62,287 nucleotides of DNA from Methanobrevibacter olleyae (lineage in GTDB: Archaea > Methanobacteriota > Methanobacteria > Methanobacteriales > Methanobacteriaceae), in NCBI RefSeq assembly GCF_900114585.1, contig NZ_FOTL01000009.1:1-62287 (forward strand). The letters are read 5' to 3'. The notes below the pieces were generated by a model. That model did not search any database, was not told the DNA's origin, and was given only the letters and a program-made list of their open reading frames with translations. The position numbers were made by a program, and so were the translations under genes. Positions 1 to 62,287 of this stretch are shown one piece after another (positions within the stretch are counted from its first letter, which is position 1; the number at the start of each line of letters is the position of its first letter).

Positions 1-556
1 GTCATATTAATATTTATTCCCCTTTTTATTATAAATAACTTTTTATTTCTTTTTTTAAGTATTTAAAAGTGTAATTTCAAGTGTAATAAATTTTAAGTGT
101 TTTATGGCCTTTATATTTGAAATGAAGGGTTGTTAAATTTTTTTTGCACGAAAGTAATTTTTCAACTGTAAAAATTTAACGGCTATATGATTATTTTTTT
201 ATTAAATAAAGGTATTATAATCAGTATTTTGTTAAAATAAGTGATTAAAATCGATAATTCATTATTTTTAATAATGGTTTCTACAAGGTTATATTTTTTA
301 TATACTTAAATTTTTATAAACTCTTAAAAATTTTAAAAACTTTAAATATTTTTAATAGTATTACTTAATTTTTTTAAATAAAATAAATTTTTTAAACTAA
401 TAAAAAATTCTAAAATAATTATAAAATTGATTTGAACTAATTAAATTGATAAAAATCAATAAAATTATGTTTATATAAAAAAATAACAATCATCTAATTA
501 AATTGACCCTAAATATTAGTAAATATTTAAATAATATTAAAATAAAATAAATATCC
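1..556. other. AT-rich leader region without a gene
   Basis: I find no convincing coding region here on either strand. The sequence is almost entirely A/T with short homopolymer runs. It presumably carries the promoter for the pilin-like pair that begins at 557; there is no Shine-Dalgarno just before that ATG. Confidence 0.5.
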
Positions 557-1021
557 ATGGATTCAAGAGGAATAATAAACATAGAATTTTTATTTTCTAC
601 ATTGATTATAATTTTATTACTTAGTATAAATTTACCAATCTTAGAGGAAAATTTAAATTCCAGCATAGAAATTGATGAAAATAGCCAAGGACGGTCCTTA
701 TTGAATCATATCTCAAATTCAATAAATGCAGTAAATTCCAAAGAATATGGATTTAATAAGAAAGTTAGATTACCTAATTCAATTAATGGTAATTATTATT
801 CCATTTTAATAAATAATAACGAAGTAATTCTAGAATTTAATAATAAAAAAGGAAAATCAGATATTAATCCCATTAGGCTTGTCGATAATGATAATCAAAC
901 AATAAATAGTGTTCAATTATATAATGGAAGGTCATATTTGATAAAGAAGACTTTAGTAAATAATAATGAAACTCATACAATAAATCAAAGTTCAATACAA
1001 ATTAGGCAAATATCAGAATAG
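557..1021 (+). CDS. Small protein with pilin-type (class III-like) N-terminus
   Basis: The 154-residue product starts with a short charged segment (MDSRG), then a Glu at the +5 position relative to that Gly, and one hydrophobic helix (about residues 8-27). This is the layout of archaeal class III signal peptides, which prepilin peptidase cleaves before the helix. The rest is polar and Asn-rich with no domain I recognise. It sits 29 bp upstream of a second protein with the same architecture, so the two are probably co-transcribed and may form or decorate a surface filament. No Shine-Dalgarno is visible, so the transcript may be leaderless. Known: such proteins are minor pilins or structural proteins in methanogens. 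Inferred: a role at the cell surface. Confidence 0.65.
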   Translation: MDSRGIINIEFLFSTLIIILLLSINLPILEENLNSSIEIDENSQGRSLLNHISNSINAVNSKEYGFNKKVRLPNSINGNYYSILINNNEVILEFNNKKGKSDINPIRLVDNDNQTINSVQLYNGRSYLIKKTLVNNNETHTINQSSIQIRQISE

Positions 1022-1050
1022 CTAAAACTTTAAAAAACCTAGAGGAAATT

Positions 1051-1554
1051 ATGAAATTAGATAAAAAAGGACAAATTACGGTAGAATTACTATTAATAAT
1101 CAGTTTTACACTAATTACAATAATCATAGTATCAAATCTAGCATTAGAAGCTAATGAATTAAATATAGCCATAGCTTCAGCAAGGAATGGGGCTTTTGAA
1201 GGAATATCATCTAATGGTTTAGCTATTTATCCAAAAGAATCCTATGATACCTATTCTAAAGACCCTAAGAAAGTATCCCTGATGAAAACTAAAAATATAA
1301 AAATAGTCAAAATCACCCAATCTATTAAAGGGAAAGATAAATTTAATAAAACCAGGATACAATTAAAAGTTTATGCATCATCCCCACAGATAAAAACAAA
1401 AGAAGAAAAGGAATCTACAGGAGACCGTATAAATTACCATGTTAGAAAAAGTATTACAAATTCATTTAAAACTGAAAATATAACAAATAGATTGTTTAAC
1501 CCTGCTTTTTCTAATAAATACAGTTTTACAACTGCAAATGTTCTTTGGATTTAG
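1051..1554 (+). CDS. Class III signal peptide-containing pilin-like protein
   Basis: The N-terminus reads MKLDKKGQITVELLL, a textbook archaeal class III motif: basic residues, then G/Q at the cleavage site, Thr at +3, Glu at +5, followed by a hydrophobic helix (about residues 9-29). The remaining ~135 residues are basic and Lys/Ser/Thr-rich, with a probable beta-strand region but no family I recognise. A Shine-Dalgarno (AGAGGAAATT) lies just before the ATG. The upstream gene has the same layout, and the pair looks like an operon of minor pilins or pilus-associated proteins. The function is inferred from the signal alone; the class of signal is fairly certain. Confidence 0.75.
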   Translation: MKLDKKGQITVELLLIISFTLITIIIVSNLALEANELNIAIASARNGAFEGISSNGLAIYPKESYDTYSKDPKKVSLMKTKNIKIVKITQSIKGKDKFNKTRIQLKVYASSPQIKTKEEKESTGDRINYHVRKSITNSFKTENITNRLFNPAFSNKYSFTTANVLWI

Positions 1555-1628
1555 CATAAAAGATTATAAATAGTAAAGATAGAAAAGAATAAAAAGGAAA
1601 AAATCTAGAAAATTGAAATATTAAAAAA

Positions 1629-2654
1629 TTAACCTAAATAATAGAAATAATCTTTTAAGTGTATGAACTGTGCAAATGTTTGATTATGAGTAACACTTGG
1701 CATTAAAATAGCAACGATTATTCCAATTATTCCAAAAATAATACCTATAGCCCAAATCATCATAACAGCAGTCTTTTCATCAACAGGTTTTCTTAAAACC
1801 AATCTAATTAAAGATTTAAATCCTTGTTCCGGCCTTACCAATTTCCCATCATCATTAAGTTGAGTAGGTCTGTGCTCTTGTCTTTCCATAACTCCTGCAC
1901 TATAAAACTTAAGTGCTGCATCTATAATATTTGGTAAAAGTACAATAAAAGCAATTAATTTAACCCTACCAATAAATGCAGTAGCTGCAATACTTGCTCC
2001 TATAATAAGTGTACCAGTGTCTCCTGGGAAAACCTTTGCTGGATATTTATTATAATACAAGAATGCAATTAAAGTACCTAACATACTCATACTAATAATA
2101 GCTACATCATACTTACCTAGAACAATACAACTGATAGTTAAGGAAGTCATCGAAATAACTCCAAGACCTGATTCAATACCATTTAAACCTGCAAGCATAT
2201 TAGTTAAATTAGAACAGATTGAAACAGCTATTGGAATTAGGATTATATACAAAAGACCAACATTAGGTGGTGCAATCCACCATAAGGGCACACCTGCTAA
2301 AAATAGTAAAAAAAGCTTTTCTTTAGATGATAAAACAATTAAATCATCTACCATTCCAACCATTCCAACAAGAAGGATTACTACAAGAACAATAGCTAAT
2401 TGGAATGTTAATGTTGGAAAAAGTATAATTCCCACAAATATTCCTATAACAAAACCAAATAATATTCCCATACCACCCATTTCAGCTACAATAGGATGAG
2501 CTGATTTATGAATATCTTTTCCTATAATTTCAGCCTCTTCAAGCTTATGAATAAGCCAAGGCATAACTAAACGAGTACTTATAAATGATAAAATCCCACA
2601 AATAAGTGCAATAACAACAAGTGGCATTGTAGGAATTGAAATTAAACTTGACAT
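1629..2654 (-). CDS. Glycosyltransferase family 4 membrane enzyme (MraY/AglH-like GlcNAc-1-P transferase)
   Basis: This is a polytopic membrane protein (about ten segments) of the family that moves a sugar-1-phosphate from a UDP-sugar onto a polyprenyl phosphate. Visible family motifs are the cytoplasmic FPGDTGTLIIGAS loop, an NGIESG segment matching the usual NGxDG, and EHRPTQ near the C-terminus. In archaea such enzymes start N-glycan assembly (AglH type) or act in pseudomurein precursor synthesis; the sequence alone does not decide. The longest frame begins at 2669, but the ATG at 2654 is preceded by GGTGTTAAA and is the better start (341 residues). A perfect 21-bp tandem duplication at 2661-2702 covers the alternative start, and its junction with the gene supplies the GGTG. 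Confidence 0.8.
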   Translation of the reverse strand: MSSLISIPTMPLVVIALICGILSFISTRLVMPWLIHKLEEAEIIGKDIHKSAHPIVAEMGGMGILFGFVIGIFVGIILFPTLTFQLAIVLVVILLVGMVGMVDDLIVLSSKEKLFLLFLAGVPLWWIAPPNVGLLYIILIPIAVSICSNLTNMLAGLNGIESGLGVISMTSLTISCIVLGKYDVAIISMSMLGTLIAFLYYNKYPAKVFPGDTGTLIIGASIAATAFIGRVKLIAFIVLLPNIIDAALKFYSAGVMERQEHRPTQLNDDGKLVRPEQGFKSLIRLVLRKPVDEKTAVMMIWAIGIIFGIIGIIVAILMPSVTHNQTFAQFIHLKDYFYYLG

Positions 2655-2660
2655 TTTAAC

Positions 2661-2702
2661 ACCAAACATTATTTAATCTTTACCAAACATTATTTAATCT
2701 TT
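2661..2702. repeat. Perfect 21-bp tandem duplication at a gene start
   Basis: Two identical 21-bp copies (2661-2681 and 2682-2702) lie just upstream of the likely ATG at 2654. Each copy contains an ATG on the minus strand (AATAATGTTTGG), so the duplication creates alternative but unsupported starts for the glycosyltransferase. Confidence 0.85.
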
Positions 2703-2975
2703 AAATAAATTGTTTTTAAATAATTAGTTTATTTTTTATTACTTATATTAAATAAACTTTTTATAAAATTCAATGTTTAAACTATTCAACTTCAAGTATT
2801 TAAATAAAAAATTCTAAAAAATTAGCTAAATTTATAAAAAATTGCTATGTTATAGAATATAGTATATAGATAAGAAAATTAAAAAAAGTGTAAAAGGCAT
2901 ATAAATATTATGAATTAATTATATTGGAAAATTGAAAAAATAAAAAATAATAAAATTTTAAAATATAATAAAAAA

Positions 2976-3089
2976 GTGAATAAATAAGTGATAAATAGAA
3001 AAGAGAATAAATAAGTGATAAAAATAAAAAAGTGAATAAATAAATGATAAAAATAAAAAAGTGAATAAATAAGTGATAAAAATGAAAAA
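2976..3089. repeat. Tandem array, 29-bp unit, about four copies
   Basis: A 29-bp unit (GTGAATAAATAAGTGATAAA plus an A-rich tail) is repeated three times at 3003-3089, with a shorter first copy at 2976-3002. The array abuts the stop codon of the next minus-strand gene (3091). The rest of the 2703-2975 gap is plain AT-rich sequence with no gene that I can see. Confidence 0.8.
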
Positions 3090-3090
3090 A

Positions 3091-3708
3091 TCATTTTTTA
3101 TTTAAAATATAATAAATAGATCTTATAGGGATATTGAGTTCATAAGATATATCTTTAGGTTTTAAACCTGCTTCTTTCATGTTTTTAATTTTCAATCTAC
3201 AGTCATCATCATACTTTCTTTTATAATGTTTTACATTGATTTTATCAAAATATTTAGATTTAATATAATTAACATTAGAAATGGACATACCTAATATAGA
3301 TGAAATTTCCTCAGAGCGTTTTCCTTCATTATATAAATCAATTATTTGATTGATTTGATTTTTTGAATATTTTTTCTTACCCCAATTATATTTTACCTCA
3401 ACAGAAACCCCCAATTTATCTAAAGCCTTAATATAAGTAGGGGAAATTCTATCATAAATACTTAAAGGACAGGTAATTCTCTTTAAAGAAGGATAAGTAT
3501 CCATTAATTCAATAAGCTTTCTTGATGTTAATTGTGTTGAAATGTGTACTTCAACAGCATTTTTATCATAATCTAAATCAGTCTCTAAAGGTTTTTCATC
3601 AAAAATATCTAATTCTTCTTTAGATTCTGAATCTAAATTATCATAGTCAAAATCATCATCTTCAAACTCATCAAAGTCATCATCATAATCATCAAATTCT
3701 TCAACCAT
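3091..3708 (-). CDS. Acidic N-terminus plus two helix-turn-helix segments; DUF1699-like core
   Basis: The first ~40 residues are almost all Asp/Glu with Phe/Tyr. Residues ~50-105 resemble the small methanogen family DUF1699 (VHIS..L..R.LIELMDTYPSLKRITCP), a weak match made by eye. Two DNA-binding-like helix-turn-helix segments follow: YSKNQINQIIDLYNEGKRS onward, and a similar one at the C-terminus (KEAGLKPKDISYELNIP). The acidic head could mimic DNA or bind a partner. The ATG at 3708 is chosen over 3720 because it is preceded by GGTGATTTTC. A regulatory role is inferred; no target is apparent. Confidence 0.7.
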   Translation of the reverse strand: MVEEFDDYDDDFDEFEDDDFDYDNLDSESKEELDIFDEKPLETDLDYDKNAVEVHISTQLTSRKLIELMDTYPSLKRITCPLSIYDRISPTYIKALDKLGVSVEVKYNWGKKKYSKNQINQIIDLYNEGKRSEEISSILGMSISNVNYIKSKYFDKINVKHYKRKYDDDCRLKIKNMKEAGLKPKDISYELNIPIRSIYYILNKK

Positions 3709-3765
3709 GAAAATCACCATAAATTAAAAAGATTTTTAAATAAAATAGTTAGTAAAATAGATAAT

Positions 3766-3930
3766 CATATAATTAAAATGCATATAATCAAATCATATAA
3801 TTAAAATGTATATAATCAAATCTTATATAATTAAATTGTATATAATCAAATAGTATATAATTAAATTGTATATAATCAAATAGTATATAATTAAAATTCA
3901 TATAATTAAAATGTATATGATTAAATTGTA
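3766..3930. repeat. Degenerate tandem array, about 28-30-bp unit
   Basis: Units of the form ATAATCAAATNNTATATAAT alternating with TAAAATGTAT or TAAATTGTAT recur about six times between two minus-strand genes. There is no spacer structure and no coding potential. Confidence 0.75.
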
Positions 3931-3936
3931 ACTAAT

Positions 3937-5520
3937 TTAAGATTTATTCTTTACCAAATCAATGAAATCTCTAGAGCGTTTTGTATTTGGCTTTCTAATA
4001 CTTTTCATATTATTTATTTCATGCTTAATGCTTTTTTCACCTACTTTAAAAGCATAGGAAACTTCTTTAATATTATAATTAGAATTAGTAAAGACAATAG
4101 CCGGACCTACAGCCGCATAATTTAATTTAATGTTTAAATTTTTGATTCTACCCTCAAATTTAAACTTTTTATGTAATAATAAATCCATTTCAGGTATAGA
4201 TAAAATATGCTCTTTTTCTTTATCTTGTAAAATTTTTACTACTTTAGTATGTGGATTCTGGAATACTTTACGTTGTTGTCTGTCAATGTCTCCACGAATA
4301 TATGGGAAAGGTGAACCATAACGTTTTCGTCTATCGTGGGAAGTACATAAATAATATTTAGAAATATCCCACAGTATTAAAGTAGGAGCAATATCTGCAA
4401 AGATTTTTGTTTTAATCTTATCTTTTTCTTTTAAATCTTTCTTAAGCTGTCTATCTAAATGACCAAACTTATCTATTAATCCTAGCTCTTGGAGATTCTG
4501 ATTAATTTTATCCTTTCTCCATTCTTCTAAATCATTAGAATCTATAAATTCTGGCTTTTCTAAATTAACTGAATAGATAATTTCATCATATATTTTAAGA
4601 TTGTTCAAATCTTTAATCTTATCTTCAAAAATAGCTTCACTATGACGCTCTACAATATCTTCAGCATGTTTTACATAAGCTAAAGCTAAATTAGTGCAAG
4701 TATGTTTATCATTGATTATGGTTGGCTTAGTTCTATGGAACTCTAATCTTTCAATACGAACTCCCTTACCGAATCTTCTTCTTAATTCCTCTTCATAACT
4801 ATCTGCAAATTCACTATCTAGAGGGACTCTTTTAGTAATGGTTCTACCGTTTTCTTTATATTTGACAATAGGAGTTACTGTTTTAACAACCCCTCTTCTT
4901 TGTTGCTTTAAAATGTTTAAAACTCTTTTAAAAGATTCTCTACCCCAACTAGATAAACCAGACATTAAAACCATATAATTACCAGATAATGGAAGATATG
5001 GGATTATTTCAAGCCTATGAACACCAGAATGATTAACTTTAAATTCAAAATCAGAGGATTCACATTTACAAGTCTTTCTAGCATCTAAAAAGCTACTTAC
5101 ACGATAAGACTTCTTACACTCCATACATCTAATCTTACCATACTCTTCTAAATTACCTAATGCAATTCTATGTGCTGAAATAGCATATTTGACCCTATCA
5201 AAACTATTTCTTTTTGCAGATGCTTTGTTCCTAAAGATTTGATTATGACGGCTAATTTCACTTAATTCTTCAAAGTCAATATTGTCACTTATACGAGAAC
5301 CATAACGATTTAAAGATCTAAACGGAGCAGTATATCCACTTTCATCCATACTTTCTTTCATCTCTTGAAGCTTATCTAAATTATCTTTAAGAAGTTCATA
5401 GATTTCTAAAAATGACTCTAAATCTTTAAAATCATTTTTTAAATTAGTTAAATCTAATTTTCCCTTCTCTATCTCATTTAGAAATTTTTCAGATTCTGTT
5501 ATCATTAATGATTCATCCAT
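3937..5520 (-). CDS. Conserved methanogen protein, DUF530-like
   Basis: The 527-residue protein resembles the archaeal family DUF530, whose function is unknown. It has a coiled-coil-like N-terminus (residues ~1-65), a four-cysteine zinc-ribbon-like element (CMECKKSYR ... CKCESS, residues ~132-154), a basic middle part, and an internal pattern WDISKYYLCTSHDRRKRYGS. The C-terminus (YNIKEVSYAFKVGEKSIKHE) looks like a helix-turn-helix. GGTGATATT precedes the ATG. It lies upstream of the helix-turn-helix gene and downstream of metG on the same strand, with repeat-filled spacers on both sides, so a shared transcript is uncertain. The zinc ribbon and basic character suggest nucleic acid binding; this is inference. 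Confidence 0.7.
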   Translation of the reverse strand: MDESLMITESEKFLNEIEKGKLDLTNLKNDFKDLESFLEIYELLKDNLDKLQEMKESMDESGYTAPFRSLNRYGSRISDNIDFEELSEISRHNQIFRNKASAKRNSFDRVKYAISAHRIALGNLEEYGKIRCMECKKSYRVSSFLDARKTCKCESSDFEFKVNHSGVHRLEIIPYLPLSGNYMVLMSGLSSWGRESFKRVLNILKQQRRGVVKTVTPIVKYKENGRTITKRVPLDSEFADSYEEELRRRFGKGVRIERLEFHRTKPTIINDKHTCTNLALAYVKHAEDIVERHSEAIFEDKIKDLNNLKIYDEIIYSVNLEKPEFIDSNDLEEWRKDKINQNLQELGLIDKFGHLDRQLKKDLKEKDKIKTKIFADIAPTLILWDISKYYLCTSHDRRKRYGSPFPYIRGDIDRQQRKVFQNPHTKVVKILQDKEKEHILSIPEMDLLLHKKFKFEGRIKNLNIKLNYAAVGPAIVFTNSNYNIKEVSYAFKVGEKSIKHEINNMKSIRKPNTKRSRDFIDLVKNKS

Positions 5521-5611
5521 AATATCACCGTGAGGACTTTTATAAATTCGCCGCCAAGAATTTATATTTTTTAAATAGGATATTATAAATTTACTTTAAA
5601 ATTCAACATTG

Positions 5612-5722
5612 TAATTAATTAAACTAAAACAATGAAAACCATTGCACCATAATTAATTAAACTAAAACAATAAAACACATTGCACCATAATTAATTAAAC
5701 TAAAACAATGAACACATTGTAC
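5612..5722. repeat. Tandem array, 38-bp unit, nearly three copies
   Basis: Copies at 5612-5649, 5650-5687 and 5688-5722 share TAATTAATTAAACTAAAACA followed by AATGAAAACCATTGCACCA or a close variant. The array fills the space between metG's stop and the start of the DUF530-like gene. Confidence 0.85.
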
Positions 5723-5751
5723 TTTATTATAAAAATAAAAAAATAGGCAAA

Positions 5752-7794
5752 TTACATAAGTAATTCACCAATTTCACAATCATCTGGATTTAAAATAGCT
5801 GCACTTTCAGTAGCCATAATCATTCCTTCAGACTTTTCTCCCATTAATTTAGCAGGTTTTAAATTAGTTACAACAGGTACTTTTTTACCAACTAAGTCTT
5901 CAGGAGCATATCTTTTACCTAAACCTGCAACTACTTGAATGGTTTTATCACCGATATCAATTTGAGTTTTTAATAATTTATTAGATTTTTCAATTTTTTC
6001 ACATTCTACTATTTTACCAATTTTTATTTCTACTTTTGCAAAATCATCAATACTAATTAAATCCATTTTTTCACCTATATCTTTGTCTTTGAGCTTTTTA
6101 TTATTATCTTTAGAATCTTTATCTCTAGAATCTTTTTTGTCTTCAGATTCTTCTAAATTTTTATATAATTTCTCTTTTTGCTGTTCAATTGCTTTATCTT
6201 CAATCTTTTTAAATAATGGTTTTGCTTTATTGATTGTGTGACCTTCTTCTAAAAAGACTTTTGCATCTTCCCACCTATCTTCAATTGGAATATTAATCAT
6301 ATTACAAATTGCATCAGCTTTATTCGGAATATAAGGTTTTAATAAAATAGCAAGTACCTTAGATAATTGATTAGATAAATATAAACAATTAGAAGCCCTT
6401 TCTAAATCTTCTTTTACTGCTTTCCATGGTTCCTGATCATTAAAGTATTTATTACCTTTTTTAGCAGTTTTTATAATTTCAACTAAACCCTCTCTAAATT
6501 TCATATCTGAAATTAAGTCACCTACTTTATCCGGCAATTCCTTAATGGCTTTTTCAAATTCTAAATCCTCTTCACTTGGATTTTTATATTCCGGTACTTT
6601 AGAATCAAAGAACTTTTTAGTAAAAGTAAATGTTCTGTGTAAGAAATTACCTATTACATCTGCTAATTCATCATTGATTCTTCTTTGGAAATCATCCCAT
6701 GAAAAATCAGTGTCTTTATTTAAAGGAGCATTAACTGTTAAATAATATCTGAGTAAATCAGAATCAAAGTCTCTTACAAAGTCTGCTACCCAAACGACCC
6801 AATTTTTACTGGTAGACATTTTTCTACCTTCAAGGGATAAAAATTCACCAGCGAAAATATCATCTGGTAACTTACAATCATGACCCATTAACATAGCTGG
6901 CCAGAATAAAGAGTGATGGTAAATAATATCTTTACCAATAAAATGAACTACATGTCCATCCCAATAATCTTCCCAAGGAATACCAGTTCTTCTAGACCAT
7001 TGAGCAGCAGAAGAGATATAACCTATAAACGCTTCTCCCCATACATAAATTACCTTACCTTCTGCACCTTCCAAAGGTACTGGAATGCCCCATTTCATAT
7101 CACGAGTCATAATCCAATCTTGAAGACCCTCTTTTAACCAATTTTCAGCATAGTTTCTTACATTTGGAGGTAAATATTCATTAGTACTAATATAATCTTC
7201 AAGTTGTTCTTGGAAATGGCTTAATTTAAAGAAATATTGAGTACTGTCACAAATAATTGGAGTGTTTCCACAGGTTAAACATTTTGGCTCAATAAGCTCT
7301 GTAGGATCTAGTGCTCTACCACAAGCTTCACAGTGATCTCCTCTTGCTTCAGATCCACAAGCTGGACAAATTCCTTCTACATATCTGTCAGGTAAGAACT
7401 TTTCACAATTTTCACAGTATAGTTGCTGAATAGTTTCTTCATAAATCAATCCTTTATCATAAAGATATTTGAAAAAATCTTGTGATATTTTATAATGTAT
7501 CTTATCAGTTGTTCTTGCAAAGTTATCTAAAGAAATATCGCAGCTTCTAATATCCTCTGCAATCATATCATGGTAACGTTTTGCAATCTCAATAGGCTCT
7601 TTACCTTCAAGATCTGCTTTTACTGCAATGGGAGTACCATGCTCATCAGTTGCACATACCATTAACACCTCATTTCCCGCCATACGATTATATCTTGCAT
7701 AAATATCTGCTGGAATATAAGTGGACCTTAAATGTCCTAAATGACATGGTCCATTTGCATAAGGTAGGGCACATGAAATAAATATTTTAGTCAA
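5752..7794 (-). CDS. metG: Methionine--tRNA ligase
   Basis: MetG charges tRNA-Met. The class I signatures are clear: HLGH at residues 18-21 and KMSTS at 325-329. The connecting region holds two zinc knuckles (C127, C130, C143, C146 and C155, C158, C172, C175). A charged Lys/Asp/Glu linker (about residues 545-580) leads to a C-terminal tRNA-binding OB-fold domain ([18 protein letters not shown] onward), fused here as in many methanogens. At 680 residues the length is normal. The start codon is TTG, preceded by GGAGAAG. It is the first gene of a probable minus-strand unit; the 475-bp space upstream must hold its promoter. Confidence 0.97.
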
Positions 7795-8222
7795 TTAAAT
7801 CTTCTCCAATAAGTATAATTAATTATTTTAAAATTTTCAATAATTTCATTAATTTTTATTTTATAAACAAATATTGTAATCATAATTAAATACAGCAATT
7901 AGTTTTTACTTTATAAAGGAATATAATAATTATAATTAAATATAACAATCAAACATTTAACAATACAATATATATAATCTGTTATATAAATAAGTAGTGA
8001 TTTTTAATATGAAAATTTACAAAAATAAAAATTAAGCATTGCAAAAAAATTTAATAAATTAATATATTTTTTAAAAAGAAAAGAATGAAAAATAGTTAAA
8101 GAAAGTGCCAATAAAAGATAAACAAAAAGAAAAATCAAGCATTGCATTATACTTTAATTTTAAAAAAAAGAATAAAAATAATAAAAAAGAACACATCTTT
8201 CAAATATAAAAAAAATTTTGGT
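7795..8222. other. AT-rich intergenic region upstream of metG
   Basis: No gene is visible. The metG promoter should lie here; a TATA-rich segment around 7966-7990 (TATATATAATCTGTTATATA) is a possible core element on the minus strand. The right end carries the U-tract that follows the hairpin at 8223-8255. Confidence 0.4.
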
Positions 8223-8255
8223 CAAGGTTTTTGAGGCGAAGCCTCAAAAAGCTTG
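8223..8255 (-). terminator. 33-nt hairpin plus U-tract after the flavoprotein gene
   Basis: Read on the minus strand: CAAG, C, TTTTTGAGGC, loop TTC, GCCTCAAAAA, C, CTTG. That is a 10-bp stem, a C/C mismatch and a 4-bp outer stem, followed by ACCAAAATTTTTTTT. The same architecture with compensating base changes occurs at 42395-42427 and 43783-43815. Between hairpin and stop codon, AAAAAGCTTGCTT is duplicated. A terminator or mRNA 3'-end role is inferred. Confidence 0.75.
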
Positions 8256-8269
8256 CTTAAAAAGCTTGC

Positions 8270-9607
8270 TTAAACATTAAACTTCTTACTTACTTTTTCA
8301 ACAGCAAGTACCAATGGATCAGTAACCATAGATACAGGAGGTGCATAAGCAAACTCCATATTACTTAATTCAAAGCAAGTAAGCTCTTGAGTAATAGCTA
8401 AAGTCATTGTATCAATTCGCTCAGCTACTCTCTCTTCAGCAATGATTTGGCATCCAATAATCGTACCATCTGCATCACAGATAACCTTTACATTCATTGG
8501 TTTTGCATTTGGATAGTATCTTGCTCTTGTTAAAGCCTCTACTTTTCCTACAACTGCTTTAATACTATTTTGTTGAGCAAAGCTACGGGTTAGGCCTACA
8601 GCACCAAACTCCAATTTACCTACTTTAGATACCATAGAATTTAAAACCGGATAAAATCTAGAACGTTTACCTGCAAGTGTTTGAGCTAAAGTTTTAGCTT
8701 GTCTTACAGCAGTAGTACCTAATTGAGAAACAGTGTTAGATCTTAAAATCGCACTATAAGATTCTACACAGTCGCCAACAGCATAAATATCCGGTACAGA
8801 AGTAGCCATCCTATCATTTACAAGTATCGCCCATCTTCCACAATCACAGCCTGCCATTTTAGCTAATTTAAGTTCTGCCCTAACACCTGTAGCTAAAATA
8901 ACCATATCTGCATCTGCCTCTGATCCATCTTCAAAGACTGCAGTTTTTACTTTTCCATCTTCACCTTTAAGCTCAGTAATAGGTTGACCAAGTACTATAT
9001 CAATACCTTCTCCAATTAAATAATCAGTGATGATTTTAGCCATATCTGGGTCAAGGGAACGTGGAACAATTTGTGGTAACATTTCGCATAAAGTCACTTT
9101 CAAACCCATTTTCTTAAATGCATAAGCAATTTCAATACCAATTAAACCTGCACCAGTAACTAATGCACTTTCACAATTTTCAGCCCATTCTTTAACTTGC
9201 TTACCATCATCTAAAGTTCTTATTTTAAATACTCCCTCTAAATCTACCCCTTTCATAGGTGGTACAAATGGGCTTCCTCCAGTAGCTAAAACTAATTTAT
9301 CATAATTCATAGTTTTTACTACACCCTCTTTAGAATAGGTAATTTGTTTTTTATCTGAATCAACAGCAGTTACTTCAGTTTCAAGCATTACATCAATATT
9401 TTTTGCTTTATAATCATCAACAGTTCTCATTACAATATCATCAAATGAATGAATTCTATCAGATAATACATAAGGAATAGCACAAGGAGAATAAGAAACT
9501 TGATTATCTCTTGTTAATACAATAATTTCAACTTCTTCATCTAATTTTCTAAGATTAGACGCTGTAGATATGCCTCCAGCTCCTCCACCAACAATAACAA
9601 CTTTCAT
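8270..9607 (-). CDS. FAD/NAD(P)-dependent oxidoreductase, CoA-disulfide reductase / NADH oxidase type
   Basis: This is a two-dinucleotide-domain flavoprotein. The FAD motif GGGAGG is at residues 7-12, an NAD(P) motif GAGLIGIE lies near residue 152, and a second FAD motif with YAVGDC near residue 275. A single redox cysteine (SPCAIPY, C42) sits where CoA-disulfide reductases and water-forming NADH oxidases have theirs. In methanogens such enzymes probably deal with oxygen, CoA disulfide or polysulfide, but the substrate cannot be read from the sequence. The C-terminal dimerisation domain is complete and the 445-residue length is normal. The gene stands alone and ends in a distinctive hairpin terminator. 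Confidence 0.88.
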   Translation of the reverse strand: MKVVIVGGGAGGISTASNLRKLDEEVEIIVLTRDNQVSYSPCAIPYVLSDRIHSFDDIVMRTVDDYKAKNIDVMLETEVTAVDSDKKQITYSKEGVVKTMNYDKLVLATGGSPFVPPMKGVDLEGVFKIRTLDDGKQVKEWAENCESALVTGAGLIGIEIAYAFKKMGLKVTLCEMLPQIVPRSLDPDMAKIITDYLIGEGIDIVLGQPITELKGEDGKVKTAVFEDGSEADADMVILATGVRAELKLAKMAGCDCGRWAILVNDRMATSVPDIYAVGDCVESYSAILRSNTVSQLGTTAVRQAKTLAQTLAGKRSRFYPVLNSMVSKVGKLEFGAVGLTRSFAQQNSIKAVVGKVEALTRARYYPNAKPMNVKVICDADGTIIGCQIIAEERVAERIDTMTLAITQELTCFELSNMEFAYAPPVSMVTDPLVLAVEKVSKKFNV

Positions 9608-9898
9608 TTACTCAAATCCTAATAGATATTATTTTTTTTAACAGTTAGTTGAATTTTAAATATAAACATTCTAATAAAATTAATAAATTAATTAATCAAT
9701 ATAAGCAAAATAAATTATATAAAAAAATTAATAAAAAGGCAATAATTCAAAGATATTAGAATATTAATATAGATTATCTTAATTATCTTATATATAGTTT
9801 CTTTATTTAGAAAATAATAATAAAAATAGAAGAATAAATATCAAAAAATGATAAAAGATAAAAAATATTTAAAAAAATAGTTAAAATCCAAATTAAAC

Positions 9899-10129
9899 TT
9901 AATAAAGATTTCTACGGCTATAAGCTTGATAAAAAATAAATATTCCAACTAAAAGCAATACAAACTGTGGGAATAAGGCATAAACTATAAGTGGAATTAA
10001 TTTTAATTCAGCTAAAATCCAAAGTACTGCATATACAATAATTAGAATACCTACTAAGATAAAAACTTTATTTAAAGTTTTTCTATAATCAAATGGGAAA
10101 GGTCTACTTCCACTAGGACCAAAAGGCAT
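9899..10129 (-). CDS. Small two-helix membrane protein
   Basis: The 76-residue protein has a Pro/Phe-rich head (MPFGPSGSRPFPFDYRK), two hydrophobic helices (about residues 22-42 and 46-67) and a basic tail (YSRRNLY). GTGATATA precedes the ATG, which supports it as a real gene. It lies about 90 bp downstream of rpiA on the same strand and may be co-transcribed with it. I recognise no family and assign no function. Confidence 0.65.
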   Translation of the reverse strand: MPFGPSGSRPFPFDYRKTLNKVFILVGILIIVYAVLWILAELKLIPLIVYALFPQFVLLLVGIFIFYQAYSRRNLY

Positions 10130-10154
10130 TATATCACTTAATTTACTCCATTAT

Positions 10155-10259
10155 AAATATTCTACACCATCTTTAGAGTCAATAATTATAAATATCTTAG
10201 ATTCTCTTTAGAGTCAATAATTATAAATATCTTACACCATCTTTAGAACCAATAATAAC
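10155..10259. repeat. 35-bp tandem triplication spanning the rpiA stop codon
   Basis: Copies at 10155-10189, 10190-10224 and 10225-10259 share most positions. The copy at 10225-10259 is rpiA coding sequence (end ...GSKDGVRYL). The downstream copies repeat the last codons and the stop, so the gene's tail appears tandemly duplicated outside the reading frame. Confidence 0.85.
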
Positions 10260-10889
10260 CCTATCAACCATTTCTGTAAATAAACCATTTTCTACAAGAC
10301 CTGGAATTGTGTTTAATTCTTTTTCCATAGAAATAGGGTTTTCTATTTTACCAAATGCTACATCTAAAATAAAGTTAGCATTATCTGTTATAACAGGTCC
10401 ATCTTTAGCTTTGCCCATTCTAAGTTTTACTTCTCCCCCCATATCTTCTAAAGCTTTTGTTACAGGGTTTAAAGAACTTGGAATGATTTCTACTGGAAGT
10501 GGGAAAGCACCTAAAACATCTACAAGTTTAGAATCATCTGCAATAATTAATAATTCCTTTGCAGAATAATCAACAATTTTTTCTAAAGTATGTGCTGCTC
10601 CTCCACCTTTAATTAAATTAAAATTAGGATCTATTTCATCAGCACCATCAACAGCTAAATCTATTTCATGCTCATCAAGACTAGTTATTTGAATATTCCA
10701 TTTACGAGCAAGTAATGAAGACTGAAAAGAAGTTGGAATTCCCATAACTTCTATTCCTTCATCTCTAACTCTCATGCCTACCTTTTCAATAAAGTAGTGA
10801 GTAGTTGAACCAGTTCCAAGCCCTAAAATTTGACCATCTTTTACTAAATCAGCTGCAGCATAAGCGCAATCCTTCTTCATTTGACTCAT
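10221..10889 (-). CDS. rpiA: Ribose-5-phosphate isomerase A
   Basis: RpiA interconverts ribose 5-phosphate and ribulose 5-phosphate, providing ribose for nucleotides in methanogens that lack an oxidative pentose pathway. Family signatures are visible: LGLGTGSTTHYFIE (residues ~22-35, phosphate loop), DGADEIDP (~84-91) and IKGGGAAHTLEKI (~97-109), with the conserved Asp and Lys catalytic residues. At 222 residues it is full length. GGTGTTATT precedes the first ATG. The last codons are repeated twice more downstream of the stop. Confidence 0.96.
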   Translation of the reverse strand: MSQMKKDCAYAAADLVKDGQILGLGTGSTTHYFIEKVGMRVRDEGIEVMGIPTSFQSSLLARKWNIQITSLDEHEIDLAVDGADEIDPNFNLIKGGGAAHTLEKIVDYSAKELLIIADDSKLVDVLGAFPLPVEIIPSSLNPVTKALEDMGGEVKLRMGKAKDGPVITDNANFILDVAFGKIENPISMEKELNTIPGLVENGLFTEMVDRVIIGSKDGVRYL

Positions 10890-11023
10890 AATAACACCAA
10901 ATAATAATATCTTTACTAAAATAAATCTATAAAGATTATAAAAATGAAAAAATAAAATGAATACTTAAAAATCATATAATCAATTAACGAATTAATTAAT
11001 CATAAATTATAATGAAATTTAAA

Positions 11024-11461
11024 TTAATCATGAATTTTTACAATGCATTTTTCTAAAGAGTTTCCACATGGGCAATCTTTAAATTTACCTAAGTCTTTAA
11101 CATAAAATCCTTTTTCTTCTTTAGAAATTCCCTCAGGAAAACACATATCCCTAAAGTCACAATCTTTATTAGAACAACCTTTACGATTAAAATCAAAGCT
11201 TGAACCTTCAAATATTCCTTTTGAATCAGTTAAAATAGTAAATTCTCCATTTTCAACCACAACTACTTTAACTTTTTCACATTCATGAATAGGGCATTTC
11301 TGTTCTACATCCCTTACTTCAGTGATAGTATATCTATGTCCTTCCTTTAATGAATCTACACAAGAGGCCTTAAATCTACAATCTGAACACTCTTCTACGG
11401 CCCCATAAAAAATAAAACTCACTCCTTCTTTTGCTAATTCTTTACCGATTAATGTAATCAT
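11024..11461 (-). CDS. UPF0179 family cysteine-rich protein
   Basis: The protein carries cysteine groups typical of the archaeal family UPF0179: C..CRFKASC, CPIHEC, then C..KDCDFRDMC and CPCGNSLEKC, compatible with metal or Fe-S binding. The family's function is unknown. The ATG at 11461 (MITLIGKELA, preceded by GAGGATGATT) fits the family's usual N-terminus better than the longer frame starting at 11488; it gives 145 residues. It lies between egsA and rpiA on the same strand. Confidence 0.85.
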   Translation of the reverse strand: MITLIGKELAKEGVSFIFYGAVEECSDCRFKASCVDSLKEGHRYTITEVRDVEQKCPIHECEKVKVVVVENGEFTILTDSKGIFEGSSFDFNRKGCSNKDCDFRDMCFPEGISKEEKGFYVKDLGKFKDCPCGNSLEKCIVKIHD

Positions 11462-11555
11462 ATAATCATCCTCATTTAAATAATTCAATTAATAATTAAT
11501 TAACATACTTAAAATTTAAAAGAGGAAAAAATTAAATAGGAAATTAATGAATAAA

Positions 11556-12599
11556 CTAAATAATTTCAGTCTTTTTAGCTAATTTAATAGCTGCTTCTCT
11601 TGTAAGGCCATTATCTCCCAAAATTGTATATCTTTCAGGTCTTATAGTATGAGCTATTGTTAATGCATCAACAATATCATCATCATCTATACCTAATTCT
11701 GATGCAGTAGTTGGAGCTCCAATAGTTTTTAATATATTTCTAATTGATTTCCAGTCCCCACCATGTAAATGCATCATCATAATAGTACCTACACCACATT
11801 GTTCACCATGTAATGCAGGTTTTTTAGCTACCCTATCTAAAGCATGACTAAATAAGTGTTCAGAACCACTTGCAGGTCTACTAGAACCTGCAATACTTAT
11901 TGCCATACCACTACTAAATAATGATTTAACAACAATTCTTGCACTTTCTTCTAATCCTTCTTTAATACTATTTGAAGAATTGATAATCAATTTAGCAGTC
12001 ATTTCAGATAAAGCTGCTGCAGATTCACTATAATCTTCATTTTTTAATCTATAAGCTAGTTTCCAATCCTTAATTGCTGTATAATTAGATACAATATCTG
12101 CACAGCCTGAAGCAATCAATCTAAAAGGAGCAGTATTGATAATACCAGTATCAGCAACAACTGCCATTGGAGAATTTGCATTTTTAGAGATAGAGCCCTT
12201 ATCATTTTTTATTGAAGCCATTGGTGATGCAATTCCATCGTGAGATGCAGTTGTTGGAACAGAAAGGAAGTAAGAATGTGCATTAGTAGAAGCAAGTTTT
12301 GCAACATCAATAATTTTACCTCCACCAACACCTAATACTACAGAAGCATTAGCAATTTTATCTTGTACCATTTCAACTGATTCTATTGAAGCATCTTTGA
12401 CTTTTACAACTTCAACTCCAAAATCTGAACTTTCTAAAGCATCCACAGTTTGGCGACCTGCTACATCAAATGTATGAAAACCAGATACAACAAGAGCTTC
12501 ATCAAATAAACGTAAATTTTTACATATTTTACCTATTTCATCAAGGACATTAGGGCCAATATGTACTTCTCTTGGCATTTGAATTGTTTTAGAATTCAT
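11556..12599 (-). CDS. egsA: sn-Glycerol-1-phosphate dehydrogenase
   Basis: EgsA reduces dihydroxyacetone phosphate to sn-glycerol 1-phosphate, which sets the archaeal stereochemistry of membrane lipids. The protein shows the NAD(P)-binding [15 protein letters not shown] segment (~residues 87-101), the [12 protein letters not shown] loop, and histidine-containing zinc-site segments ([11 protein letters not shown] and LHGEQCGVG). At 347 residues it is full length. The ATG has a GGAGATAAT Shine-Dalgarno. It is separated by 522 bp from the divergent proS and is not near the mevalonate genes of this window, though it serves the same lipid pathway. Confidence 0.96.
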
Positions 12600-13121
12600 A
12601 TTATCTCCTTAAAAATTAATTTTAAATTTTGAATAATTTTAGAATCTATAATATTTTATAAATTTCATAGTATGTTAATTAATATTATTTTAATATATGT
12701 TTTCTATGAATTAAATAATTTTTGATTTAAATTAATTCTAATAAAAAAATTAGATTTAAAAAAGATTTGATTTAAATTAATTTCTACTAAAAAAAATTAG
12801 ATTTTGATAGGTTTTGATAAAAGAATTTTGATTTTAATCTAATAACTAATAAACTATATAATTTATTAAAAACATATTACTAATATTATTAACTAATAGT
12901 TTAATAGTTATTTAGGATATTTTTAAAATATTCTATTTAAAGTATTTTTATTAAAGTATAACTTTTATGATATCTGTTTAAAATATTTTTATTAAAGTAT
13001 AACTTTTATGATATCTGTTTAAAATATTTTTATTTAAACATAACTCTTAGAATATTTATTTAAAATAAGTATTCAAAATAATTAAAATCATTAATTATTA
13101 TTTTATTAATTAGGTGATAAT
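12600..13121. other. Divergent intergenic region between egsA and proS
   Basis: The promoters for egsA (minus) and proS (plus) must lie here. The right half is dominated by a 41-bp tandem array at 12936-13058. I see no gene. Confidence 0.5.
12936..13058. repeat. Tandem array, 41-bp unit, three copies
   Basis: Copies at 12936-12976 and 12977-13017 are nearly identical (ending AACTTTTATGATATCTG). The third, 13018-13058, is diverged. The array is upstream of proS and might affect its promoter. Confidence 0.85.
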
Positions 13122-14528
13122 GTGGAGAATTTTAGTGAATGGTTTCATGATATTTTAGAAAACGCTGAGATAATAGATTCTAGATATCCTATTAAAGGAA
13201 TGAGTGTATGGCTTCCTTACGGATTTCAAATTAGAAAAGCTACTTTGAAGATATTTAGAGATTTACTTGATAGAGAACATGACGAAGTTTTATATCCATT
13301 ACTCATTCCAGAAGAAGAACTTGCAAAAGAAGGTATTCATGTAAAGGGATTTGAAGATGAAGTATACTGGGTTACTCATGGCGGCCAAAAAGAATTAAAT
13401 GAAAAATTAGCTATCAGACCTACTAGTGAAACTGCTATGTATCCTATGTTTTCTTTATGGGTAAGATCACATATCGATTTACCAATTAAACAGTACCAAG
13501 TAGTTAATACATTCAGATATGAAACAAAACATACTAGGCCACTTATAAGAGTAAGGGAAATTACTACCTTTGCAGAAGCTCATACTGTACATTCCAGCTC
13601 TGCTGAAGCAGCAAAACAGGTTGAAACTGGAATTGAACTTTATAAAGAGTTCTTTGATGAACTTGGAATAGCTTATCTGATTAGCAAAAGACCTGTATGG
13701 GATAAATTCCCTGGTGCAGAATATACTATGGCTTTTGATACAATTATGCCTGATGGAAAAACCTTACAAATAGCTACAGTTCACAATTTAGGTCAAACTT
13801 TTGCAAAGACCTTTGAAATTACCTTTGAAAATAAGGAAGCTAATCACGAATATGCTTATCAAACCTGTTATGGAATATCTGATAGGGTTATTGCAGCAGC
13901 TATTGCTACTCATGGAGATGAAAAAGGTCTTCAATTACCTCCAGAGCTTTCACCAAAACAAATTACAATCATCCCTATTATCTTTAAAGATGGTGGAGAA
14001 GAAGTGATGGCTAAGTGTTTAGAAATTAAAAAATCTTTAGAAGCTAAAGGCATAAGAGTTCAAATGGATACAAGAGACATCAGACCAGGTAAAAAATTCT
14101 TTGATTGGGAATTAAAAGGAACTCCACTTAGATTTGAATTAGGGCCAAGAGATTTAAATAATAATGTAGCAATTCTCGGAAGAAGAGATAGTGGTGAAAA
14201 GATTGAAACTAGTTTAGATGAGAATATAGCTGAAAAAGTATCAGATTTATTATTTGAAGTTGAAGAAAACTTAAAATCTACTGCTTGGGCTAAACAAGAA
14301 GAAAAAATAGTTACATTAGATACTCTTGAAAACGCTTCAGGCATTGTAGATGAAGGAAAAGTCATTAAGTTCTATTGGTGTGGAGATGAAGAATGTGGTA
14401 GGGCTATTGAAGAAGAAGCAGATCTAGATATTCTTGGTATTAATGAAGAAAATATTGAAACTGATAAACTTTGCCCTCATTGTGGAAAGCCAGCTAAACA
14501 TCTTGCACTTATAGCTAAGACTTACTAA
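13122..14528 (+). CDS. proS: Proline--tRNA ligase (archaeal/eukaryotic type)
   Basis: ProS charges tRNA-Pro. The class II core is present: [14 protein letters not shown] (motif 1 region), [13 protein letters not shown] and [16 protein letters not shown] (motif 2). The anticodon-binding domain begins near residue 285 (ITIIPIIFK). The C-terminal archaeal zinc-binding extension ends with [14 protein letters not shown] ... [18 protein letters not shown], with its four cysteines. At 468 residues the length is normal. The start is GTG, set by AGGTGATAAT immediately before it; the overlapping ATG two bases earlier is in another frame that stops quickly. cofC and thiD follow on the same strand. Confidence 0.97.
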
Positions 14529-14578
14529 ATAGCTAAGCTTTTAAAGCCTCCAGCTAAAAACACCAATCAAAATTTTTT
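14529..14578 (+). terminator. Hairpin-like 3' region after proS ending in CAAAATTTTTT
   Basis: TAGCT (14530-14534) can pair with AGCTA downstream, and the segment ends in ATCAAAATTTTTT. That matches the tail of the conserved 33-nt hairpins elsewhere in the window (ACCAAAATTTTTT). It is a degenerate relative at best. Confidence 0.4.
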
Positions 14579-14649
14579 AAAAAAAAATATGAAAAAATTG
14601 AAATTTTTCAGCAAAAATGTAAAAAGAAGAATAATAAAGAGGTATCTGA

Positions 14650-15354
14650 ATGGATAAAATTTATGCAATAATTCCTGTAAGTCAATTTGCAAATGCTAAA
14701 ACAAGATTATCACCTTTCTTATCACCTGAAGAGAGAAAAAATCTCTTAAAAGCTATGTTAAAAGATATTACAACCACATTAAAACCAATCGTAGATAAAA
14801 TTTTAATAATAAGTAAGGATGAAGAAGTTTTAGATTATGCCAAAGAATTAGGGCTTACAACAATTATTGAAGAAGACCATAAAAAATCTAAATCTTTAAA
14901 ACCATCTGATAATGGAGGATTAAACAAAGCTTTAAAACAAGCAATGAAATGGTCTAGAAAGAAAACCAGAAAAATAATTATTTTACCATCTGACATTCCA
15001 TTAATCAGAAAAACAAATATTAAACTTCTTATTGAGCAATCTAAAAATCTTGATTTTATTATTGTTCCCTCAAAAGGAGGGGGAACTAACACTTTAATTG
15101 CAAAGCCATTAGCTATTGATATGAAATTTGGAGAATTCAGTTTTAAGAAACACATTGAAGAGGCAGAAAAGAAAAAATTAACTCCTTTTGTGCATGATTC
15201 CTTTTATATGGCTCTTGATGTAAATACAACTGAAGATCTTGGAGAAATCATGATTCATGGAAATGGAACCGAAACTAAAAAATATCTAGAATCCCTTGAA
15301 ATTAAAGTAGAATCTATTCACGGCCATGAAAGACTTAAAGTTACCAGAAACTAA
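14650..15354 (+). CDS. cofC: 2-Phospho-L-lactate guanylyltransferase
   Basis: CofC activates 2-phospho-L-lactate with GTP, an early step in making coenzyme F420, the hydride carrier of methanogenesis. The nucleotidyltransferase motifs are visible: IIPVSQFANAKTRLSP (residues ~7-22), ILPSDIPLI (~114-122), and the family-specific IIVPSKGGGTNTLIAKP (~137-153) with FGEFSFKKHIEEA. The ATG has GAGGTATCTGA upstream. It lies 121 bp after proS and before thiD, all on the plus strand. At 234 residues it is full length. Confidence 0.94.
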   Translation: MDKIYAIIPVSQFANAKTRLSPFLSPEERKNLLKAMLKDITTTLKPIVDKILIISKDEEVLDYAKELGLTTIIEEDHKKSKSLKPSDNGGLNKALKQAMKWSRKKTRKIIILPSDIPLIRKTNIKLLIEQSKNLDFIIVPSKGGGTNTLIAKPLAIDMKFGEFSFKKHIEEAEKKKLTPFVHDSFYMALDVNTTEDLGEIMIHGNGTETKKYLESLEIKVESIHGHERLKVTRN

Positions 15355-15355
15355 G

Positions 15356-15545
15356 AAAAATTAATTTATATTAAAAAATATTAACTTATATTAAAAAATA
15401 TTAAGTTATATTAAAAAATACTAACTTATATTAAAAAATATTAAACTATATTAAAAAGTATTAACTTATATTAAAAAATATTAAGCTATATTAAAAAATA
15501 CTAACTTATATTAAAAAATATTAAAAAATACTAACTTATATTAAA
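15356..15545. repeat. Short tandem array, about 20-bp unit, nine or more copies
   Basis: The unit is close to TTATATTAAAAAATATTAAC with small changes, repeated through the cofC-thiD spacer. It is low-complexity and non-coding. Confidence 0.85.
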
Positions 15546-15585
15546 TATTAAATTACATTAAATAATGAATAATTTTTGTGATAAT

Positions 15586-16395
15586 ATGATAGGACTATCA
15601 ATTGCAGGTTTTGACCCTTCAGGAGGTGCAGGTATCTTAACAGATATTAAAACTATGGCAGCACATGGAATTCATGGAACTTCAGTTATAACTGCACTTA
15701 CTGCACAAAATCCTAAAAAAGTCTTTTCTGTTGAACCTATAAGCACTACATATATCTCCAAACAGATACATTCCATATTTGATGAGTACTCTATCAAATA
15801 TGCAAAGACAGGCCTATTATACTCAAAAGAAATCATCCAACTAGTAAGTAAAAAGGTCGGAGAATATGATTTAAGCATAGTTGTTGATCCGGTGATGGTA
15901 GCAAGTGCAGGAGATTCACTTGCAAAAGATAAAATAGCTAATGATTTAAAAAAATATCTTCTTAAAAAATCTCTTTTAGTTACACCAAATGTTTCAGAAG
16001 CTGAAAATCTTTCTGGAATCAGAATAGAAAGTATAGATGATGCAAAAGATGCTGCATATGAGATTGGAAAATATTGTAATGTTATGATAACTGGCGGACA
16101 TCTTAATGGTGTAAATATCATTTATAATAAAGAAAAAGATGAGTTAAGAACATTAAAGCAAGAATTAATTGAAACTAAGAATTTACATGGAACTGGCTGC
16201 AGTTTATCTGCTGCAATTTGTTCTAATCTTATTTTATTAAATGAAAGGGATAGCTTAGATAAAAACAATGAAAATAAATCAGATAGTGATAATTTGAAAA
16301 TAGCTATTGAAAAATCTACTAAATTCATTTACGAATCTGTAAAAAATGGCAGATATGGTACTTTAAATCCTAACTTTAATTCAAAACCATTTTAA
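15586..16395 (+). CDS. thiD: Hydroxymethylpyrimidine / phosphomethylpyrimidine kinase
   Basis: ThiD phosphorylates HMP and HMP-P for thiamine pyrophosphate synthesis. Signatures: SIAGFDPSGGAGILTDIKT at the N-terminus, VVDPVMVASAGDSL in the middle, and the ribokinase-type ending LHGTGCSLSAAICSNL with the catalytic Asp/Gly anion hole. The frame opens at 15565, but the ATG at 15586 follows GTGATAAT and aligns with the usual ThiD start, giving 269 residues. It carries no ThiN fusion, unlike many archaeal ThiD proteins. Its neighbour is the convergent ABC importer, which might bring in a thiamine precursor; that link is only positional. Confidence 0.93.
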   Translation: MIGLSIAGFDPSGGAGILTDIKTMAAHGIHGTSVITALTAQNPKKVFSVEPISTTYISKQIHSIFDEYSIKYAKTGLLYSKEIIQLVSKKVGEYDLSIVVDPVMVASAGDSLAKDKIANDLKKYLLKKSLLVTPNVSEAENLSGIRIESIDDAKDAAYEIGKYCNVMITGGHLNGVNIIYNKEKDELRTLKQELIETKNLHGTGCSLSAAICSNLILLNERDSLDKNNENKSDSDNLKIAIEKSTKFIYESVKNGRYGTLNPNFNSKPF

Positions 16396-16506
16396 AAATT
16401 TCCATTTATAAAAAAAAAAGATATCATATTTTAAAATAAAATTAAAAATATAAAAAAATAGAAGCTATTTTTATAAAAATAACTAAAAAAATAAAAAAAG
16501 AATTTT

Positions 16507-16525
16507 CACTTATAAAGTGAAAAAA
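16507..16525. terminator. Small hairpin between convergent thiD and ABC ATPase genes
   Basis: A palindrome CACTT-ATA-AAGTG, extended by flanking T and A runs, followed by an A/T-run. It could terminate either of the two converging transcripts. Confidence 0.4.
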
Positions 16526-16539
16526 ATTTTAATCAGGAC

Positions 16540-16577
16540 TTTAGGCCAAAGAGGAAAAAACTCGGCAGAAAGCTAAA
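16540..16577 (-). terminator. Degenerate copy of the conserved 3' hairpin after the ABC ATPase
   Basis: TTTAG, GCC and GAG (16540-16553) pair with CTC, GGC and CTAAA (16561-16577), with internal loops. The flank on the gene side is CTTGAG directly before the stop codon, exactly as at the hairpin after the RNase J gene, and the other side ends in AAAATTTTTT. It looks like a decayed or variant member of the same element. Confidence 0.5.
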
Positions 16578-16586
16578 AAACTTGAG

Positions 16587-17339
16587 TTATAATTCCCAAA
16601 TACCTAAAAGTTTTTCAATTTCATCTTGAAAATCTAAAAACTCTCTTGATTCTCTTTGTCTAGGACGTTCAAGAGGTACTTCTACAATATCTTTTATTCT
16701 GCCTGGTTTTTTATCCATTATCACAATTTTATCCGCCAAATAAACAGCTTCATCAACATCATGAGTTACAAATATAATTGTTGTTTCAAATCTTTTCCAA
16801 ACACCAATCAATTGCTCTTGTAAACTATGTCTATTTAACATATCTACTGCAGAAAATGGTTCATCCATAAGTAAAACAGGAGTATGGTTTAATAAAGAAC
16901 GAATAATAGCTACTCTTTGTTTCATACCACCAGAGAGCTCATGAGGATAACTATACTTAAAATCAGCTAACCCTACTCTATCTAAATATCTCTCAGCAGC
17001 AGCAAGATTTTCTTCCTTGCTTTTCTCACCAGCTAAATTTAAACCAAACATTACATTATCTAAAACATTTAACCATGGGAATAAAGAATATTGCTGAAAA
17101 ATAAAGCCCCTATCTTTTGAAGGACCATCTATAAGTCCTCCTCCATCATATATCTCACCAGAATCCGCTTCTTCTAAGCCACCAATAAGTCTTAAAAGAG
17201 TTGTTTTTCCACAACCAGATGGACCTAAAAGGCAAATCAATTCACCATCATCGACATGTAAATTAATATCTTCTAATGCAATGAATTCTTTATCTTTTGT
17301 TGTAAATGATTTAGATATGTTTTTAATATCAATTGCCAA
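16587..17339 (-). CDS. ABC transporter ATP-binding protein, SsuB/TauB/NrtD type
   Basis: This is the ATPase of an importer for a sulfonate, nitrate, taurine or similar small molecule. Walker A (LLGPSGCGKTT, ~residues 37-47), the Q-loop (FIFQQYSLFPW), signature LSGGMKQR (~134-141) and Walker B (VLLMDEPFSAVD) are intact, and the H-loop FVTHDVDEAV is present. At 250 residues it is complete. The start is TTG, preceded by AGGTGTTATA; no ATG fits. Together with the permease and binding protein upstream on the same strand it forms a three-gene importer. The substrate is unknown; thiD next door raises a pyrimidine precursor as one possibility. Confidence 0.92.
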   Translation of the reverse strand: MAIDIKNISKSFTTKDKEFIALEDINLHVDDGELICLLGPSGCGKTTLLRLIGGLEEADSGEIYDGGGLIDGPSKDRGFIFQQYSLFPWLNVLDNVMFGLNLAGEKSKEENLAAAERYLDRVGLADFKYSYPHELSGGMKQRVAIIRSLLNHTPVLLMDEPFSAVDMLNRHSLQEQLIGVWKRFETTIIFVTHDVDEAVYLADKIVIMDKKPGRIKDIVEVPLERPRQRESREFLDFQDEIEKLLGIWEL

Positions 17340-17425
17340 TATAACACCTTCGATAAAAATTACAAAATTACCCGAATTTTTAATCCAAACTATTTACCAT
17401 CACTAGAATTTTTAATCTAATCTAT

Positions 17426-18169
17426 TTACCAGAAAATCATAGATTGTGCTTTTTTAAATCCTACATCAAATAAAATTCCAATAATACCAATAATTACCAT
17501 ACCTACAACCATAGTACCTGGATCGAATAATTGACTTGCAGTTAAAATCATATAACCTAAACCGTTACTTGATGCAATCATCTCAGCAGATACAGTACAC
17601 ATTAAAGCAATACTTACACCTACTTTAAGACCAGATACAATATAAGGAAGAGTTGATGGTAAAACTACTTTATATAAAATATCCCAATTATTTGCACCTA
17701 ATGTATTTGCTGCTTCAATTAAGACCTTATCAGTTCTTTTTACACCATCAATAGTGTAAACTAATACTGAAAATACACAACCAATAAAGATTACAAATAC
17801 AGCAGATGGTAATCCAATACCAAACCATAAAATGGAAAATGGAATCCAAGCAATTGGAGGAATTGGTCTTAAAATACTAATTACTAAGGAAGTAAGTTCA
17901 TCTAAAGTTTCATACCAACCTAAGATAATACCTAATGGAATAGCCACTACAGATGCTAAAATAATACCAGCAAATACTTTAGTTAATGTACTGATAGTAT
18001 GATTTAGTAATTTTCCATTAGCTATTAATCTAAATGTTGCATCAAATACATCTAATGGACTAGGTAAAATATAATAAGGTATTAAACTTAGACCTTCAGT
18101 AATTATATACCATACTATAATAATTAAAATAGGTAAAATAAAGGGTAAAACTCTTTTGTTTATATTCAC
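17426..18169 (-). CDS. ABC transporter permease, SsuC/TauC type
   Basis: The 247-residue membrane protein has about six helices and the permease EAA-like loop EAANTLGANNWDILYKVVLPSTLPYI (interaction with the ATPase). The family handles sulfonate, nitrate, taurine or thiamine-precursor imports. The start is GTG preceded by CGTGATAAT, with no better ATG. It lies 86 bp upstream of the ATPase gene and 415 bp downstream of the substrate-binding protein gene; the long repeat-filled gap suggests partly independent expression. Confidence 0.92.
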   Translation of the reverse strand: MNINKRVLPFILPILIIIVWYIITEGLSLIPYYILPSPLDVFDATFRLIANGKLLNHTISTLTKVFAGIILASVVAIPLGIILGWYETLDELTSLVISILRPIPPIAWIPFSILWFGIGLPSAVFVIFIGCVFSVLVYTIDGVKRTDKVLIEAANTLGANNWDILYKVVLPSTLPYIVSGLKVGVSIALMCTVSAEMIASSNGLGYMILTASQLFDPGTMVVGMVIIGIIGILFDVGFKKAQSMIFW

Positions 18170-18378
18170 ATTATCACGAGCTAAAAATTATTTTAATTTT
18201 TTAATAGTGAAATCATATAATATTATTCATTAAAAATTGTGAACTATTAATTTATAATAATATTATAAAAATCAATTAAAACACGATATAATATTATATT
18301 AAACATAATATATAAATTTTATATAATTAAGCTGTAAAAGAAAATAGGAAAATTAAAAAAATAGAAAACAAAATTATT

Positions 18379-18545
18379 AAAAATCTTATAAATAAAAAAG
18401 AAAAATTAGTAGAAAATAATAAAAATCTTATAAATAAAAAAGAAAAATTAGTCGAAATAATAAAAATCTTATAAATAAAAAAGAAAAATTAGTAGAAAAT
18501 ATTAAAAATCTTATAAAAAAATAAAAAGAAAAATTAGCAGTTATT
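18379..18545. repeat. Tandem array, 41-42-bp unit, four copies
   Basis: Each unit begins AAAAATCTTATAAATAAAAA and ends in GAAAAATTAGTAGAAAATAAT or a variant. The copies run from 18379 to 18545 in the 415-bp space between the binding-protein and permease genes. The rest of that space (18170-18378) holds no gene I can see. Confidence 0.85.
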
Positions 18546-18584
18546 AACCACTAATTTAAAATTTAAGGGTATTAGTTAAAAGAC

Positions 18585-19526
18585 TTAAAGTTCAGCAAAG
18601 ATTTTATCTTCACTAATAGGTTCTTTTAATAATCCTAAATCTACTCCAAGTTGCATGAAGTCAATTACTGATTTTTTATAATCCTCATCTAATCCAGAAA
18701 TGAATTGAGTATCATTGATGATGCTTGTTTGTAATTCCTTATCTGGAACAATATCTTCAGGTAATAAAGCTGCTGCTTCTGAAGGGTTTTCATTTGTGAA
18801 TTTAGTTGCATTTTCGTGGATTGCTAAGATTTTTTTAAGTTCTTCAGGATGATTATCAATAAAGTCCTGTCTTGCTGCAACTACACAACATGGGTGTCCT
18901 GGAATAATATCAGAAGTGTTTTGGAGTAATTTACCGTATCCATTTTTAACAGCAATAGAAGAGAATGGTTCCCAACAAATCATAGCATCAATCTGACCAG
19001 CTTTTAAAGCATCAGTCATCTGAGCTGCTTTCATTGAAATAAGTTCTACATCATTTACATTTACACCAGATTTATTAAGGCCATAGGTAATAATCATGTT
19101 TTGAATAGTAGCTGCACCTGGGGTACCTACTTTTTTACCTTTTAAATCTGCAAGAGAGTTAATACCAGAGTCAGATCCAACAACTACACCACTACCTTCA
19201 ATTTGAGCACCAGATACTACTTTCACAGGTACTCCTTTTTCAATAGAAGATAATACAGGAGTAATTCCTACGTAACCAACATCTACATCCCCACTTGCCA
19301 TAGCAGTCATTAAGTCTCCACCATTGTTAAATTGAACAGTTTCAACTTTAAGTCCTTGAGCTTCATACTGTTTTTGAGCTTCTGCAACATACATTGCAGT
19401 ATCGTGATCAGAAGGTAAGTGACCAATAGTAATAGTGTCATCACCTGCACCTAATGCAAAGTAAGCTCCAACAGCAACAATAGCTACAATAATAATAGCA
19501 ATAATTGCAAGAATTTTTTTATCCAT
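18585..19526 (-). CDS. ABC transporter substrate-binding protein, SsuA/TauA/NMT1-like
   Basis: The N-terminus has a single hydrophobic helix (about residues 5-24) without a lipobox cysteine, so the protein is anchored by an uncleaved helix or secreted. The rest is a type II periplasmic-binding fold with family patterns: IGHLPSDHDTAMYVA, FNNGGDLMTAMASGDVDVGYVG, LKGKKVGTPGAATIQNM and QIDAMICWEPFSS. The family binds sulfonates, taurine, nitrate or pyrimidine precursors. The ATG at 19526 follows GTGATTTTT and is preferred to the GTG at 19535. It is the first gene of the importer. Confidence 0.92.
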   Translation of the reverse strand: MDKKILAIIAIIIVAIVAVGAYFALGAGDDTITIGHLPSDHDTAMYVAEAQKQYEAQGLKVETVQFNNGGDLMTAMASGDVDVGYVGITPVLSSIEKGVPVKVVSGAQIEGSGVVVGSDSGINSLADLKGKKVGTPGAATIQNMIITYGLNKSGVNVNDVELISMKAAQMTDALKAGQIDAMICWEPFSSIAVKNGYGKLLQNTSDIIPGHPCCVVAARQDFIDNHPEELKKILAIHENATKFTNENPSEAAALLPEDIVPDKELQTSIINDTQFISGLDEDYKKSVIDFMQLGVDLGLLKEPISEDKIFAEL

Positions 19527-19570
19527 AAAAATCACTTTTATTTTTAAAATTAAACAAAAAATCTTTTCAT

Positions 19571-19700
19571 ATAACTTTCTTATATTAGTAAAGATACTTG
19601 CTTATATAACTTTCTTATAAACAATTAGTAAAGATACTTGCTTATATAACTTTCTTATAAACAATTAGTAAAGATACTTGTTTATATAACTTCTTTCTAT
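19571..19700. repeat. Tandem array, about 40-bp unit, three copies
   Basis: The unit contains ATAACTTTCTTATAAACA followed by ATTAGTAAAGATACTTGCTT. It lies upstream of the importer and could overlap its promoter. The remaining space to 20182 holds no visible gene. Confidence 0.85.
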
Positions 19701-20182
19701 GTATATAACATTTTTAAAATAATAAGTTCTTTTTTATAAATTGATTATATAAAATATAATTTAAAAACTTATTACTTATATAATAATTGTATAAACTGAA
19801 TATATAATGTTTTTTATTAAATAAATGACTGATAGATTAATAGTACAAATATTAACTATAAATTTTTAAATTAAATATGATTTAAATGAGATAAAATGAG
19901 TTAAATAAAAAAAATAGAATAAAAAATTAGATATATTTAAAATCATTTGAATACACTTAGAATCAAAATTAATAAAAAGGGAATAATAGGTTGATATGGT
20001 ATATATAATACTTTTTAATATACTGATAAGCTTACATAAATGTACTATTAAGGTTACAAAAATAAGAAAATATATGTCAATAGTCTAAAATTAGCAATTT
20101 AAAAGATGTTCCATAAATATAAAACAATGTTAAAATTAATAATAAAACTTTTACAAGGACATAGTTAAAGAGAATGATTAAA
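19701..20182. other. AT-rich intergenic region without a gene
   Basis: No coding region or clear structure is visible, and I find no DDE transposase domain that would complete the transposase-like gene ending at 20183. Confidence 0.45.
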
Positions 20183-20566
20183 TTATTCTTCCATATCACA
20201 AAATTCAAAATTACTTAATAATTTTTCTCTAAATAATTTAGATATTCTTGAAATACATTGCCTACTATAACCTAATTCCTCAGATAATTGAGTAGTGGTT
20301 CTTTTATCTAAATTGAATAATATATATAACATTAGATTAAGAGGAATTTTACTTTTATGGAAAATTGTACCTGAAAAGTCATTGAAATTAGTTCCACAAT
20401 CTTTACAAGAGTATCTGCGAGTTCTACCTTGGTTTCCTCTATTATTGATATTATAGGATTTACATTTTGGACAATATACTCCATTAACCCAACGGACGCT
20501 CCTAAAGAATGCCATAGCAACCTGATCATCAGGAATTTCTACATTCGGATTAATAATATCTTTCAT
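20183..20566 (-). CDS. Zinc-ribbon/HTH protein like the N-terminus of IS1595-family transposases
   Basis: A four-cysteine zinc ribbon (C32-P-K-C35 ... C54-K-D-C57) is followed by GTIFHKSKIP and a helix-turn-helix (TTQLSEELGYSRQCISRISK, ~residues 91-110). This is the DNA-binding half of IS1595-type transposases, but the DDE catalytic half is missing: the frame ends at residue 127 and no remnant follows. It may be a truncated transposase or a domesticated DNA-binding protein. No Shine-Dalgarno precedes the ATG; a TATA-like stretch lies about 25 bp upstream, so a leaderless transcript is likely. Confidence 0.75.
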   Translation of the reverse strand: MKDIINPNVEIPDDQVAMAFFRSVRWVNGVYCPKCKSYNINNRGNQGRTRRYSCKDCGTNFNDFSGTIFHKSKIPLNLMLYILFNLDKRTTTQLSEELGYSRQCISRISKLFREKLLSNFEFCDMEE

Positions 20567-20689
20567 GATAAAATGTATTAGTATTAAAATATATATAATT
20601 TTTGAAATATTTTCTAGTTAAATAAATTAAGTAAAAAAATTAGAAAAAGTAATAAGTTTATATAAAAATTTTACATAAATATTAAAAAA

Positions 20690-20860
20690 TATATAAAAAA
20701 TAAAAAAATTAAAAAGATTATCTTAAAAATAGAAAAATAGAAATTAGTAATATTTAAAAAATATCTTAAAAAATAGAAATTAGTAATATTTAAAAAGATT
20801 ATCTTAAAAATAGAAATTAGTAATATTTAAAAAAACATCTTAAAAATAGAAAAATATAAA
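20690..20860. repeat. Tandem array, about 37-bp unit, four copies
   Basis: The recurrent segment is TAGAAATTAGTAATATTTAA followed by AAAGATTATCTTAAAAA or a variant. It fills most of the space between purA and the transposase-like gene. Confidence 0.8.
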
Positions 20861-20883
20861 AAAATAAATAAAAAGAATAAGAA

Positions 20884-21906
20884 TTATAATAATTCTTTTC
20901 TTAAATCAATAGTATCCTTTAAGTCCGGTCCAGTAGAAATAATAGTTACCGGCACACCAGTTTCTTGCTCAACTTGTGTAATGAAATCTTTTGTTTCAGC
21001 AGATAAAACACCGAAATCTTGAGTTCTAGCACAATCAGGATACAATCTGTCAACACAGGTTAAAGCAATTTGAGTAGCACCATTTATTCTACAGGATTCC
21101 TTTGCAAGTTCAAAGTCAAAAGTACCGACTCTTCTACGTCTTCCAGTAACAACACCATATTCTTCGATACCTAAATCCTCTGCCTCTTTTTGACTCATTT
21201 CAGTAGCAAAAGGACCTTCACCTACACGAGTAATATAAGCTTTAAAAACATTAATAACTTCATCTACCTTAGTAGGACCTACACCTACATCAGCAGCAAA
21301 GCTACTTGCAGTAGTGTCTTTACTAGTTACAAAAGGATAAGTACCATAGTATAATGAGAGAGCGAAACCTTGTGAACCTTCAATAAACACATCTTCCCCA
21401 TTATCCAAAGCTTCATTAGATACTAAAGAAACATCAGTTAAATAATCTGCAAGTTCTGGAATGTCTTCTGCTCTTTTTGCAGTTCTTAAAACCCTATCTG
21501 CATTAGCTGGCCCACAGCCAGAACCAGTACTGCCTATTTTTTTAGCTAAATGTTCTGAAGATTTATCCCTTTCTTTGTGTTCAGGTGCAATAATAGAGCA
21601 TCGAGGATCTACATATGCTCTTTCTGCAACATTGTATTTACTTAAATAGTCTAATTCATGGAAAAATACTTCAGGATCAACTAAAACTCCTGCACCGATA
21701 AGTAATTTAGCTTCAGTTTGAACAAAACCAGATGGAACAAGTCTTAAACCATATTTTTCTCCATTGAATTCTACTGAATGTCCTGCATTAGGTCCTACTC
21801 CTGCACGAGCAACAATATCTGGTTTATCTTTATCACAAAGGTAAGTAATACATTTCCCTTTACCTTCATCTCCCCAAGCTCCTCCAACTAATATACTACA
21901 AGTCAT
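20884..21906 (-). CDS. purA: Adenylosuccinate synthetase (short archaeal form)
   Basis: PurA joins IMP and aspartate using GTP in AMP synthesis. The phosphate loop [11 protein letters not shown] is at residues 8-18, the conserved [11 protein letters not shown] segment at ~36-46, [10 protein letters not shown] near 127-136, and [13 protein letters not shown] near 250. At 340 residues it is the shortened form seen in methanogens and other archaea. The ATG has AGGAGAATT upstream. It lies alone between the transposase-like gene and the immunity-like cluster. Confidence 0.96.
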
Positions 21907-22198
21907 TTAAATTCTCCTTTAAATAATAAAAATTTTTTATAAAAATAAGTCATTAAATCAATAGAATCAATTAATTAGTTCATAATCTATTGATTAAGGA
22001 TTTTAACTTAAATATGCATATAATAATTAAATAAAATTTTAAATAAATTTAAGAAATTTCATTAAGATTCATAACACATAACATACATATTATATTTTTC
22101 AATGCTTATAAACTTAGCTATTTTTAAGATAAATTTAAGATAAATTTTAAAAAAATAATAAAATTAAAAGACTTTAAAAATAGTTTATTAAGTTATTT

Positions 22199-22286
22199 AA
22201 GCTTCTTTTAGTATTTTTAAAAACTTTGAAGATGGAAACATTCAAGCTTCTTCCAATATCTCTAAAAGCCTTTGAAGATACAAATA
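22199..22286. repeat. Diverged tandem duplication at the 3' end of the 180-residue gene
   Basis: AAGCTTCTT(T/C) ... CTTTGAAGAT occurs at 22199-22232 and again at 22244-22278. The second copy encodes the C-terminus of the gene that ends at 22242; the first lies beyond its stop codon. The two copies have drifted apart, unlike the exact 48-bp case at 22843-22938. Otherwise the 21907-22241 space, which must hold the purA promoter, shows no gene. Confidence 0.65.
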
Positions 22287-22784
22287 TCTTTCATATTTCC
22301 ACTGTTCATTATTTCCTAAAAAAGCATCTAAAACATGTGAGTTCATCTGACGCAAAATAGATAATTGAACAATATTTTTAACATCAATATCTATTTTTCC
22401 TTGAAGAATCAATTGGCCAAAACCAGTACTGATTATAGTATAATCTAAACTCATTAATTCTTCATAAAAATCTAAGTCATGAATAATTTTTAATATACTT
22501 TCACATTCAATAATATCATCATGAAAATCCTCCAATTCTAAATCCCATGATTTTAAAATCCAAATAAAACATTCAATAAGTGGAGTGTTTGGATTATCAA
22601 TTAACCAATCAGATAATTCTGTAAAGGCAATATAAGCTTCTTCACAGCCAAAGGGAGCTAATTCATCAGAAACATCCCAAAAAAATCCATAATTAGCTAT
22701 TTCAATAGCTCTTTTATTAGGAATCTCTCCAAAGAAATAGGTATTATCTTCCAAATAATTATATCCTTTCTCTAATTGTTCCAT
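22242..22784 (-). CDS. Small acidic hypothetical protein, immunity-protein-like
   Basis: I do not recognise a named family. The 180-residue product is acidic, rich in Trp, Tyr and Leu, and mostly alpha-helical in appearance, with the segment EIANYGFFWDVSDELAPFGCEEAYIAFTEL near the N-terminus. It is the last of four small acidic genes on the same strand between dapL and purA, each with a GGTG-type ribosome binding site (here GGTGTATTT). This composition and clustering are like those of immunity proteins of polymorphic toxins, but no toxin gene is near. Function is inferred from context only. Confidence 0.6.
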   Translation of the reverse strand: MEQLEKGYNYLEDNTYFFGEIPNKRAIEIANYGFFWDVSDELAPFGCEEAYIAFTELSDWLIDNPNTPLIECFIWILKSWDLELEDFHDDIIECESILKIIHDLDFYEELMSLDYTIISTGFGQLILQGKIDIDVKNIVQLSILRQMNSHVLDAFLGNNEQWKYERYLYLQRLLEILEEA

Positions 22785-22842
22785 AAATACACCAAAATAA
22801 TCATCTTAATAGATAGACATCTATACAATATAATAAAGTTAA

Positions 22843-22938
22843 ATATAAGTTTATACTTATTTTAAAGGAAACTCTTCACAAAGTAAATCTATATAAGTTT
22901 ATACTTATTTTAAAGGAAACTCTTCACAAAGTAAATCT
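22843..22938. repeat. Exact 48-bp tandem duplication spanning a stop codon
   Basis: Copies at 22843-22890 and 22891-22938 are identical. The second includes the last ten codons and the stop of the gene ending at 22905; the first is a non-coding copy downstream. Perfect identity points to a very recent event. Confidence 0.95.
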
Positions 22939-23564
22939 TCACCATATTCTTTATCTGTTCCTTTTTTATTCCAATAATCTAAATAATAGAGCATCCAATT
23001 ATTAGAGGCTCTTTTAATATCATCATCACTTAATGATTCAAAATCATTAAAACAATTAATATAATCGCCACCAACAACAACAGCTATATTTTCACATTCA
23101 AAAGATAATAAAAAGTCATAATCTTCATTTTCCTTTTTAAATACATCCTGAAGATTCCTATTATTAATTAAAACTTTTTTATTTTTATATTCTTTTATAA
23201 TTTTATTTAAATAATCATGATTCTGGAATTTAAATTTTATTATATCTTTTCTAAATTCTTCATAAAAATAAGGAAATTTTTCAGTTAAATATTCATTAGA
23301 ATTAACTAAATTATCTAAATAATCTATATTAAATTTTAAAAAACTTAAATCCTCTTTTTCATTAAAATATAAAGCTAAATAAATATTTTGACCAAAACGA
23401 ATAGCTAATTCACCTTTATATGAATTATCAAAAATAGTTTGAGAGGAAATTTTAAGATTTTCAAATTCCAAATATAAAGAATTAGAATTATTATCTATTT
23501 CTAACCAAATCCATTTTCCTTGTGAAATCGCTTCTTCTATTATTTCTTTTGATCTATTATTCAT
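22905..23564 (-). CDS. Small acidic hypothetical protein, immunity-like
   Basis: The 219-residue product (start at 23564, set by GTGATTTTT; the longer frame to 23630 has only a low-complexity N-terminus) has no family I can name. It begins with IIEEAISQGKWIWLEIDN, has alternating beta-like and helical segments, many Asp, Glu, Asn and aromatic residues, and ends DLLCEEFPLK. The neighbouring genes on both sides are similar in size and composition. The last ten codons and stop lie in an exact 48-bp tandem duplication. An immunity or antitoxin role is a guess from context. Confidence 0.6.
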   Translation of the reverse strand: MNNRSKEIIEEAISQGKWIWLEIDNNSNSLYLEFENLKISSQTIFDNSYKGELAIRFGQNIYLALYFNEKEDLSFLKFNIDYLDNLVNSNEYLTEKFPYFYEEFRKDIIKFKFQNHDYLNKIIKEYKNKKVLINNRNLQDVFKKENEDYDFLLSFECENIAVVVGGDYINCFNDFESLSDDDIKRASNNWMLYYLDYWNKKGTDKEYGEDLLCEEFPLK

Positions 23565-23629
23565 AAAAATCACTAATGAAAAAATATATTGAATTAAACA
23601 AAATTGAATAAATTGAATTAAATAAGTCA

Positions 23630-23757
23630 AATAAATTAAATTAAATAAATTAAATAAATTAAATTAAATTAAATAAATTAAATAAATTAAATTAAATAAA
23701 TTAATTAAATTAAATAAATTAAATAAATTAAATAAGTTAAATAAGTTAAATAAAAAC
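23630..23757. repeat. Low-complexity AATTAAATAAATT array
   Basis: A continuous run built from AATTAAATA and AAATAAATT units fills the space between two immunity-like genes. It looks like simple slippage sequence. Confidence 0.85.
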
Positions 23758-23759
23758 AA

Positions 23760-24380
23760 TTAATTTTCTTTATTTAATTCAATAAAATCTTGAAGTGCAC
23801 CGTCCATTGAATATTCTACACCATCAAAGTGTTTTTTCCAATTAAAGTTTTTAATTAAAATTCTTTCATCTAGAGATTCATTCCAACCAATCTCAAAACC
23901 ATAATCTTTAAGAGTTTTTGCTATCTTTTTAGCTATCTCTAAGCCTTTTTCTTCATCATATTCAAAATCGCCAAAAGCAATAAATAGATCATTATCTTCA
24001 ATTACATTTTCAATATCTTCAAAGCTATAAAAACAAAATCCATAAGGAGAATACTTATTATTTCTTAAATGTGTAAATAATTCAAAAGAATCCTGAATTC
24101 CTTCTTCAATATCATAACCTGCATTATGAATAGAGATAATATTTTCTTTTGTTAAGTCTAAAAAAGCATTCTTTAAACTAATAAAATCATCTGAATCCTC
24201 ATTAATTTCCTTTAAATTGTTTTTGTTTTCTAAAAAAAGTTTTAAAATCAAATCATCTGAAATATTCTCTTCAATAAACTCATCACCAATCACTTCTAAA
24301 ATTTCATCATCTGAATAAAATCCAGATTTAATTAATAATTGAATTTCATAATTAATTTCATCAATCAGCTCTTGATTCAT
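23760..24380 (-). CDS. DUF6891-like protein
   Basis: The 206-residue product shows patterns I associate with DUF6891: LTKENIISIHNAGYDIEEG, then GFCFYSFEDIENVIEDNDLF, IAFGDFEYDEE, and a C-terminal KDYGFEIGWNESLDERILIK. The N-terminal ~60 residues are helical and acidic. The family is found in bacteria and is not characterised; its distribution resembles that of immunity proteins. GGTGTTTTT precedes the ATG. It lies 59 bp downstream of the DUF6882-like gene on the same strand, so the two are probably co-transcribed. The family call was made by eye. Confidence 0.65.
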   Translation of the reverse strand: MNQELIDEINYEIQLLIKSGFYSDDEILEVIGDEFIEENISDDLILKLFLENKNNLKEINEDSDDFISLKNAFLDLTKENIISIHNAGYDIEEGIQDSFELFTHLRNNKYSPYGFCFYSFEDIENVIEDNDLFIAFGDFEYDEEKGLEIAKKIAKTLKDYGFEIGWNESLDERILIKNFNWKKHFDGVEYSMDGALQDFIELNKEN

Positions 24381-24439
24381 AAAAACACCTTTAAAGACTT
24401 AAAAAATTAATCCGAATTAAGCAATCATAAATTGAAATA

Positions 24440-25120
24440 TTAAGCTTTTATAACTTTAATACTTTGAATATTTTTTCTTTCAGTTAAACCAATAACCACT
24501 CTATCATCACCAACTTTTACAAGTGAAAAATCATCCCTTTCTTTATATTCATATCCTTTTATCTCAGCATATGATTTTAAAGCTTTTCTATGATTTATTT
24601 CAAATCTGCGATGGAAATCATTGATAATATTTGCAAATACATCAGGATCATCAGTTAGTTGAATATCATCAGACTTAATAGTAACAAAGAATACAAAGCT
24701 ACCATAATTAACTGCACAGTATGCATCATTATCAAACAAAGATGATATAGTCATAGTTAAAATATGGGCTTCATTAAAACTTGCTGAGAATACATTTTCA
24801 ATAAATTGACTAATGTTTTGTTTCTCACCAAATTCCTTTACTGCCTTAGCTTCTTCTATAAGTTCTTCTGGAAAGCCAATTTCTTTGTTATCCCAAGCCC
24901 AAGACCATGTAAATTCATTAGGGTCTAAAAATCCAATAAGTTGAATAGGAAATTCCATATTATTAAATCTAACCGTTCCATTTTCAATATCCAATTCTGG
25001 TTCAGCATCTCCAACAAGATTGGATAATATTTCTTGTTTTTCTAATGCTAAAGCACCATATTTAGAGAATAAATCTTGTAAATCATCACGTTCTTCAATT
25101 AAAAGAGAATTAAGTTCCAT
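24440..25120 (-). CDS. DUF6882-like protein
   Basis: The 226-residue product resembles DUF6882: a helical start (LFSKYGALALEKQEILSNL), then FPIQLIGFLDPNEFTWSWAW followed by DNKEIGFPEELIEEAKAVKE, and a DDPDVFANIINDF segment. Proteins of this type occur in bacteria as small cytoplasmic proteins of unknown role, often among immunity-like genes. GGTGAAAAA precedes the ATG. It is first of the four-gene acidic cluster and follows dapL by 44 bp, so it may be transcribed with dapL. The family call was made by eye from the Trp-rich WSWAW motif. Confidence 0.65.
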   Translation of the reverse strand: MELNSLLIEERDDLQDLFSKYGALALEKQEILSNLVGDAEPELDIENGTVRFNNMEFPIQLIGFLDPNEFTWSWAWDNKEIGFPEELIEEAKAVKEFGEKQNISQFIENVFSASFNEAHILTMTISSLFDNDAYCAVNYGSFVFFVTIKSDDIQLTDDPDVFANIINDFHRRFEINHRKALKSYAEIKGYEYKERDDFSLVKVGDDRVVIGLTERKNIQSIKVIKA

Positions 25121-25164
25121 TTTTTCACCAATAAAAATATAATTAAGATTAAATTGAAATTAAA

Positions 25165-26397
25165 TTAGAAAGACAATTTAGAAATTCTACCCATAGCTTC
25201 TTTAGTGTTTTCCAAAGTATTAAATGCAGTTAATCTTAAATAGCCTTCTCCACTTGGACCAAATCCAGAACCTGGAGTACCAACAATATTTGCTTTTTCT
25301 AAGAGAAGGTCAAAAAAGTCCCAAGATTCCATATCATTTGGAGTTTTTACCCAGATGTAAGGGGAATTTACTCCGCCATAAACATTTAATCCAATTGCAG
25401 ATAAACTTTCACGAATAATTCTTGCATTTTCTAAGTAATACTCAATGTTTTCTATGATTTCTTTTTGACCTTCTTTAGTATAAACTGCCTCAGCAGCCTT
25501 TTGAACAGGATAGGAAACACCATTAAATTTAGTAGTTTGTCTTCTATTCCATAATAGATTAACTGATTGTTCATTACCTTCACTATCTTTAATTTTAATT
25601 TCTTTAGGAACAACAGTATATGCACAACGTGTACCAGTAAATCCTGCGGTTTTTGAGAAACTTCTAAACTCAATAGCTACTTCTTTAGCACCTTCAATTT
25701 CATAGATTGTATGAGGAACATTGTCTTCACTAATAAAAGCTTCATATGCAGCATCAAATAAGATAAGTGCATCATTTTCCTTTGCATATTCTACAAATTT
25801 AGCTAATTGATCTTTAGTTAAAGTAGTTCCAGTAGGGTTATTTGGGAAACAAAGATAGATTAAATCTACTTTTTCACTTGGAAGTTCTGGTACAAAGTTA
25901 TTTTCTTCTCTACATGGAAGATATACAATATTTTCATACATTCCATCATCTTTAATTATACCAGACCTACCAGCCATTACATTAGTATCAACATAAACTG
26001 GATAAACTGGATCAGTTACTGCAATAACATTATCCAAAGCAAAGATTTCTTGAATATTAGCAGCATCACATTTTGCACCATCAGAAATAAATACTTCATC
26101 AAGGTCTAAATCTATGCCCCATCTATTAAAATCATTTTTTATAATAGCCTCTGCTAAAAAATCATATCCTTGTTCAGGACCATATCCCATAAAAGAATTT
26201 ACATCTGCCATCTCATCAACAGCATCTTTAAAAGCATTGATTACACTAGGAACTAAAGGTTTTGTTACATCACCAATACCCATTTTAATAACATTTTTAC
26301 CAGGGTTTTCTTCCATATATTTAGTAGCACGTCTATTTACTTCAACAAAAAGGTAACTACTCTCTAATAATAGATAGTTTTCATTAATTTTAACCAT
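25165..26397 (-). CDS. dapL: LL-diaminopimelate aminotransferase
   Basis: DapL converts tetrahydrodipicolinate directly to LL-diaminopimelate for lysine synthesis, a route known from methanogens, plants and some bacteria. Family features: [20 protein letters not shown] at the N-terminus, the [11 protein letters not shown] segment (PLP contacts), and the Schiff-base lysine in [14 protein letters not shown]. The frame opens at 26427, but the ATG at 26397 follows GAGGTTATAT and matches the family start, giving 410 residues. It is followed at 44 bp by the immunity-like cluster. Confidence 0.95.
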
Positions 26398-26951
26398 ATA
26401 TATAACCTCAAACAATAATTCAAACAATTAAAATTATTCGTTAAAATAATCTCAAAGATAAAACTCATAATAAATATTAAAAATAAAATCTCTTAAATCA
26501 ATTTTAAAAAATAAAAATAATCTAAAATTAATTTAATTAATAATTTCTAACTATTTAACACTTAATATGTTTATTAAATATATTATATAAAATTGTGTAT
26601 TAAAAAATTAGAAATATAAATTATAATTTTAAAAATTTCAAAAGTATTTAATAAAAAAAACTTCCCTTTAAACTTAAAAACATAAAAAGTATTTAATAAA
26701 AAACTTCCCTTTAAACTTAAAAACATAAAAAGTATTTAATAAAAAATTTCTCTTTAAGAAATTTCAAAACTAATGTATAAATAAAATAAAAAAGATATAG
26801 ATATAACACTATAAGATAATATATTATTTACTTATATTTATTTTATATTATAGATATAATCTATTGATTTTAAAAAAATCATTAATTAAAAAAATGCTTG
26901 TATAAAATTATAATTTTTGATATTAAAAATAAAGATTAATTCGGTGAAAAA
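26398..26951. other. Divergent intergenic region between dapL and the 658-residue gene
   Basis: Promoters for both genes should be here. The centre contains a tandem array at 26637-26760. I see no coding region. Confidence 0.45.
26637..26760. repeat. Tandem array, about 43-bp unit, three copies
   Basis: The unit is AAAAGTATTTAATAAAAAAC followed by TTCCCTTTAAACTTAAAAACAT. The third copy is diverged. Confidence 0.85.
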
Positions 26952-28928
26952 ATGAAAGAAATAACAACAATATTGCTTATTCTTATAGCAGTTATTGGAA
27001 TAATTTCTATAATAATTGTTAAATTATATTATAGAGATAAGGAAAAAGATGATGAAAAAGAAAAATTAGAAGAGTTTATTAACAGTACTAAAGCTGATTA
27101 TGATAATGAAAAACGTAGAAAAGTTAGAAAAACTACAAATAAAAACCGTACTAATCTCAGCCAAGCACAAGAATATGCTAAGACAATTGATATTGTTGAA
27201 AATGAAAATCTAGGAGAAACAAGTGCTTTACTTAGACAAAGAAGAAAAGCTATGGAAAATGCTCCTAAAAAACAAGTGAGAAAAGTTAAAAGAATACATC
27301 CTGAAGCAGTTAATGGCCCTAAAAAACAGGTTATCCCTAAAAAAGTTAAAAGAACTCCTAATAGGATAAAAACTCAAATGAATAAAGAAGAAGAGATTGA
27401 ATCTTTCCAGGAACCTATTAAACCACAACATACCTCAACAATTAAAAGTGCTCAACAGAAAAAAGCACAACCTAAAGCTCGTCAAGTACCAATGACTGAA
27501 AAACAAAAAGAATTCATTGCTAAAGATGCTAATAAATTAGTTATTGAAGATAGTGATAATGCAGTGAAAGTTGTTAAATCTATTAAATCCTCAGATACTA
27601 TTGCAGAAGTAAAAGAATCTTCTAAAATAGAAGATAAAACTGTGAAAGTAGATGAAAAAGATGAAATAGTTAAAAAAGCTGAAGCAGATACTGCAGAAAT
27701 AATTAAGAAAATTGAAGAGGCTAAAGAGGAAGTAGAAGATAAATTAGCAGATACTACAATAGATAAAACTGAAGAAATTAAAGAAGCTGTTAAAGAAGAA
27801 TTAAGTGAAACTAAAGTAGAAGAAGCTAAAGAAACTCCAGAGATAGAATCTACAATTGAAGCAGAACCTAGATTAGAAGAAATTGAAACTGCAATTGAAA
27901 CCGAACCAAAAATAGAAGAAACAAAACCTACAACTGAAACCGAACCAAAAATAGAAGAAACAAAACCCACAACTGAAACCGAATCAAGAGTAAAAGAGGC
28001 TAAATCTACTATAACCGAAGGGGCATCAAAAGTAAGTGATAAGATTTCTCAAGTAGCAGAAAAAGTCTATAACGATGACCTTCATCTTATTCTTAATAAA
28101 GATAAAAAAGTAGAAGTAGATGAAACTCCTGAAAATGACTTTGTTACAATTAATTCTGATAGTGAAAGTAGTTCTCAAAATAAGGAATTAATTAGTAGTG
28201 CTATTAAATCTATTAGAAACTTCAGAAAACCAAATGTTCCAGAAGAACCAGTTATTGAAAAAATTAAAGATGACATAATACCTAATGATTATGCTCAAGA
28301 CTTTGGAGATGGAATTGAATACATTGGAGATACTATTACAATAACTCCAATTCATGAAGAAGAAAGAGATTTAGCTAATAATCAACCAAATGAAGATGTA
28401 GATAAAATTTATAAAGAGATTAATAAAGAGTCTTACAATAAAACAGATGATGATGAATTATCTGAATCTTTTGAAGATGTTACTGATGAAACTTCCGAAA
28501 AAGATGCAAATGTCTACACTAAAGAAGATTATCTAAAAACCGAAAATAAAGAAAAAGAGAAAAAACATAGAGCTGAAAACACTAAAAAGATTTTAGGTTC
28601 AAAAGGCATTAGTGAGGAAGAACTCCATAAAATAGCTGAAGCTAAAGCAAATTCTAAACTTACAAGAAAAGCTAGCCCTGCAAAAGAAGAGCCTGTTGAA
28701 GAAGGTCAAAAAAGATTAATGCTACATAAGTACAGAACTGATGTTGAAGAAGTTTACATCAATGGAACATTGTTTGAACTTAAAGTTGGCCAAATCATAA
28801 TGTTTGATATTAAAGGCGAAACTTATTCAAGCCAAATCTTAAAACTTAAACCAGGTTATATTGGAGTTAGATACAGATCTAAAAAGATTTGGGTAAAATC
28901 TAACAGCGTTAAAAAGATTTTAAAATAA
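26952..28928 (+). CDS. Large charged protein with N-terminal membrane anchor
   Basis: One hydrophobic helix (about residues 5-26) is followed by basic residues, so the body is probably cytoplasmic. A basic section (about 30-180) precedes a long acidic, Lys/Glu/Thr-rich region with 11-residue repeats (EETKPTTETEP) near residues 320-350. The last ~65 residues form a compact domain (LHKYRTDVEEVYINGTLFEL then KVGQIIMFDIKGETY) that looks like a small beta-barrel. I recognise no family. GGTGAAAAA precedes the ATG. The layout suggests a membrane-tethered scaffold, with the C-terminal barrel binding nucleic acid or protein; this is inference. Confidence 0.7.
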   Translation: MKEITTILLILIAVIGIISIIIVKLYYRDKEKDDEKEKLEEFINSTKADYDNEKRRKVRKTTNKNRTNLSQAQEYAKTIDIVENENLGETSALLRQRRKAMENAPKKQVRKVKRIHPEAVNGPKKQVIPKKVKRTPNRIKTQMNKEEEIESFQEPIKPQHTSTIKSAQQKKAQPKARQVPMTEKQKEFIAKDANKLVIEDSDNAVKVVKSIKSSDTIAEVKESSKIEDKTVKVDEKDEIVKKAEADTAEIIKKIEEAKEEVEDKLADTTIDKTEEIKEAVKEELSETKVEEAKETPEIESTIEAEPRLEEIETAIETEPKIEETKPTTETEPKIEETKPTTETESRVKEAKSTITEGASKVSDKISQVAEKVYNDDLHLILNKDKKVEVDETPENDFVTINSDSESSSQNKELISSAIKSIRNFRKPNVPEEPVIEKIKDDIIPNDYAQDFGDGIEYIGDTITITPIHEEERDLANNQPNEDVDKIYKEINKESYNKTDDDELSESFEDVTDETSEKDANVYTKEDYLKTENKEKEKKHRAENTKKILGSKGISEEELHKIAEAKANSKLTRKASPAKEEPVEEGQKRLMLHKYRTDVEEVYINGTLFELKVGQIIMFDIKGETYSSQILKLKPGYIGVRYRSKKIWVKSNSVKKILK

Positions 28929-28939
28929 TTTAAATAATT

Positions 28940-28960
28940 AAAATAGTTTTAAACTATTTT
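28940..28960 (+). terminator. Hairpin after the 658-residue gene
   Basis: AAAATAGT (28940-28947) pairs with ACTATTTT (28953-28960) around a five-base loop, followed by a T-rich tract. It starts about 11 bp after the stop codon. The rest of the space to 29326 is AT-rich and shows nothing else. Confidence 0.55.
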
Positions 28961-29326
28961 AATTCACTTTATTTTTAATATCTTTTTAGATTTAATAATT
29001 TTTTATTATTAATTTGTTAAAACATTAAATAAATTTGTTTAAATTAAAAAAAAACCGAATTAATCTTTAAATAAATTTATTATCTTTTTCTATTATTTTT
29101 TTATTTTTTAAAATATTTTTAAAAACTATTTTTAAACCATAAACTCCTTTTTTATTTTAATGATCTTCTATTTAAAAAAATATATTGTATTAATATTAAC
29201 GAAGAAATTAAAAAAAGATGATGAAAAATAAAAAAGACTTAAAAAAGCTAAATTAAAATAAAATGATTAAATATAGAAATTAAATGAAATAAAATGGTTA
29301 AGAAATTAACTAAAAATAAAAAAAGA

Positions 29327-29350
29327 ATTATGCTCACTTATGAGCATAAT
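29327..29350 (-). terminator. Perfect 10-bp hairpin overlapping the gltX stop codon
   Basis: ATTATGCTCA (29327-29336) and TGAGCATAAT (29341-29350) form a perfect stem with loop CTTA. The stem includes the last five codons and the TGA of gltX. On the minus strand it is followed by CTTTTTTTATTTTTAG, so it looks like an intrinsic-type terminator built into the coding sequence. Confidence 0.7.
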
Positions 29351-31004
29351 AGAAGATCAATTCATCATCTTTAATTTCATCAAGTCTTGCAAAGCCGAAT
29401 CTTTCAAATTGGACAATGTCTCCAACTTTTAAATCTTTACAATCCAGCTCACAAAGACCCTCTACAATAGAGGCATCATCCATAACAACTTTTGCACCAA
29501 TAGCATCAATTGGAACCCAATGGATAATTCTTGCTTTAGCTTCCCTTGCATCTTCAAAGGATTTGCTATGGAATAAAACATCATCATCTTTAATTTCAAC
29601 ATTTACTGCATCCATTAAACGACTAATACCATTAGTAAAATCTGCTTTTGGAATATAAACCTCTTTATCAAAAATAAGAGTTCTGTTGCCACGTTCTTCA
29701 AAATCAGGATGTAACGGTCTAATGATTTCCAAATTCAAATCATCTTCGGAAACATCAGCTATCTCTATTTTTATAGGATCTGGAACAAAGAAATATCTAT
29801 TTACTTTTTCCTCTATAATGTTTCTATTTAGGCCATAAATCTTTTTCCAGCTTATAGCAGAATCAGACATTTTAATACCAATTTCAACCATTAATTGAGT
29901 AATAGTCTCTGCTTGAATCCCTCTTCTTGCAATAGCCCTTAAAGTTCCAAGTCTTGGATCATCCCAACCACTATAAGTACCATCCTCAATTCCTGCCATA
30001 GCTTTAGAAGTACTTAAAGCAATGTCTTCCATTTTCAATCTACCATAATGAATAAATTCAGGAACCTCCCAGCCCATGTGTTTGTAAAGATATTTTTGTT
30101 TTTCACTATTTGCTAAGTGATCTTTTCCTCTTAAAACATGGGTCATACCAAGTAAATGGTCATCTACAGATACAGAGAAGTTCATCATAGGATAAACTCT
30201 GTATTTAGTACCTAATCTTGGATGTTCTTCTTCAACTATTCTCATTGCTACCCAATCACGAATAGCAGGATTTTTATGATTTATATCCGTTTTAATTCTA
30301 AGTACCGCTTCACCTAGTTCCATTTTAGGGAATTTTTTCCATAAATCCATATTTTCTTCTACACTATTATCTCTACATGGACAAGCTTGGCAGTTATCTT
30401 TAAGTTTTTTAAATTCTCCACCATCACAGGTACACATATATGCTGCTCCACGTTTAATCAACTCTTCAGCATATTGATAATAAATTTCAAAACGGTCACT
30501 TTGATAATATACTTCATCAGGTTCTATTCCCAACCATTTTAAATCTTCTTGAATCAGATCATAAGCAGGTTCATAAATACGTTTTGGATCTGTGTCCTCT
30601 ATTCTTAAAATGAATTTTCCACCGCATTTTTTAACATATTCACCATTTGGAATAGCTGCTCTTGCATGACCAATATGTAATGGGCCACTTGGATTAGGTG
30701 CAAAGCGCATTACAACATCTTTATTAGTACCTGGAAGTTTTGGTAATCCTTCTTCTTTTTTTTGTTTTTTCTCCTTAATAGCTAGGCCTAATTCTTCCAT
30801 TTTATCTGCTTGTTCCTCAGGTGAAAGTGCATTAACTTGAGCTACAACTTTTCCAGATAATGGGCCAATTTCCTTTGCTCTTGGCCTAAGTTCTGGTTCT
30901 GAACTCATAATAGAACCCATAACAGCTCCAGGATTTGCGCTTCCTTTATGTTTAGCTGCATTTAATAATGCATGTTTAAATACAATTTCTTCTAATTCAT
31001 CCAT
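29334..31004 (-). CDS. gltX: Glutamate--tRNA ligase (archaeal type)
   Basis: GltX charges tRNA-Glu (and, in most archaea, tRNA-Gln as a precursor for amidation). The class I signatures are FAPNPSGPLHIGHARAA near residues 100-116 and an LSTSK variant of the KMSKS loop (IALSTSKAM). The archaeal N-terminal extension (~95 residues, rich in MSPEEQ-like patterns: LSPEEQADKMEELGL) and the C-terminal beta-barrel anticodon domain are present. A cysteine group (CTCDGGEFKKLKDNCQACPC) sits in the insertion. The ATG at 31004 follows GTGATTAT and is preferred to that at 31016. It stands alone, with a hairpin over its stop codon. Confidence 0.95.
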   Translation of the reverse strand: MDELEEIVFKHALLNAAKHKGSANPGAVMGSIMSSEPELRPRAKEIGPLSGKVVAQVNALSPEEQADKMEELGLAIKEKKQKKEEGLPKLPGTNKDVVMRFAPNPSGPLHIGHARAAIPNGEYVKKCGGKFILRIEDTDPKRIYEPAYDLIQEDLKWLGIEPDEVYYQSDRFEIYYQYAEELIKRGAAYMCTCDGGEFKKLKDNCQACPCRDNSVEENMDLWKKFPKMELGEAVLRIKTDINHKNPAIRDWVAMRIVEEEHPRLGTKYRVYPMMNFSVSVDDHLLGMTHVLRGKDHLANSEKQKYLYKHMGWEVPEFIHYGRLKMEDIALSTSKAMAGIEDGTYSGWDDPRLGTLRAIARRGIQAETITQLMVEIGIKMSDSAISWKKIYGLNRNIIEEKVNRYFFVPDPIKIEIADVSEDDLNLEIIRPLHPDFEERGNRTLIFDKEVYIPKADFTNGISRLMDAVNVEIKDDDVLFHSKSFEDAREAKARIIHWVPIDAIGAKVVMDDASIVEGLCELDCKDLKVGDIVQFERFGFARLDEIKDDELIFYYAHK

Positions 31005-31810
31005 ATAATCACTCATTCATAGTTATGATTTCCATTTAATCATGAAATAAAATAAATTTAAAAAAAGTTTTAAATTAAAGAATAACTTAAATAAATTTTA
31101 AAAATAATTAATTATTAAAAAATAATTTAAATAAATTTTAAAAACGATTAATTAAAAAATGATTAATAATTATTAAAATTATGTTATAATTTATGAAATT
31201 AAACTTATATAAATATAATTAAAATAGAGTTTAAAATTTAATTAATTTAATAAAAAAATAGTTTAAATAAATTATTAATAATAAAAAATAGGTATAAAAT
31301 CTAATATGTTCATAGAAATTTAAGAAAATTAATTTAGAAGGCTTCTTATAAAATTTAAGTATTAGTCTTAAAAGCAATATCAAAAATTCTACAAACATAT
31401 TAGATATGGCAAATCTAATAAATCGGTTTAGCAACAATATTTATCAGATAATTATCAATTTAAATTTCTTTATATTTAAATCCTTCTATTTTAATCAATT
31501 AATTTAACTAATAAAGGACAAATATTTAGTTATACTTAACTTAAGTCAATGAAAATAGAAAAATTTAGTTATACCTAAATTAAATAAAAAATAGTAAAAA
31601 ATAGATAAAAAACCATATTTATCAAAGGAAAACAAGTACAAAAAGACAACTCTGTGATAAATATATCTTATGGTATTTGAATAGTAAATAATAACTGAGG
31701 GAAATAATTTATTATTAGCTGACTAAGCAATAATTAAATTAATTTTAAGAAAATTTAAATAAACATTACTTATTTTCTATTTTTTGTCTTTTAAATTACT
31801 TGTTAATCCT
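31005..31810. other. Long intergenic region with possible structured RNA and operator-like sites
   Basis: No convincing gene is found. A 68-residue hydrophobic frame at 31231-31437 lacks a ribosome binding site and is not supported. The right part contains two operator-like 16-mers (31525-31579) and paired segments between 31617 and 31712 (ATTTATCA with TGATAAAT; AATAATAA with TTATTATT) that could fold as RNA. Confidence 0.4.
31525..31579. promoter_or_regulatory. Two operator-like near-palindromes
   Basis: TTTAGTTATACCTAAA (31564-31579) is palindromic at 14 of 16 positions, and TTTAGTTATACTTAAC (31525-31540) is a weaker copy. They share the CCTAAA/TTTAG half-sites of the cluster at 32043-32100, on the other side of the 34-residue ORF. 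The pattern resembles binding sites of DtxR-family metal regulators; this is inference. Confidence 0.5.
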
Positions 31811-31915
31811 TTAATAGCCAATGCGCCAAGAATAACATCCCCCTAATAAATGACGGCTTAATAAATGGCCATGATGCATATGACCTCCAGTAAATAAGCG
31901 AGACCCTCTTGACAT
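31811..31915 (-). CDS. 34-residue His-rich small protein (not previously framed)
   Basis: The frame encodes 34 residues with five His, four of them in GGHMHHGH (residues 10-17), and a C-terminal CYSWRIGY. The Shine-Dalgarno is perfect (GGAGGTAAAAAATG), the strongest in this part of the window, and two TATA-like elements lie 60-80 bp upstream. Local base composition is clearly richer in G and C than the flanks. The composition suggests metal binding (Ni, Cu, Zn or Fe), and the operator-like palindromes on both sides fit metal-dependent control. I recognise no family; the coding call rests on the ribosome binding site and composition. Confidence 0.6.
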   Translation of the reverse strand: MSRGSRLFTGGHMHHGHLLSRHLLGGCYSWRIGY

Positions 31916-31972
31916 TTTTTACCTCCAAAATTATCTTCAAATTAACAATCAACTATCCTAATGGACAATATA

Positions 31973-31998
31973 TTTTATATACCTATTACTATATAAAT
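31973..31998 (-). promoter_or_regulatory. TATA elements for the 34-residue ORF
   Basis: On the minus strand TTTATATAG (31989-31997), with CCGAA just upstream as a possible BRE, and TATATAAAA (31973-31981) lie at distances that would give a 5' leader of about 35-55 nt containing the GGAGGT. Confidence 0.45.
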
Positions 31999-32042
31999 CA
32001 TTCGGTTTTAAAATGCCTATTTTTAAAAATAAAGCACAATTA

Positions 32043-32100
32043 TTTAGTTTTACCTAAAATAAATTTAATATAGCCTAAAAAATATTTTGTTATGCCTAAA
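32043..32100. promoter_or_regulatory. Three 16-bp operator-like sites at exact 21-bp spacing
   Basis: TTTAGTTTTACCTAAA (32043-32058), TTTAATATAGCCTAAA (32064-32079) and TTTTGTTATGCCTAAA (32085-32100) start 21 bp apart, two helical turns. All end in CCTAAA and begin with TTTA or TTTT. The cluster is upstream of the 34-residue ORF promoter and downstream of the TIGR04076 gene. The constant phase suggests cooperative binding of a regulator. Confidence 0.55.
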
Positions 32101-32192
32101 AAATAAATCAATTAGAGATAAGAAAAAATAAAAATTACAATATATGAAAATAAAAAAATAAAAAATAAAGTAGCAAAAATTAAAAAATAAAA

Positions 32193-32522
32193 TTAGTTAT
32201 CATGATTAGATTCTATATTAGTAACTTCAAGTTTCATAATTACTGGTCTTAAACCATCATTACAAGATACAATAGCTACTCCATGAGTTTTAATCCAATC
32301 TTCATAATACCAAATATCACTTACACCATGAGCTAAAGCAAATACGTATTGATATATAGCTTTCCATGCCTCATCACAAAAACCATTAGGCTTTGCATAG
32401 TCTGCATAATATACTTCACCTTCTTTCATTAGAGGGCAAGTTGATAATCCATCAACACCATATTCCCTAGCAAGATCTTCTTGAAATGTTGTTTTTAAAA
32501 TAGTTATTTTTACTTTTTTCAT
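32193..32522 (-). CDS. TIGR04076 family protein
   Basis: The 109-residue protein matches the small family TIGR04076: KVKITILKTTFQEDLAREYG, then CPLMKEGEVYY, GFCDEAWKAIYQYVFALAHG, and GVAIVSCNDGLRPVIMKLE. The family has conserved Cys residues and no established function; it is found in anaerobic bacteria and methanogens. No Shine-Dalgarno precedes the ATG, but TTTATATAAA lies about 28 bp upstream (32546-32555), so the mRNA is probably leaderless. It precedes the 34-residue His-rich ORF on the same strand, separated by the operator-like cluster. Confidence 0.85.
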   Translation of the reverse strand: MKKVKITILKTTFQEDLAREYGVDGLSTCPLMKEGEVYYADYAKPNGFCDEAWKAIYQYVFALAHGVSDIWYYEDWIKTHGVAIVSCNDGLRPVIMKLEVTNIESNHDN

Positions 32523-32916
32523 GTTAAGAATTTTATTTTTTATAGTTTATATAAATTAATAAAACTTTTTAAAAACTTTTTAAATGAAGAAAAATTTGTG
32601 AAATAATCAAGATATAATAATATGAAAATTACAGTAGAAATATACCTCTCATCAATAGAAAAAATTTGATTGTCAAATAACAGAATTTTATCGGAAAAAG
32701 GAAAAATAAAAAGCTAAATATAAATATTATTTTAATTATAAAATTATATAATATTAAAATATTAAATAGTAAAATATTATTATTTAAAATTGAAAATCAA
32801 GAAATATGGAAATAATTAAAATTTATAAAAAAATTTTAAGTATATGTTTTAAAAAAAATTTCTCTGTAGAAAAAATATAAGTTCTGCAAAATTTTAATAA
32901 ATAGGTTATTGATAAT
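32523..32916. other. Divergent intergenic region, promoter only
   Basis: A TATA box for the TIGR04076 gene is at 32546-32555 (minus). The rest is AT-rich and should carry the promoter of the plus-strand gene at 32917. Nothing else is visible. Confidence 0.45.
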
Positions 32917-33408
32917 ATGGATGGAAAATTAGATATAGATTCATTTGAAAAAGCAATAAATGGTTTAAATAAAAATTTAAATGATGTGGGATTATTATTT
33001 AGAGCTAATATGCCATTATTAGCAACTGATGCAACTCAAGAAACTAAAGAAAATTGTGTAGATAAAATGTCTGATAGAATCAGCGATTTACTTGATTCAT
33101 TTAGAGAAAGCTATTCTTACTACAATGGCTTTTATGAAAAATTAAAAGAAAATGTTAGAAATGAAACTATCGAAAGTCCAGAAGAATATGAGGTATTCTT
33201 TAGTCATGCAAACGAAACATTTCCAAAATATATAGATGAGCTTGGACAAAGCATTGATAGTTTATGTGACATAGATGTAAAAACTGAAAAGTTCAATATA
33301 ACTATGAGAGAGTTAGGTTCCATTATTGAAAATTTCCGTTTTGATTTTAAAAGGACATTAGCAATAGCTGATTTGTACCAAATTCAAAAAGAAAGTAAAG
33401 AAAACTGA
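32917..33408 (+). CDS. Hypothetical helical protein preceding the methyltransferase trio
   Basis: The 163-residue product is acidic and appears entirely alpha-helical, with leucine and aromatic spacing suggestive of a helical bundle. I recognise no family. TTATTGATAAT precedes the ATG. It ends 44 bp before the first of three paralogous methyltransferase genes on the same strand, so it may be their partner or a modification target; that is inferred from position only. Confidence 0.6.
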   Translation: MDGKLDIDSFEKAINGLNKNLNDVGLLFRANMPLLATDATQETKENCVDKMSDRISDLLDSFRESYSYYNGFYEKLKENVRNETIESPEEYEVFFSHANETFPKYIDELGQSIDSLCDIDVKTEKFNITMRELGSIIENFRFDFKRTLAIADLYQIQKESKEN

Positions 33409-33452
33409 TATAAGCTCTTAAACTAATAAATTATAAAGTACCTGGTGAAATC

Positions 33453-34268
33453 ATGACTAATCAAATTAATGATCCTGAAGATATTGATTGGGCTTATTTT
33501 TGGGCTTGTAAATTAGAGGCAAAAAAAGATAGAGCTAAGGATTGGAATAAAGCTGCCCCTAATTTTGGAAAATCTGCAAAAAAAGATGATTATCACAATA
33601 AGTTAATTGAAAGGATTGATCTATCTAAAGAAGATACTCTTTTAGATTTAGGTTGTGGAGAAGGAAGTATTACAATTCCTCTTGCAAAAAAAGCAAAATC
33701 TGTAACTGGAGTAGATTCAGCATATAAGATGATTGAAATACTAAATGAAAAAGCTAAAAAAGAAAATATAGATAATATAAAAACAATAGAAGAAGATTTA
33801 ACCAAGATTACAATGAATAATGTAGGAGCACATGATATCGTTGTAGCTTCAAGGTCATTAAACGGAGTACTGAATATAAAAGAAACCATTACAAATATTA
33901 ATGAAATAGCTAATAAATATGTTTACATAACTCTTTTTGGACCAAACAATTGGAAATTAGAAAAGGATTTCTACCAGTCAATCAATAAAGAATATTTTGA
34001 ATTTCCATCACATAGATACTTCTTCAATATACTTGTAGATATGAAAATTTATCCTAATGTTGAAAATTTAAATATTGGTAATGAGCGAGAATACACAAGT
34101 ATTGAAGAAGCTTTAGAAAGTGGAAAATGGAGATTGGATACTTTAAATGATAAAGAAAAAGAATCATTATATAAATACCTTGAAGACATTCTTGATGAAA
34201 ATGAAAATGGTAAACTTTCTAATCCAAATGATAAAGCAGATTGGGTATTATACTGGTGGAAGAAGTAA
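33453..34268 (+). CDS. Class I SAM-dependent methyltransferase (first of three paralogues)
   Basis: The SAM-binding motif I is LLDLGCGEGSITIPLAKKAK (~residues 66-85), followed by VTGVDSAYKMIEIL (motif Post I) and HDIVVASRSLNG (motif II). The N-terminus (IDWAYFWACKLEAKKDRAKDW) and C-terminus (ADWVLYWWKK) are shared with the two downstream genes. The family is uncharacterised; small-molecule or corrinoid-related substrates are possible. GGTGAAATC precedes the ATG. The gene is intact at 271 residues, so it shows what the second paralogue's N-terminus should look like. Confidence 0.85.
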   Translation: MTNQINDPEDIDWAYFWACKLEAKKDRAKDWNKAAPNFGKSAKKDDYHNKLIERIDLSKEDTLLDLGCGEGSITIPLAKKAKSVTGVDSAYKMIEILNEKAKKENIDNIKTIEEDLTKITMNNVGAHDIVVASRSLNGVLNIKETITNINEIANKYVYITLFGPNNWKLEKDFYQSINKEYFEFPSHRYFFNILVDMKIYPNVENLNIGNEREYTSIEEALESGKWRLDTLNDKEKESLYKYLEDILDENENGKLSNPNDKADWVLYWWKK

Positions 34269-34404
34269 ATTAATAATTTTAATATATCATTAAATATGAA
34301 AAACAATTTAAAAAAAATAATCAGAATAGTGATTAAATATGACTAGAAAAATCATGATTTAAGATGAAACTGAAATTGATTGGGATGAATTTTGGACTAA
34401 AAAA

Positions 34405-35160
34405 ATGGATATAAAAGGAGATAGAGGTAAAGATTGGTCTAAAGCAGCTATAAAATATAGTGAACGTGCAAGTGAAGATAATTATACAGAACAATTAATT
34501 TCAAAAATGATTCTTTCTAGTGAAGATACTCTATTAGATGTCGGCTGTGGTGAAGGAAGCCTAACCATCCCATTATCTAAAGAAGTATCCTCTATAACTG
34601 CTATTGACACAACAGATAAAATACTTGAAATATTAGATGAAAAAATTAAAGAAAACAATATCAAAAATATTAAAACAATTAAAGATGATGTAAATGATTT
34701 AACTTTAGAGAAATACGGCAAATACGATATTGTTTTAGCTTCAAGAGTAATAAACAGTATAAAAAGCCCTAAAAAAGTATTTTCTAATCTTAATGAAATA
34801 GCTAATAAATATGTATTTATAACTATATTCGGCCCAAATAACTGGAAGTTAGAAAAAGACTTCTTTAAATATATCAATAAAGAATATAACGGTGCACCCT
34901 CCTATATAATTCTTTTGAATCTTCTTGCAGAGATGGAAATTTATCCAAATGTAGTTAACTTAGATGTTGGACCTATTAGAACATATGAAAACATTGAAGA
35001 GGCTATAGACAATGGAAAATGGAATCTAGAAAAATTTACTAAATATGAACAGGAATTATTAGCCAAATACCTAGAGTCTATTCTAATGGAAAATGAAGAA
35101 GGGTTATTAACTAATCCAAATGATAAACCAGATTGGGTATTGATTTGGTGGAAAAAATAA
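34405..35160 (+). CDS. Class I SAM-dependent methyltransferase (second paralogue, N-terminal nonsense codon)
   Basis: Motif I (LLDVGCGEGSLTIPLSKEVS) and the C-terminal PDWVLIWWKK are intact. The homologous N-terminus continues upstream in the same frame (DETEIDWDEFWTKK, 34363-34404) to an ATG at 34339 with GTGATT before it, but a TAA at 34360-34362 interrupts that frame. Translation must start at the ATG at 34405, which has no good ribosome binding site and loses about 22 residues compared with its neighbours, or the gene is decaying. TAA excludes pyrrolysine. A sequencing error is the other explanation. The remaining 251 residues look under normal constraint. Confidence 0.7.
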   Translation: MDIKGDRGKDWSKAAIKYSERASEDNYTEQLISKMILSSEDTLLDVGCGEGSLTIPLSKEVSSITAIDTTDKILEILDEKIKENNIKNIKTIKDDVNDLTLEKYGKYDIVLASRVINSIKSPKKVFSNLNEIANKYVFITIFGPNNWKLEKDFFKYINKEYNGAPSYIILLNLLAEMEIYPNVVNLDVGPIRTYENIEEAIDNGKWNLEKFTKYEQELLAKYLESILMENEEGLLTNPNDKPDWVLIWWKK

Positions 35161-35204
35161 GTTTATTAATACAAACTTAACATCTATAGGATATTGGTGT
35201 AAAA

Positions 35205-36029
35205 ATGAAAATAGAAGATGGGATCAATCCTTTAGAGCTTGACTGGGAATATATATGGCAAAAATCAATCAAAAAAGGCTTTAAAAAAGAGAAAGATTGG
35301 GATAAAATAGCGAAAGATTATGGCAGATGGCTTGAAAATGATGACTATCCCAATACTTTATTAAAAGAAATGAGAATATCCTCTCAAGACACAGCTTTAG
35401 ATATAGGATGTGCAGAAGGCACTATAACTAGGAAAATTGCTAAGAAAGCTAAATCTGTTACTGGTATTGATAAATCAAAATTAATGTTAGAAGAACTAAA
35501 TAAAAATGCTTTAAAGGATAATATTAATAATATTAAAACTATCCAAATGGATATAAACGACATCAGTCATGAAAAAATCGGCAATTATGATATTGTACTA
35601 GCATCAAGATCTTTAAATGGAATATATAATATAAAAGATACTCTTTTAAGCCTTAATGAAATAGCTAACAAATATGTTTACATAACCCTTTTCGGTTCAT
35701 CAAACCACAAATATAAAAAAGAAAAAGCTAAAATAGCTGGAAAGATATTTAAAGCCGGAACCGATTATATTGTTTTAGTCCTTATTCTCAAAAGCCTTGG
35801 AATTGAAGCAAATGTAGTTCAATTAGAATGTGAAAATCTAAAAGAGTATCATGACTTTGATGAAGCTATTAATAGATCTCTTTGGAGACTTGGTGATTTA
35901 GAAGAAGAAAATAAAATAGCATTAGAGAATTATTTTAAAGAGATATTCGTTAAAAATGAAAGGGGAAACTGGGTCAATCCTAAAGATAAAACAGATTTAG
36001 TATTGATTTGGTGGAAAAAAGAAGAATAA
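35205..36029 (+). CDS. Class I SAM-dependent methyltransferase (third paralogue)
   Basis: The protein starts with LDWEYIWQKSIKKGFKKEKDW, has motif I ALDIGCAEGTITRKIAKKAK (Ala replacing the second Gly of GCGEG), VTGIDKSKLMLEEL, and ends TDLVLIWWKK. It is 274 residues and full length. GGTGTAAAA precedes the ATG, 44 bp after the second paralogue. It diverges more from the first two than they do from each other, especially in the 180-225 region, which suggests a different substrate. The three genes arose by tandem duplication. Confidence 0.85.
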   Translation: MKIEDGINPLELDWEYIWQKSIKKGFKKEKDWDKIAKDYGRWLENDDYPNTLLKEMRISSQDTALDIGCAEGTITRKIAKKAKSVTGIDKSKLMLEELNKNALKDNINNIKTIQMDINDISHEKIGNYDIVLASRSLNGIYNIKDTLLSLNEIANKYVYITLFGSSNHKYKKEKAKIAGKIFKAGTDYIVLVLILKSLGIEANVVQLECENLKEYHDFDEAINRSLWRLGDLEEENKIALENYFKEIFVKNERGNWVNPKDKTDLVLIWWKKEE

Positions 36030-36039
36030 AATCTAAATA

Positions 36040-36130
36040 AAATATGTTAATTGAAAAAATGATTAGTTGAAAATAAATAAAAAATAAAAAAAGTTAATTG
36101 AAAAAATGATTAGTTGAAAAATAAATAAAA
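36040..36130. repeat. Tandem duplication, about 47-bp unit, between convergent genes
   Basis: GTTAATTGAAAAAATGATTA plus GTTGAAAATAAATAAAAAA occurs twice in the space between the third methyltransferase and the aldo/keto reductase. Confidence 0.8.
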
Positions 36131-36150
36131 AAAAGTTTTATTTAAACTTT

Positions 36151-37323
36151 TTAAAAGTTTATATCTTCATCATGAAAAAAATCATATACTTTTTCCATCT
36201 CTGCAGGTATATCAATACCTTGAGGACATTGTATATTACAATCACCACAGAAAGTGCAGCTGTCAGCTCTTTCATCCTTATTTACTAACCAGAAATAAGG
36301 AGCTGCAGTTTTATCAATATAATCTAAGCTTTTTGCAATATTATACTGTTTAAAACAATGGGGAATATCTACCCTATTATGACAGGGCATGCAATATCTA
36401 CAGCCAGTACATGGAATTTCCTCTCTTGATTTATAAACTTGAGCAACATCCTTTAGTATTTGCCTATCATGTTCAGATATAGAATTAACATCACAGTTTT
36501 CTGCAATAGCAATATTCTGCTTTACTTGATTCATATTACTCATACCACTGAAGACAGAACTTACAAGAGGTTTATCCCATAAGTATTCTAATGCCCATTC
36601 AACAGGATTTCTTTTTTTATCTGCACTGTCCCAAATAGCTTGAACTTCATCTGGAATGTTATTAATCAAACTTCCACCTCTCAATGGTTCCATAATAACA
36701 TTTCCTAACCCTGCCATTCCTACAAACTCTAAACCACCAAGGCCACTTTTATAATCTTCATCAAGATAATTTACTTGAGTTAATATAACATCCCATTTGT
36801 CATATGAATCCATAATATTAAAGAAAACATCCAAATCATCATGGAAAGAAAAGCCAACATATTTAACTTTTCCATCTTCAAGTACACTATCTAAGAACTC
36901 TAAGACATTCATACCATATAACTTATTCCAAAAGTCTATCTTAAGAGAATGTAACATATAAACATCAATATAATCAGTTTGCAATCTTTCTAACTGTAAA
37001 TCAAGGAATTTATCCATATCTTCCCTTTTATTTACTAACCATCCGGGTAATTTAGTTTGAATGATTACATCATCACGAATACCTCTTTCTGCAAGATATT
37101 TACCTAAAAACGGTTCAGCATTTCCTCCCAAATTCCTATTTTTGCTATGGAATGAATAAGCAGTATCAAAATAATTTACACCATGTTCAATTGCATAGTC
37201 AAACATTTTACTAGTCTCTAGCTCATCGATTTCATAGAAATGTTCTTTATGGGGCAAACGCATACATCCAAAGCCTAAATTAGAAACCTCTAAATCAGTT
37301 CTACCTAATTTTCTATAAAACAT
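36151..37323 (-). CDS. Aldo/keto reductase with C-terminal 4Fe-4S ferredoxin-like domain
   Basis: Residues 1-~280 form the aldo/keto reductase barrel: MFYRKLGRTDLEVSNLGFGC, FDTAYSFHSKN (catalytic Asp/Tyr), and DVYMLHSLK. The C-terminal part carries Fe-S motifs, CTGCRYCMPC (~325) and CTFCGDCNIQCPQGIDIP (~360). This architecture is common in anaerobes and methanogens, probably moving electrons between ferredoxin and a carbonyl; the substrate is not known. GGTGAGATT precedes the ATG. Length (390) is as usual. It converges with the methyltransferases and is divergent from the adhesin gene. Confidence 0.92.
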   Translation of the reverse strand: MFYRKLGRTDLEVSNLGFGCMRLPHKEHFYEIDELETSKMFDYAIEHGVNYFDTAYSFHSKNRNLGGNAEPFLGKYLAERGIRDDVIIQTKLPGWLVNKREDMDKFLDLQLERLQTDYIDVYMLHSLKIDFWNKLYGMNVLEFLDSVLEDGKVKYVGFSFHDDLDVFFNIMDSYDKWDVILTQVNYLDEDYKSGLGGLEFVGMAGLGNVIMEPLRGGSLINNIPDEVQAIWDSADKKRNPVEWALEYLWDKPLVSSVFSGMSNMNQVKQNIAIAENCDVNSISEHDRQILKDVAQVYKSREEIPCTGCRYCMPCHNRVDIPHCFKQYNIAKSLDYIDKTAAPYFWLVNKDERADSCTFCGDCNIQCPQGIDIPAEMEKVYDFFHDEDINF

Positions 37324-37762
37324 AATCTCACCTTAAATAATAGAAAAATTCACAAATATTATCTTATAAACTAATATTCTAGTTGGATTAAATATTCAAA
37401 ATCATCTAAATATTTGTTTTATAAAATATATAAAAATAGCTAAAAGAACTGTTAAAGAAAAAGAAAAAAGAACTAATAAGAAAAAGCAATATTATTATAA
37501 AATAAAATAAATAAAAACTAAAAAAATATTAACTAATCTAAAAAATTACCTATATTATCATTCATCATCCCAATGAGAGATATTTTAACTCTCAATTAAA
37601 ATATTCACTAAAACATGCTTCTTTTTTATGAAAAATTTTTTTATTCAAAACAATTAATTATTTATAGTTGATTGTATAGAGTTATTATTAATTATTTATA
37701 CACATTTCTGGATTTAATTTAGTTTAATTAGATAAATTAAATAAATTGGAGGGTGAATAAGA
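37324..37762. other. Divergent intergenic region before the adhesin-like gene
   Basis: No gene is visible. The last 15 bases before 37763 include a strong GGAGGGTGAA Shine-Dalgarno for the adhesin. Confidence 0.45.
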
Positions 37763-39943
37763 ATGATTAAGGATTTAAATAAAATTATGATAGTGATTTT
37801 ATTTTTAATATTTTTATCTATTTCTGCTACCTCAGCACAAGACAATGCAAGCTTTGAAATAAGTTTAAATGAAAATGTGGCAATTTTAGATGGTGAAGAA
37901 ATAGTAGATGATAAAGTCAATGCTAAAACAAATGAGGACAATAAAACAGTTACAGAACTAGAAAAAATAGAGGACAATAAAACAGTTACAGAACTAGAAA
38001 AAATAGAGGATAATAAAACAGTTACAGAACTTGAAAAAATAGAGGATAAATCAAAGATTGAAATGAATGAAGATAATTTAAAGGGCTCAACTTCATCATC
38101 ATTCAGCGATTTGCAAAATCTAATCAACAAGGCACCTGTTAATGGTACATTAAATCTAGATAAAGACTATACCTGTTCACTTAGTGATTCAGAGATAATT
38201 ATTAACAAACCCATAACTATTGATGGGAAAAACCATGTAATTGATGGAAAATCCGCAAGAAGAATACTTAAGATAACTGGTAATCATGTCACACTAAAAA
38301 ATATAAAATTCATAAATGCAAATAACACTAATGAATATAATGGTGGTGCTATCTATTGGGAAGGAAATTACGGTAAGATGAGCAACTGTTCCTTTGTTAA
38401 TAACTATGCAATGTATGGTGGTGCTATCTATTGGGAAGGAAATTATGGTAATATAGGTAGCTGTTCCTTTGTTAATAACCATGGAATGTATGGTGGTGCC
38501 ATTGACTGGTATGGAGCTAATGGTTTTTTAGGTACTTCTTCCTTTCTTAATAACCATGCAGAGTATGATGGTGGTGCAATTTATTGCTATGGCGATAATG
38601 GTACTTTAAGAGATTCCTCCTTTACCAACAACCATGCAGGATACTATGGAGGTGCCCTTGGCTGGAGGGGAGACAATAGTATCTTAAGAGATTCCTCCTT
38701 TACCAACAACCATGCAGGATACTATGGCGGTGCCATTGATTGCTTAGGTAATAATAGCATTTTAAGAGATTCTTCCTTTAGAAACAACCATGCAGGGTAT
38801 GATGGTGGTGCAGTTTATTTGAGATATAGTAATGGTTCTTTAAATGCTTGTTCTTTCGTTAATAACACTGCTAATTATTATGGTGATGCTATTTATGTTT
38901 ATTACAACACCACTAATGTATCTGCATGTTCTTTTAGTGTATTTCGTCCTAAAAATACACTAGTGTTCACAGTTAATAATCTAATCTACTACAATAACCA
39001 CAATTATTTAACTGATTACTACGAAAATGCTAAGAAAATTCATAGTGGCCGGATGAATGATGGGATTACTTTTTATAATTTAGACAGCGGAAAACACAGT
39101 ATCCAAATGATTTACAATAAAGAGAGTAGCAAGTTTATTAATTATATAATCATAAATGGTTATTCTTACCTAAATGCTAGTAATGTTTATATGTTTTATA
39201 AGGACGGTACTAAATACACTATAAAACTAACAGACTACAAAGGAAACCCTTTAAGAAATCAAAACATCCAAATAACAATTGCAAATACAAAATACAATAT
39301 AAAAACCAACAATAAAGGATATGCAACAATAAACCTCAAACAAAAAGCAGGAAAATACAATATTATAGCTAAATTCGATGGTAATAGCGATTATGGTCCA
39401 AGCACTATTAAAAACACTTTATACGTTTTAGATTCACCAATAACAAAGAATAAAAACAGTAAGATCTATTTTGGCGGAACATTTAAAGTGCGAATAATCA
39501 ATGCAAATGGTAAGCATGTAGGTGCAGGAAAAACAGTTAAATTCACAATAGCTGGAAAAACATACAGCAAAAAAACAAACAAGAATGGATATGCAAGCCT
39601 AAAAATAACACTGAAACCAAGAACCAAAACCTATAGTATAACAACAAAATACGGCAAATTCATCAAAAAGAATAAAATAACCGTAAAACCTGTATTAACT
39701 GCTAAAAGTATTAAAAAGAAAAAAGCAAAAACAATAAAATTCTATGTTAAGCTAGTAAACACTAAAGGAAAACCACAAGCTAAAAAGACAATAATATTCA
39801 AATTAAAAGGAAAAACCTACAAAATCAAAACCAATAAAAACGGAATCGCAACACTAAAAATCAAAAACCTAAGAAAAGGCAATTATAAGATTTACACAGA
39901 ATACAGTAAATCAAAAATAAAAAACACGATAAAAATTAAATAA
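37763..39943 (+). CDS. Adhesin-like surface protein with beta-helix and Ig-like repeats
   Basis: A cleavable-looking signal peptide (residues ~1-27, ending SATSA) leads to three exact 12-residue repeats (EDNKTVTELEKI, residues ~58-93). A right-handed beta-helix follows, made of GGAIYWEGNYG and SCSFVNNHA type rungs (~190-400), then Ig-like beta-sandwich domains (~470-726) with TYKIKTNKNGIATLKIK. It ends without an LPXTG-type sorting signal or membrane anchor. Such proteins are a large family in Methanobrevibacter and are thought to bind partner organisms or host surfaces. A GGAGGGTGAA Shine-Dalgarno precedes the ATG. Rung repeats are near-identical at the DNA level (CATGCAGGATACTATGG), so copy number may vary between strains. 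Confidence 0.88.
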   Translation: MIKDLNKIMIVILFLIFLSISATSAQDNASFEISLNENVAILDGEEIVDDKVNAKTNEDNKTVTELEKIEDNKTVTELEKIEDNKTVTELEKIEDKSKIEMNEDNLKGSTSSSFSDLQNLINKAPVNGTLNLDKDYTCSLSDSEIIINKPITIDGKNHVIDGKSARRILKITGNHVTLKNIKFINANNTNEYNGGAIYWEGNYGKMSNCSFVNNYAMYGGAIYWEGNYGNIGSCSFVNNHGMYGGAIDWYGANGFLGTSSFLNNHAEYDGGAIYCYGDNGTLRDSSFTNNHAGYYGGALGWRGDNSILRDSSFTNNHAGYYGGAIDCLGNNSILRDSSFRNNHAGYDGGAVYLRYSNGSLNACSFVNNTANYYGDAIYVYYNTTNVSACSFSVFRPKNTLVFTVNNLIYYNNHNYLTDYYENAKKIHSGRMNDGITFYNLDSGKHSIQMIYNKESSKFINYIIINGYSYLNASNVYMFYKDGTKYTIKLTDYKGNPLRNQNIQITIANTKYNIKTNNKGYATINLKQKAGKYNIIAKFDGNSDYGPSTIKNTLYVLDSPITKNKNSKIYFGGTFKVRIINANGKHVGAGKTVKFTIAGKTYSKKTNKNGYASLKITLKPRTKTYSITTKYGKFIKKNKITVKPVLTAKSIKKKKAKTIKFYVKLVNTKGKPQAKKTIIFKLKGKTYKIKTNKNGIATLKIKNLRKGNYKIYTEYSKSKIKNTIKIK
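37934..38041 (+). repeat. Coding 36-bp tandem repeat, three copies
   Basis: Copies at 37934-37969, 37970-38005 and 38006-38041 encode EDNKTVTELEKI and differ by only a few silent bases. They sit just after the signal peptide and would change the stalk length in 12-residue steps. Confidence 0.95.
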
Positions 39944-39977
39944 AAAAAGATAGTGGCTAAACCTCATTATCTTTTTT
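39943..39977. terminator. Bidirectional hairpin terminator between adhesin and ppaC
   Basis: AAAAAAGATAGTG (39943-39955) pairs with CATTATCTTTTTT (39965-39977) with one G/T pair around a nine-base loop. A T-run follows on both strands, so it can serve both converging genes. Confidence 0.7.
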
Positions 39978-40026
39978 ACTTATTTTTTTTAATTAAGAAA
40001 AATAAAAAAACTTAATAAAATGATTA

Positions 40027-40944
40027 TTAAGCATTTTCAGTCATTATAGGAACTACTTGTTTCTTACGGGAAACAACACCCTCTAATAAAACAGCATTAT
40101 CTTCTAATTTTACACCATAAGCCTTTTCTACAAGTGTTGCATCTTTACCAATTGCAATTACTTGAGAGTTGCTATTTACAATATCTGTAATTAAAAGCAT
40201 GAATAAGTCTAAATCCTCTTCTTCAATAATCTTATTCATTCCATCTTCCAAATCATCTTTCATTTTCATTACATCAGAAATGTCTGCAGTGTTTACTTGA
40301 TTAACAATAGATTTGACATTTTTAAAGTCAATTTGTTTAGCATCTAAACTTAGAATCTCTGGAATTGTGAAACTTGATAAATCAGTTCCTGCTTTTAACA
40401 TCTCTAAACCATAAGCTTCATAATCAATTTCAACAATTTCTGCAAGTTCTTCTACTGTTTTTTTATCATCTTCAGTAGTAGTTGGTGATTTTAAAAGTAA
40501 AGTATCAGATATAATTGCAGATAACATTAAAGATGCAATAGTTTTATCTGGAGTGAATCCATTTTCTTTATATAATTTAAATAATACTGTTTCAGTGCAT
40601 CCTACTGGTTCAGTTCTAACAAATAAAGGATAAGAAGTTTCAAATGCTATTTTATGATGGTCTACAACTTTTAAAATATTTGCATTTTCTATATTATCAA
40701 CAGATTCATTAGGGCTATTATGATCAACAAGAATTACATCTGTACCATCTTCAATTGTTTCAATTAATTCAGGAGCTTCTATGTCAAAGTAGTTTAAAAC
40801 ATATTCAGTTTCTTTATTAAGGCTGCCTAATCTACATGCTACAACTTCATTACCTAATTTTGTTTCTAAATCACACATTACAAGACTTGAGGTAATTGAA
40901 TCAGTATCCGGACTTTTATGTCCAAAAATATAAGTTTTACTCAT
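40027..40944 (-). CDS. ppaC: Manganese-dependent inorganic pyrophosphatase (DHH family)
   Basis: PpaC splits pyrophosphate and drives biosynthetic reactions forward. The DHH family II motifs are clear: GHKSPDTDSITSSL near the N-terminus, VDHNSPNES, and KVVDHHKIAFETSYP; the DHHA2 domain ends SRKKQVVPIM. At 305 residues it has no CBS insert. GGTGAAAAA precedes the ATG. It converges on the adhesin gene with a shared hairpin terminator. Confidence 0.95.
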   Translation of the reverse strand: MSKTYIFGHKSPDTDSITSSLVMCDLETKLGNEVVACRLGSLNKETEYVLNYFDIEAPELIETIEDGTDVILVDHNSPNESVDNIENANILKVVDHHKIAFETSYPLFVRTEPVGCTETVLFKLYKENGFTPDKTIASLMLSAIISDTLLLKSPTTTEDDKKTVEELAEIVEIDYEAYGLEMLKAGTDLSSFTIPEILSLDAKQIDFKNVKSIVNQVNTADISDVMKMKDDLEDGMNKIIEEEDLDLFMLLITDIVNSNSQVIAIGKDATLVEKAYGVKLEDNAVLLEGVVSRKKQVVPIMTENA

Positions 40945-41114
40945 TTTTTCACCTTTGCATTATTGAATAATTTAATATCAAAATTATAAAAAAAGATTAA
41001 TTATTAAAATATTATAGTTTAGAAACTTAGATTAAAAAAGAATCTAAGTATCTAAACATGAATTAAAAACTATACCAAAAAAAGAAAACTAGAAACTAAT
41101 GTAAAGGGGGTGAT

Positions 41115-41198
41115 ATGTTAAAAGAATATTCTAAAAGTATAGTTAATAATTCTATGTATATAAATTTATTTATTTACAATATAAATAGTTTGCTATGA
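41115..41198 (+). CDS. Possible 27-residue micro-ORF
   Basis: A strong GGGGGTGAT lies just before the ATG, which is unusual in an otherwise AT-only spacer. The product is a short hydrophobic peptide (…YINLFIYNINSLL). Its stop overlaps the start of a second micro-ORF (ATGA), a layout typical of translational coupling. No family is recognised; it could also be a chance frame. Confidence 0.3.
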   Translation: MLKEYSKSIVNNSMYINLFIYNINSLL

Positions 41199-41302
41199 AT
41201 GATACAAAAACAAAACAGTGCATCAATAAAATTTTAAACAAAGCTGATAAAAATAAAATTAAATTAAAAAAAGAGATAAATCTTTTAAAAAGTAATATTT
41301 AA
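41195..41302 (+). CDS. Possible 35-residue micro-ORF, coupled to the previous one
   Basis: It overlaps the preceding micro-ORF by four bases (ATGA). The product is highly basic (many Lys, one Cys, CINKILNKADKNKIKLKK). Its reality depends on that of the upstream frame. Confidence 0.25.
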   Translation: MNDTKTKQCINKILNKADKNKIKLKKEINLLKSNI

Positions 41303-41455
41303 AAAAGTATACTATAAAATAGAAAAAAAGGAATACAAACCTTAAAAAAATATACTAGAAAATAGAAAAAAGGAATACAAACCTTAAAAAAATATACTAG
41401 AAAATAGAAAAAAGGAATACAAACCTTAAAAAAATATACTAGAAAATAGAAAAAA
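41303..41455. repeat. Tandem array, 42-bp unit, four copies
   Basis: The unit is CTTAAAAAAATATACTAGAA followed by AATAGAAAAAAGGAATACAAAC. Copies are nearly identical. The array lies between the micro-ORFs and the 190-residue gene. Confidence 0.9.
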
Positions 41456-41499
41456 ATTGAATAAGAGAATAATAAAAAATAATAAGATTTAAATTTAAA

Positions 41500-42072
41500 T
41501 TAATTAAAATTATTTGAATTAGAACCTCCACTATCAATAGATATATTATTTGTAGTATTTACAGAACTTTGATTATCACCATTAATAGTTTCTGTGCTAT
41601 TAGTCTCTTCATTAAAGTATACATACTTAGCAGAAGATATCATATGTTCTAATATTTCAGGATCTTTAGAAAGGATTAAGATATTATCATGAGTTATATA
41701 ATTTCCTATAAAAGCCATATAAGTTCCATTTTCTTCATTATGCCAAACAGTTTGATTAGCTAACTTTTCTTCAACTGAATTTTTAACATAAGAATTACGA
41801 ATATACTCTAATTCAACAGCTGCAACTTGATTACCTTGTTCACTATTAAAATACATTAGAACTAAATCATGTTGAGTATCATTAATTATATGGATACCAC
41901 CACTAATTACATTATTTGTAGATTCATCACTTATTGGCATTTCAATACTAGAGGTATTTGTAAGACCAACTCTATTATAGGCAATAGAATCATCGAAATT
42001 TAACAAAAAGAAAGAAGCAGCTAAAACCACAACAACCACTATCATTATCACTGATAAACGCCTAAAATCCAC
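41500..42072 (-). CDS. Hypothetical membrane-anchored exported protein
   Basis: The N-terminus (MDFRRLSVIMIVVVVVLAAS) is a single anchor or signal helix, and the rest is a soluble extracellular domain of about 160 residues with several possible N-glycosylation sites and a Ser/Asn-rich tail. Segments such as GGIHIINDTQHDLVLMYFNS occur, but I recognise no family. The start is GTG with GGGGAGATT upstream; no ATG is available. It is isolated between repeat arrays. Confidence 0.65.
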   Translation of the reverse strand: MDFRRLSVIMIVVVVVLAASFFLLNFDDSIAYNRVGLTNTSSIEMPISDESTNNVISGGIHIINDTQHDLVLMYFNSEQGNQVAAVELEYIRNSYVKNSVEEKLANQTVWHNEENGTYMAFIGNYITHDNILILSKDPEILEHMISSAKYVYFNEETNSTETINGDNQSSVNTTNNISIDSGGSNSNNFN

Positions 42073-42394
42073 TTAAATCTCCCCATTATCTATTTTATAA
42101 TTGAATTAATAAATCTGATATAATTATTATTTTAAATTAAATTATTTATAAACTTAACTTAAAAATAGCTAAAAAGGGAAAAATAGATAAAAATAAAAAA
42201 TTAATTAAAAATAATAAAAATAATAAAAATAGATAAAAATAAAAAATTAATTAAAAATAGATAAAAATAGATAAAAATAATAAATTAATTAAAAATAATA
42301 AAAATAATAAAATAGATAAAGATAAAAAAGTAATTAAGATAATTGAAAAAATAATTAAGAATGATTATCCGTAACTAATAAAAAAAATTTTGGT
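42073..42394. other. Intergenic region with low-complexity AAATAGATAAAAATAATAA repeats
   Basis: Between 42185 and 42330, AAATAGATAAAAATAA and AATTAATTAAAAATAA units alternate. No gene is seen. The right end is the U-tract of the idsA hairpin. Confidence 0.6.
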
Positions 42395-42427
42395 CCAGGT
42401 TTTTTGACCGAAGGTCAAAAAAGCTGG
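42395..42427 (-). terminator. 33-nt conserved hairpin directly after the idsA stop codon
   Basis: On the minus strand: CCAG, C, TTTTTTGACC, loop TTC, GGTCAAAAAA, C, CTGG, then ACCAAAATTTTTTTT. Compared with the copy at 8223-8255, the outer pairs change CAAG/CTTG to CCAG/CTGG and the inner GAGGC/GCCTC to GACC/GGTC, keeping both stems. It abuts the stop codon with no gap. Confidence 0.8.
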
Positions 42428-43423
42428 TTAGGAAGACCTATCAATAACAAAATCAGCTAAAGCAATAAGTAATTGTTTAGCTTCAGAATCGGGTAATATT
42501 TCAAGTACTTTCTTAGAACAATCAATGTTTTCTAAAGCGAGATTGTAAGCATATTCAATAGAGCCATATTTATTGAATAAATCAATAGCTTCATCAATAC
42601 TTTCTTGTGAACAATCGTCATCTTTTAAGATTTCAAGTAATCTGTCATGATCTTCACCTTCAGATTCAGCTAATGCTTTAACTACCATAAGGGTCATTTT
42701 ACCTTTAGCAATATCACTGCCAACAGGCTTTCCTAAATCTTTTTCATCACTGATTACATCTAAATAATCATCTTGAATCTGGAATGCAGTACCGATCATA
42801 CGGCCATACTCATATAAAGCATGAACAGCTTCATCATCTCCTCCACCCATAATAGCTCCTGCTTTAGTAGCAGCTGCGATTAATGCACCGGTTTTCTTAA
42901 AAATCATTTCAGAGTATTCATCTTCTTTAACATCAAAGTTTCCTTCAAAACTCATATCAGAAGCTTGACCTTCACAGATTTTAACACAAGCATCTGCTAC
43001 AGTAGCTAATGCATTTGCAACATTTGCAGGATGAGCATTTTCTTCTTTAGAAGCAATGACCATTTCAAATGCTTTTGAAAATAAAGTATCTCCAGCTAAA
43101 ATAGCTACTGGTTCATCCCATACCTTGTGAACAGAAGGCATTCCTCTTCTCATATCATCATCATCCATGATATCATCATGAATAAGTGAAAAAGTGTGGA
43201 TAAGTTCTAAAGCAGCAGCTGTTTTTAAAGCATCTTCTTTATTTCCTCCAACAGCTTCTGCAGAAATTAAAGTAAGAGCTGGTCTAAGCATTTTTCCACC
43301 AGCTTTAGTTAAATAAAGACAAGCATCTTGTAAATCTTGTGGCTCAATTACACTAAGATTTTCTTCAATAGTTTTTACAACATCTTCAGAATATTGTTTT
43401 AAAACATCCGTAACATCAGACAT
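42428..43423 (-). CDS. idsA: Short-chain prenyl diphosphate synthase (geranylgeranyl/farnesyl diphosphate synthase)
   Basis: IdsA elongates IPP and DMAPP to the C15-C20 prenyl diphosphates used for archaeal lipids. The first aspartate-rich motif ([15 protein letters not shown], residues ~77-91) and the second (QIQDDYLD, ~217-224) are intact, as is GGKMLRPAL. At 331 residues it is normal. GAGGGAAAATC precedes the ATG. It is last in the minus-strand isoprenoid block (mevalonate kinase, IPK, Fni, RNase J, IdsA) and ends on the stem-loop. Confidence 0.95.
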
Positions 43424-43579
43424 GATTTTCCCTCTTAAAAAAATATTATTAAAATTTTATTATAATATATTAGCTTAAATTTGAAATAAAGAGAACTTAT
43501 TCATTATTTTAATCATTTTAAAAAAAATAATTAAATAAAATAATATTTTTATTTTATTATTTATTAAAACTTAATTAAA

Positions 43580-43745
43580 TACTTAATTACAATTTAGTTA
43601 ATAATGATTAATTTTTTAAAAAAAAATATTTTAATTAATAATAATTAATTTTTTAAAAAAAAATATTTTAATTAATAATGATTAATTTTTTAAAAAAAAA
43701 TATTTTACTTAATAATAATTAATTTTTTTAAAAAAAATATACTGC
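43580..43745. repeat. Tandem array, about 40-bp unit, four copies
   Basis: The unit is AATTAATAATGATTAATTTT followed by TTAAAAAAAAATATTTT, with single-base variants. It lies between the RNase J and idsA genes. Confidence 0.85.
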
Positions 43746-43782
43746 TAATTCAATACTACACTAAAATAATAAGAATTTTGGT

Positions 43783-43815
43783 CAAGGTTTTTGAGCCGAA
43801 GGCTCAAAAAGCTTG
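43783..43815 (-). terminator. 33-nt conserved hairpin after the RNase J gene
   Basis: On the minus strand: CAAG, C, TTTTTGAGCC, loop TTC, GGCTCAAAAA, C, CTTG, then ACCAAAATT. The inner pairs GAGCC/GGCTC differ from GAGGC/GCCTC at 8223-8255 by compensating changes. Two bases separate it from the stop codon. Confidence 0.8.
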
Positions 43816-43817
43816 AG

Positions 43818-45164
43818 TTAATTACCATTAAAAACTTGAGCTTGAGCATTTCTTAAAATATGAATATTATTTCCAATTCTGTATCCTTCCTCTTCTGCAA
43901 GTTCCCCATAAGCAACTAACATATCTAATTCACCGTGAGCTGGTATAATATGTTTAGGTTTAAGCATTCTTAAGAAATCCCTATGGTCTTCACGGCCTGC
44001 ATGTCCTGAAACGTGAGCATTAGCATAAATTCTTGCACCGTTTGCTTTTAATTTAGATTCTAGAATATGTCTATTTGCTGCATTTGTTGGATTTGGAATA
44101 ATAGGTGCTGAGAAGATTACATTATCCCCTTTTTTAATATTAAATGGAGTTCTTCCACTAGCTATTCTTGGAAGTAAAGCATCAGGTTCACCTTGGTGAC
44201 CAGTAGTTACAAGCAAATATTTATCCCTATCATCTTCAGCTTTCATAAGTGCTTTATTTACAGCTTTAGGAGATCCATGAACATAAGCAGTTCTAGGTAA
44301 TTTTAAAATTCCTAAATTTTGTGCTATACCACAGAACCTTTCCATAGAACGTCCTAAAAAGAGAATTTCCCTATCACTATTTTTAGCAATATCTGCAATA
44401 GTTTGAATCCTTTCTATATGTGATGAAAATGTAGTAACGATCATACCTTCTTTAGCTTTTAAAGGTTCTCTCATTAAATCTTCTAAAATAATTCTTGCTA
44501 CCTTTTCAGAATAGGTTCTAGTTTCAGTGTAATTAATAGCATTTGTAGTTTCTACAATAAGAGCCAAGACTCCTTTTCTACCTAATTCCCTAAGTCTATT
44601 ATAATCAGGTGGTGGAGAAACTTTTTGATGGTTGTCAAATTTAAAATCTAGTGCATAAACAATTATTCCCTCTGGAGTGTGTAATACTGGAAACACCGCT
44701 TGAGGAATACTATGGGTAGATTGGACAAATTCTAAAGTTATATCCTTAGATAATTTAATTTTGCTTCCAGGATTAAGTGGTCTAATTGGGTTGTTTACTT
44801 TAAATTTACGTTCTCCCCTAATTTGCTTTTCAATTAATGCAGTAGTATATGGAGTTCCAATAATCGGTGTATCATATCTATGAGCTAATTTAGCAACAGC
44901 ACCAATGTGGTCTAAGTGACCATGTGAAAATACAATTCCCTTAACTTTACCATCAACATCTTTCATTATTGTATCATCAGGAATTATTCCTCTTTCAATT
45001 AAATCTAAACTATGCATTCTATCTATATCTGTATCTTCATGAATACTAATTCTATCTAAGTGGATACCCATATCAAATATGACTACATCTTCTCCAACTT
45101 TAACTGCAGTCATATTTTTTCCTACTTCTTCATATCCACCAATTGCAATAACTTCTACAGTCAT
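43818..45164 (-). CDS. Archaeal RNase J (beta-CASP metallo-beta-lactamase ribonuclease)
   Basis: RNase J of archaea is a 5'-3' exonuclease acting in RNA decay and maturation. The metal-binding HGHLDH motif is FSHGHLDHIGAV (~residues 78-89), STHSIPQAV carries the next His, and the beta-CASP motifs include FSSHIERIQT, HGSPKAVNK, TTGHQGEP and VSGHAGREDH, ending IIPAHGELDML. At 448 residues it matches the archaeal aRNase J length. AGGAGGCAATAA precedes the ATG. It lies between fni and idsA, as in other Methanobacteriales and many euryarchaea. Confidence 0.9.
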   Translation of the reverse strand: MTVEVIAIGGYEEVGKNMTAVKVGEDVVIFDMGIHLDRISIHEDTDIDRMHSLDLIERGIIPDDTIMKDVDGKVKGIVFSHGHLDHIGAVAKLAHRYDTPIIGTPYTTALIEKQIRGERKFKVNNPIRPLNPGSKIKLSKDITLEFVQSTHSIPQAVFPVLHTPEGIIVYALDFKFDNHQKVSPPPDYNRLRELGRKGVLALIVETTNAINYTETRTYSEKVARIILEDLMREPLKAKEGMIVTTFSSHIERIQTIADIAKNSDREILFLGRSMERFCGIAQNLGILKLPRTAYVHGSPKAVNKALMKAEDDRDKYLLVTTGHQGEPDALLPRIASGRTPFNIKKGDNVIFSAPIIPNPTNAANRHILESKLKANGARIYANAHVSGHAGREDHRDFLRMLKPKHIIPAHGELDMLVAYGELAEEEGYRIGNNIHILRNAQAQVFNGN

Positions 45165-45251
45165 TTATTGCCTCCTTTAAATTTTAGTTTTTATTTTCCC
45201 TTAATAAATGAGAATAATATCATTAATTCTAAATTTTATAAAATAATCAAA

Positions 45252-45272
45252 TTTTGAGTAATTAACTCAAAA
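45252..45272 (-). terminator. 8-bp hairpin beyond the fni repeats
   Basis: TTTTGAGT and ACTCAAAA with loop AATTA; on the minus strand a T-rich tract follows. It lies downstream of the 27-bp array that follows fni. Confidence 0.45.
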
Positions 45273-45287
45273 ACTTAAAATAAAATT

Positions 45288-45412
45288 ATCTTTTAGCATA
45301 TGATTTTCTAAATTATCTTTTAGCATATGCTTTTCTAAATTATCTTTTAGCATATGCTTTTCTAAATTACCTTTTAGCATATGCTTTTCTAAATTACCTT
45401 TTAGCATATGCC
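45288..45412. repeat. 27-bp tandem array duplicating the end of fni
   Basis: Four copies of ATCTTTTAGCATATGCTTTT plus CTAAATT (45288-45395) precede the matching sequence inside fni. Each copy repeats the codons for the C-terminus (KAYAKR) and stop, and the 27-bp length keeps the reading frame, so readthrough would add the same nonapeptide again. Confidence 0.9.
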
Positions 45413-46443
45413 TTTGTATCAAAGCCTCTTGCTTCTAACCAGTTTTTAGTTTCTCCTTTAATAATAAGATTTGAATTTTTAAGCTCTTCAATATTATAAG
45501 CACCAACTAAAAACATAGCAATTCTTAAAGATTCATTAAATCTTTCAACCATATCAACTAAGGATTTTTGCCCTTCATAAGCTCCTTTTAATGCAGGTAA
45601 TGCCATACCAACTGCATCTGCACCTAAAGCAATAGCTTTTGCAGCATCAAGCCCTGAACGAATACCTCCAGAAGATATTACTGGAATATCAACAGAATTT
45701 ACTACCTCTACAGTACTTACAGCAGTAGGAATTCCCCAATCCCAGAACAATTCTCCCATATACCTATCATCAGCACGATAAGTTTCAACAGCTGCCCAAC
45801 TAGTTCCTCCAGCACCTTCAACATCTATAAAGCTAACTCCAGCTTTTTGAAGTGCAATTGCATCTTCACCACTGATGCCAGTACCAGTTTCTTTAGCCAT
45901 AACAGGAACATCTACACTTTTACAAATCTCAGCTATTGAATCTATATATCCTCTTGCATCCACATCCCCTTCAGGCTGAATTGCTTCTTGTAAGGGATTT
46001 AAATGAATTGCTAAAATATCACTATCTAATATTTCAACAGCCTTTTCTGCTAAATCAGATTGTGGTGCACCAATATTCCCTAAAACAAGTGTAGATGGTG
46101 CATATTCTCTCACTACATCATAAGTATCTATTAAGTCTGGATTAACAATAGCTGCTCTTTGACTGCCTAAACCTAAACCAATTTTTTTATCTTCTGCAAC
46201 GATAGCTAATTCTTTATTAATTTCTTTTGCAGCAGCATGTCCTCCAGTAATAGCTGTAATGAATAATGGAGACTCTAATTTTTTACCAAAGACTTCTGTT
46301 GAAATATCAATCTCTTCTTTATGAACTTCAGGTAATGCTTTATGAATTAATTCAATATCTTCAAAACCCGTAGTTTTATCTTTATAGTTAACATCATAAT
46401 TTTTGCAAATTAATAAATGTTCTAATTTTCTATCTGAAATCAT
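45394..46443 (-). CDS. fni: Type 2 isopentenyl-diphosphate delta-isomerase
   Basis: Fni interconverts IPP and DMAPP, using FMN and NADPH, in the archaeal mevalonate pathway. Features: [51 protein letters not shown] (FMN/substrate site) and [20 protein letters not shown] (FMN phosphate). At 349 residues it is full length. AGAGGAAACA precedes the ATG. The last codons and stop are copied four times downstream. Confidence 0.95.
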
Positions 46444-47095
46444 TGTTTCCTCTTTAATAATTAATTAAATAATAAACATAATGACTTTAAAACAAAACCC
46501 TATATAAAATAAAATTTTAAAATGTTTTAAAGTGAAAAAAAATAAAAAATAATAAATTAATTTTTATGAAATAAATTTTTAACCCATTAAAACCTAAAAA
46601 CAATAAGAATAAGAATGATAAAGAAATCCAAAGATTAATCTAAATAAATCCAAACTATTTATTCCAAATAGTAAATTCTTATAAATCCTTTAAAATAATT
46701 ATCAAATAATTATCAAAATTTCTAAATTATCTAAAATCTGATCTAACAATCCCTTATTTTAAATATTAATGTTAAATTAAAGTATACCTGTATATTAAAT
46801 ATTCTTACGTGTTTAATTAGGTCCCGAATGAATTTAAAAATATTAAAGCTATCCCATCAATATTAAAATATTAGTTCTAATTTTTTAAATTCAAAAATAT
46901 ATACAATCCATATATTTCAACTATTAATATTTATAATCCTCATTATATTTAAATATTAGTAAAAAAAGGTGAATTTTTGAAAAAAACAGATAAAAAATAG
47001 TTAAAAAATAGATAAAAAATTAGAAAAATTTCAACAATAAATAATAAAAAAATAATTAAATTAAATAAATTAAAATATCTAAAAGATGGTTAAAA
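46444..47095. other. 652-bp gap inside the isoprenoid block
   Basis: I see no gene on either strand. The region presumably holds a promoter for fni; a segment near 46815-46835 (AATTAGGTCCCGAATGAATT) is richer in G/C than its surroundings and of unknown meaning. The gap suggests that fni-RNase J-idsA and the IPK/mevalonate kinase pair are separate transcripts. Confidence 0.45.
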
Positions 47096-47911
47096 TTATT
47101 TTCTACAAATATTAGTTCCATTTACTTCCATACCTTGTAAAGCTTTAGCAATAGCTCCCTTTTCATTAGCATTAATAATCTCAGAGGAAATACCATAGTC
47201 TGCTAAATCTAAAAGCTCTTTTACTTTACCAACCATACCGCCAGTTACATCAACATTAGTAGTGGATTCTAAAAATTTAATATCTTCAATAGAATTTACC
47301 TCATCAATATGAACTGCATCATCATGGGTTTTAGGATTTTTAGTGTAAACACCTGCAACATCAGTTCCAAGAACAATTCTATCGGATTTCAAGAATTTAG
47401 CAATATATTGAAGTATTTGATCTCCAGAGATAACAGCTATTTTTACCTCATCATCTATAACAACATCTCCAAAGAGAACTGGAATGAAACCTTCTCTAAT
47501 ATAAGTTTTTAATAAATCAAGGTCAAAATCATATATTCTTTTATTATGTGTAGTGATAAAAGAGGATGGAGGTATAGCAATACATGGAATACCATGTGCA
47601 ATTAAAGATTCACATATTATGGAGTTTAGCTTTTTAACCTCATTTTGAATCTCTGCAAATCCAATTCTTTTCTCAAGATAGTCCTCTATTTCAAAAGGTT
47701 CGCCAATTTTATACTTTTTAGCAGGAGGATGTCCGAAAGAACCGGCACCATGAACAATAACTAAACCATCAATTAAATCATTACTAATTTCATCGGCATA
47801 TAATGATTCTTGGATTTCCTCTGCAATCCTATTTAAATTGTCATAATCCACTTTTGGTTCTGTTGAATCCTTTTCAGTTAATATACTTCCACCAATTTTT
47901 AAAATAATCAT
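47096..47911 (-). CDS. Isopentenyl phosphate kinase
   Basis: This kinase phosphorylates isopentenyl phosphate to IPP, the last step of the alternative mevalonate route of archaea. The amino acid kinase fold is recognisable: IILKIGGSILTEKDS at the N-terminus, VIVHGAGSFGHPPAKKY (with the conserved catalytic His), IPVLFGDVVID, SGDQI, and VDVTGGMVGKVKELL at the C-terminal third. At 271 residues it has the usual length. GTGTGATTTT precedes the ATG. Mevalonate kinase is upstream on the same strand. Confidence 0.93.
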   Translation of the reverse strand: MIILKIGGSILTEKDSTEPKVDYDNLNRIAEEIQESLYADEISNDLIDGLVIVHGAGSFGHPPAKKYKIGEPFEIEDYLEKRIGFAEIQNEVKKLNSIICESLIAHGIPCIAIPPSSFITTHNKRIYDFDLDLLKTYIREGFIPVLFGDVVIDDEVKIAVISGDQILQYIAKFLKSDRIVLGTDVAGVYTKNPKTHDDAVHIDEVNSIEDIKFLESTTNVDVTGGMVGKVKELLDLADYGISSEIINANEKGAIAKALQGMEVNGTNICRK

Positions 47912-47924
47912 AAAATCACACTAT

Positions 47925-48145
47925 AAATAAAAATAAGTAAATAAATAATTAAATAATATAAAATAATCTAAATAATAATTAAATAATAATATAAAATAAT
48001 TAAAATATTATTAAATAATAATATAAAATAATTAAAATATTATTAAATAATAATATAAAATAATTAAAATATTATTAAATAAAAATATAAAATAATCTAA
48101 ATAACAATTAAATAATAAAGATATGATAATTAAATAATCATTAAA
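47925..48145. repeat. Degenerate array of TAAAATAATTAAAATATTATTAAATAA type
   Basis: A ~33-bp unit (TAAAATAATTAAAATATTAT then TAAATAATAATA) recurs about five times in the IPK-mevalonate kinase spacer. No gene is seen. Confidence 0.8.
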
Positions 48146-48156
48146 TTAAAAAATTT

Positions 48157-49140
48157 TTAAGACAAGGGAGGGGATTTTCTATTTACTAAGACACCATCCT
48201 TTGAGAATTTAACTTTAATAGTTCTATCTTCAACGTTAATTGCTTCTGCAACTTCATCTACATTATCTTCTCTGCATAAAGAGATAATACTTCCACCACC
48301 ACCAGAACCAGTGATTTTAGAAGCAACTGCCCCATTATCACGAGCAGTATAAATCATACGAGATAATTCATAAGTATTTACACCTAATGAATCAAGTAAA
48401 CCTTGATTTAAATTCATTAAATCAGCTATTTTATCAATATCATTTTTTAAAATAGCTACTCTTGCTTCATTTGCAATTTTTCCCATTGTATCAATTATAG
48501 GATTTACTAATTCTGGATAATTATTTTTCAATGTTTTTACCTTTTTAACCACTTTGCCAGTATTTCCATATTTAGAAGTATATCCTATAACAAAGGGAGC
48601 ATCTAAATTATTATCAAAAGGAACTATCCTCTTTTCACGAGACAAATAAACTAATCCTCCATATGTACTAACCAAAGTATCTAAAGGACTAGCAATTCCC
48701 TGAACCTCCTCTTCTACAGCATGTGCTTCTTTTGCAAGAGTTTCTTTATTGAAATCAACACCATGGTAATGATGTAAAGCAGCAATTGTAGCTACAGTTA
48801 CAGCAGCAGAAGATCCTAAACCAGAGCCTATAGGTAAATTGAGAGATAAATCCATATCAATAGAGGTGTGATCATGGAATTTACCCATAGCATTTAATAT
48901 ATAACGAATAATTCCAGGTTTGCCTCTTTTTAGAGTATAGGTTCCTCGGCGAGTATTCATAATAACTTCAAAACCTAAATCATTAGACTTTAATGTAGAG
49001 TAATTATTATGAGATTTACATAAACTAACTGTAGCTCTTTTGTTTACTGCTCCTGCAATAGCAGGTTCATCATATACAACGGAATGTTCACCAAAAAGAA
49101 TTGTTTTCCCTGGTGCAGAAGCTACTGATATTTTTTTCAT
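48157..49140 (-). CDS. mvk: Mevalonate kinase
   Basis: Mvk phosphorylates mevalonate. GHMP kinase motifs: SAPGKTILFGEHSVVY (motif 1), LPIGSGLGSSAAVTVA (motif 2, ATP binding) and ITGSGGGGSIISLC (motif 3). The frame is open to 49197, but the extra 19 residues do not match the family; the ATG at 49140 (MKKISVASAPGK) is the natural start, with GGAGAATT upstream, giving 327 residues. With IPK downstream this is the archaeal mevalonate unit; the phosphomevalonate steps are not in this window. Confidence 0.95.
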   Translation of the reverse strand: MKKISVASAPGKTILFGEHSVVYDEPAIAGAVNKRATVSLCKSHNNYSTLKSNDLGFEVIMNTRRGTYTLKRGKPGIIRYILNAMGKFHDHTSIDMDLSLNLPIGSGLGSSAAVTVATIAALHHYHGVDFNKETLAKEAHAVEEEVQGIASPLDTLVSTYGGLVYLSREKRIVPFDNNLDAPFVIGYTSKYGNTGKVVKKVKTLKNNYPELVNPIIDTMGKIANEARVAILKNDIDKIADLMNLNQGLLDSLGVNTYELSRMIYTARDNGAVASKITGSGGGGSIISLCREDNVDEVAEAINVEDRTIKVKFSKDGVLVNRKSPPLS

Positions 49141-49339
49141 CTCATAATTCTCCAATAGTTTTTTTATTAATTGATAATATTCTATAATCAAACTCACTCT
49201 AAGATTTGACTTTAAAAATAATTAATTATATCCCATAATCAAATTCATCTAAGATTTTATTTTAAAAATAAAATATTATCTAAAATTGAATATATTAATA
49301 GATTTATATTAAATAGTATAAAAACTATACTATTAATTA

Positions 49340-49495
49340 ATGGTCAATATAGAAAAAAAGAATTTAGAAAAAGAATGTTATAATTGCAAATATTTAGAAT
49401 TTGATATTGGATTATGCACTCAATTCTTTTGTAAATATCATGAAAAACTTATAAAACAAGATGATAGTTGTAAAAACTGGATAAAAAAAGAATAA
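49340..49495 (+). CDS. 51-residue cysteine-rich small protein, probably leaderless
   Basis: The plus-strand frame encodes 51 residues with five Cys: CYNCKYLEFDIGLC, then FFCKYHEKL, and DDSCKNWIKK. This pattern resembles short zinc- or Fe-S-binding peptides in methanogens. There is no ribosome binding site, but TTTATATTAAATAGTATAA lies about 25-35 bp upstream of the ATG, which suits a leaderless mRNA. It lies between the minus-strand mvk and MEMO1 genes, on the opposite strand, where a chance frame with so many ordered cysteines is unlikely. Function unknown. Confidence 0.6.
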   Translation: MVNIEKKNLEKECYNCKYLEFDIGLCTQFFCKYHEKLIKQDDSCKNWIKKE

Positions 49496-49513
49496 AAATA
49501 AGAGTTTAAAAAA

Positions 49514-50365
49514 TCAATCAGTCCAAACCCCAGAGCCATAGCCAACAACTGATGCATAGTCTAAAGTTATATCACCACTTGTTGAATGTTGTAAAATTTC
49601 AAAGTTTCTCTGATTTAATTTTTTAGAATACTCCATACTTACCATAGTTGGACCGTATCCACACATAGTAATTTGTTCTTTTTTAACGATTTCATAAAGA
49701 CCTTTAGTATTTCCACTTTTCACTTCATTAAACACAAGCCCATCATGTTCAACTGTCTTTTCCTGAGACTTGAAATGAGATAAATCAGTGCTATCAATTA
49801 GGGTGATTTTTCTTCCTAAATCCTGACTAGACTCATAGATTGAATTTGCTAAATCAGCTGATGCTTCAATAGATTGATCCATCATAGAAATAGGAACTAT
49901 TTTAAAGTCACTTGAGAAGTACTTTAAAAAAGGAAGGTGAACTTCACAGCTATGCTCTCTTTGATGAGCTAGAAAATCAGCTTTAGCAAAATTAGAATTT
50001 TTAATAATGCTATTTGCAAGTTCATTATCTATATCACAAACACCATTTGGTACAATCCATGACCCTTCATTAAATACTGAAACATCCGCTCCAAAGCCAG
50101 TATGATTAGGACAAAGAATAATAAAGGTTTCTGGATATCCATCTTGAACTATTTTAGAGTAAGCATGAGTAGCAGTTGGACCAGAGTAAACATAACCTGC
50201 ATGTGGAACCATAACTGCATTTACTTGTTTTTCTTTATTGATTCTTGATAGTTTAGGTATTTCTCCAAATCCCAATTTATGTCTAAAACAGTCCTCAATT
50301 GATTCTACTAAATATTTTACATTATTCTCATAAAATGCACCAGCAAATGCAGGTTCTCTAATCAT
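49514..50365 (-). CDS. MEMO1 family protein
   Basis: The archaeal MEMO1 (UPF0103) family is related to extradiol dioxygenases but its role is not known. The conserved residues show: REPAFAGAFYE, VPHAGYVYSGPTAT, LCPNHTG, HSCEVHLPFLKYF, and DSTDLSHF. The ATG at 50365 follows GGGTGAGAAG and gives 283 residues; the longer start at 50377 is less likely. In many archaea this gene sits beside mevalonate kinase and uS2, as here. Confidence 0.93.
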   Translation of the reverse strand: MIREPAFAGAFYENNVKYLVESIEDCFRHKLGFGEIPKLSRINKEKQVNAVMVPHAGYVYSGPTATHAYSKIVQDGYPETFIILCPNHTGFGADVSVFNEGSWIVPNGVCDIDNELANSIIKNSNFAKADFLAHQREHSCEVHLPFLKYFSSDFKIVPISMMDQSIEASADLANSIYESSQDLGRKITLIDSTDLSHFKSQEKTVEHDGLVFNEVKSGNTKGLYEIVKKEQITMCGYGPTMVSMEYSKKLNQRNFEILQHSTSGDITLDYASVVGYGSGVWTD

Positions 50366-50384
50366 CTTCTCACCCATTTTTAAT

Positions 50385-50515
50385 TTTTTATTCTTTTATT
50401 AATAAAATTTTTAAGTTTTTTATTCTTTTATTATTAAAATCTTTAATTTTTTATTCTTTTATTATTAAAATCTTTAAATTTCTTATTCTTTTATTATTAA
50501 AATCTTTAAATTGTA
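50385..50515. repeat. Tandem array, about 33-bp unit, four copies
   Basis: The unit TTTTTATTCTTTTATTATTA plus AAATCTTTAAA recurs upstream of the MEMO1 gene. The remainder of the space to 50860 holds low-complexity AAAATAG repeats and no gene. Confidence 0.8.
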
Positions 50516-50860
50516 TTATAAATCTTTAATTAAAATCTTTTTAAGAATTAATTATAAATTTAATTAACTTAATATAAAAAATTTATTTAATTTTTTTAAA
50601 AATAAAAAATAGAACTAATAAAAATAGATTAAAAATAGATAAAAATAGTAAAAATAAGCTACAATAATAGATAAAATTAGTAAAAATAACTTATAATAGC
50701 TAAAATTAGTGAAAATAGCCTGTAATAATATAAAATTAGTAAAATAGCTTATAAAAATAGAAAAATACTTTAAAAAACTTAGATTAATAAAAATCTTTAA
50801 AAACAGTAAAAATAATAATAGAATAAAAAAAGTTAATTAATTGAATGATAATTAATTAAC

Positions 50861-51457
50861 CTAAAATTTTAATTCAAAGTCAGAAGATTCTAAGTCTAAA
50901 TCTTCATCTTCTCCAAGAATTCCTCTTTCTCTTAAGATTTGTCTTGCAAGTAACCAGTAAATTAAAGCAATAGCTTTTCTACCTTTGTTGTTAGATGGAA
51001 CACAAATATCTACATTAGCAAGTAAGTTTTCAGAATCGCATAAACCTACAACTGGAATACCATTTTGTTTAGATTCTAAAATAGCTTGAGAGTCGGATCT
51101 TGGGTCAGTTACAACAATAACTTTAGGTTCGATGAATTTAGCATATTGTGGGTTAGTTAAAGTACCTGGGATGAATCTACCAGGAATAGTTTTACAACCA
51201 GTTACTTCACCGAATTTTTTAACAGGAGCTTGACCATATTGACGGGTAGCTACTACTAAAATGTCATCAGGGTCGTATTTTGCTAAAAATTTAGCAACCT
51301 CTTTGATTCTTTCATCAGTTTTACGAACATCTAAAACATATAAACCATCGGATCTTACACGGAAAATATATTTTTCCATGTCACTAGTTTTTTGTTGGGT
51401 ACCAATATGTAACCCAGCAGCCAAATACTTCTCTAAAGGGATTAATAAATCTGACAC
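50861..51457 (-). CDS. rpsB: 30S ribosomal protein uS2
   Basis: uS2 is a small-subunit ribosomal protein. The sequence matches the archaeal form: [40 protein letters not shown], and [12 protein letters not shown], ending in a typical acidic tail. At 198 residues it is normal. The start is GTG with GGTGATAAA upstream. Ferredoxin and enolase genes precede it. Confidence 0.97.
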
Positions 51458-51600
51458 TTTATCACCATATAATACATTAAATCTAGTTGTTAATTTGAAA
51501 TTTGAAAATATATTTAATTAAATTATTAAAAAAAAGAAAGAATTCAAATAAAATCCTAAAAGGAGATTAATATTGAATTCAATCTTGAAAATCAACAAAT

Positions 51601-51792
51601 TTATTCATCTTTGATAGTAATACAGTCATTAGGGCAGATGTCGACACAAACTTCGCATAAAGTACATTCATCTTCATGATCAGTTACAATTTTATCACCC
51701 TCTAAGGAAAAGATTTCCATAGGACACATATCTACACATTCACCACAGTCTGCATTTTCACATTTACTTGCATCAATAATAACAGTTGACAT
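51601..51792 (-). CDS. 2[4Fe-4S] ferredoxin
   Basis: The 63-residue protein carries two 4Fe-4S motifs: C10..C15..C18..C21 type around CENADCGECVDMCP and CTLCEVCVDICPNDC. One loop has an extra residue spacing (CENADCGECVDMCP), as in some archaeal polyferredoxin-type proteins. GGTGTAAAAA precedes the ATG. It lies between eno and rpsB; this position is conserved in methanogens. Confidence 0.92.
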   Translation of the reverse strand: MSTVIIDASKCENADCGECVDMCPMEIFSLEGDKIVTDHEDECTLCEVCVDICPNDCITIKDE

Positions 51793-52136
51793 TTTTTACA
51801 CCATTTTCTTCTAAAATTTTTTATTAATTAATAATTTAACTAATAAACTTGAATAAATACTAAAAACTCATTTTATAAAAGCCTATTAATTAATTACCTA
51901 AAAATCTTTTAATATAATTTTTAATACAATATTAAAAAGATTTAATTTAATAGTTAATAAATTTAACTATTTTTAAGTCCATAAAAATAAATCAATTATT
52001 TATTAACTATCATTACTACTTATTAAAGTAAATCAATCACTTAAAAATTTACAATAATTATGATTTTTGAATAATTAAACCTATCATCAGTTAAGAAAAT
52101 CCTATTTATATAAACTAAAATGGACAATAAGTCAAA
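51793..52136. other. Intergenic region between eno and the ferredoxin gene
   Basis: No gene is visible. It should hold the promoter for the ferredoxin gene. Nothing else stands out. Confidence 0.45.
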
Positions 52137-53384
52137 TTAGAACAAATTTGCCATTCTAGGATTAGACATTTCTTCTTCAATTCTAATAAGTTCATTTAAT
52201 TTAGCTATTCTTTCTCCACCTATTGCACCAGTTTTAATCATAGGAGCACCAAATGCTACTGCTAAATGAGCAATAGTCTCATCACAAGTTTCTCCAGACC
52301 TATGGGAAACAATAGGCATAATATCATTTTCTTTAGCTAATTTCACAGTTTCATATGTGTCTGTTAAAGTACCAATTTGGTTAGGTTTAATAATGATTGC
52401 ATTTGCAGCTTTCTCTTCAATCCCATAAGCTAATAATTCACTGTTAGTTACGAATAAATCATCACCACAAATATGACATTTCTTAGCTACTTTTGCAGTA
52501 AGTTCTGCAAATCCTTCGAAATCTCTCTCATCAAAGGGATCTTCAACATAAAACATATGATAAGTATCAATCAAGTCTTTTACATAGTCAACCTGGTCTC
52601 CAATATCTCTTTTAATACCATCTTGACCATATACATATTTACCCTCTTCACTGTTCCAAAATTCAGATGAAGCCATGTCTAAACCAGGTTTGATTATAAA
52701 ACCAAGCTCATCTCCTACTTCTTCACAAGCTTGAGCTTGAATTTCTAAAGCTTGATCATTAGTAATATTCGGAATCCATCCACCTTCATCACCTTTTCCA
52801 CCAGTGAAATTAGGATCTTTTTTAGTTATGAGTTCTTTTAATCGTTTATGAATTTCTACATTAGCAAAAACTGCTTCTACCATATCATTAGCTCCAATAG
52901 GAACAACTAAAAACTCTTGAATATCTGGTGCATTAGAACCAGCATGAGCACCACCATTCATCATATTACCTAAAGGATAAGGTATTTCTTTAATAAAATT
53001 GCCACCTAAGAAATTATAAAGTGGCAAATTATAACTCATAGCAGCTGCTTTAGCTGCAGCCATAGAAACAGCTACAGTAGTATTACCACCAATTGCAGAT
53101 AAATTATCAGTTCCATCAATTTCTTTAAGAACTTCATCAATATCTTCAATATCTTCAGCAGCCATACCAATAAGTTCAGAGGAAATTAAATCTTCAACAT
53201 CAGTGATTACTTGGCTTACTCCACCTTCTGGGAAAGATACAACTTCCCTAGAACCAGTACTAGCACCACTTGGTGCAGCAGCTCTACCAAATCCATTCCA
53301 AGTAATTATATCCACTTCAACAGTAGGATTTCCTCTACTATCTAAAATTTTTCTAACACGAACATCTTCGATTACACTATCCAA
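52137..53384 (-). CDS. eno: Enolase
   Basis: Enolase interconverts 2-phosphoglycerate and phosphoenolpyruvate. Signatures: [29 protein letters not shown], the metal-binding Glu/Asp around [17 protein letters not shown] and [11 protein letters not shown], the catalytic Lys in [10 protein letters not shown], and [18 protein letters not shown]. At 415 residues it is normal. The start is TTG preceded by GAGGTGTTATT. It lies between rpoK and the ferredoxin gene. Confidence 0.97.
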
Positions 53385-53944
53385 AATAACACCTCAAAGG
53401 TAAAAAGATAATTAAATTAATTTTAAATATAAATTTATTAAAATGATTTTATAATTGATTTATAGATAAAATTTAATTATTCTTTAATTTATTTAGATAT
53501 TAATTAAGAGATGCAATATAAACTAGTAATTTTATAATTAAACCTTAATATGTTCTTAATAATTAATTTTAATTAACCTTAACAAAGATTAAATCAAATA
53601 TAGATAAGTCTATTAGATTAATTAATTTTTAAGCAATTAACATTACTAATTAATAAGTTACCAATGAGATTTGAAGAATCATTAATTCGTCTTACCATAA
53701 AATCTATAATGGATTATAATAATCATAAAAAACTAGAAGGTTGATTTATAGATTGCATATGATATTCTTAATTTAAAGAAATAAATAAATTTAAATAAAT
53801 TATATGATTTAAAATCTAAATTAAATAATTTTAATAATTTATTTATAATATTATTAAGTAATTTATTATTTAAATACTTAATCCTAATAAATATGAAAAA
53901 TTCTTTTTCTACTAAAAAAGAATAATATAAAAGAATAAAAAAAT
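53385..53944. other. 560-bp gap between rpoK and eno
   Basis: The eno promoter should be here. A plus-strand frame of 26 residues (53664-53744, MRFEESLIRLTIKSIMDYNN) has no ribosome binding site and is probably chance or a gene remnant. No other feature is seen. Confidence 0.4.
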
Positions 53945-54163
53945 TTATTCTTTGACTCTAACATTTAAAGGTAAAATACCTAATTCAAGTTCTTTTGTAG
54001 CTATATCAATAGGATCATGAGATTTTGAACTTTTTATAAATTTTTCAACTTCTTTATGCTGCATTGGTTTAGCACCCATTGAAAGTTGAATAGCTCTTGC
54101 ACCTAAAACTCTAGCTTTTTCGAATCTTGTTAATTTTTTTGTATTGTTTTTATTTGCAGCCAT
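53945..54163 (-). CDS. rpoK: DNA-directed RNA polymerase subunit K
   Basis: RpoK corresponds to eukaryotic RPB6. The 72-residue protein has [24 protein letters not shown] and the ending [35 protein letters not shown] precedes the ATG. It follows rpoN in the standard archaeal order. Confidence 0.96.
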
Positions 54164-54311
54164 TATTTAACTCCTAATTATTAAAAAATAATCAATAGTA
54201 TAAACTATTAATAGCTAATTAATTCCCATAAAATAGAAAATAATCAAATTAATCAAATAAATCTATTTAATTAATAATCCACTAATAATAAAAAATAAAA
54301 AAGATTAAAGA

Positions 54312-54482
54312 TTATTCCCAAGTTTCAACATGAGAAATTAACATTCTTCTACAACAATATCTTGTAATACCCATATCATCCAAAATATCTTTTGATTCCT
54401 CACCATCAGCTAATCTACGGTTATATTCATCAAAATATGCAGAAACGGGTTTTCCACAACTTATACATCGTATAGGTATCAT
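54312..54482 (-). CDS. rpoN: DNA-directed RNA polymerase subunit N
   Basis: RpoN corresponds to RPB10, a zinc-binding subunit. The 56-residue product reads MIPIRCISCGKPVSAYFDEY, then ILDDMGITRYCCRRMLISHVE. It has the invariant C6, C9 and the adjacent CC pair. GATGATTAT precedes the ATG. It lies between uS9 and rpoK, in the order found in most euryarchaea. Confidence 0.96.
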   Translation of the reverse strand: MIPIRCISCGKPVSAYFDEYNRRLADGEESKDILDDMGITRYCCRRMLISHVETWE

Positions 54483-54723
54483 ATAATCATCATTTCCTTT
54501 TTATATAAACAATATTCATAATTAAGAAATTATGAAAATTTTAATTAAATTTTGCAACTAAACCTAATCTTAAAAAATTAAAGATTAGATAATGAATTCC
54601 TACAGAAAAATTTTATAAATTTTACAATTTCTAACTAGAATATAAATTTCCTAAAGAGAAATGTAAAATTTATCGAAATATCCATCATACGAAAATTATG
54701 TATAATGAATAAAATTATTAAAA

Positions 54724-55122
54724 TTATCTGTAACTTTTTTGTTTACGAGCTCTAGCTCCAGGACCGCCGTACTTTTTAGGTTCAGAACGTCTTGGGTCAC
54801 CTACTAACATGGTTCTGTCATAATGAGTGTAAATCTCTTTTAAATCCATGTCTTGAGTCCATTGTACTAAACCCTTTGCAATTACCATACGTGCAGCTTC
54901 AGCTTGGCCAATAACTCCTCCACCATTAACTCTAATAGAGATGTCTACATTGTTTGCAACTTCTCCAGCTAATTCTAATGGTTCAGTTAATTTTAAACGT
55001 GCAAGTTCTGGAGAATAAAGTTCTAAAGGAACTTTATTAATTCTTACTTTACCAGTACCCTCTCTTACAGTACCTCTTGCAACAGCTGTTTTACGCTTAC
55101 CGCTAGTATGAACAACTTTCAT
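54724..55122 (-). CDS. rpsI: 30S ribosomal protein uS9
   Basis: uS9 lies in the small-subunit head, and its basic tail reaches the tRNA site. Family patterns: [14 protein letters not shown] at the start, [24 protein letters not shown] in the middle, and the tail [24 protein letters not shown]. At 132 residues it is normal. GATGGAGTAATT precedes the ATG. It follows uL13. Confidence 0.97.
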
Positions 55123-55301
55123 AACAATTACTCCATCATTTAATATAATTCGTATAATAATCCTAATTAGAACAAATCTATACTTAAACTAAATAATTAA
55201 AAATAAATCATAACTATTAAAAATAATAATTAAATAAGTCATAATTATTAAAAACAATAATTATAGACTATAATTATTAAAAATAATAATTAATAATCAA
55301 T

Positions 55302-55730
55302 TTATTCAAATTTAGCTCCTAAAAGTTTAGAGATTTCTCCTAATTCCATTCCTTTTTTAATGTCTTTATATTCAGCTTCAGGCATGGTAATGAGTTCAAC
55401 ATCAGTATACTCTTCAGGTATACCTACAAATGCTTTGAATCCTTTAAAAGCACTTTTACCTTTTGCTTTTTTCATAGGTAACATACCTCTTACGGTTCTT
55501 CTGAATATATCTTCTGGTCTTCTTGGGTATTTAGGACCTAAGTCACGAGGGTTAGAGATACTTGCTCTATCTACTCTTTGTTTGTACTTAGCATAAGCCC
55601 ATTCTTTATTACCAGTTAACATTATCTTTTCAGCATTGAGAACTACAATCTCTTCCCCTTCAAGAAGATTCTTACTAACTACACTAGCAAGTCTTCCTAA
55701 AATATGTCCTTCGCCGTTAATAATCATCAT
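55302..55730 (-). CDS. rplM: 50S ribosomal protein uL13
   Basis: uL13 is a large-subunit ribosomal protein. Patterns: [17 protein letters not shown], the conserved [23 protein letters not shown], and an acidic end. At 142 residues it is normal. The start follows GGTGTTAAA; two consecutive ATG codons (55730 and 55727) are possible starts. It lies 20 bp after eL18. Confidence 0.96.
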
Positions 55731-55750
55731 TTTAACACCATTCCCTAAGC

Positions 55751-56116
55751 TTATAACATAATTTTAACATTACTACCTTTAGGATTAGCCTCTGCAAGTT
55801 CTGCAATAGAAATAGCTTCACTACCGAGCTTTTCTATTTTTGCTTCTGCATTTTTAGTAAATCCTAATGCTGCTATAGTAACTTTGTGATTTAATTTACC
55901 ATCAGATAATACTTTACCTGGAATAACCACAGTTTCTCCTTCAACAGTATTTTTATTAATATGAGAAAGGCTTACTTCAGCTTGGTTTCTGCAAGGTTTT
56001 TCAAGTTTAATAGCTACTTCCTTCCAAATACCTACTTCTTCCTCATAAGACTGTTTTCTAAGATTTTTAATAAGTGTAATAAGGTTAGGATTAGTTTTTT
56101 TAATTTTTCTAGCCAT
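55751..56116 (-). CDS. 50S ribosomal protein eL18
   Basis: The archaeal L18e protein starts [20 protein letters not shown] and contains [22 protein letters not shown] and [12 protein letters not shown]. At 121 residues it is normal. GGAGGAATC precedes it, overlapping the stop of rpoD; the two genes are two bases apart and surely co-transcribed. Confidence 0.96.
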
Positions 56117-56118
56117 TA

Positions 56119-56946
56119 CTAGATTCCTCCTTCACTAAATGTGATAAACTCATCTGTTTTAGAATCTAAAACATCACAAGCTTTTAATAAAACCTCTTTA
56201 GGAGGTATTGATCCATCAGTTTCAACTTTAAAAATAAAATCATTTTCACGATAACCAACATTGATAAATTTAGAATCAGCTGCTTTTGCTGTTCTTACAC
56301 AAGTTTTACAAAGAGAACAGTTTTCAATATCAACAATATCAATTCTTCCTTCCTCTTTGTCAGCTTTTAATACTCCTCTAGGACAATTATCTGCAGCTGC
56401 ATAAATAACTTCTTCATCTTCATTAAAAGTTATTTCAGGATATTGCTTATAAGAACAAACAGTAGTTGGTACCCATTTTGCATGGTCTTTACCAATTCCT
56501 AATTTTGCTACAGCTTCTAAATCAACACTTTGACCCTCTTTTAATTTTAAAAGAGGTATGGTATCGTATACTGGTTTAATTTTTGAGTCACCACAAGATT
56601 TTAAATCCTTAGAATATACAGTTTTAGGTCCAGTTTCTCTTAAAGAAAATGAAACACTGCACCTTGGACAGTATTCTCCTTTTTCACAATCACAGTCACA
56701 ATCTTCAGGAAGCACTAATCCTTCAATAGATTTTTCATCAGAAACTAAAGGAGTTAAACCTAATCTATGAGCTAATACTTCATCAAACATTGCAGAATCA
56801 TTTTTAACTACAAATACATCATCAATAGCTAATTTTGGTACTTTCATCATAGCAATTCTTCTAATAGCATTAATAAAAGGAACTTCTACATCATAAACTT
56901 TAAAAGTCATAGAATTTTCATCTTGTTCTTTGACATCAATTTTCAT
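56119..56946 (-). CDS. rpoD: DNA-directed RNA polymerase subunit D
   Basis: RpoD is the archaeal RPB3 homologue, part of the assembly platform of RNA polymerase. The polymerase part shows MTFKVYDVEVPFINAIRRIAM and RLGLTPLVSDEKS. A cysteine cluster (DCDCDCEKGEYCPRCSVSF, ~residues 82-100) is the zinc-hook-like insertion. A second domain near residues 187-225 has NCPRGVLKADKEEG and CSLCKTCVRTAK, the pattern of a 4Fe-4S cluster found in RpoD of many methanogens. At 275 residues the length agrees. It overlaps eL18's ribosome binding site. Confidence 0.96.
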   Translation of the reverse strand: MKIDVKEQDENSMTFKVYDVEVPFINAIRRIAMMKVPKLAIDDVFVVKNDSAMFDEVLAHRLGLTPLVSDEKSIEGLVLPEDCDCDCEKGEYCPRCSVSFSLRETGPKTVYSKDLKSCGDSKIKPVYDTIPLLKLKEGQSVDLEAVAKLGIGKDHAKWVPTTVCSYKQYPEITFNEDEEVIYAAADNCPRGVLKADKEEGRIDIVDIENCSLCKTCVRTAKAADSKFINVGYRENDFIFKVETDGSIPPKEVLLKACDVLDSKTDEFITFSEGGI

Positions 56947-56958
56947 ATTAAACCCTTC

Positions 56959-57351
56959 TTATACTCTTCTTCCTCTTTTACCGCCTGGTCTTCCAGTACC
57001 ATCATGAGGTATAGGAGTTATGTCTTCAATTTTACCAATTTTAATTCCAGCTCTTGCTAAAGCACGAATAGTTGCTTGTGCACCAGGACCTGGACTTCTA
57101 GGACCGTTTCCACCAGGAGCTCTTACTCTTATATGCAATCCAACAAAACCTTTTTCTTTTGCATCTTCAGCTGCTCTATTAGCTGCTTCCATCGCTGCAA
57201 AAGGAGAAGATTGTTGTCTGTCTGCACGAACTACTTTACCACCAGACCATTGGCAGATGGTTTCTGCTCCTGTAATATCAGTTACAGTTAAGATAGTATT
57301 ATTAAAGGATGAATAAATATTAGCTATTCCCCATTTTTCATCTTTTGCCAT
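56959..57351 (-). CDS. 30S ribosomal protein uS11
   Basis: uS11 lies in the small-subunit platform. Patterns: [60 protein letters not shown] and the ending [17 protein letters not shown]. At 130 residues it is normal. GGGGTGTAATT precedes the ATG. It is placed between uS4 and rpoD. Confidence 0.97.
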
Positions 57352-57362
57352 AATTACACCCC

Positions 57363-57899
57363 TTATTGATTTTCACCAGCTTGAGTAGCTGCTTTATTAT
57401 GTTCTTCAATCTGTTTAGCTACAGGAGAAGAGCGGTAAAAACCAATTGCTTCTTCTTCTCCTCTTTTTACAACATAACTTGGAGAATTTAATTTTTTGCT
57501 GTTTAAAGCAATATGTCCATGTACAACAAACATTCTTGCTTCTTTAGCAGTACGAGCTAAACCTTTTTGGAAAACTATAGTTTGTAATCTTCTTCTTAAA
57601 ATATCTTCAACAGTTAAATCAAGAATATTTTCTAACTGGGCATTTTCATCAAGGATTCCTGATCTTTTCAAGTTTCCTAATAATTCTTCAGTTTCAACTT
57701 TTACTTGATCTTGAGAGAACCCGAGTAAGTATCTTGCTTCCCTACTGTATTTTCTAACTAAAGTATCAGCTTTCCAAATTTCCTTTTTATTTTTTAAGCC
57801 ATATTTAGACATTAATTTATTTTCAGTTTTAATTCTTTCTGCATTCCAAGGATGAGGTGGTGTATCATACTTTTTCCTTGCTTTTCTTGGATGTCCCAT
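57363..57899 (-). CDS. 30S ribosomal protein uS4
   Basis: uS4 is an early-binding small-subunit protein. Patterns: [40 protein letters not shown], an S4 RNA-binding domain ([16 protein letters not shown], then [13 protein letters not shown]). The ATG at 57899 gives 178 residues; the GTG six bases upstream is part of the ribosome binding region (GGAGATGTGATT). It lies between uS13 and uS11. Confidence 0.96.
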
Positions 57900-58003
57900 A
57901 ATCACATCTCCTTATTTAGATATAAATTTCAATAATTATTCAATAATATAATCAATTTAAAAATTTATCAAATTTACCATAATCAGTCTAAAAAGATATA
58001 AAA

Positions 58004-58450
58004 TTATCTTCTACGACTTACACCGACAGTAGAACTGTGTCTGAAAGTAGATTTAGTTCTTTGTCCTCTAACTGGTAAACCAACTTCGTGTCTTCTACCT
58101 TTGTAACTTCTGGTCTTTTTCATCCTGTTTAAATCATCCCTTAAAGTCATGTCAAGGTCAGATTCAATTAAATGAAGGTCATCACCAGTAGCATAATCGT
58201 TACGTCTGTTTAACATCCAATCAGGAATGTTATATTCTTTAGGATCTTCTAAAACTGCTTCGATTTTAGCAACATCATCTTCAGCAACGTAACCAATTTG
58301 TTTTTCAGTATTTAAACCTAAGGTAAGACAGATAGATCTAGATAAGGATAATCCAACACCTTTAATTTCAGTTAAAGCTTGTTCGATTTTTTTATTACCA
58401 TCTACATCCTTTCTGGATATACGCACTAAGTGCTTAAAGTCGTCTTCCAT
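58004..58450 (-). CDS. 30S ribosomal protein uS13
   Basis: uS13 lies at the small-subunit head and contacts tRNAs. Patterns: [40 protein letters not shown], and the basic tail [20 protein letters not shown]. The ATG at 58450 follows GGAGGT with a 7-bp spacing; the ATG at 58465 overlaps that Shine-Dalgarno and is rejected. 148 residues. It is the first gene of the ribosomal-polymerase block. Confidence 0.96.
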
Positions 58451-58929
58451 TAAAGTAACCTCCATAATATCTATAGAGCGAACCCACGAGACGTGTATAA
58501 AAAATTTAGCGGATTCGAATGCTTTATTTTAAAGCACAGTTTTCAACAATGTAAAACTTAGTCCAATAATATTTTAATCATAGAATTTTATAATTTGCAT
58601 TATTCATACTATTTTAAGTCTGATTTCAAATCCATTAAACTAAGAGTTCATCAATATCAGTTTCAAGCACATTTAATAATTCTAATTAAATAATAACTAC
58701 GCTTAGCTTACTAAAAGATAGAGTAACTTAATACTCGATAAATTACTAATAAACTTTTATAGCTATAGCTAGATTATAATTTAACTAATTAAAAAAAAGC
58801 AAATATTAAATCTAATTCGTAAAGCTTATTTGAATCAGATTTAAGTTAATGATAATTTGTAAAAGTGATATTATCATTAATAATAATCCTATTAAATAGA
58901 ATTATATTAAATTGCTATATACTAATAAA
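58451..58929. other. Region between uS13 and tRNA-Ser
   Basis: Besides the uS13 promoter near 58496-58505 it holds an imperfect inverted repeat (AAATCTAATTC with GAATCAGATTT, 58808-58842) of unknown role. I see no gene. Confidence 0.4.
58496..58505 (-). promoter_or_regulatory. TATA box of the uS13-led operon
   Basis: On the minus strand CGCTAAATTTTTTATACACG contains TTTTTTATAC with a possible BRE upstream. A start about 25 bases downstream would give a short leader of about 20 nt carrying GGAGGT. Confidence 0.55.
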
Positions 58930-59014
58930 CGCCGAGACTGGGATTTGAACCCAGGCGAGGACAATCCTCACGGGATTTCCAGTCCCGCGCCTTACCAGGC
59001 TAGACTATCTCGGC
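58930..59014 (-). tRNA. tRNA-Ser (anticodon GGA)
   Basis: The minus strand folds as a tRNA with acceptor stem GCCGAGA/TCTCGGC, discriminator G, anticodon stem CGGGA/TCCCG around loop CTGGAAA (anticodon GGA), a long variable arm (TGAGGATTGTCCTCG) typical of serine, and T-arm CTGGGTTCAAATCCCAG. CCA is not encoded. It is 85 nt. Confidence 0.97.
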
Positions 59015-59312
59015 AATCTAGTAAGATATCAAACATAGAACTGTCTAATATATAATTCACTGATATAAAAATATAAGTAATTAATAATATATAAAGTTTT
59101 TGATTATTCAAGCATAATTTCTAAAAAAATAGGATTAAAACTAAAATCATAGCTACAAATCAATATTAAACTTAATAATATTTAAAGATTTTTTATAAGA
59201 TTATAGCAAAGTTTATATATTAGAACTTAAATTTGAGATTTTATTATGATAAAAAATAATTAAAAACAAATTTTTCTAAAGATAATTAAAAATAATAAAT
59301 ATTTTTCCTAAA
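59015..59312. other. Intergenic region upstream of tRNA-Ser
   Basis: The tRNA promoter (TATA at 59045-59057) is here. The rest is AT-rich without a gene. Confidence 0.45.
59045..59057 (-). promoter_or_regulatory. TATA box of tRNA-Ser
   Basis: AATTATATATTAG on the minus strand lies about 37 bases upstream of the mature 5' end, which would give a leader of about ten bases. Confidence 0.5.
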
Positions 59313-59430
59313 TAAACTATTCATCTAATCTTCTTTCCAGTTTATCATTTATTAAACTATTCATCTAATCTTATTCTACTTTATCGTTTATTAAACTATT
59401 CATCTAATCTTCTTTCTACTTTATCATTTA
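59313..59430. repeat. 39-40-bp tandem array spanning the end of the TPR gene
   Basis: TAAACTATTCATCTAATCTT followed by CTTTCTACTTTATCATTTA occurs at 59313, 59353 and about 59392. The last copy is coding (end ...NDKVERRLDE and stop); the other two lie downstream of the stop codon. Confidence 0.88.
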
Positions 59431-60265
59431 AATCATCGATGACATATTTAATTTTAGGATCTTTAGTTAAATCGTATGCAATATTAAAATAGAATAAAGC
59501 AGGAATTACCTTTTTACTTTCATCTAATTGGAATCCAAGATTTTTACATATTGTTATAACTTCAATACTTGCAGAATAAGGTAAACCCTTCGATTTAAGA
59601 TATTCCTTAATATCTTCAATATTTTGATTAATAATGTCATTTAAATTATTTTCATCCAAGTAAGTCTTTAAATAGTCATCAAATATTTTTAATTCACCGA
59701 TAGCCAAATCAGATTGATTATCATAAGTTTTACTTAATCTATTTAAATAAACAGCTAATCTTAAATTTTCATCATCTTTAGAACCTTTAGATTCATTAAG
59801 ATAATAAAGAGACAAATTTCTAAAGGATTTAGCAAGGTCTTCAACGGAATAAGAATATTTAACAGATTGTACACTTAATTTATAATATTCATCCCAATTA
59901 TTATTTTGTTTGTAAACTTCACATAATCCGAAAATAGCTTTAACATTGATTGGGTTATAATTGTAAGACAATTTAAAGCTCTTTAAAGCATTTTCATATT
60001 CATTAAAATGTAATAATACATTCCCATAATTAGAATAAAGAGTGGAATAGTCTAAAATAAGAGGATACTTTCTTTTAACTTCTTTTTTAATAGTGGCTTG
60101 GAATAAAAGCTCTTCAAGAAGATTCTTAAAAATATATTCTCCTTCAAGATATTCTTTATTTAAGTTAATATTTTCTTGAGCAAATTGATAAGCTTCATCA
60201 TATTTCTCTTCTTTAAATAAAGAATCCATTTCTTTTATAATTTCTGGAACAGATTTAATTTTCAT
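59396..60265 (-). CDS. Tetratricopeptide-repeat-like protein
   Basis: The 289-residue protein is wholly helical. Residues ~75-140 contain TPR-type units (YSNYGNVLLHFNEYENALKS then FKLSYNYNPINVKAIFGLCE). Others look like degenerate helical repeats. TPR proteins bind partner proteins. The stop is TAG. GGTGATAAT precedes the ATG. The last codons and stop are repeated twice downstream. Upstream on the same strand is a SHOCT-domain protein; a link is possible but not shown. Confidence 0.8.
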   Translation of the reverse strand: MKIKSVPEIIKEMDSLFKEEKYDEAYQFAQENINLNKEYLEGEYIFKNLLEELLFQATIKKEVKRKYPLILDYSTLYSNYGNVLLHFNEYENALKSFKLSYNYNPINVKAIFGLCEVYKQNNNWDEYYKLSVQSVKYSYSVEDLAKSFRNLSLYYLNESKGSKDDENLRLAVYLNRLSKTYDNQSDLAIGELKIFDDYLKTYLDENNLNDIINQNIEDIKEYLKSKGLPYSASIEVITICKNLGFQLDESKKVIPALFYFNIAYDLTKDPKIKYVIDDLNDKVERRLDE

Positions 60266-60412
60266 ATTATCACCATTTAAAGAATTGATTATTTAATTAG
60301 ATTATTTAAAAGAATAAATTATTTAATTAGGTTATTTAATTAGGTTATTTAATTAGATTATTTAATTAGTTTAAAAGAATAAATTATTTAATTAGATTAT
60401 TTAAAAGAACAC

Positions 60413-60937
60413 CTAAGAATTTAAAAGCTCCTTCTTTTTGTTTTCAAATTCTTCTTCTGTAATTATTCCATCTTTATATAGATCGTGATATTTTCTTATT
60501 TCTTCTGGAATATTAAGAATAGCTTCTTTTAGTTGAGATTTTTCTTCAATTTCAAAAGAGCCAGTAGTTAATTTGTTTATTAATTTATATTCAAAGTTAT
60601 TTAACATATCATCATCTAATGTTTTTAATAGGAGATTTTTATCAGCTAAATTAAATTGAATTCTATTATCAGCTATTCTTTGAATATCATCTTGATTTAT
60701 ATCATCATAATCTATATCAAAAGAATCTTTAACTTTACCATTTAGCCTGCTTCTTTTTTCTACATAAATAGAACCTTCATCTAATTTAATAGCTCCATTA
60801 AATGTGTTTTCTTCCCCATCCTTAGTTTCTATTAAAAGACCTAAAAAATCAAATTCAATATTTTTTGATTTAATATCACCTTTAGGCATATTTCCATTCG
60901 GATTTATTAAAAAGCCTAATTTACTTAATTTTCCCAT
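60413..60937 (-). CDS. Protein with C-terminal SHOCT domain
   Basis: The last ~28 residues (IRKYHDLYKDGIITEEEFEN then KKKELLNS) match SHOCT, a short oligomerisation domain found at the ends of many prokaryotic proteins. The preceding ~130 residues look like a beta-rich PH-like domain with a TTGSFEIEEKSQLKEAI linker. No ribosome binding site is obvious before the ATG. A run of ATTATTTAATTAGG repeats separates it from the TPR gene. Function unknown. Confidence 0.75.
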   Translation of the reverse strand: MGKLSKLGFLINPNGNMPKGDIKSKNIEFDFLGLLIETKDGEENTFNGAIKLDEGSIYVEKRSRLNGKVKDSFDIDYDDINQDDIQRIADNRIQFNLADKNLLLKTLDDDMLNNFEYKLINKLTTGSFEIEEKSQLKEAILNIPEEIRKYHDLYKDGIITEEEFENKKKELLNS

Positions 60938-61262
60938 AGTATCAAAAATCTAAAATATTTTTATAATCTATAATCAAATTCATTTTTAGAATATCTTTAT
61001 AATCATTAATCAATTTCAATTTTAAAAAAAAAAATTATTTTTTATATTATTTTTTATATTATTTTTTATATTATTTTTTATCTCATTTTTTATCTTATTT
61101 TTTATCTTATTATTAAAATATAATACTTTAAAAACATATAAATTTATCTTAAAATGAGATTAAAATTTATAATTAAATATAAAATATATTAAAATAAAAA
61201 TTATATTATTAAATGAAAATAATGAAATTAATTATTATAAAAATTTATGATTGAGTGATAAA
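60938..61262. other. Divergent intergenic region with TATTTTTTATAT repeats
   Basis: Between 61020 and 61115 a TATTATTTTTTA unit is repeated about seven times. Both neighbours should have their promoters here. No gene is visible. Confidence 0.6.
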
Positions 61263-61817
61263 ATGTCTAAAGATAATGATAAATTTGTACTTAAGTTAAA
61301 TAACGATAGAAAAGGCGAACCTAAAACACTTAGTGAAGAAGAAACTTTAAAGCAAATGAAAAGAGGTTTTAATAACCAATACATTAGTTTTGAATACCCA
61401 TTTTTATGGGAGAATATAAAATCTGATGATGAAGATGAATTTACAGATGCTGTATTATTTAATAAAAATAATAATGCTATTGTAAAAATATCTACACAAC
61501 CATGTTTAGTAAATACAGTTGAAGAGTTAAAAGAATTAGTAGAAAAGGACCTCAAATCAAAAGAATGTGAAATTCAGGAATCAGGAATGGATACTTTTGA
61601 TAAATATGGAATATGGGATGTATTTTACACAACAAAAGAAGGTTTAGAAGTAGAACAATATTCTATCTTAAAAAGCAATAATTTATATTCTCTTGAATTG
61701 TATACTAAAAATAATAGAGATCAAGTTGTATTAAAATCTTTTGTAGATGTGATTCAAACATTTAAGATACTAAAACCAAGTTATAAAATAGATGGGGATT
61801 CTTACGAGAAAATATAA
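61263..61817 (+). CDS. Hypothetical protein, PsbP/DUF1795-like in layout
   Basis: The 184-residue product (start at the ATG at 61263 with GAGTGATAAA upstream, not the TTG at 61251) has a charged start, then a beta-rich domain: QYISFEYPFLWENIKSDDED, AVLFNKNNNAIVKIS, YSLELYTKNNRDQVVLKSF, and FVDVIQTFKILKP. The order F-x-Y-P-x-x-W ... F-x-x-V-I-x-T-F-K resembles PsbP/DUF1795-type small proteins of methanogens. It has no signal peptide. Function unknown. Confidence 0.7.
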   Translation: MSKDNDKFVLKLNNDRKGEPKTLSEEETLKQMKRGFNNQYISFEYPFLWENIKSDDEDEFTDAVLFNKNNNAIVKISTQPCLVNTVEELKELVEKDLKSKECEIQESGMDTFDKYGIWDVFYTTKEGLEVEQYSILKSNNLYSLELYTKNNRDQVVLKSFVDVIQTFKILKPSYKIDGDSYEKI

Positions 61818-61969
61818 TCCCTAAACTTATTTTTTAAAAAAAAGATAACTTAAACTTATTTTTAAAATTAAAGCAAAAAATATAATAAATTAAATTATAA
61901 AAAAATAATAATCCTAAAAATAGAAAAACAGAAAAAATATAATAAATTAAATTTAGGGTCCTAGATTTT

Positions 61970-62287
61970 TTACATTTCTGCAAGCTTTTGTAGGGCTGTT
62001 TTTGTAGTGTAGCCTTGTAATGTGATGAGCCCTGCTAAAAATACATTTAAATATACGGTTCTTTTTACTGAATCATGTGTATATTTGTGTATATTCTCTC
62101 ATGTTGAGTCCATCTTTGCATAATTTGAAGAAGTCTTCTATTTTACCCCTTATTGGTTTATATTTTTCCCAATTGTTTATTTTTTCTAAAAATTCGTTTT
62201 TTAGTCTTTTTAATAGTTTTTTAATCTTTTCTGTGTTCTTTTTTGGGTTAAATATCTCTAATTTGTAGTTGAATATTTGATTTAATT
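61970..62287 (-). pseudogene. Frameshifted C-terminal part of a transposase
   Basis: Reading the minus strand from the window edge gives YKPIRGKIEDFFKLCKDGLN, which runs into a stop at about 62079; from 62099 on, a shifted frame gives NIHKYTHDSVKRTVYLNVFL then AGLITLQGYTTKTALQKLAEM and a stop at 61970-61972. Together these look like the tail of an archaeal insertion-sequence transposase broken by a one-base shift between about 62090 and 62100. The N-terminal part lies beyond the window, so the element's family and ends cannot be seen. Confidence 0.65.

Follow-up and report, generated by a model that had tools for sequence, protein, structure and literature searches.

RyhB-type and other bacterial iron-responsive antisense small RNAs are the closest described counterparts of one part of the locus analysed here. 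Its promoters recall TTAGG-type palindromes, the pattern of DtxR/IdeR-type iron boxes; at mycobacterial ferritin genes, IdeR/DtxR regulators activate transcription from upstream tandem boxes. Helicobacter Hpn is a small His-rich metal-binding protein. Small proteins are also known beside metal transporters: PacL (DUF1490) and PacL-like (DUF6110) proteins are partners of P1B-ATPases, and PacL1 carries a short His/Asp metal-binding motif beside its membrane part; DUF6110 proteins are typically encoded with P1B6-ATPases and are without a predicted metal-binding motif (PMC9374683, PMC13043812). In the literature searched, which covers the field in part, DUF6110 is mentioned in just two papers.

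The locus lies in a stretch of 62,287 nucleotides from Methanobrevibacter olleyae (contig NZ_FOTL01000009.1, positions 1 to 62,287), here called the window. The interval between gltX and a TIGR04076 gene would be an iron-control locus with two minus-strand transcription units. In the favoured reading, held with moderate confidence, unit 1 carries a frameshifted gene for a His-rich protein and unit 2 a small RNA (sRNA) directed against feoB. The candidate antisense sRNA is a more interesting find than the small ORF.

Unit 1 contains the ORF of 34 residues with a Shine-Dalgarno sequence reported in the preliminary description. It is present at 31,811–31,915, on the minus strand, which had gone unstated; its ATG lies at 31,915 and its translation is MSRGSRLFTGGHMHHGHLLSRHLLGGCYSWRIGY. 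The leader (TTTTGGAGGTAAAAAATG / ATTTTGGAGGTAAAAAATG) carries GGAGG, with a 6-nt spacer to the ATG. GGAGG followed by an ORF of at least 34 codons arose in 2 of 5,000 shuffled sequences, generated at random so as to keep the intergenic dinucleotide statistics. The locally G/C-richer composition described earlier is borne out as well, at 36% G+C over the ORF and tail vs 17% in the intergenic region. Given this rarity among shuffles and the raised G+C, the ORF is beyond chance.

The end of the ORF belongs to a different frame. In a sister species (G016), an ORF of 51 residues (MSKGIGLFHGRHRHHGNHGHLLSSHLIRDLAIGALAVKGLTSTLKDKENRK) is intact at the equivalent site upstream of gltX, with a leader (GTTTTGGAGGTAAAAA) near-identical to the window's. 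It is the sole intact copy among 18 genus relatives, and the intact protein is known in the window's genus from this one thinly covered metagenome-assembled genome (contig coverage 1.7). Used as a single query, the orthologue matches the window twice, with residues 1–28 in the reported frame (E 0.009) and residues 28–49 in another (E 0.001). The frame break falls at a G5 run (CCCCC on the plus strand) at 31,839–31,843 on the minus strand, and the displaced gene tail, DVILGALAIKGLTSNLKDKK*, occupies 31,777–31,842 (minus strand). The tail is matched at E 0.001 by the orthologue alone and at 4e-10 by a two-sequence profile, which strengthens both window matches but itself contains them, the tail included. 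Reading four Gs as one step restores MSRGSRLFTGGHMHHGHLLSRHLLGDVILGALAIKGLTSNLKDKK, with 67% identity to the G016 orthologue. The first 25 codons of the reported ORF are the gene's His-rich head and the last nine are out of frame. Because the two-frame match to the orthologue breaks at the CCCCC run, CYSWRIGY is a frameshift product, an artefact of ...DVILGALAIKGLTSNLKDKK. The octapeptide had been taken for the C-terminus, and no conserved end corresponds to it. Searches with the 34-residue frame returned no match except itself, since its end is out of frame; weak matches to this query in G026–G028, G043 and G138–G140 were judged chance. The window copy of the small gene is probably a recent pseudogene.

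Other relatives have gone further. In G012, G004 and G008, the unit 1 promoter and downstream sequence are kept, and the ORF is unrecognisable or interrupted by stops; unit 1 is absent from most of the remaining genus genomes. The small His-rich gene is in course of loss within the window's genus. The preliminary description had held that a frame not conserved, or frameshifted, in close relatives would speak against it, and this is largely what the genus presents, with an intact copy in one of 18 relatives and decay in three. Its proposal that the 34-residue frame is a functional peptide does not fit a frameshifted copy of a 45-codon gene whose locus is decaying in most relatives. Its broader proposal, a metal-related small protein under metal control, gains support at the level of the family, from the His-rich head, DtxR-type boxes like those of feoAB and the adjacency to DUF6110 and ATPase genes. 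On the 3' side of the ORF lies a conserved non-coding block, TAGTCAGCTAATAATAAA...CCCTC...ATATTTATCACA (31,620–31,760, minus strand), recognised by sequence conservation. A target search with this block gave nothing convincing. Within it, ATATTTATCACA is invariant in five species.

The protein family extends beyond the window's genus. Family ORFs of 41–45 residues are found in four genomes of another genus (G093, G113, G124, G131), exemplified by MGRRHRHGRSPSLLNLLIPHHRSASVNLVRDVALGAFIAREIIKK, which has a GGAGG site in front. A further copy is cut off at a contig end (G097). The fragment that led to these ORFs, in G135 of the other genus (g5), is interrupted by a cassette with inverted-repeat ends. 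Members have in common a head rich in His and Arg and a tail built on RDVALGA. Searched directly, the G135 sequence reaches the orthologue in the window's genus at E 0.05; about 18 residues carry the cross-genus match, and the compared sequences are themselves part of the A2 profile. On these sequences, homology of the small proteins of the two genera is likely, not certain. Considered as a possible transmembrane segment, the 18-residue tail has a mean hydrophobicity of 0.17–0.49 and a moment of 0.09–0.44. The 51-, 45- and 34-residue proteins match no Pfam family, and NCBIfam gives no match for the small protein. The MxCxxC motif of Atx1/CopZ-type copper chaperones is absent, and the proteins have 41–51 residues vs about 70. 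The family is undescribed and patchy in distribution. Mobile elements occur beside it: the cassette splitting the gene in G135 (L035/L141) has long inverted-repeat ends and carries a 181-residue ORF, and in G124 (L142) a TnpB-like (IS605-type) gene lies directly 5' of the small ORF.

Gene neighbourhood links the family to metal transport. In the other genus, the small ORF lies upstream of a DUF6110-type gene and a P-type ATPase; in the four complete cases (G093, G113, G124, G131), it is followed by the gene for an 88-residue protein and that for a heavy-metal P-type ATPase of about 715 residues. The window genome's 89-residue counterpart of the 88-residue protein matches DUF6110 (PF19605), and its gene adjoins the ATPase, divergent from feoAB. 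In the window's genus, the small ORF is not beside the ATPase, and the DUF6110/ATPase genes are elsewhere in the genome. The arrangement in those four genomes resembles PacL and DUF6110 systems in that a small protein is encoded with a heavy-metal P-type ATPase; it differs in that DUF6110 is here a separate gene adjoining the small His-rich ORF, and the family itself, at 41–51 residues, has its His-rich stretch at the N-terminus and is without a Pfam or NCBIfam match. The His-rich neighbour could provide the metal-binding motif that DUF6110 is without. Hpn, likened here by description only, is also short and His/Gly-rich; the present family is smaller, has fewer histidines and is regulated differently. 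In the gap between the small ORF and the DUF6110 gene, two loci of the other genus (L143, L145) hold more units that have asymmetric boxes and TATA and no obvious ORF, possibly small RNAs; one of these units contains CTTATACC and ATGATTTTACCTC, resembling anti-Shine-Dalgarno stretches.

Both units of the window have predicted promoters, and upstream of the ORF both the TATA elements and the operator-like sites of the preliminary description were found. In unit 1, boxes of the TTTAGG-N4-ACTAAA type occur three times at intervals of 21 bp, all on the minus strand: box 1 (TTTAGGCATAACAAAA, 32,085–32,100), kept in five species; box 2 (TTTAGGCTATATTAAA, 32,064–32,079), 21 bp from box 1 and recognised by sequence comparison; and box 3 (TTTAGGTAAAACTAAA, 32,043–32,058), 59–60 bp upstream of the TATA box in five of five species. 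The TATA box itself (ACCGAATGATTTATATAG context, 31,990–31,997, minus strand) is near-identical in five species. Unit 2 repeats the arrangement on the same strand, with an operator box of the same pattern (TTTAGGTATAACTAAA, 31,564–31,579), a second, weaker one 59 bp upstream of TATA (GTTAAGTATAACTAAA, 31,525–31,540) and a conserved TATA box (TTTAAATAT, 31,472–31,480). The distance from the nearest box start to TATA is 59–60 bp for unit 1 (five species) and 58–59 bp for unit 2 (four species); in two loci of the other genus, the box-to-TATA spacing is 30 bp. Upstream of feoA, the window genome has four full palindromes, TTTAGG-N4-CCTAAA, which have a half-site in common with the unit 1 boxes. 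Three tandem, related methyltransferase-like genes occupy 33,453–36,029 of the window, and palindromic iron-type sites also precede two methyltransferase-like genes (L082, L083) other than these.

Box position bears on the sign of control. Because the boxes lie well upstream of the archaeal TATA, activation is favoured over repression; the conservation of the boxes as such could equally fit repression. As in IdeR/DtxR activation, the DtxR-type boxes are tandem and upstream of the core promoter; the differences are an archaeal TATA promoter, asymmetric boxes with a 21-bp period and a regulator that is putative.

Unit 2, boxes included, spans 31,579–31,280 on the minus strand, between the small ORF and gltX. 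The candidate sRNA (31,280–31,453, minus strand) has two hairpins followed by a U-run. Two arms on this strand are complementary to feoB: arm a (31,406–31,433) to codons 1–10 and arm b (TTTTATACCT, 31,290–31,299) to the Shine-Dalgarno stretch AGGTATAA. In the pairing, TGCTAAACCTATTT..TTAGATTTGCC meets codons 1–10, and TTTATACCT, past an inserted hairpin, meets the Shine-Dalgarno stretch. The sRNA block is found in 13 genus genomes (12 aligned, the window included, and G009), and about seven of these also have iron-type boxes upstream of it. When the family was searched with the sRNA, an element of about 30 nt recurred in many genomes besides the block itself, and this element corresponds to the start of feoB in reverse complement. 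A copy in another genus (L087/L121, G117) is 87% identical to the window's and sits on a 3.5-kb contig, which could reflect transfer or contamination.

Among 205 translation starts, feoB ranks first for the sRNA in 11 of 11 species (ten others and the window). For nine species, the energy of the duplex is 4.0 to 5.3 standard deviations lower than for shuffles; in a tenth (G002), whose feoB stretch is truncated by a contig end, z is -2.4. Changes are common to RNA and target in particular lineages: in G011 and G008, GAG and GTATACC are present in the sRNA and in feoB alike, and other genomes differ there. By inspection, single silent feoB changes in G004, G009 and G016 retain G-U pairing. The TATA box, both hairpins and the U-rich end are conserved, TATA and hairpins in 11 species. 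RNAalifold finds two pairs changed on both sides in the second hairpin; with two such pairs, covariation lends the fold by itself weak support. Rfam returned nothing credible over the locus. Taken together, unit 2 is a candidate structured RNA antisense to the feoB start. In the window's own copy, about 85 nt are inserted into the second hairpin, and arm a has four mismatches or gaps against the feoB of the same genome, so this sRNA may be weakening too. Two other readings of unit 2 were dropped: a mere gltX leader, as a separate, conserved TATA serves gltX further downstream, and pure operator sequence, as the recurrent matches in many genomes are feoB starts.

Unit 2 is like RyhB-type RNAs in being short and structured, with a terminator-like end and complementarity to the translation start of an iron gene. 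It differs in being archaeal, in its long bipartite match to feoB, in having no Rfam family and in a box position that points to expression when iron is high, opposite to RyhB.

Several other explanations compete for unit 1. The frame break is a one-base difference in a G5 run, and the remaining tail is conserved in a single frame, as would be expected if a sequencing or assembly error concealed a strain that makes the full 45-residue protein. Such an error is somewhat unlikely: gltX next door is intact and full length, a run of five bases is short for common short-read errors, and loss is plausible for a gene decayed in three relatives. That the 34-residue peptide itself is a functional metal-binding peptide, its tail replaced and the short form still working, is very doubtful. 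The GGHMHHGH head and strong Shine-Dalgarno sequence are intact and the promoter is conserved, but CYSWRIGY is in none of the relatives, the identifiable homologues all carry a (R/G/H/K)D-x-x-x-GA tail, and the His-rich head itself is lost in three relatives. Unit 1 might instead be an untranslated regulatory RNA with the ORF as a passenger, an idea encouraged by the promoter and downstream non-coding block that G012, G004 and G008 keep despite ORF loss, and by an adjacent unit 2 that resembles non-coding RNA. Change between the window and G016 is nevertheless codon-like, with dN/dS of about 0.39 (0.21/0.55) and a 9-base in-frame indel as the sole other length change within the frame, and among relatives in the other genus the protein is encoded within an iron-box context; the untranslated RNA is judged improbable.

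For unit 2, the competing explanation is an inverted feoB fragment left by recombination, or an operator cluster, with no antisense RNA gene. The unit does carry the reverse complement of about 30 nt from the start of feoB, and parts of it resemble operator half-sites (TTAGATTTGCCTAT); in some relatives, a TTAGATTTGCCTAT-like element precedes the P-type ATPase as well. Against a relic or cluster of this kind stand the TATA box and two hairpins conserved across 11 species, the retention of both antisense arms around an inserted hairpin, and the lineage-specific changes in common with the target; it is considered rather unlikely.

The favoured reading, an iron-control locus of pseudogene and sRNA, suggests the following mechanism. 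A putative metal-loaded DtxR-family regulator would activate both units at high iron through the boxes about 58–60 bp upstream of TATA. The product of unit 1 would once have been a small protein, rich in His and about 45 residues long. Where intact, this protein may act at high metal as a metal-binding or delivery partner of the P-type exporter, a role suggested by the adjacency of the family, in the related genus, to PacL-like DUF6110 and heavy-metal P-type ATPase genes. The frameshifted gene of the window probably makes only the His-rich head and an unrelated nonapeptide. The sRNA arms would pair with the feoB Shine-Dalgarno sequence and first ten codons and, when iron is abundant, keep the iron importer from being translated. 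Of the steps in this mechanism, the sign of regulation is the least secure. If the boxes repress, the sRNA would be made at low iron and oppose uptake, which is physiologically less sensible. A general Methanobrevibacter-type iron-excess programme, in which a DtxR-type activator acting at boxes 21 bp apart drives both a feoB antisense sRNA and a His-rich exporter partner, is put forward tentatively, as an idea falling somewhat short of probable.

Each kind of part has precedents; what appears new is their occurrence together in a methanogen, along with the sign of control expected. In the literature searched, no archaeal small RNA directed against feoB or an iron transporter is reported, and since that literature is covered in part this is weak evidence of absence. 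For the small ORF, reading from sequence alone had the setting right and the product wrong. Little is established about iron control in gut methanogens, and the locus offers a concrete RNA-target pair with common lineage-specific changes and defined promoters. If the proposed programme is true, the sRNA would mirror RyhB in an archaeon, with its synthesis at high, not low, iron.
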